Below, in pieces: positions 1 to 64,000 of a stretch of 64,000 bases of DNA (position 1 is the first letter of the stretch; the number at the start of each line of letters is the position of its first letter). This stretch comes from Antedon mediterranea (taxonomy: Eukaryota > Echinodermata > Crinoidea > Comatulida > Antedonidae). The notes under the pieces are model-generated. The model had not been told where the DNA came from and did not search any database. It saw only the letters and a program-made list of their open reading frames with translations. Location of the stretch: the NCBI RefSeq assembly GCF_964355755.1, contig NC_092676.1:18210288-18274287 (forward strand). Reading direction: 5' to 3'. The translations under genes were made by a program, and so were the position numbers.

Positions 1-3000
1 ATAGATTCTGATACAGACGTAGAAATAATAGAACCACACAATAATGCTGAAGATTCTGGCAGTGAAACGGATCTCTTTCAGAGTTCATCTGATGAGACTG
101 ACATTGATGATGAACCTGTTAGTAGAAACGCAGCACCATCGGACCAGCCTGTCATTCAGCAGCAAGTCAGGGAGCCCATGCTTCCTTCTGGTTCGTCGTT
201 TGTCCCAGGACAGAATTTTTCAATAGCAGCTAGACAATTAATTGTACCTGCTCAGTCTACCCATGTTCAGTCTGTTCCAAGGTTACCAGCAACAACATCC
301 TCGGCCTACAATTATGGGCAAGTTGGGGATAGTATGATGCCTGTTAACAATAGACGTTTTAATATTTCTCAACCTTTGACTGTTGACCCGCCGATGTCGT
401 CGCAACTTATTGTAAATCAAAATCGGGTAGAAATCACAGAGATTCCAATTGAAGTACCAATGGAGGTTGAGAATATTCCAGTAAATGCTCCAGTAAACAC
501 AGCTGTAAATGAGTCACTGTTAGATTTTGCAGTGAAGAAAGATTCAAAGAAAGAAAAAGAGGACACTAGTAGCGATGATGAAGGGGTTAGTAGCTATAGC
601 AATATTATTTTATACAATATCAGCAAATGTCCCAAAATGAGAGACCATATCGTGCCATAGTTTCTGATTGATTACTTACTGTATCTTTTTTTTTTCCATA
701 TACAAAAGCACAAGACAGCATTGAATAGCTACATATTTATTGGTTCTTATTTATTTACCTTTATACTGAGTGACCTCTCCAGTCAAAAACTGTTCTCCCA
801 GAGAGCCCAACATACAGGACTATGATGATGAGGAGACGATCCCTTAAACCGATGTGTGTAACAGTGGCTGTGTACAGTATGAACTAGTACACTGGTGTAA
901 CCCTCTATTCGTCCCAAAAGATGTATTTTGTTCTTTAAAGTGCATGTGAGCATTTTGTGTACAATGGACCTATGGTTTATAGTCCTTATCGGAGAAGACT
1001 TGTTCTACCACCAGAGCCATAAAGAGCGTCAGCCTCGGACTCTTTTTAACGATATTATGGCTATGGATTTGGGTTGCACTGTTTTAACCACTCAGTCAAT
1101 CACCCGCCTACAATCTTACCTGAGTGAGTAGAGAGTAGTGATTTATGTGTTGATTTTCAGCAAAGAAAAAAACAACATAATAAAATGCGTCTTTTATTTT
1201 CAGCAATGCTGCATCATTTGTTACGAAGCATGGACCAACTCTGGAGCGCATCGTGTTGCTTCCCTCAAATGTGGTCATGTCTTTGGTCAAAGGTGAGAAT
1301 TTGCTTGTATTTTGAGTTAGCCTTAAAAAACATTAGCGTTCAAAGACAACATAAGATAAAAAAAAAATATTGGCAGCAGAAAATATTTATACACAAATAT
1401 TGTTTGACTTTTCCAGGCCTGTTATATTCTGATTTACATAGAGTATAATGGCAAAAACTGCAAAAAATTAAAATGTTCTCAATGTCCAAGCGACAATTAT
1501 CTGTCACTATGTCAGATATTATATATTCAAAAAGGATACTGTAATCGTTGCAATAAAATATGATATTTTTCATATAAAACATGGTTTATTTTTTTAGTTG
1601 TATTGAAAAATGGTTGAAAGGAAATAATGGAAAATGCCCACAATGCAATGCAAAGGCCAAAAAGGGAGATATTCGTGTCTTGTATGTTAAAGCATTGAAA
1701 GTGACGGACACAGCTGAACGGGACAGGGCACTTAAGGATCTTGAAAATGAGAAATCAATGCGGAGAAGCGCTGAAATCAAGGCCGAACAATTTCGTTTGA
1801 AATATCAGATGGCAATTGAGGAGAGTAAAAATATGAAAATGAAGATGAAGGCATATGAAAGTGGTATACATTTAAATCAAAAGTGAGTATTAGCTTGTTG
1901 TGGTATGAAATATTATTATCATCTAGTGCAGGGATACAGTCACCCTCAGACGTTGCTCTCATACTTCAGGTTTAAGATTTTACCCAATTGTTGTTTTATA
2001 ATAAAAAAAAATTTTTTTCTCTTTTGTGGCGTGAACCACCACCTTTATTCTTTCATATCATAATTAAATACATTACAAATAAATCAGTAATATCTGTCTT
2101 CATATGTTCTTTCTTTAATTATATTGTTTTCCGTTAATATTCTACATTTTTCTTTATATTTTTCTGCTCAAAAAAAAATATCAGTAATTTTTGTAAATTT
2201 TAGTTTTTCACATATTGTTTCTAATATTATCCTCCTGCTTTCATGGTTTGTTATTATTCACATTGTACACAGACAATATACATACCGTATTGTTTCATAC
2301 CCTTTTAATTCATACCATTTATATACATCTTATAGACACTATATACAAAGATATAAAACAACGTTAAATAATATAATAATAATATAATAAAAAAATTAGT
2401 ACGTACAGGTATAAGGCTATATCATAGAAATATTAATTATACAGTATTTTATTAAGAATCCCTGCTTCAGGACACCTCTTTTCAGGGACACAAATGAGGT
2501 GCAATATGTTAATAACACTACAGTCAACCCCTATTAAGGGGACACTGCTATTAAAGGTCGTGAGGTAATTTCCCGATTGATCGTAATCAAAACGGTACTG
2601 GGTATGGTCTACTAGCGTTCCTGCTCCCAGCAAGTACATCCATTCATAGAACCTTTAATGAAGAAAGCCTACCTGGTGGTAACCATAGAACGGTCCCGAG
2701 ATAACGACTATACTTCGGCTTTAGTCGATAGAAGATTGAAAAAATTGTTAGAGATAGAGTATACGATGTTTGATTATGTGTAGATGTGTGATTGATTATT
2801 TTATTCAAATGATGTTATTTATTTAATAAATTTTTTATATCAATTAATTAAATTATTGTAGATTGTATATTATGCGAGAAATATTATTTAATACATTTTT
2901 GATATATTATTATTATTATAATATTAATAAAAAGATATTTGTTAGTATAAATTTAAAAACAAAATAGACAGTTATTTGTGAGACTTTTGTTATATTTGAT

Positions 3001-6000
3001 TGATACACAGTACTGAAAAGGAGTATTGATTTCTCTTCCAGTACTGGGTATTTCATTTACCACTAATGCAACAGTTAAGTATTGTTTTTGATGCATTAAT
3101 ACAAATGGGAAAATGCAATTAAATATCCATTTTCTTTAGAAGTAGGGTGCATAATTCAACTAATAGCAAGTCATCCTCAGAAGCTGTCTGCAAATACGTT
3201 TTACAAAAGACAATTCAAGTATCTCCGGTAGGTTATTTGCTCCTTTATAAAACCAATACACATTTTAATTTTTAATGTATGGATATTTTAAGTGTCAACT
3301 ACACTTGACCTACTACAAGCACTGATCAAAGTTTATTTTATCACTATGTATTAACTTATTTCATTTTTTAAAAATCTTTTCATATTTTTTGAAAATTCTT
3401 TACAAATTAATAGATACTACCGTATATTTCGGTGTATAAGTCGCACCTGTGTATAAGACGCACCCCCTAACTGAGAGTAAAATATCGGTATTTTTTATAT
3501 TGTCGATGTATAAGACGCACCTTATATTTCATCAAAACAATGTTTTTTTAAAATTCTAATCAATATTATTGTAATAATATATTTTGTTATATCTACAACG
3601 ACGTCCTTTATTTAGGTTTTTTCTTACCTAGGCTCGGCCGCGCCCAGCCTAAACAAGTTGTTTCTAACTTGTTATTCATGAGTTTCGCACCCCCAACATC
3701 GAGTGCACGACCGAGTGTGTAACACGCACGTGTGTGGGCTAGCCTCGCTCGATCATTTTGAGAGGGCGCACGTTTTCACGGACAATCGTATTCGATTAGT
3801 ATCTATGTATCCGAGAAGTGTGTACGCTAGGTCCACGCTATAATCACCTGGAGAATATTAGTCGAATACCGTACAACATGTGGCCGCCAAGAAGGGCTTG
3901 CGCTGGGGGTACGGCGGTCGGCGATCGTGCGAATAACTATAAATAAATACTATTCCAATCGATCGTAAACGTTTACAAATGAAATTTTATCGGAGCGTTT
4001 AAAACAGCTCCATAATAAACAAATCTTTTCATCATATTTAGTATAACATCACGCTAAAATGCCTTGAAAACTAGGCAGAAGCAGGTTGCCGTTACGTTAG
4101 TACACTGTAGCTAGGCCTAGCCAACGAGGTGATGATATATATGTACACTCTGTGTGTGGTGAGGCATTTATGTTCGGTGTATAAGACGCACCCTTAATTT
4201 AGAGGTCAAATTTGCGTGTCAAAAGTGCGACTTATACACCGAAATATACGGTAAATAGTGATAAAGATATACAGAGTAGATTATAAAGTTGTAGAATTTG
4301 TATAGTTTATGGAATGAAACTAAAATATTATTCATAATACTATTTCTGCATACAATTCTGTAATAATATTGTAATTACTCATAAATAAAACAGATGTAAA
4401 AAAATATCAGTTCTCAGGTATTGAGTGACCCTTGCACTTAGATGTAAAAAAAAATGTTTGTTTTTGTTTTTTAATTACTAGAATGGAAAATGTAGAGTGA
4501 TGACTTTTGATAGTACATATGATGCCATTCTGGTTTCCTTGCCATCACCACAGCAACTGTTCCCAGGCTTTGGTGTCAAAAAGGTTTGAAAAATACCTCT
4601 AATTCTCTCAGATTGATTACAAAACTGGAGTGCCTAAATTTACTACTTTCTACCAGTGTACAATGTCAAAAAAATGTACTGATAACTATCCCAGTCTTTT
4701 ATCAAAAATTATAAAACTAAATCATCAATGTGTTTATTACTCATTTAATTCCATTAAAACCTCTCCTTGAGAATACCCATATTAATAGTAACACTTTCCA
4801 TGAAACAAAACAGGGAACTATTATGTTTTAACACTACAGCAAACCTCTATTTAGTGGAGACACTTTGTTGAGTCCTGAAGGTATCCCCTATAGGAATAAT
4901 ACTGTAATTATGTTCCAAAATCTGTTTTAATATTTGTAAAAAGTTTAATTTTATATTTGCATTTTTGTTTTTGCTTTGCTTTGTTTGTTTAATAATTCTG
5001 AATTTTTTTGGTGTAAAATAGTTATATCCTTACAGATCAATGCCTATTGAAATTTAACAAAATTGGTTCTTTAATTACATCACAAATAAAAAACAGAACA
5101 ATTTGTATTCTTTTAACACGGGCCAAAATATCAACATGCGTCTGTAGCAATATTTTGCCAAGTACTTCCAAGTTTCTGAGTGCTTTCATTAAATATTTAA
5201 TTTCTTTATTTTGAATTCTATTACTTATATAGATTAGTGCAATTGATAACAGCAATGCCTATATTTCAATACACAAGAATTTGATTAGAGATCTTTGCTG
5301 TAACACACGTCAAGATGGCCTGCTACTGACTGCATCTGCGGATAAAACAATGAAGATAACCAGCATTAGCAGTTTCAACACTGTTCAAACGTATGTTCCA
5401 AAATCTGTTGTTTTAATCTGTACAAAGTTCAATTCTATATGCGCATGTTATACCAATTGTTCAATTGAAGGTAGAGAAACAACAAAAGTGGTACCTCAAT
5501 TTAGGGGTTTCCTTCCTATTATTATTACTGTATACAAATAATGAATGGGGAGAAATCTCTCTGTTTTTATTTGTTTTATAACACACCTACAGTTCTTAGA
5601 GTAAACTTTTATTCAATTATTTCGCTGCATCCATCTTGAACCGAATGTTGAAAGCTTAGGCCCCACAAATATTTGAAGCACAGTTATAGACAGTGCACTC
5701 CACAGGTGTTTTCCCGTGTTCCCATCACAACATATTCAAGCCTACTCCATTTTTTCTTTACAAAAGCTGATAGTGTACATAAGTTGATTTAATTTCGAAA
5801 ATTATAATGCAAAATATTACATTCAGGACTTCATTCCACAATTTTTTTAGGCCCTGTCGTTTTTTTTACATCCTGGTGCAATAGTACCTTTAATTATTGA
5901 AATGGGAGAAAAATGCTAAATTAACCAATCGTATGGCAGAGATTAAATGATGTGTTATAAAGGATTATGTTGAAAAAGTTGTTTTTTTTGTTTAAGATTC

Positions 6001-9000
6001 CAATCTGATTTCCAATTCTGGGCATGTGCATGGAACACAGATGATGTGAACTATATCTATGGTGGCTTGCAGAATGGGTCTGTGTTGGTTTATGATACAA
6101 GGCAAGCCAATCAGGCAGTTCAAGTCCTTAACAATAATAATTATTCAACTCCTATGGTGTCTTTGGTATATGTACCCGTTGGTGGACCATCTTCGTAAGT
6201 TTAATGTATTATATATTCTAAAAGAAAAAACTTTTATTACAGATCTATTAAAGTCAAAAGTGAGAAAAGAAATGAAAATACTAATACAAATAGTAAAGCC
6301 TAAAGAAGTTTACATATAATATTAGGGACTTTTAGATTTGCGCCTCCACTATGTCGACTGCTACCCTACTGTACGACGCCATTTTCATGATATGTGCATG
6401 CACTAGGCGACTGGTACATCGACTGGCAAATTTGAGAACAGGTTATAACCTGGATCACTAGGATGCCAACCATTGTACAGAAAATTAAAGATCTAGGCTG
6501 CCTAAGCTACACAATTAGCCTAAGTCTGTGTACTTCCACCAACACAGCGGTGAAATAGCTCCATGGACGAGGGCTTCTAGAGATTTGAAGGTCAGACCCA
6601 AAGAGCATTACGTCATACGTTCACTGGCACGTCAACGTTAGTGTCCACTTAATCTAAACGTTCATATATTTGTCGATGAGTAACAGTCGACTACGACCCA
6701 TGTTCACTCAAATCAAAGTCCCTATAGTCTTTGGTACTGTATACATTTTAATACTTATTTGACTATTTAACTATTTGAATCATACAATATTCATTCATAA
6801 TATTAATTTTCTAAAATATAGGGCTTCTGGATTACTAATGAATACGTTGGAAACGAATGGATTTTGGGAAAAGAAGGAAGGTGCTGAGTGGTTCTGCCAC
6901 AATCTGGATATGGATAGTGAGTTCCATTACTAAAACTCATTTATTATAATAGGAGCAGTGCTCTTTTCAATCCCTATGTCTATTAACATTGATATACCAT
7001 ATATAAAAAGCTCATAGCAGAGATGTAAGGTATGAGAGAGAATATATTATGCAAGAATCTCCTCGCGCCATCAATTCGCATTCAAAACGCTGTATCGAAG
7101 GTACAGGGTGATTTTAGCTTACATTGGCCTCCGTCATTTCCCATTTCTCAGAGCCATTTTCACAGTGCTCTCTCCAAACTTGAAATTCTATCCCGCAGTG
7201 CATTTTTAAATTTATGTTGCACACTTTCAGGACAAACAGGAGATTCTTGTTCTTTGCTTCTGTTTATATCCCTAAAGCTATGTCTACACTATCAAACTAC
7301 CCAGTATGGTAGTGATATGACATAATGTCCATATATGTACACATCACATTTTTTTTCACATAAACTTTGATAGTATAGACAGAGCGTTAGAGGTACTTGG
7401 GAAGTGGTAAGAAGCAATCAAGCATGTCACGTCTTCCCACAAACTAATTGGCCATTACTAAAACTGAATTTAAGCTATATTTTGATACATATATGTTGCT
7501 GCATACAGTAGTGTTGAAGATAAGCCTAAAGGAACCTTTTATAATCTATTTATAAGTCTTACATTCAATTATTATTTCAATCTCTTGTTTAAAAGTAAAA
7601 TAATTCAGGAAAATTAATAGTCTTTCAATCTCTAAATTCTATTCATATAAATTCTAAATAAATGTTGTATTTAATTTGTCGTTAGGGAGATGCACTGGGA
7701 TGAGTTTCGAGAAACGAACACGGCATCTATTGGCTTCTTACCGTGCAAGTGATGGAGTACGACATACAAGACGCGTGGTATGTCCTAAAAAACATTGGAA
7801 TTGTTACAATGAATTACTTAGGGACCACGGTGGTCAACAAATGGAAAGTAGTTCTAACATAAAAAGACAACATACTGTATCTGCAGGAGGCTCTACGTAA
7901 TCTAAACTTCATTGGGATACTTTGAGTTACTGAGTTATATATGCACAACTCTATTTATGTTTAAACTACTCTTTCAGGGAGTTTTCAGGGAAAATGTAAT
8001 TCCTATATAATGACATGCAAGATCTGGTCAAAACCTTAGTTGACCAAAATGTTAACGAAACATGAATAAATTTATCAAATTTGTACAGAAAAATTAGAAA
8101 AACAAAATGGTAAATTTAGAGTTATATTTATTAGACAATAAATATTTTTAAAATGGTCGACGGTCATTGCAAGTAAAGGGTCTACATAGCAATGCGCTTT
8201 TTTAACTACGTGCGGTGTGCACGATACATACGTTGCTTCCATGATCGAAACGATATTAAAACAAACAAGTTCAACTGTTCGTACATCACACTACTACAAT
8301 ACTGTAGAATGATGACATCATCTATTAAGGGGTCCCACTGAAAAATCCCTAAATTAAATAAATAATATTTATATATAATATTTTATTTTTATTTTTACAG
8401 ATGTATAACTTTCAATGCCAATCTGTTGGTGCTACAGATACAAGAATGGTGACATGTACTCCTATAGAAACATTCTACGGTGGGTCAACCATGAAACAAC
8501 TGACGCGCTCACGACTCTTCCCTAGCCCTGCAGGGGCTGACAAGTTGCTTGTTTGTGGAGGGGACGAAGCCAGTGGATCTGTAAGAATTGTTCAAAGTTT
8601 TTTAAACCTGAAACTCTGTATCAAACAAACAAAACAACTGTGATGTGTCCATAATGTGGACACGATGATGTCATATCACTACCATATTTGGGCACGTCAC
8701 ATTTTTTCTTGTCAAACTAGTGTGGATAGAGCTTAACTTAAGGAAATATGTCATATTTGTAATTGGGCAGTTTATTGCATTCCAATAATGGTATATTTCT
8801 TGTACCTTTTGCACTAATTTTTTTTCAAAATGAACAGATGTGACACTATAGTTTGGTGTTTAACATGCCAGTTACCAAGGGTGTGGGTTCAAATCATGTT
8901 TTCAATCAGAAATAAGATTTAAATGAAAACAATAAAAATGGCGACCAAGATATAAATTCAGAAATTTTGGGTTTTATTTTCATCCTCCTGTACAAGTGGT

Positions 9001-9239
9001 ATTTGTATTGTGTCAAAAAAAAAAAAAAGGGATTTCACATTAGTTAAACATAACAAAAATAATATAATATTTATATTTTTTTTCAGGCCCACCTGTGGGA
9101 TGCGGGTAGCGGCAGATTACTTCAAAAAATTCAAGTGAATGCTAATGTACTTGACGTTTGCCCATTTTACAGCAATAACAATCATTTTCTGGCAACCTTA
9201 TCAGACAAGGATTTAAAGATTTTTAATTGGAGATTATGA
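1..9239 (+). CDS. RFWD3: RFWD3, E3 ubiquitin ligase (RING + WD40), 5' end outside window
   Basis: Exons that join in frame: 1-585, 1204-1292, 1598-1882, 3140-3227, 4482-4583, 5233-5390, 5997-6194, 6822-6916, 7686-7777, 8401-8580, 9087-9239, giving 674 residues plus stop; the start codon lies left of the window. The first exon is acidic and Ser-rich. Exons 2-3 encode a RING ([19 protein letters not shown]) followed by a charged coiled coil; Gly stands where many RINGs have Cys after HxF, as I recall for RFWD3. Later exons carry WD40 blades ([55 protein letters not shown]). The family ubiquitinates RPA and RAD51 at stalled forks and counts as a Fanconi anaemia gene (FANCW). The exon 9 donor at 7777 (GTATGT) was chosen over later GTs because it keeps phase and gives the length expected against human RFWD3. 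Identification is confident; exact exon edges are inferred. Confidence 0.93.
3420..4251. mobile_element. DNA transposon, non-autonomous, 27-bp terminal inverted repeats
   Basis: An 832-bp element inside RFWD3 intron 4. The ends 3420-3446 (CCGTATATTTCGGTGTATAA...) and 4225-4251 are perfect inverted repeats of 27 bases, and TA stands on both sides (3418-3419, 4252-4253), suggesting a TA target duplication. The subterminal word TGTATAAGACGCACC recurs inside at about 3451, 3508 and 4178. The interior is locally much richer in CpG and GC than the intron around it. No transposase frame is visible. The superfamily is not assigned. Confidence 0.8.
6325..6722. mobile_element. Small inverted-repeat element (MITE-like)
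   Basis: In RFWD3 intron 7. The left end GGGACTTTTAGATTTG is mirrored by CAAATCAAAGTCCC at the right end (one-base difference in spacing), with TA outside both ends. It has no coding capacity and is richer in GC than the rest of the intron. Confidence 0.55.
7273..7390. mobile_element. MITE family 1 (AAGCTCTGTCTACAC ends), copy 1
   Basis: In RFWD3 intron 8. The ends are AAGCTATGTCTACACTATC and its complement near TATAGACAGAGCGTT. The interior has the family's TGGTAGTGATATGACAT segment, here in the opposite orientation to the other copies. TA precedes the left end. Confidence 0.7.
8607..8737. mobile_element. MITE family 1, copy 2 (worn)
   Basis: In the last RFWD3 intron, 27 bases after the exon ending at 8580. 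The ends are decayed (AACTCTGTATCAAAC and GTGTGGATAGAGCTTAA), but the core GATGATGTCATATCACTACC followed by ATATTTGGGCAC matches the copies at 13.4 and 14.2 kb. Confidence 0.65.
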
Positions 9240-11663
9240 TTTTTATGAATTAATGTACTTTTATTGTTTAAAACTGCCAATTAAATTTTTGAAAGATAAA
9301 GAGTATTTATAGAAATATAAACAAAAGGTAAAAAAAAAATCAATATATATATATATATTGACAGTAATTAAAAAATTGATGTACAGTAAACATTTTGAAT
9401 ATGAAATAAATATTTTGTTAAAAACAGAGTAAAAAGATTCTCCTTGTGTGTATGTGTTATAAGATAGTGGAAAACCATCTAGGCACACTCAAAGGGTTGA
9501 GTGGAGCTATAATTATTATATTATAATTATGTATCAATATTGTTATCATTATTCATTTGCCACATATCGGATATATGTAGAATCAGTGGCGCCATTTTGA
9601 GTTGCAAAATAGATGTTAAAAAGCCAGGTCTGTATGCTGGGGGGTGGTTCAGAGGAAATATGTTATGGTTCGCTGAGTCAGATATTGTGTAACTTTATTA
9701 TGAAATTTGTCCTTAAGCATAGTGAACTGAAAGTACACGCCACACAATGTTTGTTCTTCTTGTCAGAATAACTGTTTTTTTATTTTATAATTGCAATAGA
9801 AGAAAACAAAAATATATAATAAATGTAGAAAATAGGAAAAGAACATCCAAGTGAGTACAGTATAACTATATTGAAACCTTTAATAATAAATATATATATA
9901 CTGTAATTTTGCCTCATAATAAAAATAGTAAAAAATGTTTTTGATAAAGATAGTATGAAAAAATATATGTGATGAAAATCAGGTAATCTATATATAAATT
10001 ATGGTTAATTCTGACATAGGCGAGCACAATGCAAAAACTTCTCTACAAATCTCCGCCTTAGATACCTACCTTATCTATCCGATATGTACCGCGAAACGTA
10101 GATTTGATAACATTAGTGTGCACGCCGACGCTATTGTTCCATATTTATATCTTAGGAAGATATTATAAAGAGTTTTTTAACAACATTTATGATTTCAACA
10201 TTGGATTTTCCTCTCAATTTCAATTCTTCCCGGTCAAAGTAATTTCCGGGTTTAAGATAAGTTCACCTTAGTTTCAAATATTTTCTCTCTTTTATACACA
10301 AGGGAGCAGTTAAAATAATAGATTTGACCCTAAAGGTGACTGGAAACAGGCACTTTCCATCAATCAATACAGTGTCCCTTTGGAAGACGAAAAAAAAATT
10401 GGCCATTAATCATAGCCATTTCAGTTTTTTGTTTATTTTAAAACATACCACACGTGTGTGAAGGTACAGTAGTTAAATAATAGGAATTATACTGCAAATT
10501 AATAAAGATCAAATTAAATATACGCCATAAAGAATCAGAATATATTGTGGGGAATAGTATTATAAAATTACATAGGGAGATTTGATAAGACATTTTTCGA
10601 GTGAAATCCCGATAGCTGAGTTTTATTGAGTAAGCTTGCAGGAATAACTGTAGGCTATCTTCCTGTGTCCCGTTAGGACCGAGATGTCTGCCCGGGTGTC
10701 TGCCCATGTTGCAAGCCGTAATGTCTTCTTTCTTGGGCCCACTCTGTCACGGCAGTTAGTTTCAAAAGATGATTAAATTAAATAATGTATTAATAATTAT
10801 TAGGATGGTATTCATTTGAATAAACGCCTCTCCAATAAAACATCACTTTGAATAATAACCCCCCCCCCCCCCACCCCACAACCCAACTATCTAATAAACG
10901 TCCATCCACATATTTATAATAACACAATTATACTATTTGTAGTAGAATTCACCGCACTGTTATCTGCAATTTACCAAGCATTTGTTATTCTTTTTTACCA
11001 CTTTTCATATCTATGAGAGGATTTCATTTGATTATAAATGTTACCATATTATTAAAACTAAAAAATTTAACATATATCCCTCGAAAAAGCACCTCCCTCA
11101 AATGACCTCCGCCTCCCCAAAGGGCCCTACCAAACAATAAAAACTATACTTTAAAATGTTATTAATCATCTAAAACACTGTGAAACAAAGTAGTTTAGTT
11201 TTACGAATGTCAAGCATTTTCAATAATGGTAACCGACAGAAAATGTATAAGGAGAACATTATCATTCCGAGAACCATCGTCTACACTTCCTAGAGGGGGA
11301 GCGAGCGAAGCGAGCTCACCCTCTAGTATAATATAATTTTAAAAGGTTTACATGCAATAAACAAAGCATTTATGAATTGAGATTTTTGAAAAAATTATAT
11401 ACTTTATTATAGATAGTATGTTGTGGTAGTTAACACTTCAGTTTATACTGAAACCATATATAAAGACTTGATGGAAGACAAGTTTATTTTAGCATAAGAT
11501 ATGATATTGTTTTCACCTTTCACTTATATTATATTACTATTTATTTTGTGAACAAAAGAACCAACAAATTTAATGACCCGTCAGATTTATAAGTTGCAAA
11601 AATTATAAAGTACAAAACAGAACAAATGTAGAAAAAAATCAAGATATAAAAAATAATAAAATA
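9240..11663. other. Intergenic, RFWD3 to TMEM101 (convergent), first part
   Basis: AT-rich sequence without a credible gene. It holds a short TA run near 9344, a homopolymer of C at 10860-10872 and a hairpin at 11290-11325 with arms CTAGAGGG and CCCTCTAG. Open frames here are short and have no recognisable protein features. Confidence 0.6.
9405..9410 (+). promoter_or_regulatory. Possible RFWD3 polyadenylation signal
   Basis: AATAAA lies about 165 bases after the RFWD3 stop codon in AT-rich sequence. It is the first canonical hexamer that I see downstream on this strand at a reasonable 3' UTR distance. Such a hexamer is easily met by chance in DNA this AT-rich. Confidence 0.4.
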
Positions 11664-12005
11664 TTAAAGCTGTATTGTCCCCAAAAACCATGAAAAATGA
11701 AGATAAATTAAACCAGGCTTTAAATATGTTTTTTTTTCAGTTTTAATAAAGTTATTCACTTCTGTAAAAAAAAAAACCCAAAAAATAATTATTTAAATTA
11801 TAAAAAGACAAAAGAAACGTTAATTTTAACCAAAAACGATTGTCTGACAGATAATTTAAGTATTTTTTGGTTTATATTATTTTTTTCAGGTAAATCAATT
11901 TTTTTTTTCTGTTCCAGTTTTTGGTCAAAGTGAATAACTATTTTGTGACATTAAAATGGCATATTAAAAATAATATATCTTTTTAGGGGGACAATATATC
12001 TTTAA
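11664..12005. mobile_element. MITE family 2 (TTAA-flanked, ~350 bp), copy A
   Basis: The first and last four bases are TTAA. The inverted ends read AAAGCTGTATTGTCCCCAAA on the left and, complemented from the right, AAAGATATATTGTCCCCCTA. The inner ACATTAAAATGGCATATT segment is shared with copies B to E. TTAA duplication is characteristic of piggyBac and Kolobok elements; no transposase is encoded. Confidence 0.8.
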
Positions 12006-12168
12006 GTATCCAAACATTTATTCGGAAATACCCTGATAAGCAAAACCACTCAAGACATGTCATAAACAAAACATGACGAAAAAAGAACATTAGGTTTTCA
12101 TGCTTTACCTTTCCAAATTAAGGAAAATACCCTTCAAATTGAATAATTCAATCTACCATAAGTAAACA

Positions 12169-12202
12169 CATAGTCAATAGAAAGAACTTTCTATTGACTA
12201 TG
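12169..12202. repeat. Perfect 16-bp-arm palindrome
   Basis: Arms CATAGTCAATAGAAAG and CTTTCTATTGACTATG are separated by two bases. It would form a strong cruciform or hairpin. It is not part of a gene and lies between two TTAA-flanked elements. Confidence 0.85.
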
Positions 12203-12441
12203 GTGGACAATAATTAAGAAAAAATCCTTAAATATTTATTGACTTAAATGAAATACTTAGTATTTATTTAGAAAAAATTCCCACTTAAAATAAATACGAT
12301 CACAGGCCTTCTAGCATGGTATTTTTAGGCTAAAAAGAGAATTAATATTTAAAAAAAACCAAGCAGGATGCTGTATTTCCACTATGTTTCAAACTTGTTG
12401 ACCTTTCAACCCAATACCAGTCTTTAAAATCACATCTCTTT

Positions 12442-12770
12442 TTAAATATCTATGTATTGGCCTAAAAAATATGAAAAATGAAAATTAATAAAAAAAGACT
12501 TTAAATAGGCCATTTCATAGATTTAATCACTTCTGTAGGGAAAAAAATGTTTTCATTTATAAAAAAAAACAAAATTAAACAGTTAAATTCAACCAAAAAC
12601 TCATTGACTTCCAGTCTTTTTTGTGTTAAATTACAGTTTTTTCAGGTAAATAATTTGTTTTTTTTCAATCCAATTTTTGATCAAAGTCAATAACTATTAT
12701 GTGACATTAAAATGGCGTATTCAACAAAAAGATTTTTTTAAATTATTTTTTCAGGGCAATATAATTATTA
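12442..12770. mobile_element. MITE family 2, copy B (right end decayed)
   Basis: It starts at TTAA followed by a degenerate version of the family end (TATGTATTGGCCTAAAAAAT). The body matches copy A, including the ACATTAAAATGGCGTATTCA segment. The right end (TCAGGGCAATATAATTATTA) has lost the canonical terminus. It lies just beyond the TMEM101 stop codon and may be part of its 3' UTR. Confidence 0.7.
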
Positions 12771-12784
12771 TAGAAACTGCTAAA

Positions 12785-14682
12785 CTAAGATTTTTTCTTC
12801 AAATTTGAGGTATAATTTATCAGCATTAGTCCACCAAATATGGTAACATCCTTGGCAACTATCTCAACTTGCATCCAGTAGTCGACTTTGCGCGACGTCC
12901 AGTATCGGAAATCAAGATCTATAAAAACTACCAAGATCAGATGTAGAATGATAATTATTGTTGATGTAAGTGAAATTTTTAAGTCAGACAGTTGTGTTAT
13001 GCTGCACGTCAATCCAATGCACATATACAGTGGTAGTGTGATATTCCCAAGTGGCACGAGTGATAAAAACGCTTTCTTATCCTGTGGACTGTAATACAGT
13101 AGTGCAATATAAAACAAAATATGAAGAGCGAGTAGACGGCTTCCAGCAGGATATAAGTTACGTAGACGGTAGCGTCGTATTAGATTTTCGTGTGCGCGAC
13201 TTGCGATGACAAAGTTACAACCAATAAGAGCAGTGTCCCTGGATATGAGACGAGCCTGTAAAGTAAAATATTTGAATTAAAGGCCCATAAACAAAATTCA
13301 AAAAATATCAAATTTTAGTTAATGATGTCAGGAGAAAGGAATTTATCTTAAGTTAAAGCGTGTGTGGAGATAGGTAGTAAGTGTGATTACTCCAGAAAAA
13401 TACAACTAAAGCTCTGTCTACACTATCAAATTTTATGTGACATGATGATGTCACATTACTACCATATTTGGGCATATCTCCACCATATTTGGGCACATCA
13501 CACTTTTTTTTATAGTGTAGACAGAGCTTTATTTCCATCCTACCAAAAAAAATGCATTTGTATACAGCTACAGTACATCATTTGGAATTCCAGGCATAGC
13601 ACAATGCGGGACAGTGGAAAAACTGTTTCTACAGAGTTTTTTTTTCTATTTGTTAAAAAAATAAACTTTCAAACTTACCCGAAGCCATTCGCTCAATTGT
13701 AAATCAGCACCTTGGGTGAGAATACAATTGATCAAGTAAAGAGCTGAACCTATCAACGCAAACAAAGAGCGTTGCGTCTTTGATCCCATCATACTCCCAA
13801 TTATTACACTTACTATACAGTAAATAAATATGTATTCACGTGGAAACCCTTCATACCTAAAAACAATAGACAATTTATCAATAAAATACATTTTTAGAGT
13901 ATTTTTAACTTTGCTGAATATTTTTGAAAGAAAACAAGTTTTTGGCCATATCACATTTGCACAAACTCAAGATTCGAAATTTGTCATAGAAAACTAGCAA
14001 TTTCTTAGACCTAGTAGTAGATTTTTAATTAATTAAATTAGGTAATTAATTAGTCGGTTTTTTAACAAGCATAGGATAGGCCTAGTAATAGTATAATAAT
14101 TAATATTCATTTTCATATTCAATATTATATTAATAGGCCTAAATTTCTGTCTACACTATCAAATTGTATGTTAAAAAAACATAATGTGCCCATATATGGA
14201 CATGATGATGTCATATCACTACCATACTTGGGCATATAACTACCATACTCATCACACATTTTTTTTGTAAAATTAGGTTGATAATAATATGATAATGTAG
14301 ACAGAGCTTAAATTAAGCTGGTTGAAATTTGTTTAACTGTTTTGATTTTATTAGTCTTGTAGAAATAAAACATTTACTTGCTAGTTGTATTGCTCAAAGC
14401 TTTAAACTTTAAGGCAAATCTCACACCTCTTATTTGGGCCGAAACGTCTCTGCGCAAAGATGTCCCTGGGCAGAACCGCCCTCTAGCCCAGCTGAAGTTT
14501 TATATAGGCTTAACCTTGGCCTACTAGAATAAAGTAATCATTATATCTGACCTTTCATGAGATGCTCTTTCAGAACAAACTAATGCAAAGCACAAAGCTG
14601 AAAAGAAAGGATATCTAGTAACAAGAAATTCGCCAATTTGGCATTGAAAACGCCGAAAATCCGTCTCTGAAATTGTGTTCAT
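12785..14682 (-). CDS. TMEM101: TMEM101, multipass membrane protein
   Basis: Three exons on the minus strand: 14682-14552, 13856-13679 and 13255-12785, joining in frame to 259 residues; human TMEM101 is, from memory, about 257. Landmarks shared with the human protein include LVTRYPFF near the N-terminus, FALIGSALYL...DLQLSEWLR in exon 2 and FRYWTSRKVDYWMQVEIVAKDVTIFGG (given here as FRYWTSRKVDYWMQ then VTIFGG) near the C-terminus. Several hydrophobic stretches fit a multipass membrane protein. The start was set at MNTISETDF rather than an ATG nine codons upstream because it matches the family length. The human protein has been reported to activate NF-kB when overexpressed; its mechanism is unknown to me. 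MITE family 1 copies sit in both introns. Confidence 0.9.
13407..13532. mobile_element. MITE family 1, copy 3 (best preserved)
   Basis: In TMEM101 intron 2. The ends AAGCTCTGTCTACACTAT and ATAGTGTAGACAGAGCTT are perfect inverted repeats flanked by TA on each side. The core contains CATGATGATGTCACATTACT and two ACCATATTTGGGCA units. Confidence 0.85.
14140..14311. mobile_element. MITE family 1, copy 4
   Basis: In TMEM101 intron 1. Left end TTCTGTCTACACTATCAAA, right end TAATGTAGACAGAGCTTAA, with the family core GACATGATGATGTCATATCA between. Confidence 0.8.
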
Positions 14683-14709
14683 TTTGCAATATTTGGGTGT
14701 AAAAAACAA

Positions 14710-16232
14710 TTGTTTTTATATTGATTGGAAAGAGCGCCACCAATGGACGTTTGCACAATAACTTTTTTTAAGCTATTTAGTACAGTAAGCATGCATGCAG
14801 CGCATATATATACATAACAAATAACAGCGCATAACAAAACAATTGCGAAAAATCACAAAAACAAAATTGCGATAAGTTTTAAGAAATGAACGTTGCTGCA
14901 CATCGTAATAAACACACATGCTTCCAAAAAGTATTCCTATTTGAGAGAGTAGTTAGTTAGGCCTATAATATTATTTCCGCCATGTTAGAGGAAATGTCCG
15001 GTAAAGCGTAGGAGGTGGAAATCACACCGCGGATCGATTGTCATAATGAGGTAACTGTCCCTTATTAGGACAAAAAATTGCATAATTACCGTTTATTATT
15101 GAATAATATTATTCACTAATAGAAATGTGGAAATTCCAACACAATGAAAATAATTACTGTATAATTAAAGAAATTAAAATCATGAAATAAAATTCACCAA
15201 GGGGTCAGATGTGTTTCAAATTTTCAAAATAGATCGTGATTAGGCTTACACAAAATAAAAAGTAAAGTTAAGGAATACCAAATTAGTCTCATGTTTATAA
15301 ATCGACGGCCCTTGTCATAATTGCATTTGCATTGCGTTCAAATGGATTAAATTTACTGAATATAACTAATAGCAATTTTCAACCAATAGGCACTTACTGA
15401 CCAGTACACGAGATTATTACCGTATTCTTTACACAAACGAAAAAGGGAACAATTTAGTAGGCCCAATAATATAAATTAAATTGTTTATTTGATAAATGTT
15501 TAATGGTTTAACGACTGACGGAAATTACGAATGAAAATGAAAAAAAAAAACTTGTGATACAGTGTAACAGTGTAGTAGTTACCGGTAAGACTTGAAAAAC
15601 ATATTAACCTTGAGACATTATATTGCTTCCGGTACGGAAAATAAAAACAACCCAGATGATAAACATAAACATCCTAATGCTCATTCGGTCAAATTTAGTT
15701 AACATATAATATTAAACATTATTTGGTTTCATGATGCAATCACGATGAATAAGCAACAACACCAACCATTTAATAATAACAATATTGTCTACTTTCGATA
15801 TTTTTATTATAATATTGATAATAAATAACATATTTATACAGTTTAATTAATAATAATTAAGCAATCAAGCAAGTGTTTTTCATTATGTAGTTCAATTTTA
15901 CAAGTTTATAATTAACCTGTGTACTGTACACTATGTTATATTAAAAAATAATATTATATAGGCCTAAGTGTATCTTAATTGATTAGTTATGTAGAAAAGG
16001 TATCATCTTAAGCCAGTGTCTGGTTCTTTTATCTCTGCAACAGGAGTCTGAAACAGAGATAACGTAATATTAAAAGTACGTAGGCCTAACCCCGTATCTA
16101 AATGACTTGCGCTGGTCAGTTAAGATGTATCTAGTGACAGTTGAAGAATCAAGACTGAAATGAACAATGGGTTAAACGGCGTGCGGCGATGATGCTGCTG
16201 CTGATGATGATGGACAGAACGTTGTGAACGTT
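14710..16232. other. Intergenic, TMEM101 5' side to cNBD gene 3' side
   Basis: AT-rich sequence upstream of TMEM101, including its presumed promoter. I see no clear TATA box or further exon. Several AGGCCTA words occur. Nothing else can be supported. Confidence 0.5.
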
Positions 16233-19200
16233 CTATTGTGGTGACCAAACTGATTCCAAGTATCTTGTATGTCGTTTCTGTCTTCTACGAAGTGCTTCTT
16301 TCAAAATCGTATACTCCGACACAGTGTAACGTCGATTGGAAGAGTTGCGAACGATCTGTTTAAAAAAACAACAAAAATTGTATTTTTTGTATGATTATAC
16401 CATCAAACAAAAGTAAGAGAAGTTTAAGTCAGTTGCCACAATAGAACAATATTTGACTAATTTTATCATTTTATATATCTTAAATGATTGCACGATGGCC
16501 TATTGTAATAGACTCTCACTTTCGGAAGTTCATTAAGGCCATTCAGTTCCTACTAATAATTCCTTTAAGTAGGTCTAACAAAAAATGTTCGACGGATGAC
16601 TTTACTCAACTTTTACAATTGGAAGGTTTGGGATTGTCTGAAAGAAACGCATAAAAACAATACACCGCACGTGACTAATCAAATGACTAGTGGCACCACG
16701 ACGATGATCAACTGTTTTGTGTAATAAATGTACCGTGTACTTCAAATAGAAATAGTATTTTCCCATGGTCTGTCTTATACCATGGACCCTATTACATCAT
16801 TTGCCACACTACATCAAAAAGCTATTTTTCCAACGTATGGCAACTCTTCAATTTTATGATGAGACATTTTTGTTTCGTGTGTACCTATTTTAGCTATGGC
16901 TACCGACCAACCATCCAAAATGCCGTACCGAATTTCCGCAACCAGAAAAAAAAAATTATCTATAGAATTCCGCCTTTTGAATTTAGATGAAAGCATATAA
17001 CATCTATTTAAAGACCCTGGGATGATCTATTCATCAAACAGTTCATGTTTCAATATTAAATAAAAGGCATTTTTTTACTGTGTGTTAAAATTATTAATAA
17101 ACAATATGTAATTCCTGCATACTATAAATAATGGAATGTGTTTAGGTGAAAAAACCCCAATAAACGTAAATACTGCTCTTTTTTTAAACCTGTACTAAAA
17201 GTAGGCCGATATGAAATTATACAATAATATTACATTGTCAACTTAACCAGGATATAGACTTGTGACCAGGATATTTGAGAACAATATGTCTTTGTCAAAG
17301 GAAAAAAAAAAAAACACTTCAGGAAGTTAGCTAATTGTTGTTATTGGAACTGTAAGTCATGATTTTAATCATAACCCAAACACAATAGTCCATTATTACA
17401 GCATTTTGAGAGAGGAACAAATATAAGTTTTTAATTAACCACTCCATTACCACAACGTGATTAAGTTGTATTTAACAAAAGAGAAATTATAATATTGCTC
17501 ATCAAATTTGACCGTAAGTTGTTAATAATATCATGGAGCTTTTATAGCTCCATGATAATATTAAAACAACGGAAGTTTATAAATAGAGAGTCATAGATTA
17601 AATAAGATTATTATCATCGTCATTATGTCATAATTTATCATAATCGCCAGCATGTTAATACAGTATGGACAAGTTATATTACATCCCCCATCCCTATATA
17701 CACGTATTTCTGGGGTGTTAATGGAGTATACGGAATTGTACTGGGTTGGTTTTAAACATTTGAACCGTATCCGAGGAGGGGATAGGAGTCGGGGTGTTAA
17801 TGAAGTATCCGGAATTATACTGAGATGGTTTTAAACATTTGAACCGTATCCGAGGAGGAGATGGGGTTTGGGTTGTTAATGGCGTATCCGGAATTGTACT
17901 GAGATAGTTTTAAAAATCTAAACCGTATCCAAGGAGAGGATGGGATTGTTAATGGTGTATCCGGAATTGTACTTGGAATGTTTAAAAACATTTGAACTGT
18001 ATCCGAGGAAGGGGTGGTGTTTAGGGGTTTTAATGGAGTATCCGGAATTGTACTGGGAAAGATTTAAACATTTAAACCGTATCCGAGGAGGGATGGGAGT
18101 TAGGGTGTAGGCCTAGTAGAGAGAATCAAAGTAACCGGAAATATATTAGGAAATTCAAGCTTTTCGGTTAGCTTGGATTCGATTGGTGGGTTTTATGTAT
18201 CCGCTGAGGCGGGTCAAGACCGTACTACTAAATTCATACCGTATTATTCCTGTCAGAAATAGGCTCTGCGTCCTGTTGGTCTGGTAGATTTTCCTTACGA
18301 TTGATAAACTGTTGACTAGATTCATCAGAACTAATACTAGAAGTGGTTTCACTGGTTAATATAGATGCACTGCTTGCCGTTTCGTCCAAACAATTCGGCA
18401 ATATCGACTTCAGCTTTGAACCACTGTAAGATAACAATATATTAAATTTATTTTGTTTTACTGTTTCGCCCATTGTATAATGTCTTTTTCAATTTCTAGC
18501 CATTCTTGTTTATGCCACATTATGTTTACAAACATTTCATTTCCAAACTTTCAAATTACGCGATTGAGTGAAATGTCATGAAAAATAGATAGGCCTACAG
18601 TACAGAGAGAATAAAAGTAACCGGAATTGTATTGGGTAATTCACACTCTCAATTAGAAATTGGTGGGTTTCATGTACCCGCTCTCTGAGGCGTGAAATGT
18701 CTCGATCCAGTATTCTGGTTTGTTTTTTGTCTATTTCTGGTACTCTATCCGGTGAGCCTTACATAAATACCTGATGTGAACTTTAGCAAGTTTAAAAATA
18801 ATGTATGACAAAGGGAACTTCCCATACGAGTATCTACTTAATAATGAACTATATCATTTATTTCAGCTGCTAGTGAAGCCTACGTGCAACGCAAGTGAAG
18901 TGACCAATCACAAGCGACATTTCAGATGCGTCGTGATTGGTCAAAATTTTCGCTGCATTTACTTCATCCCCCTGGCCCTGCGTTGCCTCCCAGCGGCACC
19001 AAATTCTATTATTTTGAATTAATGTTGCGTCGGGCCGTATCTTTTTCCTGAGCGAATTACGTTTATTTCCCAATTAAAACTCTCAACTCCCTTCTTCCTA
19101 ACACATTGTAATACCAATGTTGCTTATTCTATGAAAACATGAATAGAGTATTCATACATAATATAATGGTAAATAATGAGTTGGTTTATAATTAAGTGAC

Positions 19201-22200
19201 ATGAATTAGCCTATATCAATATGTATCTGCCCATGGCAGAATAATAGTATTGTTTATTTAATAAACATCTAAACCCGCCCGCTTGTCAATTCCTTTGTTT
19301 CCTTTCAATTTTGTGGGAAGGGAATTATCACTAAATCACACTCATTCAAAATTGCCAGTAATTTAGTTTTAACAATCTGGAATCCAACCTAGAAAGTGGA
19401 TTAGTCAAACAATAACGCCTATAATGATTGAGGCAATACGAAAGTGATACTTTACTAGTACTATACTATGTTTTCTATGTTAAATATACCCAAATTGTAC
19501 CCACAACAACTTCAAACAAACATGCGATGCAACAAAATCTTGGTTCCCATCAGACGCAATTTGACCACCAATCAAGCGATGGATTATTTGAACTGTCACT
19601 TGTTATTGGTCAATTCGCTTTCGTTGCGCTTACGTCCTAGTGGAAAACCAGGCTTTGGACGTACTTATAACCATACATTTTCAATGAATATACTAATATT
19701 GATAAAGTATACAAAAATAAAAGTTTCTATTTATACCGTAAACTGGATAGTAACTTCAGTCTATCCGGTTGATCATCATTCCATGAATGGGTTGGGTTGG
19801 ATGAATAACCGCTTTCCGATAACTGACTTTCAGATCGGTTAACGACTTCCTCTCGGGAAGAAGGTCCATCGATTGCTATAATCAAAGGAAACGATTTATG
19901 TTGTCTTGGTTTGTGTATATTGATATCTGAAAGTGATTCTGATATGGAGTTTACCGATCCATTTGTTTGTTCGGAATCATCGTTCGTGTTTCCCTCTTGG
20001 GAATAATCTCTTTGTGAAAGCTTAGGTAATTGCAAATCCAACGTATTCGGTAAATTAATAAATGATGATAAAGCTGTTGGTTTGTAATGGGCATTCAATT
20101 GGTCAACTTCTTTAGAAACCTCTGAGTCATCAGTAGGTTTGAAAACGTCTGAAGAAGGATTGTTGACACTCCTTATTTGGAAACCGGCGTCATTGACAGT
20201 TCTCTGTTGTCGTTGACGTCTTTTTCTGGTAAGCTGCTTCTCAACATGTCTCAATCGATATAAAAGTGACCCGGGTCCAGTTCTATCCACTACAGGTCTT
20301 CTTCCTGTCATCCAAAGATTCAGCTTTTTATTTTGTGTTTCCTCTGAATTTGGAGTTTTGTCTTTTGTGTTTATTTCTCGTAGCCTCGTTAAAGCCCATT
20401 TTAGCATTGGAGCCTGAAATAAAATTATATTACATTATAAAATTAATAAAGAACAATCAATGCAGTGTTTTCTTACTGTACTTCTTACTGTATGTTAATT
20501 TTGTTACTTTACAATGTCATGGAGTGAGTACAGAATCTTAAAACTCCGATGAAAGTAAGTTTACGGTGTTGATTTTACTTCAAAATGAGCATTAGGGCCT
20601 ATGCATATACATCGGGACTCATGATAACTATTAAAAACACATTATTTTCGACAGACACCCAAAAAAACATGATTGACAAACAAGAAATGTGTTGGAATGT
20701 GTGTTGTGTCGAAATGTGCAAATTGGGCCTTCGTAGAAAGTGTGGAATAATTTTTTGAATAATGCCCGAGGCCACTGAAAGAATATTAGATTTGTAATAT
20801 GCAATATTTCAAGTCATTAGGAAACTTTCGTAGGCCTATAAAGTTACAAAACTAACTGTTAATTCACTGACCTCAACATCTTTTGGTATTCTTGAGAGCC
20901 TATGTTCAATCTTTATTTCTGCCAACCTCTGAATAATATTCAGTGTTCCCGGGTTTTTACGGTGTATCAACTTATCATAATATTTCAGATCCAGCTCATA
21001 CACTTCCACTTTTTCGATACATCGAATTGTCTGCATGTTTGTAGGTATTTTTAAGATTAACTCAATGTCACCTTAAAGAAAAAAATAAGTTCTTTTGTGT
21101 GTTTAGCGCTAAATTAAGCCACGTTAAGCATCTTTTCCATTAGCGGATATATTAGCGCGAATAGTACACTCCTTAATTATGAGTGTTTTTCTTCGTCACA
21201 AAAAGTAGACGAAAATATTAATGCAGGCGCATTATTGAACACTTTTGACTTGTGCGTATAATTTCGCCTAGTGGAAAACTGGATAGGTTTGTTTAACCAA
21301 GGTAATCTAACAACAGGACACTGACCTCGCTTTGCTAAGATAGGAACTCGAACAGCCCTTGATCTTATGTCTGGCTGCGGCAAATACCCACAGTACTGTG
21401 ATGTAATGCACATTATTCTTCGAGGCGCGCGGTGCCTGTTAAATGGCGTGGAACTGTACGTGTCGCAGCCACAGAATAGACCCTTTGAGCTCATCATCCT
21501 GTTGATTTCCTTGGCTTAACATTTTTACAACAGACCATAATTGGCATTTGGCCTACAATGAAATGATACCGAAAGGAAAGAGAGAGAGATTACTCCACCT
21601 GCTATGTCTCCTTTTCCAAGGACACAAAGATCAATTCTGTTTGACGCGCCATAGACGCTCCTAGATGAGTAAGTTTTTGACATTGACCGTCTTCCATATT
21701 TTGGCCTGTAAATGAAAAAAGACATTCGGAAACACATTTATTCAGCCGGTATGAATCGACATCCATATTTAACCTATGTCAGTCATCCCCCGTGGATGTA
21801 CATATTTGAGAATTGAAAGGAGGGGCGGGCGGGGCAATATGTGCCCAAACTAAGCACCTTGCATGTTAGGCTCACCTGACGATTCCAGCACCAAGTTTGT
21901 CCCGATACTGCTGTCGATGGAGGGAAGTGTCAGTCGACATTATAGCTAGTCCACCCATGATAAAATATAATGCGTTCACTGGGTCACCTTGCCTCACAAG
22001 ATTGTTATTAAACTCGATAGTGGTTCGCCGAAGACTCATTGCAAGCATTGACCGGTACCTTGGACGCCAGTCCCTAATAAAGAAAAACGGTTTTCAAAAC
22101 CATTACTGTTGTCGTTTGCGTTGTTTGTACCATCCTCCTATTACTTTATCATCGTCATCATCAAAGACATCGTCATGATAATGGCCATTATCATCATCAT

Positions 22201-25130
22201 TTTCTTAATCATCAACATAGTTTATTTATCTATTTGTGCTGGTTGTTTGATGATGGAAAAGCAAGCCTGTGAGCTACAGCGATTCTAATTGCTTTCGCTT
22301 ATCCTTGTTCATTAGATTTCCAGCTTCCTGTCTTGTTTTTGTTTACCAATGCTTTAATGTAATGTGATTTGTTAAAGGATAAATAAAGAATGAATGAATC
22401 TATAAATATTTCATCATATCCCCCTTATATGCCTCATATTCATTCATTCATTCATTGAATTTTCGGAATCTGTGGTCCATAGAAAGTAAAATTACATATA
22501 AATTAATTAAAAAGACTGTACTAATTATTACTACTTATCTCATTGTCGCTACTATAGCATCACTATATTATTACGTCATAATTTTATTATTCTCATCACC
22601 CCATTATCAGTTATTAACAGTATTAACAGTAAATAACGTAATCATCATCAAACAGTTTTCTCTCATCGTTGTAAATTCTCCATTCCCTCGATTAAAACAT
22701 TCATTTAAACCATTGTAAATGGGTAATTAACACACTTATTATTATCATTGTACATTTTCCATAAAGTCAAGGTTCTCTCAATTAACATTTTTCCACTATA
22801 GGATATGATATGCATTTTGTTTTTCTTTTCAAATTTTCCATTACGTTTTCTCAATAAAAAACACTCATAATGGAGGTATTATTCGTCATTGTAAATTTTC
22901 CGTTACGTTTTCTCAACACTCGCATAATTTTAAATTGCATCTGTATATTTTCATCACAAATTTTCCATTACGTCTTCTCAATAAAAACACTCATAATGCA
23001 GGTATTGTTCGTCATTGTAAATTTTCCGTTACGTTTTCTCAACACTCGCATAAGTGTAAATTTGCATCTGTATATTTTCATCACAAATTTTCCATTACGT
23101 TTTCTCAATAAAAAAAAACTCATAATGGAAGTATTACTCGTCATTGCAATTTTCGGTTACGTTTTCTAAATGAAAAGCATTGATTGTTGTTTTTGCACAT
23201 TTTCCATTTCATTTTCTCAATGAAAATACTCACACTGTATTTTAGGTGCATTTGCATCTGCGTATTTCATCACAAAATTTCCATTACGTTTTAAATTCAA
23301 TTAATTCTATTGGTTTCCATAACTGAATGATAGGATTATTATTTATTATAGTCAATCGGATTTGATGGCTGAATTTTTGGCAGCGTTCCATAAACTCTGC
23401 GGTAAAGGGAAATTCCCTAATTACGTAATCAAATTTCTGCACATACGGTATGTCAAACTGTGCTGCGGTACTAAGTATTCGATTATTATTCAATAATTAT
23501 TGAATGCTGGAAGCCTTTCAATTAAACCAGAAGATTTGTAATACAATAAAAACCGACTTTCGAACAAGCAAGAATGCTGTATAATAACCGTTGTTTATCG
23601 AAAAAGCATTTAATAAATGTCTAAATAGTTGATATCCACAGAAATGTTCTCAACTTTTTGTTTAAGAGCATGTGTAATGTCTTTTGTGACAATTAGAAAT
23701 AATTCAATCGTGCAAAAGTTGTTCTTGGATTGTATCATTATCTGTTTATTGTTATCGAGATTAACAAATTATCCATTGAAACAATGACAAATATCAACAA
23801 AAAGAACTAACGCGTTGCATGATATGTGTTTGAAAAGAGTGGTGGTGGGAGAAATAAAGTAGTGTTTGTGTTGCGTCTCTAGTGGAAACCAAGAGTATCA
23901 ACAAGAAAGGGTGTTCTAATCGCGATATTTCTTGTCGGGACCCCTCATGAAACGTCACGAAATAAACATGAATATTTCTTAGGCATATCCATAAGGTGTG
24001 ACGTAAGAACTACAATTCGCGTTGCATGATATGTCTTTGAAAAGAGTGGTGGTGGGAGAAATAATGTAGTGTTTGTGTTGCGTCTCTAGTGGAAACCAAG
24101 AGTATCAACAAGAAAGGGTGTTCTAATCGCGATATTTCTTGTCGGGACCCCTCATGAAACGTCACGAAATAAACATGAATATTTCTTAGGCATATCCATA
24201 AGGTGTGACGTAAGAACTACAATTCGCGTTGCATGATATGTCTTTGAAAAGAGTGGTGGTGGGAGAAATAATGTAGTGTTTGTGTTGCGTCTCTAGTGGA
24301 AACCAAGAGTATCAACAAGAAAGGGTGTTCTAATCGCGATATTTCTTGTCGTACATAAGTTGGGGACCCCTCATGAAACGTCACGAAATAAACATGAATA
24401 TTCCTTAGGCATATCCATAAGGTGTGACGTAAGAACTACAATTCGCTAATGCAAACGCTTTTCGTCGAGCCGTCTGTGTAGTCGAGTGGATTAGACTATG
24501 GACTTTGTATGTCGGGTTCGAATCCTATTAGCCATTTCTTTTTACTTTATAGTGAGAAAGATTATTTAGGGGGTTAGGTTAAGTTATATTTAGGAAGTAG
24601 CTCGGCTATCTTTCACATAAGGAGTCCTCAACTTATGTACGAAAAATAAATCGCGTCCTGGCCTTACCTGAATAGCGGATATGTATCAACAAAGCTAGTA
24701 CGCTCTTCTAGATCTTTTTGTTGGCTAAGCTGTAAAGATCGACTGTAAAGATCTTTGTTTACAATGATTACGTGCATTTTAGAATCACTTATCACAGATG
24801 CATTCCTAGTGTTACTCTTTTTTATGAGAGCTAATTCTCCAAAACTTAATCCAGCACTATCTGTAACGAAAAAAAAACACCAAACCAAGACAATTATTAT
24901 ATATGATTTATCATTTTGGTGCAAAAAATAAGAAACCACATTCGCTGCATGAAACATTCAATCTATGATCTCTACACATATTGCTTAATGTATATAACAA
25001 TGTTGTCTGCAGCTCAACCCTTATTAAAAAGCTTTTAAAGCATTTATAGAAAACAGGGGCGAGTGACATGTTTTAGAATTACTCGTCATAAAAATCCTTG
25101 AGAAATGCCATCATTCTCGTCACATCACGT

Positions 25131-25189
<59 letters not shown>

Positions 25190-27377
25190 AAACGATCATT
25201 ATCATCATCATTATCAACATTTCATCAATATTTACCTAGTGTTCTTATATAAGAGCCATATACTGTTCTATTAAGTTTGGTCTTCACTGCTTCAGTATAA
25301 TCAGTTGTATCTGCTGCTGCTCCTCTTCCTCCCCCTCGTTCCCTGTGGCCTTCTCGATCATCATTCAAGGCTTCTGTATCCCCATCGTCGCTGTCGTCAT
25401 CATTTGTATATTTAATATAAATTGATACCGTACCACGCAATATTATATAAAAGCTGAATAAAGAATGTTTTAATTAATATTATTAATAGTGTGTGTTTTG
25501 TTGTTTTATTTTATTCTAAACGTACTCACTGTACACACAGTAAATTCTGCATTTGGCAAAACTTAACACTTCAAATGGACATGAAAGAATCTCCCCTTCC
25601 CTCGTTTTACCAATACATTGTATCATATAAAACAATATCTCATTGTGAATTACTAAATCTGCGGTTGGTTTATCCACTTTTCTTATTCGATTTACTTCAT
25701 TGATAGGCCTTTATCCTTTGTTTCGCAGATCGTTTCTTCTGTACAGACATAAGACTAATTTTTCATTGTAATTAATTTTCTTTTGATTTGGTCCCATAAA
25801 TAACAATCTACTAAACACATTCTTAACTTCACTCTTCTGGTCTTAATCAGTCGGTATATAAAAAGCAATCAGTATTAACAATAAATGAAATGCCTACACT
25901 GTTAAGTAGATTGACAAACAAAATTAAACAATATGTGCACGGTTTCTTCCTGCCTCTATTAAGTATGTGTATTTCAGTATTCTGATTCATATTGACTTTA
26001 GGTCTAATGTTTGTTTTCATGAAACAATTCCTCAATTAAATTGGTGCGCAAATTAATTCCATTAACAGTATGAAGTATCAAAACAAAACATTGATTGAAC
26101 ATTATAGCATTGCTTTTACTTTTAAAAATATATAAGAGCATTATTATATCCTGTCGTGGAGCAGGCAGGTTTTTTAAACTCGTTATATAAAATGCGCATG
26201 CGTAAATATTCAAAAACATATCTTTTCTTCCGATCCGATGGCGCGATGTGAGCCACGTGTTATATCGTGTGTCCTAGGCTAACTACAGTAGTAGGTCTTG
26301 GCCTAGTATAACTAGTCATGGCCCATGCCCAGGCCAAATTAATTCTGACTAAATTGGTAAAATCTATGAATTATAATTGCATGTTTTGAATATCAGATGT
26401 CTATGTGGTTAGCTTTTAAGTAGGCCATCTTACTAACTAGAATGGCATAGCTAGCCCTAGCTAAAGTAATAGGCCTAGTTTAGTCAATACTGCTGCTGTA
26501 TGTAGGCCTATTGATGGAGGTAATTTATACTCCATGGTATGTAGACCGGCCATTCGTGATTATTCATTTACAGACTGACGTGTAAATCGCGTTTGAAAAC
26601 GTTATATCGTTTTAACCATCTATTAAAATAGCTGATCAAAAAAACCTATCAAAACAGACCTTTATTAGTTATGGTATTCTACGGTAAAACTATTGTAATA
26701 ATTATTAACTGACCTATGACCTTCATCTCCTTGTCGAATTATTACGTGATCTGGCTCAAATTCTCTGAACTCGCAGTTTCGAATAATATCCTTTAATGTT
26801 TCTGGAAATACGTAAATTATTTAATTAACACGAGTATTTTAAATGTAGGCCTATAAATTGACACTTTACGGATGTTTTCTGAAATATACCTCTATATCGG
26901 TAGCCATTTAGGCACGTCTAAAAAGGGTGATGAGTTGAGTGAAGTCGGTGATTAGTAGTATACCTTTAAAGATATTATTATTATTACTATAAATTAATAT
27001 CTCTACTGGCCTACCACACGATTTAATTACATCAATTGTCCAGAGTATGTTGTAATTTATTTTGAAATCATTGACGTAACATTCGGTATTCTGTATTTTT
27101 GGTGTCTTTATAGGGCAAAAAACTGGCATTATTATTATGCTATGCAATGAATGCGAGCGAGGCATGCAAGTATCTAGTTAAGTTGCCTTGTTAACAACAG
27201 TAAGGCATGCCACACTTTTAACTAAATTATTCGTTTGAGGCCTATACCTGTCTTTAATTTCTTGAATATGTCTGACTTTAATTTGAACCAAGGCACAAGA
27301 ATGTTGATGTCTTTTTCCTGGCGTGCATGGGGGTGCGCCGACAACACACTCACCACTTTCTCGTACATGTGCGACAT
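16233..27377 (-). CDS. Tandem cyclic-nucleotide-binding-domain protein (CNBD2-like)
   Basis: Ten minus-strand exons join in frame: 27377-27248, 26801-26714, 25453-25236, 24860-24668, 22073-21876, 21705-21599, 21071-20872, 20413-19755, 18423-18240, 16355-16233; 699 residues if the ATG at 27377 is the start. That ATG directly follows a good splice acceptor, so either the 5' UTR is spliced or earlier coding exons exist. Domain 1 (about 35-200) has HVIIRQGDEGHS, FYIILRGTVSIYI and the phosphate-binding cassette FGELAL (152-157) with Arg164. Domain 2 (about 205-345) has LVRQGDPVNALYFIMGG, but its cassette is altered (GDIAGDIEL). The long eighth exon is disordered, Ser-rich and holds a basic run KRRQRQQR; the last exon is a basic 40-residue tail. 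Domain 1 could bind cAMP or cGMP. Vertebrate CNBD2 is linked to sperm; that is family knowledge only. The orthology is plausible, not proven. Confidence 0.82.
17532..17554. repeat. Hairpin with CATGGAG/CTCCATG arms (1)
   Basis: CATGGAGC and GCTCCATG arms around TTTTATA, in the last intron of the cNBD gene. Two other short hairpins at 29954-29976 and 42322-42353 start and end with the same seven bases. Confidence 0.75.
17717..18110. repeat. Tandem repeat, ~79-bp unit, five copies
   Basis: Units begin near 17717, 17796, 17875, 17948 and 18028. Each contains a variant of GTATCCGGAATTGTACTG followed by CCGTATCCGAGGAGG. The array is in the last intron of the cNBD gene, next to the penultimate exon. 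Units differ at several sites and are 73-80 bases long. Confidence 0.85.
18119..18215. repeat. Direct repeat flanking penultimate cNBD exon, copy 1
   Basis: GAGAATCAAAGTAACCGGAA ... GGTGGGTTTTATGTATCCGC ... GAGGCG. A diverged second copy is found at 18604-18692 on the other side of the exon at 18240-18423. Confidence 0.6.
18604..18692. repeat. Direct repeat flanking penultimate cNBD exon, copy 2
   Basis: GAGAATAAAAGTAACCGGAA ... GGTGGGTTTCATGTACCCGC ... GAGGCG, in the same orientation as copy 1 about 485 bases away. Confidence 0.6.
18866..18985. mobile_element. MITE family 3 (GGTTCCCACTAG), partial copy
   Basis: It has the inner inverted pair of the family, GTGACCAATCACAAGCGA and CGTGATTGGTCA, with GTGCAACGCAAGTGAAG, but the outer GGTTCCCACTAG termini are not recognisable. 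It lies in an intron of the cNBD gene. Confidence 0.55.
19535..19656. mobile_element. MITE family 3, copy with both ends
   Basis: Left end TCTTGGTTCCCATCAGACGC, right end TACGTCCTAGTGGAAAACCA; between them GATGGATTATTTGAACTGTC and TTATTGGTCAATTCG typical of the family. It lies in a cNBD gene intron. Confidence 0.7.
22290..22412 (+). mobile_element. Likely 3' tail of a LINE-type retroelement
   Basis: Ends in GGATAAATAAAGAATGAATG, the short-repeat tail seen at 3' ends of many CR1/L2-like LINEs. There is no coding sequence. It lies in the intron between the two cNBDs. The family is assigned from the tail only. Confidence 0.4.
23811..24445. repeat. Tandem repeat, 207-bp unit, three copies
   Basis: Units start at 23811, 24018 and 24225 (CGCGTTGCATGATATG). 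The second and third starts are exactly 207 bases apart from their predecessors, and the copies are almost identical, so the expansion is recent. The third copy has 12 extra bases (TACATAAGTTGG region) in the middle. Each unit includes GTCTCTAGTGGAAACCAAGA, the terminus of MITE family 3. Confidence 0.92.
24349..24642. mobile_element. Small element with inverted ends TCGTACATAAGTTG
   Basis: TCGTACATAAGTTGGGGAC at the left is mirrored by GTCCTCAACTTATGTACGA at the right, with one mismatch. It contains the end of the 207-bp array and the tRNA-like segment. Units 1 and 2 of the array lack the first 12 bases of this terminus. Confidence 0.55.
24470..24535 (+). ncRNA. tRNA-like segment (SINE head or tRNA pseudogene)
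   Basis: It has a perfect Pol III A box TAGTCGAGTGG (24479-24489) and B box GGTTCGAATCC (24515-24525) at normal spacing, but the T stem and acceptor stem do not pair well. It is therefore read as a tRNA-derived repeat, not a working tRNA. Confidence 0.5.
25131..25190. repeat. Microsatellite (TCA)n
   Basis: About 20 uninterrupted ATC/TCA triplets in the intron before the cNBD exon at 25236-25453. It is followed by imperfect TCATCATTATCATC repeats. Confidence 0.95.
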
Positions 27378-29953
27378 CTGAAATATACAATTGTTAAAAA
27401 CATAAATTAATAATATTCATTTTTAGAATGTAAATTATAAACCAACGTGTTGAATCCGGAATGAGAAAAAAGGTATGATTTATAAAAATCGTCTACATTA
27501 TACTTTCTCACCATAAGTCTATAAATCAGCACGTAGTATTGAAGATTTTACGTGCTCAATAAATACATTATGTTATCTAAACTAAACATTTGAACTCTCC
27601 TCTGACATGCCCACTGCCTACTGTATTATACGCAGTAAAATAAAACCCCACCTTAGCCGGCTTTTTCCCAATTAATTTGCTACGATGGTATGAGTGCGTA
27701 TTTCCGATACTTCTGTGGTTTTTGTTATATACCAGAAGTAGTAAATATTTACATGAGATTAGGCTACATGTGATTACGAGCTGAGTCGTCCACTTGTTAT
27801 TTAGGTTATGTATTTAATGCACTTAAGATACCTTATCAAACTTCCATCATATATAGGCCTAATACACACTTGATCAGAGTGACCCTACCTGTAAGTCACT
27901 CAACTCGGATAACACCTAATCGATAAGAATTTGATTAAGACACGGGTGGATTCTTGTTTAGTGGTCATAGACAAAGGGGAGGGATACATTTTGAAAAAGC
28001 ACACTACAAAATATTAAATGGGTCTCTCATTTCAATATCCTAGATCCGCCACTGGCTTGTCATTATTGTCTATACTGTAGCGTGAACAGGAGCTCCACTC
28101 CAAGAGAACTTAAGCAGTAGCTCATCTGATGTTTATACAATTCATTTTGCCTTATTTGAGGTCTTATTTTATTTCTTTTAGTTAAAACAACATATTTAGA
28201 ACTAAAAGGGCTCTCAGAGAGCGCAAACCATCCTTTAAAATCTTATGAAAATTGGGAAATAACTTTTTTAAGTAATCCTGCTAACTAGCAAATATATAAA
28301 CAAACACACGCGATCGACCGCCATTCTGGCGGATGTAATTACTAAAAGTCCATAGAAATTATATCAGAAAAAATCAATGTTTACATGTAGCCGGAATGCT
28401 TATTTATGTTTTAATATTTTTTTTCAAAATGTATTTGGTCACGTGCTTTGTTTTACGCTTGTGGGTGGGCGGAATGACACGTAGATCACTGTTTTAGCAA
28501 ACAATCACACATCATTTTGTACAAAAAACTCACAATAAGGCTAAACTATAACCATTAATTAATCAAGATAAAACGAGAATATCAAATCTGATTGCCCAAA
28601 AGTGTTTGCCAATTGCCATCTCCATGGAAAGTACATCATTCTATTATTGTTTATTATTTATCTCCATGGTTACATTAACAATTTATTAGCGATTATTTAA
28701 TAGGCAATATATAAATAAGCCAGTAAATTGTTGTAAATAGGGACCTATATACAGCTTCTGATTGTCGTAAAATTGCCCATTATTGCAGCTATGTAATCAC
28801 GGCTATCTTCCGATAGTCTATTGTATATAAACGTATACGTAATCGTAAGCGTTTAAATTTGTAAATGGTAATTTTAAAAGCGTGTGGCCAGTATTTATAG
28901 CCTTCTAATATTCTATAAGTATAAGGGCCTCAAACATAGTTTCTATCGGTGGATATCAATTTTCTAGAAATAGCTCATAAAATACAGTACCGAATTTGAA
29001 AAACCCATTTACACAAAATACAGCTGTATGTTAATTTTGTACAGCCGTTATCATCAGTACGCCTCTCGTCTTTCCACTATTTTGAGCCATAATGGCCATT
29101 GGACGGAATGATTTTATGTTGCGTCTATGTAATTTTCAAGTTCCTTTTGATTTGTACAGTTTAGGCAAATCTATAATAAAGCATATGATATCAAAATTGG
29201 TCTACAAAAAGCAGTAAATTCTGTCAGTATAGTTACACCTTTCTTTTATTGCCAGAAATAAAAAAAAAATTAAAAATAGAGAATCAAATGCAGCTCTACA
29301 TATAAATACTTGTGGGGGAAATTGGAACAAGCTAACAATGTGCAATATCATGAATTTAAAATATGAACACGTACTAAATTTAAATAAATGTGTTGGTTAT
29401 AAGTTAACAATGTTGGGGAAATGAGTAAGTTTCTATCCAAACCACTTATTGAAACTCTATACAAAACTAGGCCTACTATTGAACCGTATTGATTAAGGAA
29501 TTAAACTAGGGCCCTCGGGCATCTGCGTTACGCCACTGGATACCCTACGTCGTGTAAATCAAATTAAATTGGTCATTGATATACATATTTACAACACTCG
29601 ATTGGCAAAACCGTTAAATTGTGGTTATACCTAAGATCATTGTTGGTAAAACGAATATGTCATTACATAACGTTAACCATACCATGTGAAATTATTTTAA
29701 TGTATGTGCAATATTGTTATACAGTACTATGGCAATTGTTATGTGCTTCATTAAATTGATAACATGATCTATAGTTTAGTATATTATATTATATTATATA
29801 ACAATAAATTGTATATTAAAATACATATGCATTATAGAATGAATAAAGATGGGAGAGACCCATAGAAGAAAATTTAAAAAAAACCCATAATATGTGACAC
29901 TGTACTGTGAGCCTATATGTTACAGGCAAAACTTCGCTGTAGGCATGTAGTAG

Positions 29954-29976
29954 CATGGAGTATTCTTTACTCCATG
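29954..29976. repeat. Hairpin with CATGGAG/CTCCATG arms (2)
   Basis: CATGGAGTA and TACTCCATG-type arms around a short loop (CATGGAGTATTCTTTACTCC then ATG). Its outer seven bases are the same as in the hairpins at 17.5 kb and 42.3 kb, while the inner sequence differs. Confidence 0.7.
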
Positions 29977-30359
29977 GTAGTAGCCTAGGCCTACAATTTT
30001 GCTACAGCACAGAGAGAATCGTATAACAGGAGGAACTAATTCTAAATGAATATATCCTTTTAGTTCAATCTTATTATCAAAGATATATGCAGTGGTAGCT
30101 AATAGAAAAATATATTTACGATTTCTTATCCATTCCAGATAAACAGTAAGTTTAAATTGTTGCCAGATAACTATGACAACGATAGCCAAAGCAAACATGA
30201 TACAATTAATTTTGATTTAAGGATTAATCACCAAGTCAATAAAGATATAGGCCTAGTTTTAAATTAAACAACACATTGAAAATTAGAACTTAATATAAAT
30301 ATACCAGGTCATTTCTATAGGCACTGACAAAGTGGTTCGAAGTACAATACTCACTTAAA

Positions 30360-30490
30360 GATGTTTTAAAAAAGATAAATGAAATAAACTTTGAATAGCT
30401 CATTTTGTCCGTTATTCCCTTCAACATTAAAATGGCATATTCAACACATTTATAAAATTAGTTTTCAGGAAAATAATCTTTAAGATTTGT
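30360..30490. mobile_element. MITE family 2, fragment
   Basis: CAACATTAAAATGGCATATT then TTTTCAGGAAAATAATCTTTAA match the right half of the TTAA-flanked family. The left half is missing or unrecognisable. Confidence 0.5.
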
Positions 30491-31014
30491 TAATTAGGGC
30501 ATATTGCATTTAAAAAAGATGCTGCTTGCTACGTATTATTAGGCGTTGACAAAGGAGGTGGGAGTATGAACGTTTCCACTGTTTTTTTAAATTGAAAAAT
30601 AACATCTTGTGAGGCTTTACATACAGTGTAAAGGATTTGTACAATAATGTTATACAAGGACATCTTCCACGAAACGTGTTTAACCTTATGCCCCAGACCA
30701 ATAGGATTACACCGTATAGTTTGGACCCAAAAATCAGGCGTCTATAAATTAGTAATCACAGACAAAAACATTATGAAAAGTAATTTATTTTCATTAAAAT
30801 TAAAAAGTGCAAAATGTTGAAAATGTATTGGGGATGTACGGTCTATTAAAATGATTAGATGTCAATGTTAACGTTTTACTTGCGTCATTAGGAAGCTTTT
30901 TTAAAGTTTCTAAAAATAAACCAATTGTAACAAAGGAAGATTTAATAGTCTTCCAATCCATCACCAAAAATAACATATCTTTTTATTTTATATGTCATAC
31001 GCATCCAATAGCGA

Positions 31015-31250
31015 GCACAAACTCGCCAATTACAGGATGGATAAACTATTTTATGATATAATAACTAAATCTCTTTTGAGGCTTAGAGAGTGGAGTTGAA
31101 AGAGTGGTGAGTTACAACCCTGGACTAGGTCAGGATTGAACCCTGGACTAGGTCAGGATTGAACCCTGGACTAGGTCAGGATTGAACTCTGGACCATAAG
31201 ATTTGAAGGCAAGCACGTTAACCACCAAGCTAAAGCTACACTACGCAAGT
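31015..31250 (-). mobile_element. tRNA-derived SINE with triplicated B-box segment
   Basis: Read on the minus strand it starts with a tRNA-like head (TAGCTTGGTGGTTAACGTGC as A-box region), then a 23-bp segment present three times (31118-31186), each carrying the B box GGTTCAATCC, then a body and a tail with CCTGTAATTGGCGAGTT. The tail and head match the repeat at 49530-49920. Confidence 0.65.
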
Positions 31251-33207
31251 CCAATATGCAAGTCTTCGTAAAAAAAAAAGATCGAATAATTGCATACACG
31301 ATATATTTTATATATTGGAAAAATATTTATACAGTATTTTATATTCATCAATCCACCGCTTACATCTTGATGACTACACAATTCCATTTAAAAAGGAGGC
31401 TCTCGGATTTTGGCCGCGCAAAGTAGAGCAGTAATAGACGGCACATCCAGAGGTTGCTTTTCGATACCGTATAACCAGCCTACAGCGTCGCACACACATT
31501 GTTTACAAAAACCTTGCCGTGCAATAGAACCATTGATTAGAACTTTTATCCTGCAATAGTATTAATAGCGTTGTTGAGGCAACACATAAACACTATATCT
31601 AAAACATTCTCACAAAACGAGTTCTATTATTTATTTTTGGATAAATGTGGAACGAACCCACGAAAGACAACACAAAAATAGAAAAATGTACCATGTGCTG
31701 TAGCATTGCGAACTTAAAGGTTTGTCCTATGGAAAATTACGGTACTCCTCCAGACAGTGACTACACTCATACGTCATCAGTGAGAAGACCTTCATGTCAT
31801 TAATAACCTCGAACATCTTTGACCTATTTACACGTTAATAATATAATTTCATTAGCTTGTTGAATATATTACTTTGACAAGGACATCGCGTTGAGTAGGT
31901 TTTAAAAGTATTTTAAATTAAACATAATGTGGCGTTTAGACTATTTATTGTTGCTATTTATCATCATTATTATTAACGATGCATACATAAATAATAATTA
32001 ATATTAGTATTATTATTATTATTATTAATTATTATAATTATATTAAATTATATTAGTGCAATTACCTTATTCTCAAACCTGTGAGTGTTTTTTCTACTGA
32101 TACGGTAATAATACCTGTTTTATGAAACGGTTAAAATGCATAAATATGTATTATTAATACGATATTTTACGGTACTTACAGGACACTTAAGATTTTACGC
32201 CTATAACAGCTTTCATTTCCTATAAGGGACCTTCATGTCGAGTGCTGAGGTAACCCCCTACTTTTCCGAAAGATTCACTGATTTCACACAACACAAGCTA
32301 GAGCTGCAACTCCCTGGTCATTGTGAACCTGTGGGGATCCCTGTCCTAACCACTCACCCGCAATATAATGCTTTTAACATTTCCATCTAATTTTGATAAT
32401 GTCTTCGTTGATCGAGTAAACTAAGGACCCTAACCATTCATGAACATATCTAATCGCAGTATTTTAGTTATTTCAGATAGTGTAACCGCAAATTATGATA
32501 TCAACGCTATTAAAAAGCAATATTTAAACTATTCAACTCACATAATTTAATAATCGTTTACAATCGTAGGGTTGGCTACGTGACTGCAACCGGGACTTTG
32601 TTGGCTAATACCAATGGGAAAATTAATGAGGCGTTATCTCTCATCCTAAAATCGTCTTCCCTGGTCACGATTTTTTCACCATAAATAAACAAATAGGAAA
32701 TTGTTTCCAATTAATATTGTTTTCTCCTTCAGAATCTTCTACACGTAAATCAAAACAACGTATTATTAAAATTAAACTTTCAATTTGAATTTCGAATGGT
32801 AATTGAAGTGGTTTAGATGATGTATCTACTTAGACTTGACTACTGTGTGTACAATTATAAGGACAATGTCAAAATGAATAGTTGTTTCTATTCCTCCTAA
32901 GGTAATAGAAAATAAATCGTACTTACTGTCTTGTATATTCCGATCCTAGATTGATATCAGAGTCAGATGATTGTCGTCATAAAAACTTGCAATATAGGCA
33001 TATTATGCTCATCATTGGCTTAATACGTTGCTTTGAATTGGTTCATTGTGCTTTCGCGAGCAAGTTTAATATCGTCGCCAAAGCAAATGGACTTCGTTCG
33101 TGGTTTCGAGAGGCTATTCAAAGATAAGACCATGACGCAATAATGGTCATCAGTGGTCATTTAATTATTAAAAGTCAACGCACGTCTAAAATGCACTAAC
33201 AATACGT

Positions 33208-33562
33208 TTAAAGGTGTATTGTTCCCCCAAAAACATGAATGAAGATTAATTAAATCAGACTTTGAATATGTTATTTTGTTATTGTAATAAAGTCAATCAC
33301 TTCCGTAGAAAGAAAATTGAGAAAAAAATGTTTTTACTTATAAAATGACAAAATAAATGGTAACATTAAAGCAAAAACCCATTGGCTGGCAGCAAATTTG
33401 ACAATTTTTGCTTTAAATTACAGTTTTTTTTAGGTAAATATCTTTTTTTTAAATCCAGTTTTCGGTCTATTATTTATTATTACTATTGTATTACATTAAA
33501 TTGGCATATTCAACAAAAAGTTTGTTAAGAATTATTTTTTCAGGGGGACAATACATCTTTAA
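33208..33562. mobile_element. MITE family 2, copy C
   Basis: TTAA at both borders (33208-33211, 33559-33562). Inverted ends AAAGGTGTATTGTTCCCCCA on the left and AAAGATGTATTGTCCCCCTG when the right end is complemented. The body matches copies A and D. Confidence 0.85.
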
Positions 33563-34192
33563 GAGAATTGCAAATGGTGTGGAAATCAGAGTGTTTGGAA
33601 TAATTATTAGCCAATATCTAAAGACCAGTTCACACTGTAATGTTGACGCGGGTACGTTTGATATAAGACATCCGGGTTGTTATGCTTACATATTAAATAG
33701 AGAGAACTAACAGTAGGAAATCGTATACTAAAATGATCCATCTATGAACGAGTTGGTATATTCACATTTCCTGGAAAGATAGATTAAAAAATTAAAACAC
33801 CGAATTAATTTTCATAAATACCCCCATAATAAAATTCATAATATACTTTCATAATACATTTTCATGCACATATTAGGTCTTATAGGGTGGCAAATAAGGT
33901 ACCTTAATTAGGACCGCAGTCACTCATTTAACTGAAACCTAATATAAGCCCTCGTGTATATTTTAGCCGTTATCTTCTCATCAGAGTTTCGTCAGCCCTA
34001 ATGGCTACAATTTATGTATTTATTATTTAATAGTATATTTACTAAGCGGTGTAACTCTTCGTAGTCTGTTACGATTTAGGATGTTTGGACGGTTGACCCT
34101 CATTGATAGGATCCCCGAACCAGGAAAAAAAGAATGAGCCTAGGTATCTACGAATATGTCAAAGGTCATAAACTAGCCGGTTATTGCAAGAG

Positions 34193-34544
34193 TTAAAGAT
34201 GCATTGTTCCCCTGAGAAAATAATTCTTAACAACATTTTTGTAGAATATTCAATTTTAATGTAACATATAATACTTATCCACTTTGACCAGAAATTGGAT
34301 TGAAACCTGTAATTTAAGAGAAAAATGGTGGTTTTATCAATGTTATTGACTGGCAGCCAATGGGTTTTAAATTGAATTTAACCATTTATTTTGTCATTTT
34401 ATAAGTAAAAACATTGTTGTTCTTTTTTGTTTTTTTTTTTTCTACGGAAGTGATTAACTTTATTAAAACTACAAAATACCATATTTTAAGTCTAATTTAA
34501 TTAATTTTTATTTTTCATGTTTTTGGAGGACAATACATCTTTAA
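34193..34544. mobile_element. MITE family 2, copy D (inverted orientation)
   Basis: TTAA at both borders. The body runs in the opposite orientation to copies A and C: CTTTGACCAGAAATTGGATT comes before TCTACGGAAGTGATTAACTT. The two copies C and D are 630 bases apart. Confidence 0.85.
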
Positions 34545-36689
34545 TATTGGTAAAAATTTAGAATAGAGTATTTGGAATATTAAACGTTACGGTATATTGA
34601 GTACCGTCACCATGGAAACATAAAGCTATTAATGTATACATCCTTAATTTAAATGAGTTCGAAAATCAAGACGTTATTAAATTACAAATATTAATTGTTC
34701 AGCGTTGAATTATCTTACCATGGCCAATTAACCAAGATTCCAATGGCGCAATATGGTGTGAGTGTTTAATTAACTCGATGATTTAAGAACCTCACTGTGT
34801 TTATTAAAATTCAAATAATAGAGACTTTACTGCATCAAAGCAGGCTGGTTTGACAGAGCGAATAAGTTTCTGGTCTATCAAACCACTGAAAAAACCCACA
34901 AGCTTTAATGTGGTCTTCATTATAATGAAATTATTGGGATAAAAGTTTTGGATCAGCCAAAAGAAAAATGTTATGAATACTCTACAAAGATATAAAGACT
35001 TCTTTTTGTCCTTTAAAAAAATCCACTGAATAAACCACAAGCTTTAGTGTGGTCTTATAATACATTTATTGGAACAACATTTTTGCGGTTTTATTCCCTT
35101 TTGGATTATCCAAATAAAACATTTGTTAATACTATAGCCTACACAGTTCAGATGAACTTTTTCACTGATGAGAATTAAGAAATTAAATGTATATAGTCTA
35201 TTCAAAGAAATCTATTTTTTTAAACAGTCTTTTCAAAAACAATTTACCGTAATTAGTCTATTGTAATGTTTATATACTAAATATTCAGCAGTAGATCGAC
35301 AGTCATCTAATCTTTTCTACGTGTATTTAGACTCGTATCTAGATGACTGTCAATCGTCAGTCATGATCTATCTAATGACAGCTGCAGAATCGCGTGAAAT
35401 ATTTCAAATAATGTGTGATTCTTTTTCTCGATGAATATGAAATGGGGATCAGCTAAAAAAGAGAAATAATGTAGCCGTTTTCTTCTTTACACCCCATGGC
35501 TATTACCATTGTGTTAAACGTAAAAAAATAAGCCCATCTAAAACAAAAGCCCATCTTGAAAAGAATCCCATCCAAGAGTACTTCTTCTTCTCGAGGTTTT
35601 ACCGTATGATATCAAAATGGGATGATGATGACTATAGTCCAGAAAATATTGACACACAAATACCATGACTTCAGTTGCAAATAGCTTTATTATTCACTAC
35701 ACTATTCTTAAAAGTACTGTATGTAAATTAGTTTCACATTTGCATATAATATATTCTAAAGACTAATTAGCATATTGTTACAGGTGTAACATTAACAATT
35801 GTGCTGAGATTATTGATGTTACAATGTTATGTTGATTGATTGATTGATTCATTTAGTTTATTTTCATATAGCGTTAATATATAAATATTATATAAATATT
35901 ATATAAATATTATATAAATCATATAACACATTCAGTTCATAGTATGATACATACACACGTTTCTCATTATCAGATCATGATAATAATTACATTTCTTTCA
36001 CAAGCATAACACACTTTATAGTGTATACAGTTTCTTAGAATTTAAAAATAAATTACTCTCAGAATATATATAAAATACTGAAATATGTCAACAAATTAAT
36101 ATAATTTGTAATAAATGTGAGGCAATATGATACATTATGAAAATATATTCATATTAATATGCTGTAATACCATAAAGTACAGTTTAACAAATAAAAACAC
36201 ATATCTATACACATACGTATGACGTAATTGCGCAGGTCATGACGTAATTGCACATGCCATGACGTAATTTTGTAGGTATTGTAAAGATTTGTAATCAAGT
36301 TGTATTTGTTTTTTTTAAATAGTATTCTAAGCTAAATCAAGGTATATAGATATGTCACACAATCCACACACTCCGCTGCGCAATAAATACCTTTAAAACT
36401 CGAAAAATATAAATTATTTCTGTGTAAATATATATAAAATCTGTATAAAATATTTCAATCTGTATAAAATATTATAATGTTACTTACTACATTGCACATC
36501 ATTCCTTTAAAAAATAAAACATTAAACTACTAAATGCGATTTGCTAGGCCTACTGAGCTCACACAAAAATACAGTCTGGCCTACAATACATTCTATCTGA
36601 GTCGAGATCAAGCATGGACAAGTTCTGCTGAGAGATTCAATCCAATAGCCTACGGGTTTTCCTGAATATTTGAATAGGTTCTTGTTTTT
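34545..36689. other. Downstream region of the first IL-17 gene
   Basis: There is no gene. From about 35830 to 36480 the sequence is a diverged copy of 43600-44260 (shared words include TATAGCGTTA, GTATGATACATACA and TATAGTGTATACAG/TGTAGTGTATACAT, and AATAAATTAC), part of the IL-17 tandem duplication. A short internal direct repeat with CCACAAGCTTTA(A/G)TGTGGTCTT lies at about 34895 and 35035. Confidence 0.6.
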
Positions 36690-39138
36690 CTATGAAGCGT
36701 TCGTGGTATCTATTGTGTAACAGGTAACCGGTAACCTAACCTGGTCGTGTACATACCTGAATAAAGAAATGAAATAAGGCCATCTTAAGTTGAGTTGATA
36801 GGAATTGCTACTGATGCTATCAGGGGTTGTTAAGGCCCATTTACACTAGGACGATAGCGATCGACGATAAATAGATAAGCATGCATTTTTTTTACATAAA
36901 ACAAAGAAATTAGAAAGGTTTCCGTTCTATAAGAACTATAGGATAATCATTTCTGCTGTCTTTGATAAAAATAATATTTAAAAAAAATTCCAATCAAATC
37001 GTTGTCACGATATTATTGCTCTTACTAATCATGACGTCATTTTATTGGACGTATGAAAATATCATTTTCATTAAAGGAAGTATAGAAGGTTATTCTATAG
37101 TTCTAGAATGAAAAGTTTTTATATTTCTTTTGTTTTATGTATGAAAAATGCATATTTGTATATTTATCGTCGATTGTTATCGTCCTGGTGTAAATGGGCC
37201 TTTAGTATAATAGTTCATTGTTTGGTAGCTTAATCTGATTGGGCCAATCAATTAAATTGGGAGACTCGGGCCTTAAAAAATATAATTTAGATCATAGTAA
37301 AAGACAGTTACGATGAATGATTATCCGATTCTCGGTACTGTATCTCCACATTATGGCATTATGGCGAATTATCTGTCCAGTGTCATAATGCATCACAGTA
37401 GGCGCTGTTTCTTGTTTGTACTGTTAATGTTAGGTTAGGCGTATGACCTGTGTGATACATATGATTCAGTATTACAACCTTCGCCTATGATACTGGACAA
37501 ATTATAGATACAGTACCTAGAATCGGCTAGAATGATGAGGTATAAAGTTTCTACAAAATATATGGTTAAATCCGAACCCAGTCGCCTAAGTCCTGACCTA
37601 TTAAAAATATCTCTATTAAGCACAAAAATACTTACACACGGAATCCGTTCTCACATCCCGCTGCACGTAACACTGGTACTGAATAAAACCCGTGTTCACA
37701 TTTATAATTTGTATTAAAATCAGCCGTGCCATTTTTCTTGATTATGCCGTATTCGCACTTGCAACGAACATAGGGGAGACTGTCCGGATACCTGTAGTGC
37801 CAAAATAAAATGAGGGCGTATTAAGAATTATTATTTTAAAGTACCTATATAGAATCTCTATAGGAAGGCCTACTCTATATTATTCTATTGTATAAATGTC
37901 CTGATGCATGCATTCAATTATTACCGAATGATTTGAGAAACTAAACACTGATAAATAATAAGGAAATAGAATGACGTAGGCCAATACACTTTTAACGAGA
38001 GGAAATAATTGAGTAGACGATTATATATGGTAGGTAAAAAACTATTTAATGTCTTTAAATGTTACTTACAGATTTGAATTGTAATAATGAAGGGTTTCAT
38101 ATGGGCAAATTGAGCGGTCTGCTTCTGTTCCGGTATTGAATTCCTTCAGAATAATGTCAGGGTACACGTTACCCGTGTGGGCATACGTAGCATTTACGGT
38201 GATACTGTGAGTGTGAACGGAGGCTTCTCTGTTTAATCGTACATGCATATCCGCCGGCGTTTCACACTTGGAAAAATCTTCCAATTCTTCATTCGTTACA
38301 CTTGCTATCGTAACCTCTTCTGTCGATATGCTTCGTGAAACAGTCATCAGCTCTGTAACAACATTTTCGCCGGCTTCTTTAGCCTTAACACCTTGTTCAA
38401 TTCCATTGTCCCAATCGTTAAAAAACGTGGTATCTTCATAATCATTATTGGAGATTAAATTTCTTTTGATTTTATTTGAAGGATATCCCGACACAGACAA
38501 CAAGCATAACATAGTCGTAAATAATAGTCTGTTAATATTCTGGAGAAACAAAGATACACAAGTTAAAATGCATTGTATAGGCCTACATTATCTGTTTAAT
38601 TACATTTAATAAACATAATAGTCAAACAAGTAAAAATATACCAAAACTATATAATTATAGTACAACATGTAAAAAAATTAATTTGAACAATTAAAAATGT
38701 AATAAGGAAAATAAAAATCGTAAGTTAAACCTCAGAGATGTGTGACAACATGATTCTATATGATAATCAATATGCCTATGTGTCCACTATAGGTTGGTGT
38801 CACCCCCACAGTGATAAAGATTTATATAAAAATAATCATATTGAAGATAAAGAACAATAAAAAACTAAAGTTATTATAAATAATAGTCAAGGCATTGCAA
38901 AACTATAGTAACAAATTTAAAAAGTAATTTTTTTAGACAATTAAAAAAATTGAATTAAAAAAAAATCCGCATAAGCAAAAAAAAAAAAAAAATCGCGAGT
39001 GAATATAAAGGTAAAAGATAATCATATTGAAGTTAGGTCTAAAGAACAATACTATCTATATAATACAATACTATCTATATAATTAACTTAGAGATATAAT
39101 ACTTTATTCATGCTAGATATACACACCTTCACCTTCAT
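36690..39138 (-). CDS. IL-17 family cytokine, copy A
   Basis: Four minus-strand coding exons: 39138-39127 (MKVK), 38539-38070, 37791-37636, 36756-36690, joined in frame to 234 residues. Residues 1-22 form a signal peptide (core LLFTTMLCLLSVSG). After an acidic, variable pro-region comes the cystine-knot part: SKCETP, DRSICPYETLHYYNSNLYPD, YVRCKCEY, YSVPVLRAAGCENGFRV and the C-terminal RLPVTCYT. The R-S-x-C/S-P-x and YP...C signatures are those of the IL-17 fold. The stop just after GFRV (37632) is inside a GTAAGT donor; exon 4 supplies the expected last strand. Cysteines are at 96, 149, 171, 173, 192, 207 and 225; Tyr130 stands where copy B has Cys120. N-glycosylation motifs: NAT 120 and NGT 181. 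Secreted, presumably as a dimer, to signal through IL-17 receptors. Confidence 0.9.
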
Positions 39139-39230
39139 CGTTATCTTTGCCCCGGTCGTTGTTATTGCAGACAAGTGTTAAATGTAAGATTAATATTTCT
39201 GAATTAATTTAACATTTTAACCATTAGGCC

Positions 39231-39240
39231 TTATATATAT
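39231..39240 (-). promoter_or_regulatory. TATA box of IL-17 copy A
   Basis: TTATATATAT about 95 bases before the ATG at 39138, followed upstream by ACCCGTCG. The same TATATACCCGTCG arrangement is conserved before copy B at 46411, which supports it as a core promoter. Confidence 0.6.
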
Positions 39241-39253
39241 ACCCGTCGTATAG

Positions 39254-39263
39254 GGGAAAACCA
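39254..39263. promoter_or_regulatory. Candidate kappaB/Dorsal-type site
   Basis: GGGAAAACCA fits the Rel/Dorsal consensus GGGWWWWCCM and lies about 15 bases upstream of the TATA box of IL-17 copy A. In copy B the aligned sequence is GTGGAAAATCTA, which no longer fits. Function is inferred from sequence only. Confidence 0.4.
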
Positions 39264-39959
39264 TAACTCCTAAAAATATAAATTACAGAATTTTCGAATA
39301 TCCCATCTTACTTTCCGGATTTGACTTGAAAAATGACTCATATTACGAATTTGGAATGACAAAAATAATCACCAATAACCAATAGAATCGGTGACAATAC
39401 ATTGCCAAACATGTTTATTTGTAGACTATCTTAATTAAAGAAAACAATATAATTGTTATATTATTTTTATACAAATAGTTTAATATGTTTAATAAGGCAC
39501 AAATAAATTTGATATCATATAAATTAATAGTAATCGTAGTTTAACTAATAAGATTGTCGATTTCCATTAAAGTAGAAAGGGGAAATTTAGGGAAAATCCC
39601 TAAATGCATTTTACCGGGTGATGGCGCTCTTATTAAATAATGAATGGACCAGGACGTGCACAAAATACATGCAGTTATATTGGTATGTTTGGTTTTTCTG
39701 AACATCCTAATATACTTACGAGATTATGGCATTAAATTAATTTGAGTTAATCTAAAAAATCTAAAAAAAGATATAAAAAAACTGTTTAGACATGCTCTTT
39801 CATAATTTTTTTTTAAAGGTTGAAACTGCCCATTCCTTATGCCTAATATTTTAGTTCTACGACTTTTGTCGTTTCAACTTTTCTATCAGACAAAATAGAA
39901 CCAAACGAAAAGAGATACAATATATTCTGTAATAACCAGTTGAAAGGGAGAAGACCAGA

Positions 39960-40150
39960 AATTATGAATGTCATTTCTTAACATAATCATATTTTAGCAA
40001 ATTCATTTCCAAAATGTTAGCATATTATTGCAGATTTTTATATTTATGTTCTTATTGTCAGGAAACAGCGTGTTATTCAACCCAAGACCAACTTTTGCTT
40101 TTCCTACTAAATGTTATAAGTTTATAGGCCTATATTGAATAGACATTAAA
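39960..40150. repeat. Dispersed repeat, short form
   Basis: TTATTGTCAGGAAACAGCGT, CCCAAGACCAACTTTTGCTT and the flank AACATAATCATATTTTAGCA match 55560-55775. This copy has only one CATTTCTTA-type unit where the other copy is preceded by a minisatellite of almost 0.9 kb. Confidence 0.75.
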
Positions 40151-40257
40151 TAGTGCCTCCTTTTTAAAATGCATTCATCTTCATACATCAACATCTTATT
40201 CACCAAGATTCTGTTTTTGCTTTTCATTATAATGGCAAGAAGACTGCAAAATTGACC

Positions 40258-40360
40258 GCCTAAACCATAGAGATATTATAGTGAACTATTTAGGCATATA
40301 GATATTGTACTGTTATTATAGTTCACTATAATATCACTATAATATCTCTATGCCTAAACT
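40258..40360. repeat. Long hairpin (foldback) with internal duplication
   Basis: Left arm CATAGAGATATTATAGTGAA and right arm TTCACTATAATATCTCTATG pair over about 25 bases, with the words CCTAAA and TTTAGG outside. The right arm contains an extra tandem 11-base TCACTATAATA, so one strand bulges. Confidence 0.75.
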
Positions 40361-40849
40361 AAAATAAGTATGGAAAATATTGCTTTCCACAAACAAATTT
40401 CATTTTATTACTTGACAGTTTTTATAGGTTTTTTATGCCCATGTATATAGGTCTAATGTATTATATTTGTGTATATTTTTTATCGTTCTTGGTTTTAATG
40501 TTAATTTTATGCATATGTGTATATATTGTGTGGGTATGTGTATGTATATATATGTTTGATATATGTAGTATGTATTTCTATATATATACGTGTGAATGTA
40601 TTGATATTATATACATATACAAATATGAATGAAAAAAATCAAGACTCAGGTTAATAATTCAACATAATTATTTATTAACACTACAAACTGTTTCATGAGA
40701 GAGATAAAATACCTCGTCAATCTTCAAGTGTTAGGCTCTGAGTAAAGTAATTAGAAGAGACTGTTTATAGTTAATATATGCAAGCAACAAAACAATAGTT
40801 GTATATTCAACTGTTCTATTTATCAATAGGTGTCTTTAATTAGTAACCT

Positions 40850-41271
40850 TTATATCTCAATAAGAATTCTCTTCTGTGTCTGCATAGTGCTAAATAATTC
40901 GTTTCTTTGACTAAGAGAGCAAATATCTGGCTTAAATATAATGAAATATTTCTCTTGCAGACATAGTTTGCAGCGTTTACTTATATTGGAATAAGGCTTA
41001 CATTTGGCTAATACTCGCCATTTAATATTATATTTAATGTTGTCATCTTTAGTTTCCAAACATGTTAGCTAAGCGCTGTACTATTTTTATACTTTTCATT
41101 ACAGAATGAGCTTGTATGCCCATTGTATCTACACTTAAATGTATTTTCTGTCAGTCCAACATATGTTTCAATTTTGTTAGTGCCATTTCTTGTGACAGCA
41201 TGGTATACTACTGTTAAGCATTTCCCTAAAGGGCAAATCAAATACAAATATATAAACTGAAAGATACACAA
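40850..41271 (-). pseudogene. Penelope-like element fragment, GIY-YIG endonuclease domain
   Basis: Two overlapping-frame pieces: 41271-41065 encodes GKCLTVVYHAV...ETYVGLTENTFKCRY then SSF.NEKYKNSTALS, and 41059-40850 continues with IKYNIKWRVLAKCKPYSN and CKLCLQEKYFII. These are motifs of the C-terminal GIY-YIG endonuclease domain of Penelope-like retroelements. A stop and a frameshift separate the pieces and no reverse transcriptase is left, so it is dead. Confidence 0.75.
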
Positions 41272-42321
41272 ATTATGATAAATAAGTTAACAAACGTTTC
41301 ATAACTAAACAACTTTTTTCATTAAACATGCAATATATTTTGTAATAGATAACATAACAAAAAATATACAGAAAATAATGTAAATATATACATGAGATTC
41401 TATAATTGTTGAATAAAGGTGGTAGTTAACCACAAAAGAAAAAAAAAACAAATTTCTAGCTGATGTAGGCCTATCTGGGTTGACCTAACAACATTCGTAA
41501 AGCATGGTTTAATACTTTAAGTCGATTCCTTTTTAAAATAATGAGAACATAAAGGCCTACTAAATAACTTTACAAGATTAAAGGTCACGACGTATAATAA
41601 CTTTGAACACAATTTTTCATTTATTGTTCCACATAAAATATGACAAGACAAAGAAAAAAAAAAGAATTTAAAAAACCTGGGTAGTTATTTGTTTATGTGA
41701 GGAGACTCAAGTAAGCCAAAAAAGGCTTTAAGGCTGAGTTCCAAAATACATCACATAGTACATGGTAACGTAAAATTGCTTTCTAAAAAAAGGAACAAAA
41801 AAGCCAAACAGATTTGATTGAATATGAATACAAGGAAAAGTAAGGAATAAATTCACATAGTAACAAACTTATTAACTATCTAAAGAATATTGATGATGGA
41901 TTAAGTATTGTTTGCATTTTTTTTTAAAACGAAAGTAAGGTAGGTAATAATTTAATGTTTAAAGTTAAAAGTTAAATTATTCCATAAAAATGGTCCGTTA
42001 AAAATGAAAGAATTTTTCCTGAGGGCTGTAGTGTACTTTTCATAAATAAAATGTTTCCGGGTAGATGACCTGGTCTTATATGAATGGAGCTGGCTAAACA
42101 TTATGAGCGCCGCTTAATTATTTCCGGTATTACAAAGTATTTTTGTTTCAACGATGAAAACTGTAAATACTTAAAGTTCATATTAACATAATACTTTTCT
42201 GTTGACTGAACCTGTAATGTACACGATTTATTGCTAGATGAGTTCGATTTCGATATTTTTATCCTTTAACAATTTAAAACTATTTTAATGTAGGCCCACA
42301 ACAGTTTTGCATATATTATAG

Positions 42322-42353
42322 CATGGAGAAATAAGTTAACTTATTTCTCCATG
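42322..42353. repeat. Perfect 32-bp palindrome, CATGGAG/CTCCATG arms (3)
   Basis: CATGGAGAAATAAGTT is followed at once by its exact reverse complement. No loop bases. Confidence 0.9.
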
Positions 42354-44555
42354 ATTATACCTAACCTTGTTTTTAAATATCCAATATTTTATATGTTTGT
42401 AAGCATTTTTGTTTTATCGAGGACGCTTAATGATCAGCCTTCCTTCATTGGAACTGGATAAGCCATATACAACATAAGAGTATCACTTATACTGTACAAC
42501 GATACAGAGATATTGAGATTAATTAGATGTGGGTAGTTGTAAAGTGATAAATGATAACAAAAATGTTCGACAATACAAAACGTAGTTATAAAATTCATGC
42601 AACAGTTTTTATATAGATTTATTGATACATCTGGATATACATGAACATTTTCGCAAATAAAGTATAGTAATTATAGATTTTTAGAAGATTACTGTATATA
42701 TAGAATTAATATATCTCATATGTCCATTGAATCAGCTGGGTCGAAATTATTTGCGGTGCTTTCCCCATTATATAAAACTGTTTGCAGCACACATAGCTCA
42801 ACTATGCAATCGTGAAAAATTAGTTTTGTGTAGATAACCTATAGTTTGCCAGGAAAGTGTCCACTGAACAGAGGGGTGTCCAAAAGGAGGGGTAAATTCC
42901 AAATTGTATCTACTTTTTAAACTACAACTTTTTAAGCGTTTTATGCATTTTTATCGTATTTTAACTTTACCTTTCAAATTGTCTCCAAGTTTTTGTGCAA
43001 TAATGTGTGTGCATTCTAGTTGAATTGTTTGTTTATATTTTATATATATATCTGTTTTTAATTGTTACGAATATACTTGCCAATCTTTAAGAAGAATTTC
43101 TATTATTATTTTATATGGTAATGGATAAATAAAGCTTTTCAGTATTCAGTGTAACGCTCATAAAATAATCGGTTGAAGATTATTGTTTAATTGTTTGTTC
43201 CATGCAATTGGATTTTGTGAATGCTCTCTTTTCCCCCTCTCCCTCCCCCTCCTCCATTACAAAAAATTACTTGTTAATGGGAACGTAGAATACCGCATCA
43301 AAAGGCTAATCTATAGAATGTCTAAAACGGTGATCTATATAATTTATGCGTGTGTTCAAACTTTTTGAATCTGAAAATCGATTAAAACTGGTACATTATT
43401 TGCAGGGTACCGTATATGGTAGTTAGAATAAATGTAAACGTGATGGATTTAACAACACAAAAACTAAGGCACATTAGTTAGTTCAATTTCACATAGACTA
43501 TAAGCTTTATTCCCACATGCAAATGAGAAACTCATTTGCATAAGACTAAATTGTTGCTGTGTTATACTGTAAAATAGCTCATGCACTTATAAATGTTATA
43601 CTTCTACGCTATATAGCGTTATCATTATATAAATTTTATAACATACTCAGTTTTTTGTATGATACATACATACTACATTGATCGATAATGTATTATTATC
43701 AAATATTGATAATAAATCCTTTTTTTTTTTTAAATCATAAAACACGTTGTAGTGTATACATTTTCTTATAATTTAGAAATAAATTACCTTTGAAAAATAC
43801 CAAAATGGTATAATAATATAATATTAATTCAACGAATTATTACGGTATAATATATTTTCAAATATATATATGTGTGTACATTAAGAATACGCCAATCACA
43901 CAGACCCGGATAGGCTACTTAAAACCAACAATTTATACAAGGAAGAGAAAGTTCCTTTAAATAATAAATTAAATCGTTGATTACCAATGACGAATAAAAA
44001 TATAGTTTAATATATATTTGTATTGCATATAAAGCACAATTTTAAAGGCTTTTGTATAAATATTATTAAAATATTTTTTTTTCATATTTAAATATTAATC
44101 CAGTTTAAATGTTGTATTGGATTAGTTAAATCAAGGTAAGCCTGAACTTCACACATTATTGTGCAATAAATATCCATTAAAAACATATTCTATTAAATAT
44201 AAAGTGGTTATATATAATATAAATTATGTATACAATAAGTTAGAGACAAATCAGTATAAAATATGTAAAAGATATTCGATTGCACATACACGCACCCCCC
44301 CCCCCCGCCTTTTTTTTTCAAAAGATTAAAAAAGGTTCACCACTTCTGCCCACTCAATCATGCATGCAATTTCATTCTATTATAGCTAACGATACTTTTA
44401 AATGTATAAGCTTATTAATAGTTATTGTAGATAAGAGATGCGCTTCACACAAATTCACTACATGTAATTTGTTCAAAGAAGACACATATTAAGAGGAATA
44501 TTTCCAATTTCCTTGTTTAATTACGTTGAGTTTGACTATTTTGTCCTGGTGTATT

Positions 44556-46356
44556 TTAAGAGGAGTTTGTGTTGCTTACAGTCGTGTAACACGTAACCGG
44601 TAATTTAATCTCGTCGTATTCATATCTGAAAAAGAAATTAAATCGGATCAATCAAAAGTTTAAAATAAAATTTAATAACAAAAAGATCGACATTTCGGAG
44701 CCATCATGGAACCATTCTAAGGAACAAAATGAGTAAAAATAAAAACAAAATACAAAGAATGAGGAAATGCTTCAACAGTTATAGTAACAAAGACTGAAAT
44801 ACCTCTCGTTAATTATTAAAGAATTTTAGGCGTTGTTTGTCATTTTTAAACTTATTTTTATGATCTATCATATTGGTCGTCTGTGAAGCAAGTGCGTAGG
44901 CGTTGTCGGTTGCTGGTTGACATTAGACCTTGGTCCGGTCCAGGAAGTGATCCGTATCAATATAAAATACAATCAATTAATCGATACTATTTCCAATAAG
45001 TATATGGAGGAAATAATTCTACCTTGTCAAAATTAAGGAAATTGATTTATAAAATGCGGCCTAATAATACAATGATTATAGACACAAAATACTTACACAC
45101 GAAAGCCGTTGACACATCCAGTTATTCGTAAAACTGGCACATTGTAGTAATCATGTTGACATATATGATTTGTAGAAAAGGTGGCGTTGTTGTTGCTATC
45201 CACATCAATGGCGTATTCACATTTACAGCGAACATACTTGTGGGTGTCTGGGTACCTGCGACATAAATTATATTAACAAATATTGTTAGGCCTCAAATAG
45301 ACGATCGTAATAATTGGCGAAGGGCGGATCCAGTTGGTAACAGAGACCGAACAGGGCATGCGGGATCCTTCCAGCAAAGATTCCAGTACCTTTCCCCACT
45401 TTGTCCCTTTTCCTTAGTGGGGATAAGAGGGGTGGGAGACTGATTGATTGTCTACGATACATTATATGCTCACAGTATTGTAAGTTTAGACTTAGTTACT
45501 AATAGGCTTATACTTACAGACTGGAATTATGATAATGCAAATATTCATATGGACAAGTTGAGCGGTCTACATAATCAGTCCCTGTATTAAACTTATCGAG
45601 AACAGTATTAGGGCACGTATTACCAGTATGGCTATAAGTCGCATTTATGGTTATACTGTGTGTGTTAACAGATGCTTGACGGGCTAATCGTAGTTTGACA
45701 TCCGATGGCGTTTCACATTCCGAATAATCGTCAGTCACCCCGGCTCTGACTTCTTCGCCCGAACTACTGGTCTGAGTGACCGAGTCTATCAGATCATTTC
45801 CATTTTGCGTTGCCAACTCCTCTGCTACATCTGTGGTTGTGTCTACGTCAGCAACGAGATTTTTTGCTGCGCTTCTTCTTTGTTGTGAGGGATAGGCGAA
45901 GCACATAGACAAGTAGCATAAAGTTGTCAGTAAAACTGTTAGTCCTTTAAATTCCTGAAAGTAAATAGAAGTGTAATGCATAAGTACAAAAAGAAAATTT
46001 ACAATAATTACAAGTACATTTTTATAACTGTTACGTTTGAAGTAAGTACAATATTGTTTTTACAATTCACAAGCGAATAGTTTTTATAACAACGTTTAAA
46101 ATAAGTAAATATATAATACAACATGACAGATTATGAACTGAAAGACAATAAAATATTAAAAAAAAAACATTTTATCAAACGATATGGCTTCCCGTTGAAT
46201 TTACACAACCGTGAAATAATAAGGTTATGAAATTAAAATATTATTTTAATAATATTAGAATATGGCCTACAGTATAGTGTATAGGCCTAAATGTACAATG
46301 CACAATATTGTATACAGATACAGTCTAAAAATATACACCTTTGTTACTCCAGCCAT
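44556..46356 (-). CDS. IL-17 family cytokine, copy B
   Basis: Four minus-strand coding exons: 46356-46339 (MAGVTK), 45954-45518, 45255-45097, 44625-44556, joined in frame to 227 residues. Hydrophobic signal LTVLLTTLCYLSMCFA, then an acidic Thr/Ser-rich pro-region and the cystine-knot part: SECETP, NTCPNTVLDKF, RSTCPYEYLHYHNSSLYPD, YVRCKCEY, YNVPVLRITGCVNGFRV and KLPVTCYT. Cysteines at 86, 120, 140, 162, 164, 184, 199 and 217. Intron positions and phases are the same as in copy A, including a first coding exon of only a few codons and a hidden exon 4 behind the donor GT|GTAAGTATTTT. Secreted cytokine of the IL-17 family; the receptor partner is not in the window. The exact vertebrate subtype cannot be assigned. 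Confidence 0.9.
44640..44725. mobile_element. Retroelement terminal relic
   Basis: GATCGACATTTCGGAGCCAT and CATGGAACCATTCTAAGGAA resemble terminal sequences that recur beside Penelope-like and related retroelements in marine invertebrates. No coding sequence. It is 15 bases from the acceptor side of IL-17 B exon 4. Confidence 0.35.
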
Positions 46357-46410
46357 GGTCACAGAAGAATATTATGTAGTAATTCAAATGTCGAGGTAAT
46401 TTAAGCATTA

Positions 46411-46418
46411 AATATATA
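46411..46418 (-). promoter_or_regulatory. TATA box of IL-17 copy B
   Basis: AATATATACCCGTCG lies about 60 bases before the ATG at 46356 and matches the promoter block of copy A. Confidence 0.55.
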
Positions 46419-47451
46419 CCCGTCGCAAAGTGGAAAATCTAATTCCTAAAAATATAGATTATAGAATTTTAAAAAAATCCATTCCATTTTAGTCATTTTA
46501 TGCCGGATTCTAGATTGAAACGACTATCACGTGATCAGAATATCAGTTTACAATTCCAAATTTGTTTCTTTTTATCAATGAAAAAATACTTATAAAAAAA
46601 AAAAAAACAAAAAAAAAACTTAATCTATACTTTTAATTCCTAATATTATAATATACTATCAAATACATTGATATATATATATAATATACTGTATCATATT
46701 AGTATATTTCTCAAATATCTAAACATGATTTTATTAAATACCGGTAAGTATTATTAAGCAGACATGTAACCTGATAATAATGACGTCATATGTGTATGCT
46801 ACCAGATTTGCCTTTGGTGTGGACACAATAAAACGGGGAAATACCGCTTTGGTTTTTAAGTTTATCACCAGGCGATACATTGTGCACCGTTTATTTGAAA
46901 GACTTACGGAACAATTGAATGAAATTTCGGCCCGATGAGAAACTTTCTGTCCTTTTCGAACCATTGTCTTTTATTCATTTCAATTAATATCCCCTAAGGA
47001 ATGTATTTTGTAGATTTCTCAATAAACATGTCTATATTTATGTTTGGTACTTTAATCTATATATTTAATAAGTTACTGACATTAACATAAGTAAAGTTTG
47101 CAGTACACCAACGATTTCCTAAATAGTTTGTATTAATAAAAATGCATCGGATAGAAATGCATCGGCTAAATTTGCAATGTCGTGATGAACTTATATGAAT
47201 CGTCATCTATAATAAACTGTGAAGATCGCTAACAATAATATATCTAGGGCATTTAGTAGTTATCATAGTTTTTATTCAACTTTGTTTAATGAGAGTGACT
47301 CAAAACAGCCGAGGCTGACATGCATAAGGCCCTCAACACTTAAAAAACGGAACAATAAAAATACAAAAAGACGAGAAAAAGGAAACCAATAAGAGAAAAA
47401 AAGAGACCAATCAAAAAATATATAAATATATATACATAGTGTTTGCTAAAG

Positions 47452-47820
47452 CATGGTTCCCAATAGGACGCAACGCAAGGACGTGAACGCAACGCAAGGA
47501 CGTGAACGCAACGCAAGGACGTGAGCGCAACGCAAGGACGTGAACGCAACGCAAGGACGTGAGCACAACGCAAGTACGTGAGCGCAACACAATGACGTGA
47601 GCGCAACGCAAGGACGTGAGCGCAACGCAAGGACGTGAGCGCAACGCAAGGACGTGAGCGTAACGCAAGTAATTTCAGCAAAACTTGGTTGGCACTTAAG
47701 ACGCAACACAAAGAAGTAGACCCAATGCAAGCTACGCGACAGTTCGAATAATCCATCGCTTGTGATTGGTCAAATCACCTTTGTTGCTCTTACGTCCTTG
47801 CGTTGTGTTTAATTATAGTG
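47452..47820. mobile_element. MITE family 3, copy expanded by a 19-bp satellite
   Basis: Left end AAAGCATGGTTCCCAATAGG leads directly into the satellite at 47470-47668; beyond it are ATCCATCGCTTGTGATTGGT and TTACGTCCTTGCGTTG, typical of the family's right half. Confidence 0.65.
47470..47668. repeat. Satellite, 19-bp unit, about ten copies
   Basis: Unit GCAACGCAAGGACGTGAAC (or GAGC) repeated head to tail with few changes. The unit is the subterminal sequence of MITE family 3. Because 19 is not a multiple of three, it reads as a repeated Arg/Cys/Leu-rich peptide in every minus-strand frame. Confidence 0.95.
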
Positions 47821-48005
47821 CTAAAGCGTGGTTCCCACTAGCGACGCAACACAAGGACGTAACGCAACGAAAGTGAATTGACCAATCACAAGCGATGGCT
47901 TATTCGCTTGTGATTGCTAACTGTCTATAACTTCACTTGTCATTGGTTAAAACGCTTGCGTTGCGTTTACGTCCTTGCGTTACGTTCTAGTGGGAACCAA
48001 GCTTA
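47821..48005. mobile_element. MITE family 3, full-length copy
   Basis: Left end AAGCGTGGTTCCCACTAGCG and right end TTCTAGTGGGAACCAAGCTT are inverted repeats. Inside, GACCAATCACAAGCGATGGC and TTCGCTTGTGATTG pair again, so nearly the whole element folds back. Confidence 0.85.
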
Positions 48006-48632
48006 CCAAAATGTAATGGATTATGCGAACTGTCGCCTTATTGTTATGCTTACGTTGCGACCTTTTTAAAAAATGTTATTACATTTTAAAACATTTACAT
48101 ACAAGAAATAACAGAAATATATCTTTAAAAAGTGATTTAAAAAAAAACTATCGCATAAATTAATTACATCGGTAATACTTTGTTCTAGAATACAAATATG
48201 ATAGATTGTTGAAATGAAATTGAAAAACTTGTAAGTAAAACACTCATTAGTTCGCAATTATTTAAATTTCATTTGTATTTTTTGGTAAGTGTAAAGTCAA
48301 TGATTAAAATTAAGAGATTGTTCCTAGCCTTAATTTGACAAGGAAAAATATACCACTTTACAGTAATAATGAAAAATGGGATTTAATATAATATGTTTAT
48401 AAGTACGTAACAAAATTTCCTTGTTTTCACCAGAATACATTTCTATAAAAATTCATCGGTTTTTTCAAACCTTTTTGTTTCACCAATTTTTTTCCAGAAA
48501 TTATGAATTGAACCAAAAATTTGTTGATATAATAAAAAGTTGGATTTACAATTATGCCTTTGCTTAAAATAATCTATTTCTAATATTTTTCATTCATTAT
48601 TACTGACCTATTTACTACCATTTTTGCGTTTT

Positions 48633-48725
48633 GCATTTATATTCAAGATTCAAGAGATTCAAGATTCAAGATTCAAACTTTATTCTTATCCATTTCTGGA
48701 AATTCCATTGCTTGCATTATTATAA
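48633..48725 (-). mobile_element. 3' tail of a LINE-type retroelement
   Basis: On the minus strand it ends GGATAAGAATAAAGTTTGAA then several TTGAATC units, the simple-repeat tail typical of CR1/L2-like elements. Confidence 0.5.
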
Positions 48726-49529
48726 ATTACAGAACAACAATTTAAATTGCATTACAAAAAACATACTTGACATATTTATATATATAAACAATAAAATGCA
48801 AAACTAATAAGTACATTTCACTTATAGTTTTCATCGTTTGTAATTTTTGTGAAGAAAAAAATTATTATCCTCTATTGTAAAACAATACTTTGACTTTTTG
48901 TCAATCAATTTATAAAATTATTTTCACTACTACAGTTAAAGATTGTGAGGTAAACTTCAAGGTATACAAAAAATAATGTAAAAAATTAGTAAGGTATTAC
49001 TATAGCTTTGAATGCACATCACTATTGTTAATTAATCTATAAAATAGTATTACTTACCATAGCGTGTTACTTTCTGTATACACTTCTTTATAATCGTTTT
49101 GAACACTTTACTTGTTAGATTGCTGATCTATACCATTTTCAAAGTTGAGCTATGTTTTATATACAATATTTTTTAAAGGAAATAAATATATTCTAAATTT
49201 ATCGCTGTATAATTTCCGCTATAATCTAAATCCGTGCATTAATGATTACTTCATAATTTCATTAAATAACATTTTACCTAAACAAAACCAGGTAAGGATG
49301 TGGGTTAGTATAGATTTCCCCTTTCTTAGCTAGCACCACAGGTACGATTTGGACATCAAAATGTTGTTTATTTGATTTAACCGTGGGAATAAAGAGAAAT
49401 ACTCTCACTCTTCCCTAATTTTTATTTTTATTAACATCCGAAAAATAATGATTAAACATTACTGCAATTGATATTTGAGATGGATGACTGTGTTTATTTT
49501 TTAAATTTTTTATTTATCTTTATTTCTTA

Positions 49530-49920
49530 CGAATCCGAAAACTCGCCTATTACAGGATTTAATATTCTAAAAAGTATCATACTTATATCGTTCTAAGTAT
49601 ACTGCCTCAGACGTAGTGGCTTATGCCTCTCCTCTAATTAAGGTGGGCACTGGACGAGAGAAGCCCATGGTCAATGTTGGGACCAGCCAAATGTGCTTTA
49701 AACAGTCATGGCTTAGTCATCATTCAGATGTAAGACTAATTGACATTGTCGTTTACGACAGAAGTCGGCCGTATATAAATATATATATATATCGCTTAGG
49801 CTAATAAGGAGTGGAATAGAAAGAGTCGCGGTGTTATACACCATGGCATTAGGTTAGGATCGGATTGAACCCTTGACCTTAAGATTGGAAGGATGGCATG
49901 TTAACCACCAACACTATAAC
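49530..49920 (-). mobile_element. tRNA-derived SINE
   Basis: On the minus strand: head TAGTGTTGGTGGTTAACATG, B box GGGTTCAATCC, body with CTCTTTCTATTCCACTCC, and tail AATCCTGTAATAGGCGAGTT. Head, body and tail match the repeat at 31015-31250, but without its triplication. Confidence 0.65.
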
Positions 49921-51761
49921 AAACAATTTGTTACGTTTCCAAGACAGTTTACGCAAAAAAAGAAAGAGAAAGAAATTGAAAATTAAATCATGGCCAAAAA
50001 CATTTTATACCATATTTATAGCAACCAATCTTTATTCCCGGTTTAATATGATATTAAGGTATGACAATACCTTCCTGTTATTAAATGTTTCTTGAAAATG
50101 AATGAACCTAGAAACAATTTATGAAAAAAAAGTCTTTTTATCTACTCCACTACGGGCAAGATGAGACAAGTAGGCCTATGCCTTATTTCTAATCTTGATC
50201 CCAATAATGGTCTTTAGTTATAGTAATATTTTGTATATTTGTGGAGTTTTCTTTTTTTTTCTTTTTAATTTTACCACCATATATTATTACCATTATTGAA
50301 CATATTGAACACCGGAAATATGTAAAGATTATAATGAATATAACACTATGATTATACATTGCTTTACTTTTGTAATTAACACCAATTAACGTAAATATTT
50401 AAGTAACTTGTATGTTTAAAATAAATTTAATTTCACAGTATGAGGGAACATCGCGTATTCACCGCTCTGGATCCAGTCGTATCTCTTCTTTTCTTTTTTT
50501 TTTTTAAAGTGTATCTATTTTATTTATTTCACCATAATGCAAGAGCGTGACCTGGGCATGACGAGCTGCTTAATCGTTACTACTTGGTACTTGGTGGTTG
50601 TCCTCTTGAAAACTCCACAAGGAAATCTGACAAAGACGCCTCAGGCTTAATTATTAATTATCATTATTGTATTCAATTTTATATTATTTCTGATTATGTT
50701 CATCACCCTACATGAAGCTCACATACTTAATTTGTTGCTAAAAAATGTGCTTCTGTCCTAATTATAAGAATACAGACAAAATATACTTGTACACTTGCAT
50801 TAATATTGTTGAAGGGAATATGTGTACCATTAGATTGCTGTAACATTACATCATAAGCGATAAATTGTAACATCACAACATTGTTAAATTAATTTGAATC
50901 TTTAGCCCCCCCCCCCTCCCCCTCCTCCATCATTATATAATGCTCTTTTTCTATTTCTGTTATTTCGATAATTGTTATGTTGATAAAATGTAAGAAACAT
51001 TTGCTTATTTCATTGTTATTTCCTAATAAAACCACAACTGTTGTTTTATAAAATTGCATATAACATTTATTCCATTACCCTTTGCTTTGCAATGTTTTAC
51101 TTTCATTTCTAACAATTATATAATTTGAAAAGTGTAATAGGTAAGGACCGAGGATTTATGAAATACTAAACATTGCTGACAATTAAACGACTTACGTTTT
51201 TCAGAAATTATTATCGAAAAGTTTGTCAATATCGTGCATGATAACGTAAGGATGTATGCGATTGATCACCCGAACTGTCGATTGTGATTGGTGGTCAACT
51301 CACTTGCGTTGCGTCGACCGGTGGCGTTGATATCAATAGTGATGGAACGGCTGTGAGCGCTCACTGGTTAAACCCAGGGGCCCCCTGAGCAGTGTCCAGG
51401 GGCCCCCCTGAGCAGTGTCCAGGGGAAAAACAGGCATTAAGATATGTCAAAAAGGGCTAAAAACACCCGAGGCTTCCAGCATTGGAGGGCCACTTTGGTT
51501 TCCTAAGCCAGGGGCCTCATGCCTCTGCGTTACGCCACTGTAAATAGTATGTACGGCATGCGCACATATCATGAGGTTAACCAATACCACTTTCAATACA
51601 ACTCTTCATTATCTAAACAATCAAGTCTCATATATTTATTTTACTATGTTACTTTGATTGCATCTTCTAATTATTGTCTTCTTCCTTGGCAAATATTTCA
51701 AATTGGCAGGGAATATCTCAACAATCATATTATTGTAGTAGCAATTCACAAAATGTATTAA

Positions 51762-52034
51762 TTACCATTTATTTATAAACGAAGCCTCCTCTTTATTTTG
51801 CAAAAATAATCTAGAAAAGAAACCCATCTCGAAAAGACGTCCACCACAGAGTCCTAACAAGAAGAAGCCCGTGGGCTTCTTTTTCGCGTTTTTACGGTAA
51901 CAATTTAAATATCTTTCATTTCCGACAGGATCCGGAATGGAATCCAATCTTCCTGGAATGGGGGACTGATTGTGTTCCTTCTCATCGGTATTGATTGATC
52001 CACGTCCCACGCATCTTACTATTTTATCATCCAC
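51762..52034 (-). CDS. Unrecognised open frame, doubtful
   Basis: A frame of 90 codons with a more protein-like composition than its surroundings: RCVGRGSINTDEKEHNQSP and IPGRLDSIPDPVGNERYLN, then a Lys-rich and hydrophobic end. It starts from a non-ATG codon, has only a weak acceptor before it (AAGGAAACAG) and no homologue comes to mind. It could be a remnant exon or chance. Confidence 0.2.
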   Translation of the reverse strand: MDDKIVRCVGRGSINTDEKEHNQSPIPGRLDSIPDPVGNERYLNCYRKNAKKKPTGFFLLGLCGGRLFEMGFFSRLFLQNKEEASFINKW

Positions 52035-53228
52035 TGTTTCCTTATAGATATTCAGGTAAGTTGTAAACAGGTTGGTAATGAAATGCGGAACTATTTAAGA
52101 AAATAACCACCATCTATATTGCTTTTTTATGTTATAATTTTTGTTTGCTTTTTTTGTAATTTAAAGTAAATGTTTATTGGATTTAATTCAATGTATATAT
52201 GGAATTGACAACTAAACAAAACAGCAACAAACTAGAGTGACACGGATCCATCTGGGTCATCCGGTTCACCATCAAATATAGATTTTAAAATATATGACAA
52301 GGATACTAAATATTTATTTTAATTCACTTTAGGCACGATGACGTACCTTTTACGCTTGTTTTCCATTAGCCTGAGTTATGATTGATTGCACGTTTTTCCA
52401 CGTCATTAAAAGTAGGTGAAAACATAATACGCATGCGCATTAGTGATATAAAATATCTCATATCATTTTGTTCAAAAATCGTCGTGAAAATAAAACGGTG
52501 CCTTTATTATATTGTTTTTTTTCTTTACTCGAGTATAGTCCATGTTTTGATTGAGAGTAAGTTAACGCTAAAATGAAACCCTGAAGGTGGAAGGGGGAGT
52601 AGTGGTGGGGGTGCGAACGAATTATCAGTTTGTATGACGTTTGTGGTACCATAACAGCACTAACCTAGTAACGGTGGCCTCTCTTCCTACACTATTTATA
52701 AATTAGTTGTAATTAAGGTTAAAGTATAATAAAACTATATATTACCCGGACATACCATTCTATTTAAAGTTTTACAATGCCCACCACGCCCCGTTTTCAT
52801 TCGTCGTCGTGTTTTAAGAGAATAAGTATAGGACCATTTTAGATAATCGGAAATACCAGTCACTTAAGATGCTATTAAATGTAAATGTTTTTATTGTAAA
52901 TAATAATAAACATCCACTCTCCGCCACACCTCAACTAGGCCATATTTTGGAATAAACTACGCCTTGAATAAACGTCCCTGGGCTATGTTTTTTTCCTTGC
53001 CCCGTCACATGCATAACATGCAATCTTCTATTATTACACACTTCTATTTACTGAGTAGATTCATGACTTCCAAGAACTAAAATTTACCAAGCATCTTGAT
53101 ACTTGTTTTCGTTACCGTTAAAACTACTCCACAGACTACGACTTGCTTGCTCGATTCCCACTTGTTGGTCAATCGACGCAATTAAATGCAAGAAGCACGT
53201 AAGGACGTTAACGCAACGTAAGCGTGTT

Positions 53229-53347
53229 AAAGCTTGGTTCCCACTCGTTTGTGATTGCTAACTGTCTATAACTTCGCTTTTCATTGGTTAAAACGCTTGC
53301 GTTGCGTTTACGTCCTTGCGTTACGTTCTAGTGGGAACCAAGCTTTA
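53229..53347. mobile_element. MITE family 3, internally deleted copy
   Basis: AAAGCTTGGTTCCCACT joins directly to CGTTTGTGATTGCTAACTGT; the right half through TTCTAGTGGGAACCAAGCTT is almost identical to the copy at 47821-48005. A further half copy (GTTGCGTCTCTAGTGGAAAC) follows to about 53448. Confidence 0.8.
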
Positions 53348-53958
53348 CCAATGACAAGCGACAGCCGAATAAATCATCGCTTGTGATTGGTCAAATCCTT
53401 ACGTTGCGTTACGTCGTTGTGTTGCGTCTCTAGTGGAAACCAAGCATAAGCCCGCCGAAACATAAATAACCAATCATCACGACCTTAACTGTTGTTTGTG
53501 CAAACCGCAATTGGGTCAGCTCGTTGTACCGGGAAATAGTTTGACAATATTCGGGATGTTGTTTTTTTTTAAAGGCCTAGGTTGCACCAAAACTGTATGG
53601 CATTTCTTACTAATTGAAAACGTCTATGATGTAATAATATTTCATTATTTTAATCCTAAGACCATAGATTGTCAGAACTTTGCAATTCCTTCGGGTCCAC
53701 GATGTGGGTTTCATTTCCCTTTTTTTCGATTTTCATTTTCCCGACAAAATATCTAGTTCCTACGTCATGTGTTCCGGTTGTTAAATTAGACAAAATTAAA
53801 TTGATCGCCAAACCACATAGCTTTGTTTGCGATTGCTGTGCTTTCCTAACACAAATACTAAATAATATAATTTAAATTTATTTGTAGTTCACATAAAATT
53901 TACCTTTAATGGCCGAAACCATCATATTCCAGTAAGATAACAAGAATTTAAATCATTT

Positions 53959-54306
53959 TTAAAGATTATTTTCTCCCTGAACGTATTTAAAAAAAATTTT
54001 TCTTGAAAATTCTATTTTAATGTCACATAATAGTTATTCACTTTGACCAAAGATTTTTGGGTCGAAACAAATGAATTACCTGAAAAACTGTAATTTAAAG
54101 CAAAACAAAAAAAAAGTCAAATTTTCTGTCAGGATAATATGTTTTGGTAAAAAAATTAATCCTTATGATTGTTGAATGAAATTCTTATTTTAGTTCGTTT
54201 TTTTTTCTACAGAAGTAAATACTTATTATTAAAACTGCAAAATGGCATATTCAAATTCTGATTTTATTAGTCATGTTTCATGTTTTGTTGGAGAACAATA
54301 CATCTT
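53959..54306. mobile_element. MITE family 2, copy E (ends worn)
   Basis: TTAAAGATTATTTTCTCCC at the left; GGAGAACAATACATCTTT at the right, where the last TTAA is lost. The body AATTCTATTTTAATGTCACA and CTTTGACCAAAGATTTTTGG matches copy D in orientation. Confidence 0.75.
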
Positions 54307-54601
54307 TGACATCTTTTCCTACCATATGATTTTAATTAATTTTATCTGGTGGAGATGATCTGGCATTCCCTCCAGTACTGCCTGGATCCGGGCCTCTCCA
54401 GCATTCTCGCATTGCATTTTATCATTTGTTTTAAATTACGGTAGTTTTTTTTTCTGAATTACTGCTGTTACCCGTTTTTTCATTAATGCTGAGAATGTTT
54501 TTTGCAGATCTTTTTTTTTTCTTTTATTACTAAAATATATTCATTTCGTAATGACGTTTCATAATATTCATAAATTACCATATTCATCTCTTTAAATATT
54601 A

Positions 54602-55492
54602 ATTTCTTAACACATTCATTTCTTAGCGCATTCATTTCTAGCGCATTTATTTCTTAGCGTATTCATTTCTAGCGCATTCATTTCTAGCGCATTCATTTCT
54701 AGCGTATTCATTTCTTAGCGCATTCATTTCTTAACACATTCATTTCTAAGCGCATTCATTTCTAGCGCATTCATTTCTAACACATTCATTTCTAACGCAT
54801 TCATTTCTTAGCGTATTCATTTCTAGCGCATTCATTTCTAGCGCATTCATTTCTTAGCGCATTCATTTCTAGCGCATTCATTTCTTAGTGCATTCATTTC
54901 TTAGCGCATTCATTTCTAACGCATTCATTTCTAGCGCATTCATTTCTAGCGCATTCATTTCTTAGTGCATTCATTTCTAGCGCATTCATTTCTAGCGCAT
55001 TCATTTCTTAGTGCATTCATTTCTAGCGCATTCATTTCTAGCGCATTCATTTCTTAGTGCATTCATTTCTTAGCGCATTCATTTCTAGCGCATTCATTTC
55101 TTAGTGCATTCATTTCTTAGCGCATTCATTTCTAGCGCATTCATTTCTTAGCGCATTCATTTCTTAGTGCATTCATTTCTTAGGGTATTCATTTCTAACG
55201 CATTCATTTCTTAGCGTATTCATTTCTAGCGCATTCATTTCTTAGCGTATTCATTTCTAGCGCATTCATTTCTAACGCATTCATTTCTTAGCGTATTCAT
55301 TTCTAGCGCATTCATTTCTAGCGCATTCATTTCTAAGCGCATTCATTTCTTAGCGCATTCATTTCTTAGTGCATTCATTTCTTAGCGCATTCATTTCTAG
55401 CGCATTCATTTCTTAGCGCATTCATTTCTTAGCGCATTCATTTCTTAGCGCATTCATTTTCTTAAACATATTCATTTCTTAACATAATCATT
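54602..55492. repeat. Minisatellite, 15/16-bp unit, roughly 55-60 copies
   Basis: Units GCGCATTCATTTCTA and GCGCATTCATTTCTTA alternate irregularly, with variants GTGCATTC, GCGTATTC, ACACATTC. Stop codons occur in most frames, so it is non-coding. It grades on the right into AACATAATCATTTTAACATA and then the dispersed repeat also present at 39960. Confidence 0.95.
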
Positions 55493-55559
55493 TTAACATA
55501 TACAATTCATATTTTAGCATATTCATTTGATAACATAATCATATTTTAGCAAAGTAATT

Positions 55560-55775
55560 TCTTAACATAATCATATTTTAGCAAAGCAATTTCTTAACAT
55601 AATCATATTTTAGCAAATTAATTTCTTAAATTTTAGCATATTCCTGCAGATCTTGATATTTGTGTTCTTATTGTCAGGAAACAGCGTGTCATTCAACCCA
55701 AGACCAACTTTTACTTTTCCTACTAATGTTATAAGTTTATTATTAGGCCTATATTGAATATAGGCCTACATTAAC
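55560..55775. repeat. Dispersed repeat, copy attached to the minisatellite
   Basis: TTATTGTCAGGAAACAGCGT, CCCAAGACCAACTTTTACTT and TATAAGTTTATTATTAGGCC match 39960-40150. Confidence 0.75.
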
Positions 55776-56454
55776 CGAACTGATTTAGATATTACTACAT
55801 TCCAACCACTAATCCATATAGGCCTATCTTGAAGGCTAAAACCTCAATGGGAAATCACCTTCTCTTGTAATTAATACCACGAATCCCTTCTCTAATTAAT
55901 ACCACAAAGATAAATCTTGTCCTGGTGTATCCGCCTGGTAGTACACCTAATAGCCTACCTTATATGTTATTATATGTCCATTGACGTCATCAATTTATAT
56001 ACAAATAAGTTGTATTAAATTATTTTTAGTGACATCTTTGATGGAGTACAGAATCCTGTAGGCCAGTACAAACTATTGAGTGGCGATTTATTTCTTTCAC
56101 AACAAAATCATCCATTTGAAACTGTTTGTGAATGTTTATTCCACGAAGAAAACTAAAGAGACTAACATCTTCGAGCGAGATACTCTAAGCCCTCATATAG
56201 TATCGATTCATTATTTAAAACAAGAAATATTTCTTACAAAAAAAGGCCGCTCGACTTTTTGACGTAACACTTTTAATTATTGTTCTTTCTTCGTAAATAA
56301 TGATTTATTATCAATAATTTTTTTAACAATCAGTAGTAAACATTTTTCGTAACGTAAAATAGTCTAAGTAGAATAAAAACTTTGAGCGAGTATACTCTAG
56401 GCATCATATAGTATCGATTGATTTAATTATTTTAAAATATATATATATATATAT

Positions 56455-56481
56455 CAGGGACGAGTTAAATTTAACTCTTCC

Positions 56482-56573
<92 letters not shown>
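56455..56573. repeat. (TA)n microsatellite with a hairpin at its left end
   Basis: About 44 TA dinucleotides at 56485-56573, and a shorter run before 56453. Between them CAGGGACGAGTTAAA and TTTAACTCTTCCCTG form a near-perfect hairpin (one mismatch). Confidence 0.9.
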
Positions 56574-56576
<3 letters not shown>

Positions 56577-56701
56577 ATGAGGGCGTATCAATTTGATCTC
56601 TGTTGCGCGTGCGTACAACTGAGGACTAGTGCTGTTCCGCCGTACCACGCCGAGAATGTAAAAGAGTCGTTATCCAATCGAGTTCGAACAATACCATGAA
56701 A

Positions 56702-56773
56702 GCCCCAGTGGTCTAATGGTTAGGACATCTGCATATCAAGCAGGCGGTCCGAGTTCGAGTTTCGGTTGGGGCT
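56702..56773 (+). tRNA. tRNA-like gene with anticodon ATC (possible pseudogene)
   Basis: A 72-base cloverleaf can be drawn: acceptor GCCCCAG/TTGGGGC, anticodon arm TCTGC-ATATCAA-GCAGG and T arm CCGAG-TTCGAGT-TTCGG all pair. The A box TGGTCTAATGG is perfect; the B box is weak. The sequence is closest, from memory, to tRNA-Glu, but the anticodon triplet is ATC, which would read the Asp codon GAT; eukaryotic Asp tRNAs normally carry GTC. It is flanked by (TA)n runs. Either an odd functional tRNA or a tRNA-derived repeat. Confidence 0.5.
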
Positions 56774-56880
56774 ACTTTTTCTCATTCTCACAGATTTCCT
56801 CATCTTTATCGTTTCAAATTAATTAATTAAATTTCAGTATATCACCAGGCGGTTTAGAATTAATGTTCTTTGCCTCTTGT

Positions 56881-56884
<4 letters not shown>

Positions 56885-56921
<37 letters not shown>

Positions 56922-57060
56922 TTGCACTGATGAAGGGCTAGTGTTGCCCGAAAGCTCTGCTATCTTTCCTGGCTGTTTTACTTTCGTTTTTATTTAGCTT
57001 TTCGCTTCTTTTTTTTTGTATACTCCATTGAGATCCAGCCACTGATACCCACAGCATTGT
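56885..57060. mobile_element. Retroelement relic beside (TA)n
   Basis: ACTGATGAAGGGCTAGTGTT and GCCCGAAAGCTCTGC resemble the non-coding end of Penelope-like elements found in many invertebrates. There is no frame. A TA run at 56887-56918 precedes it. Confidence 0.35.
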
Positions 57061-57299
57061 CATTTTTTTCAATAATTTGCTTTTGGATTTATATATATAG
57101 TATATATGTAATTTTTTTTATACATTTATAATAAACTAGTGACGACGAAAACTAGGTGATACACCATGTTTATATACCATTATTAACAAAGTATTTATTA
57201 AGTTTTTTTGGGGGAAAATCCTAAATTAATGTTCTGATGTAAAGGATGCTTGGCCGCTTAATTAATTAATTAGTATAAACTAAAATAAAATAGTCAAAT

Positions 57300-57450
57300 T
57301 ATGTGCCAGATAATGGGGTATCTGGTTAAATTTAACTGTTTATTATTATTTTAGAAGTGAAATCAGTATTTTTTTGTTCATTTTTCTATGGCAGTGATAA
57401 ACTTCATTAAAACTTTTTTTTGTAATCTTCATTTTCATGTTTTTTGAATG
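57300..57450. mobile_element. MITE family 2, fragment
   Basis: CAGTGATAAACTTCATTAAA and TCTTCATTTTCATGTTTTTT match the right half of copies D and E, ending in GATCTTTACA. Confidence 0.5.
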
Positions 57451-57903
57451 AGATCTTTACATAGAATCTGTACTCATTTATTCGACCTATGTGCCGTAGT
57501 TGGGGGCGCTATGACAATAAATCAAAACACTCTTATATTGCGAGATGAGCTATTGCATAATAAACGTGTACAAATCAGCAGCATGGATGGCTCGTATTAG
57601 GACTATGTTTTAAAATGAGTAGATTCATTCCTCATTTCAATTATATAAAAGCCTATATATTACAACCAAAACTATTAAGAAAAGCGATGTCAAAGATAAT
57701 TCACATTAAAAACGGTAGGTATTGTCTGTAGTGCATAAAATTGCAACAAATATTCTAGGCCTAGGCCTACCGTGTGGTGTGTGGTGGAGGCAGTTGAATC
57801 AGGCGAGGCGGCACAGAATCGCGCTGTCGCCCGCGAATATACGATGATGCAATATGATGAAACTAACAGGAATGGCTTTGTGATTTTTAGAATTGTATTA
57901 TTT

Positions 57904-58050
57904 GATTAAAATGTTGGCGCTAATGCAGTTTCGTACCCACCCCTTAAAATTACTCAAAATCTTCATCCAACCTACTCACGAGTTGTCTACAACATTCTGC
58001 AATCATAAAATTGTAAAAAATCGATAATTTTTTATTTAAAACTATTTTTA
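57904..58050. repeat. Left arm of a 150-bp inverted pair
   Basis: GATTAAAATGTTGGCGCTAA through CTATTTTTA. It pairs with 63755-63912 read in reverse, including GCAGTTTCGTACCCACCCCT and CTACTCACGAGTTGTCTAC. Confidence 0.85.
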
Positions 58051-59693
58051 GGTGATCATTTAGAATAAAATGATCACCTATTGTTATTGTACAAAATCTT
58101 TATTGGTTATCCGCAACGAAGTTGCTGATAACCTCTTGTGATTGTACGAAATCAACATCAACTTTTTATTTTTCTTCTTTCTTTCTGTATGATTTTTGTG
58201 GCACGTTTTTCTCTAAAACTTGCAAACATAACATTTTGTTAACTATGTTAACATTTTGACATTTATGTAACGTCGTCAAGCGAAGCTTTTCATGATGTTT
58301 ACAATTGCGCAACGTGACGTACGCGTGATTTAACGATTTTCTCGTATTTAACATATGTCAAAAACCAAACAACATTTTAAAGTGAAACTTTGCAAAAGTT
58401 TAATTTATATCATGCGCTAACTTTCTGTTGGAAAAAAATTGCGTGTTTTACACAAAGTTACGCGCGCACGCGCATTTAAAATTTCAAAATGCGCAAAATT
58501 AATTTATAATCAACTTTCTACGCGTTTCAAGTCGTTTTAAGCATGTCAAAAATTCCCACGCGTGCGCACATTTTTACGTGTGCGGTGCGCACGTAGCATT
58601 GAAAACGTATTTTTTTCACGTGATTTCTGTTTTTCCAGCCTTTTCAAGTAATTTTACCAAATTTTAAACAATTTCGACTTAAAGAGATGTCATACGAGCA
58701 CGTCGAATTGGACAATTTGCGCGCGTTTTTTATGAAAAGGTTAAAAAATTCGTTTAAAATATGCCTTTTTTTAAACAGTAGTAATTTCTAAACTAGACGG
58801 TCAACTTTTTGTGGATGGCATATTCTGGAAGTAGATGAGTTGTAGATATCGGATTAGGTATTAATATGGCCAACCGGACATTGTGACGTCATCGTATGGC
58901 CACGCGAATATAAAATTTAAGATTTTTGTATCTTTCGTCATTGCTCATCACATTGAATAGAGCGCATCTCCACTTATCCGTTTTCCATTTTCACCCCGAT
59001 TTTGATATTGTCTAGGTCAATCAACTATCTTTCGCATGAATTAAAAATATTTTAATTTTTATGACGTCATCATACCTAAAAATTGAAATCACGTGTGGCA
59101 TCAATTTCATCTTTACAGTAAATTTTAATCTGTTATAGCTCGTAAGAATAAAATGTGATAATCACGATTAAAACTTTTTCTGGAAGCTATTGGATTGTAG
59201 ATACGAAATTATGTAAAAATGTTGCCAATCGGATATTGTGACGTCATCATATGGCCAGTTAAATAAAAAAGGTCGTATTTTCATCTTTTGCGTCATAATT
59301 CATTACATTTAAAAGAGCGCGCATCAATATTTCACGTATTCAAATTTCTTCTACACGCTAATACGTTGTTGCTGAGATAATTTCGTTTCGGAATTGCTAC
59401 CTTCGCGTTTCATTTTAAAACCGTCAACATGTTAAAAATTGCAATAAATAGCGGGTCCCGTAATTTCACCTATTCTACACTGTATGTGATATGGATACAG
59501 ATTATACTGTGTATACTATATATGAATTTAAATAATAAAATTCAGCAATAACAACATATCATATTCTTCAGTTCAGGTCCTAATGCCAACGTGAACACTT
59601 CCTTTTGTCCTCAACCTATCCCCTTAATGTTAATGTTGCACCACTTGTGCGGCGGATAACCAAACTCGTCAAAGTGACGAGTTACATGTCTAG
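58051..59693. mobile_element. Helitron-like unit 1
   Basis: It ends with hairpin AACTCGTC-AAA-GTGACGAGTT, a short spacer, then CTAG followed by T (59690-59694). This is the classic Helitron 3' terminus. Near the left border are two hairpins, AATGATCACCT with its complement and TTATCCGCAAC...GCTGATAACC. The unit has no Rep/helicase frame. Its body is about 85-90% similar by eye to unit 2. The exact 5' end is not fixed. Confidence 0.6.
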
Positions 59694-61292
59694 TTATTGT
59701 TATTAGTTATCCGCATTTAGCGGATAACTCCTTGGAACTGTCCTGTGTCTTTTTTTTTTTTTTCATTATTCTTCAGTCTTTCTCCCTCACTTTTTGTGCA
59801 GAGCGTATCTCTAAAATGGGTAAACATAACATTTCATAACTTTGTCAACATATGGGCATTTACGTGAAGTTGTGCACCTCCTATTTTTGAATGACGTCAT
59901 AGTTACGCAACGTGACTTACGCGTGATTTTATGATTTTTTTAAATTGATCATAGATTTAAAACCAAGCGTAATTTTGTTTTTACATTTTGTGAAAATTTA
60001 AGTCATATCAAGGGCAAACTGTTTGTGCACAAAAAATGGCATGTTTTACAAGAAGTTACGCGCGCACGCGCGTTTGAAATTTTAAAATGCGAAAAATTAA
60101 TTTCTAATCAACTTTCTACGCGTTTCATGTCATTTTAAGCATGTAAAAAATTCCCACGCATGCGCAAATTTTTACGTGTGCGGTGCGCACGTAGCATTAA
60201 AAACATATATTTTTCGCGTAATTTATGTTTTTCCAGCCTTTTCTAGTAATTTTACCAACTTTTAAACAATTTCGACTTAAAGTTACGTCATACGAGCACG
60301 TCGAATTGGACAATTTGCGCACGTTTTTGATGAAAAAGTACAACAATTTGTCAAAATTATGCCTTTTTTTAAACAATCGTAATTTCTAAACTACACGGTC
60401 AACTTTTTGTGGATAACATATTCTGGAAGTTGATGAGTTGTAGATATCGGATCATGTATTAATATGGCTAACCGGACATTTTAACGTCATCGTATGGCCA
60501 CACGAATATAAAATTGAGGATTTTTGTATCTTTCGTCATAGCTCATTACATTTAATAGAGCGCATCTCCACTTATACATTTTCCATTTTCACCCCGATTT
60601 TGATATTGTCTAGGTCAATCAACTATCTTTCGCATGAGTTAAACATATTTTAATTGTTATGACGTCATCGTGCCTAAAAATTTAAATTACATGTGGCATT
60701 AATTTCATCTTTACAGTAAATTTTAATCTGTTATAGCTCGTAAGAATAAAATGTGATAATCACGATTAAACGTTTTCTGGAAGCGATTGGATTGTAGATA
60801 CGAAATCATGTAAAAAAATTTCCAATCGGATGTTGTGACGTCATCATATGGCCAGTTAAATAAAAAAAGTCGTATTTTAATATTTTGCGTCATAGTTCAT
60901 CACATTTAAAAGGGTGCGCATCTATATTTTACGTATTCAAATTTCTTCTACACGTTAATATGTTGTTCCTAAGATAATTTCCTTCTGAAATTGCTATCGA
61001 AGTGTTTCATTTTGATACCGTCGCCATGTTAAAAATTTGAATAAATGGCGGGTCCCGTAATTTCACCTATTCTACACTGTATGTAATATGTATACAGATT
61101 ATACTGTTTGCATGTATACTATATGACACAAAATTGACTGAATTCAGCACTAACAGCATATCATATTCTTCAGTTCTTGTCATAATGCCATAATCTTTAT
61201 CTGTGTGTGAAATATTCCAACGTATGACGTGCACGTGGCGTTTGTCGTTGTGCGGATAACTAACTCGTCAAAGTGACGAGTTTCATGTCTAG
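59694..61292. mobile_element. Helitron-like unit 2
   Basis: It starts immediately after the CTAG of unit 1 with GTTATCCGCATTTAGCGGAT nearby, repeats the unit 1 body (shared blocks include GTGTGCGGTGCGCACGTAGC and CCGTAATTTCACCTATTCTA) and ends with the same hairpin and CTAG|T at 61289-61293. Non-coding. Confidence 0.65.
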
Positions 61293-62816
61293 TTATTATT
61301 CTTCTTTCTGTACACTTTTTGTTCGTCAAATATCTCAAAAAGTTGAATAGCAATGATCACAAAAATTTTACAATGTCTTTCAAATACTTTAACTTAGCCA
61401 TAATAAGCTTTTCAGCGTGATCACTGACCCGTGACGTCACGTATACGCGATTTTGTGAAATCACATTATCAATCATATATCCATAATTCATTATCACATA
61501 TTTATGAAATTCACTACACGTAAACTTCAGGTCAAGGTAAAAATATTAGCAAATAAAAACGCACGCGCACGTATAGACATGCGCGTGAAATCGCGCGTTA
61601 AAAATTTAAAAGGCTCAAAATTAAGTTTTGATCAATTTAGAGCATGAATTAGGCCATTTGCGTGTTTCAAAAAATTACTGCGCAAAAACACGTTTTTGCG
61701 CGCGCGATACTTAAAAAGCGTAAAAATACGATTTTTTTGTAGAAATCGCATTCTACTCACCATCCTTAGTACATTCACCAAATTTGAGTCAGTTCCGACT
61801 TAAAATAACGCTATACGAGCACGTTAAAAATGACAAAATGCGCACATTTATTTCACAAAAGTTCTGAAAATGGTGAAAAATATGTCTTTTTTAAAATGAA
61901 AATAACTCTTCAGAATGCACGATGACACCTAAGTTTTTTAACTTATTCGTGAAGCCATTGAGTTGTAGATATAAATGTATATACACATTAGACGTAAAAA
62001 ATGGTATTACGTCATCAAATGGCCACTTGAATTTAACAATTAGGATTTTTTTCCGTTTTGTTTAGGTTATCACATTCAATAGAGCGCATCTCCGCTATTT
62101 GACCTCGATTTTCGCACAAATTTCAGTGTGTGCTTGCTTAATTATTTATCTTTCTCATAAGTTGTCAGTGTTGTCATTTTGATGACGTCATCACGCGTAA
62201 AAACTTGAATAACGTAGGTCGTGTAATTTCACCTTCGCCGTAAATTTGAATATCTTACAGCTCTTCAGAATTGAAGGTTACCTTGACGATTATAATTTAT
62301 TATGAAAGCTGATGAAATGTAGATATGAATTCATATAAAAACCAAGCGTATCAGATGTTGTGACGTTAACATATGGCCAGATGAAGTTAAAAAGTAGTTT
62401 TTTCATCTTTTTCGTCAAAGTTATACAAATTTCAAAGAGCGCGCACAGCGCTTCTACGTGCCAGATTCTCTTCCAATTCTTATATTTATTTGCTCAATTT
62501 ATTATCTTTCGAAATTGTCATCTTTGAGTTTATTTTGATAATTCCATCATACCAAAAAATTAGAACATGATGTGTGTCCCGTAATTTCACCTATGCTACA
62601 CTGTGTATAGATATACAGTATATACTGTACATATTGTATATGGCATATAATAGGCACAACTCAGCGATATAAGATTATGCATCATGTCATAGGATGGCGT
62701 AAATCAACTTTTTACGATCGTATGTTAACGTACATGCATGTTTAAAAAATGTTAATTTCATTAAAATGATAACAATGATCACCTATAATTCGTCAAAGTG
62801 ACGAATTAAATTCTAG
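61293..62816. mobile_element. Helitron-like unit 3 (diverged)
   Basis: It begins TTATTATTCTTCTTTCTGTA and shares order and short blocks with units 1 and 2 (GAGCGCATCTCCGCTATT, GACGTCATCA, CCCGTAATTTCACCTATGCT), but is more diverged. It ends ATTCGTCAAAGTGACGAAT, spacer, CTAG|T at 62813-62817. Non-coding. Confidence 0.6.
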
Positions 62817-63756
62817 TTAATCAATTAATACTGAGCACCCTTCGGAAATACATCGCCAGCTTAGCTTCGCGAAAATCATCGCTAGGCCTGCCGATAAAAG
62901 TACGGAGGCCTCACAGGACATTAACTCTATAGAGTAAACAGTTTCGTTCTATAGAGGGCGTAGTTACTAACGTTTAAAGCACGCACCAAATAATTATAAT
63001 TTTCATTATTTCCGACATGCGTTTCGTATTTTTAATAAAGAAAAGAAATACTATACAATTGCTGTATTCATCATTGTGGGTATCATCATAATTATGTTAT
63101 GTTTTTAATTTGTTCTTTCATTTTACTAGTAGAATTTCACACAGAAAAGAAGATAAATATGGAACTGCCGACTCTTGAAGATATAAGTACTGACCAATTT
63201 TCCTCTGTTTTAGTTTATTTTACATTATGGTTTGTAGGTCAAATAAATAAATGAAATGAATAAAAAGAATTAAAAAACAGAAAGATATAATTTATTGAAA
63301 TGTAATGTACAGTAATACAATAATTATAATAAAAATGTTTTCCATCAATTACTAGAATTTATTTTACTTCTGCTGACACTGAATACATCATTTCATGTCT
63401 ATTCATTAATTTATTTCAACAATATTTTATGTTGGTGGTCCATCCAGCCGAAGCTGATCATTAGGGACCCTTACAAAAAATATAATTTGACAAGACAATA
63501 ACACACAACATTCAAAATAAATAGAATTCAACATAATTAAACACAAAATATTATTATGAAAAAAACTTAAAATCCGTTTCACGAAGAACATGTAAAAAAT
63601 ATTTTATTATCGCCATAATATGATCATATAACAGCGTCCTCTATAGATCGATGCCCTATGAGGCCTCCGTACTTTCATCGGCAGGCCTAGCGATGATTTT
63701 CGCGAAGCTAAGCTGGCGATGGATTTCTGAAGGGTGCTCAATTATTAATTGATTAA
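62817..63756. mobile_element. DNA transposon, non-autonomous, ~97-bp inverted repeats
   Basis: The left repeat 62817-62913 begins TTAATCAATTAATACTGAGC and includes CATCGCCAGCTTAGCTTCGC; the right repeat 63659-63756 is its near-perfect reverse complement. The middle is AT-rich with no long frame. It abuts the CTAG end of unit 3 on the left and the inverted arm on the right. Confidence 0.85.
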
Positions 63757-63912
63757 AAATAGTTATAAATAAGAAATTATCGATATTTTACCATTTTATG
63801 CTTGCTGTATGCTGTAGACAACTCGTGAGTAGGCTAGATGAAGTATTGAAATCATTTGGAGTAATTTTAAGGGGTGGGTACGAAACTGCATTAGCGCCAA
63901 AATGTTTTAATC
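63755..63912. repeat. Right arm of the 150-bp inverted pair
   Basis: Reverse complement of 57904-58050, including AGGGGTGGGTACGAAACTGC. The two arms are separated by about 5.7 kb of other elements. Confidence 0.85.
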
Positions 63913-64000
63913 GTTCTTTTATTATGTATAGTATAAACAGTTTTATGTTTTTTTGTTGTTTTTTTCAATTTTATTATTATTAATTAACGCCGTGGCTAAA

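Follow-up and report, generated by a model that had tools for sequence, protein, structure and literature searches.

Two tandemly arranged, apparently intact IL-17 family genes in Antedon mediterranea, each with a predicted last coding exon behind an in-frame TAA

Do two neighbouring genes of Antedon mediterranea, both of which run into an in-frame TAA shortly after the sequence NGFR in their third coding exon, end at that codon, or is the TAA removed with an intron and the C-terminus of the protein supplied by a fourth exon? This question arises in the 64,000-nucleotide stretch of DNA analysed in the present study, which is referred to as the window. Judging from the exon models and comparisons described below, we consider it highly probable that the minus strand of the window carries a tandemly duplicated pair of IL-17 family cytokine genes that are apparently intact and have four coding exons each. 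Both appear to be ordinary and probably functional genes that rely on plain splicing and add new sequences to a known type of gene.

The presence of two tandem IL-17 genes, as proposed in the first-pass annotation, was supported by the exon models, the comparison of the paralogues, and a match to the Pfam IL17 family, and all of the exon coordinates given for the two genes were reproduced with frames that were open and in phase. Gene A (46356-44556, minus strand) and gene B (39138-36690, minus strand) are arranged head to tail with a spacing of approximately 5.4 kb, and their joined exons form open frames of 227 and 234 aa, respectively. Gene A consists of a short coding exon 1 (46339-46356; MAGVTK), exon 2 with a hydrophobic signal-like core, a pro-region, and the start of the IL17 domain (45518-45954), exon 3 with the middle of the domain, ending in NGFRV (45097-45255), and exon 4 with the last strand, the motif LPVTCYT, and a TAA stop (44556-44625). 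The corresponding exons of gene B are at 39127-39138 (MKVK), 38070-38539, 37636-37791 (again ending in NGFRV), and 36690-36756 (last strand, LPVTCYT, and a TAG stop). The peptide encoded by exon 4 begins with VYEYDEIKLPVTCYT in gene A and VYVHDQVRLPVTCYT in gene B. All six introns are of the GT-AG type with phases 0, 2, and 2 in both genes, and their lengths are 384, 262, and 471 nt in gene A and 587, 278, and 879 nt in gene B. Intron 3 of gene B contains two inverted repeats that are MITE-like by eye, one at 36832-37202 (85-nt arms, 85% complementary, 201 nt apart) and the other at 37322-37529 (24-nt arms, 92%, 160 nt apart), and these elements may account for its greater length.

Regarding the remainder of the window, a third IL-17 copy was rejected because tblastn returned no further match at E < 1 within the 64 kb. 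The interval between the two genes contains nested inverted repeats at 40266-40358 (perfect arms of 19 nt separated by 49 nt, arms of 23 nt separated by 28 nt, and arms of 34 nt separated by only 2 nt) and, at 41066-41274 on the minus strand, an open stretch that includes TNKIETYVGLTENTFKCRYNGHTSSF. By eye, this stretch resembles what we take to be a GIY-YIG nuclease remnant of a retroelement; a near-identical version of it gave no match in Pfam. The exons of an RFWD3-like gene are located at approximately 1578-5541 on the plus strand, with a WD40_RFWD3 match of 54.5 bits (cut-off 47) at 5233-5541 and a RING-like piece below the cut-off at 1578-1886, and a TMEM101 family gene is located at approximately 12785-13966 on the minus strand, with a match of 83.3 bits (cut-off 27) at 12785-13276 and a weaker piece of 14.5 bits, below the cut-off, at 13646-13966. 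A scan of viral contigs yielded four pattern matches and no relatives.

Upstream of the coding exons, a TATA-containing proximal block on the minus strand is conserved between gene A (46401-46470) and gene B (39224-39294), with 84.5% identity over 71 columns. The approximately 150 nt preceding the ATG aligned between the two genes with a score of 81, whereas the maximum in 200 shuffles was 27, or 34 with the dinucleotide-preserving control. A tandem array with a 19-bp unit (47469-47669, 10.6 copies, 93% matches) lies approximately 1.1 kb upstream of gene A, and two repetitive open frames at this position are due to the array. The first coding exons had been predicted to be tiny, with six and four codons, and this prediction held when the start candidates were scored by their donors. 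Among the phase-0 ATG..GT candidates between the TATA and exon 2, which were ranked by an ad hoc count of agreement with the donor consensus, MAGVTK (donor AAG/GTGTAT, the slash marking the exon boundary) had the highest score of 8 candidates in gene A, and MKVK (AAG/GTGTGT) had the highest of 10 in gene B, followed by MK with the donor AAG/GTGAAG. The two first exons are of unequal length and show a poor alignment. In gene A, exon 2 is preceded by an open frame that includes an ATG (MHYTSIYFQ...) and continues into the exon, and, thus, a start without exon 1 is possible in this gene; in gene B, the last open stretch upstream of exon 2 contains no ATG. The hydrophobic core that follows exon 1, at residues 13-24 in gene A and 9-20 in gene B, is a candidate signal region.

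When exon 3 was read on into intron 3, both genes gave NGFRV followed by the stop. The window contains two copies of the 13-mer GTGTAAGTATTTT, both on the minus strand, and these are the exon 3 donors of genes A and B; the earlier view that the TAA lies within this donor and is identical in the two genes was thereby confirmed. The peculiarity that this view ascribed to the hidden stop was not, because a phase-2 intron with a GTAAGT donor automatically reads NNG-TAA (G-TAA-GT) if unspliced. Besides the exon 3 donor (TGT/GTAAGT, phase 2), the phase-2 donor at the exon 2/3 junction (TCT/GTAAGT) also produces an in-frame TAA when unspliced in both genes. The same donor-made stop has been described in the yeast Yarrowia lipolytica, in which phase-2 introns with GTAAGT or GTGAGT donors contain an in-frame stop regardless of intron length, and the title of that report ties donor stops to the nonsense-mediated decay of retained introns (PMC2911113). 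We infer that a splice-aware gene finder routinely meets donor stops of this type. Stop-codon readthrough or recoding was rejected as unneeded since the TAA belongs to a consensus donor and is followed by a good acceptor.

The proposal that exon 4 follows a good acceptor and keeps the phase was borne out by a ranking of acceptor pairs and by the contrast between exon and intron alignments. All AGs up to 1600 nt from the exon 3 donor were collected and those at less than 40 nt were dropped, which left 52 of 54 in gene A and 75 of 79 in gene B; each was read in phase 2, and BLOSUM62 scores were obtained for the 1325 pairs with at least 8 residues in each peptide. The proposed pair ranked first with a score of 73, and the next four pairs, each with a score of 66, combined the same acceptor of gene A with upstream AGs of gene B from which the reading continues into the same frame and exon. 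Since the proposed pair was the best of the 1325, exon 4 as a product of chance was rejected. The pyrimidine count of the proposed acceptor over 15 nt was reached by 2 of the 52 AGs in gene A and 1 of the 75 in gene B, with the acceptor itself included. At the DNA level, the local alignment of exon 4 between the two genes scored 47 against a 200-shuffle maximum of 25 (mononucleotide) or 24 (dinucleotide-preserving), whereas intron 3, with splice sites trimmed, scored 25 against a shuffle median of 23 in both controls. Introns 1 and 2, trimmed in the same manner, scored 28 and 16, with shuffle medians of 29 and 18, or 29 and 17 with the dinucleotide-preserving control. The four strongest local blastn matches between the genes were exon 2, the TATA block, exon 4, and exon 3, and the others had E = 9e-4 or weaker. 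Of the 49 nonsynonymous sites in exon 4, 10 were changed, as were 7 of the 14 synonymous sites (pN 0.20 vs pS 0.51, 21 codons), with a one-sided Fisher P of approximately 0.03 for pN < pS on rounded counts.

Conservation between the two genes is not limited to the exons and promoter. The 400 nt after the exon 4 stops aligned with a score of 50 (200-shuffle maximum 41, or 33 with the dinucleotide-preserving control), which fits a shared 3' UTR and, therefore, a true terminal exon; however, this match could partly reflect AT-rich sequence or a shared AT-rich element. In principle, the two genes may instead end in exon 3, with intron 3 retained or the transcript cleaved inside it, giving a short protein ending in NGFRV and leaving exon 4 rarely or never used. 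Each intron 3 contains one hexamer resembling a poly(A) signal (AATAAA/ATTAAA), namely, ATTAAA at 44676 in gene A and AATAAA at 37046 in gene B, which favours this alternative, but the two are located at unequal distances from the donor. Moreover, the conservation of exon 4 extends to the protein and exceeds that of intron 3, and the same TAA-in-donor is present at the exon 2/3 junction, where stopping would cost most of the domain. Considering these points together, an ending in exon 3 is very unlikely.

The family assignment also bears on exon 4. IL17 (PF06083), matched at profile positions 1-78 of 81, was the sole Pfam family above the cut-off in genes A and B. The match is weak, and gene A, at 24.4 bits for the full-length protein, only just exceeds the cut-off of 24; gene B reached 28.1 bits, and the scores without exon 4 were 20.2 and 22.8, respectively. 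The trimmed domain of gene A scored 26.8 bits with the real exon 4 and 22.1-23.0 with shuffled tails (n = 3), none of which passed the cut-off, and that of gene B scored 29.7 and 25.5-26.3 (n = 3), with all three shuffled tails passing. The gain of exon 4 over shuffled tails is modest (3-4 bits), and the case is carried by the acceptor ranking and the DNA alignment tests. In a PDB sequence search with gene A, 20 of the 22 matches listed were IL-17A chains (best E = 0.094) and the remaining two were chloride channel chains (E = 1.5), while a PDB search with a two-sequence profile of genes A and B gave no matches.

After the signal region, gene A has cysteines at positions 86, 120, 140, 162, 164, 184, 199, and 217, and gene B has seven, without a counterpart of position 120. 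LPVTCYT had been suggested to supply the last cysteine of the knot. One C-terminal cysteine is indeed present in both genes, but the other position of the CxC is occupied by Val: C217 of gene A, the cysteine of LPVTCYT, aligns to the second cysteine of VGCTCVT in IL-17A, Val stands at the first position, and gene B shows the same pattern when aligned to gene A. In the best alignment, gene A has RCKC where IL-17A has KCRHLGC, and the cysteine of GC-NGFR aligns to that of HCPNSFR. C140 of gene A, which is part of the motif CPY, is placed opposite the Ser of RSTSPW in IL-17A, and C184 falls two columns off the Ser of MNSVP, which is presumably the second knot serine of IL-17A. A Ser-to-Cys pair that forms a third knot disulfide is typical of invertebrate IL-17 (PMC4517768, PMC8353272, PMC5457136).

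A further alternative, that one or both of the copies are recent pseudogenes, has a precedent in the sea urchin, in which 5 of 35 IL17 homologues were reported to be pseudogenes or truncated in the assembly (PMC5457136). In the present genes, however, the frames are intact across four exons, the exons and TATA block are conserved between the copies, and pN is lower than pS over the whole coding sequence (0.29 vs 0.60, 212 codons), although this pairwise test is blind to which copy was constrained; we regard a pseudogene status as extremely improbable.

The best explanation is that the two genes are apparently intact and are completed by exon 4. Each would be transcribed from its own TATA-like promoter block and spliced from a tiny start exon, an exon for the signal peptide, pro-region, and start of the domain, and two further exons in which the cystine-knot domain is completed. 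With introns 2 and 3 in phase 2 and with GTAAGT donors, the TAA would be in frame only when the introns are left unspliced; splicing in the cell would remove it and join exon 4, thereby adding the final strand with its cysteine. The encoded protein may be a secreted, dimeric IL-17 ligand that acts through a receptor in immune signalling. It is hardly conceivable, though not at odds with this exon structure, that intron 3 serves as a regulated switch in which retention or early polyadenylation gives a short IL-17 ending in NGFRV without the last knot cysteine and splicing gives the active cytokine; if so, the short form would be a decoy or a misfolded, non-secreted form, and, combined with the Val at the C-terminal CxC, such a switch would point to a lineage with a rewired, exon 4-dependent cystine knot.

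The completed four-exon genes may be compared with known IL-17 systems. For the sea urchin, 35 IL17 homologues were reported, which contain one to three exons and, with five exceptions, are organized in tandem arrays (PMC5457136), and a tandem arrangement of this type is represented here by two neighbouring paralogues, both on the minus strand. Genes A and B resemble SpIL17-1 and SpIL17-4 in their tandem arrays, tiny first coding exon, and IL17 domain, and possibly also in having cysteines in place of the vertebrate serines; the first coding exon of SpIL17-1 encodes Met and one residue, and two first exons of SpIL17-4a encode Met only or five residues (PMC5457136). They differ from the SpIL17 genes in the number of coding exons, which is four, in the distribution of the domain across exons 2, 3, and 4, and in their single C-terminal cysteine, whereas SpIL17 has eight conserved cysteines, two of which are C-terminal (PMC5457136). 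In a survey of invertebrate IL-17, 49 of 54 genes had zero to three introns, and the three introns of genes A and B are therefore within the range (PMC4517768). By the cysteine alignment described above, genes A and B have a CPW-like motif (CPY here) and may share the third knot disulfide with invertebrate IL-17, while their sequences have strongly diverged from the family in general (PMC4517768, PMC8353272). No description of this exon arrangement was found in the titles and abstract openings of the open-access literature on sea cucumber, holothurian, or last-exon IL-17. Four IL-17 genes were reported to increase in the coelomocytes of Holothuria leucospilota after LPS (PMC7161275), and, by analogy, this response is a reasonable model for the role of genes A and B.

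The significance of these genes lies mainly in annotation. IL-17 genes are not only short but also diverged, and without exon 4 the full-length models of both copies no longer reach the Pfam cut-off. Subfamilies 3 and 9 of sea urchin IL17 were described as having no C-terminal cysteines, and the authors of that study suspected truncated predictions (PMC5457136). An overlooked last exon preceded by a phase-2 intron is a concrete possibility for these subfamilies; in SpIL17-3 and SpIL17-9, it would be indicated by a GTAA donor in phase 2 where the model appears to stop and by a last exon downstream, as in the two gene models of Antedon mediterranea.
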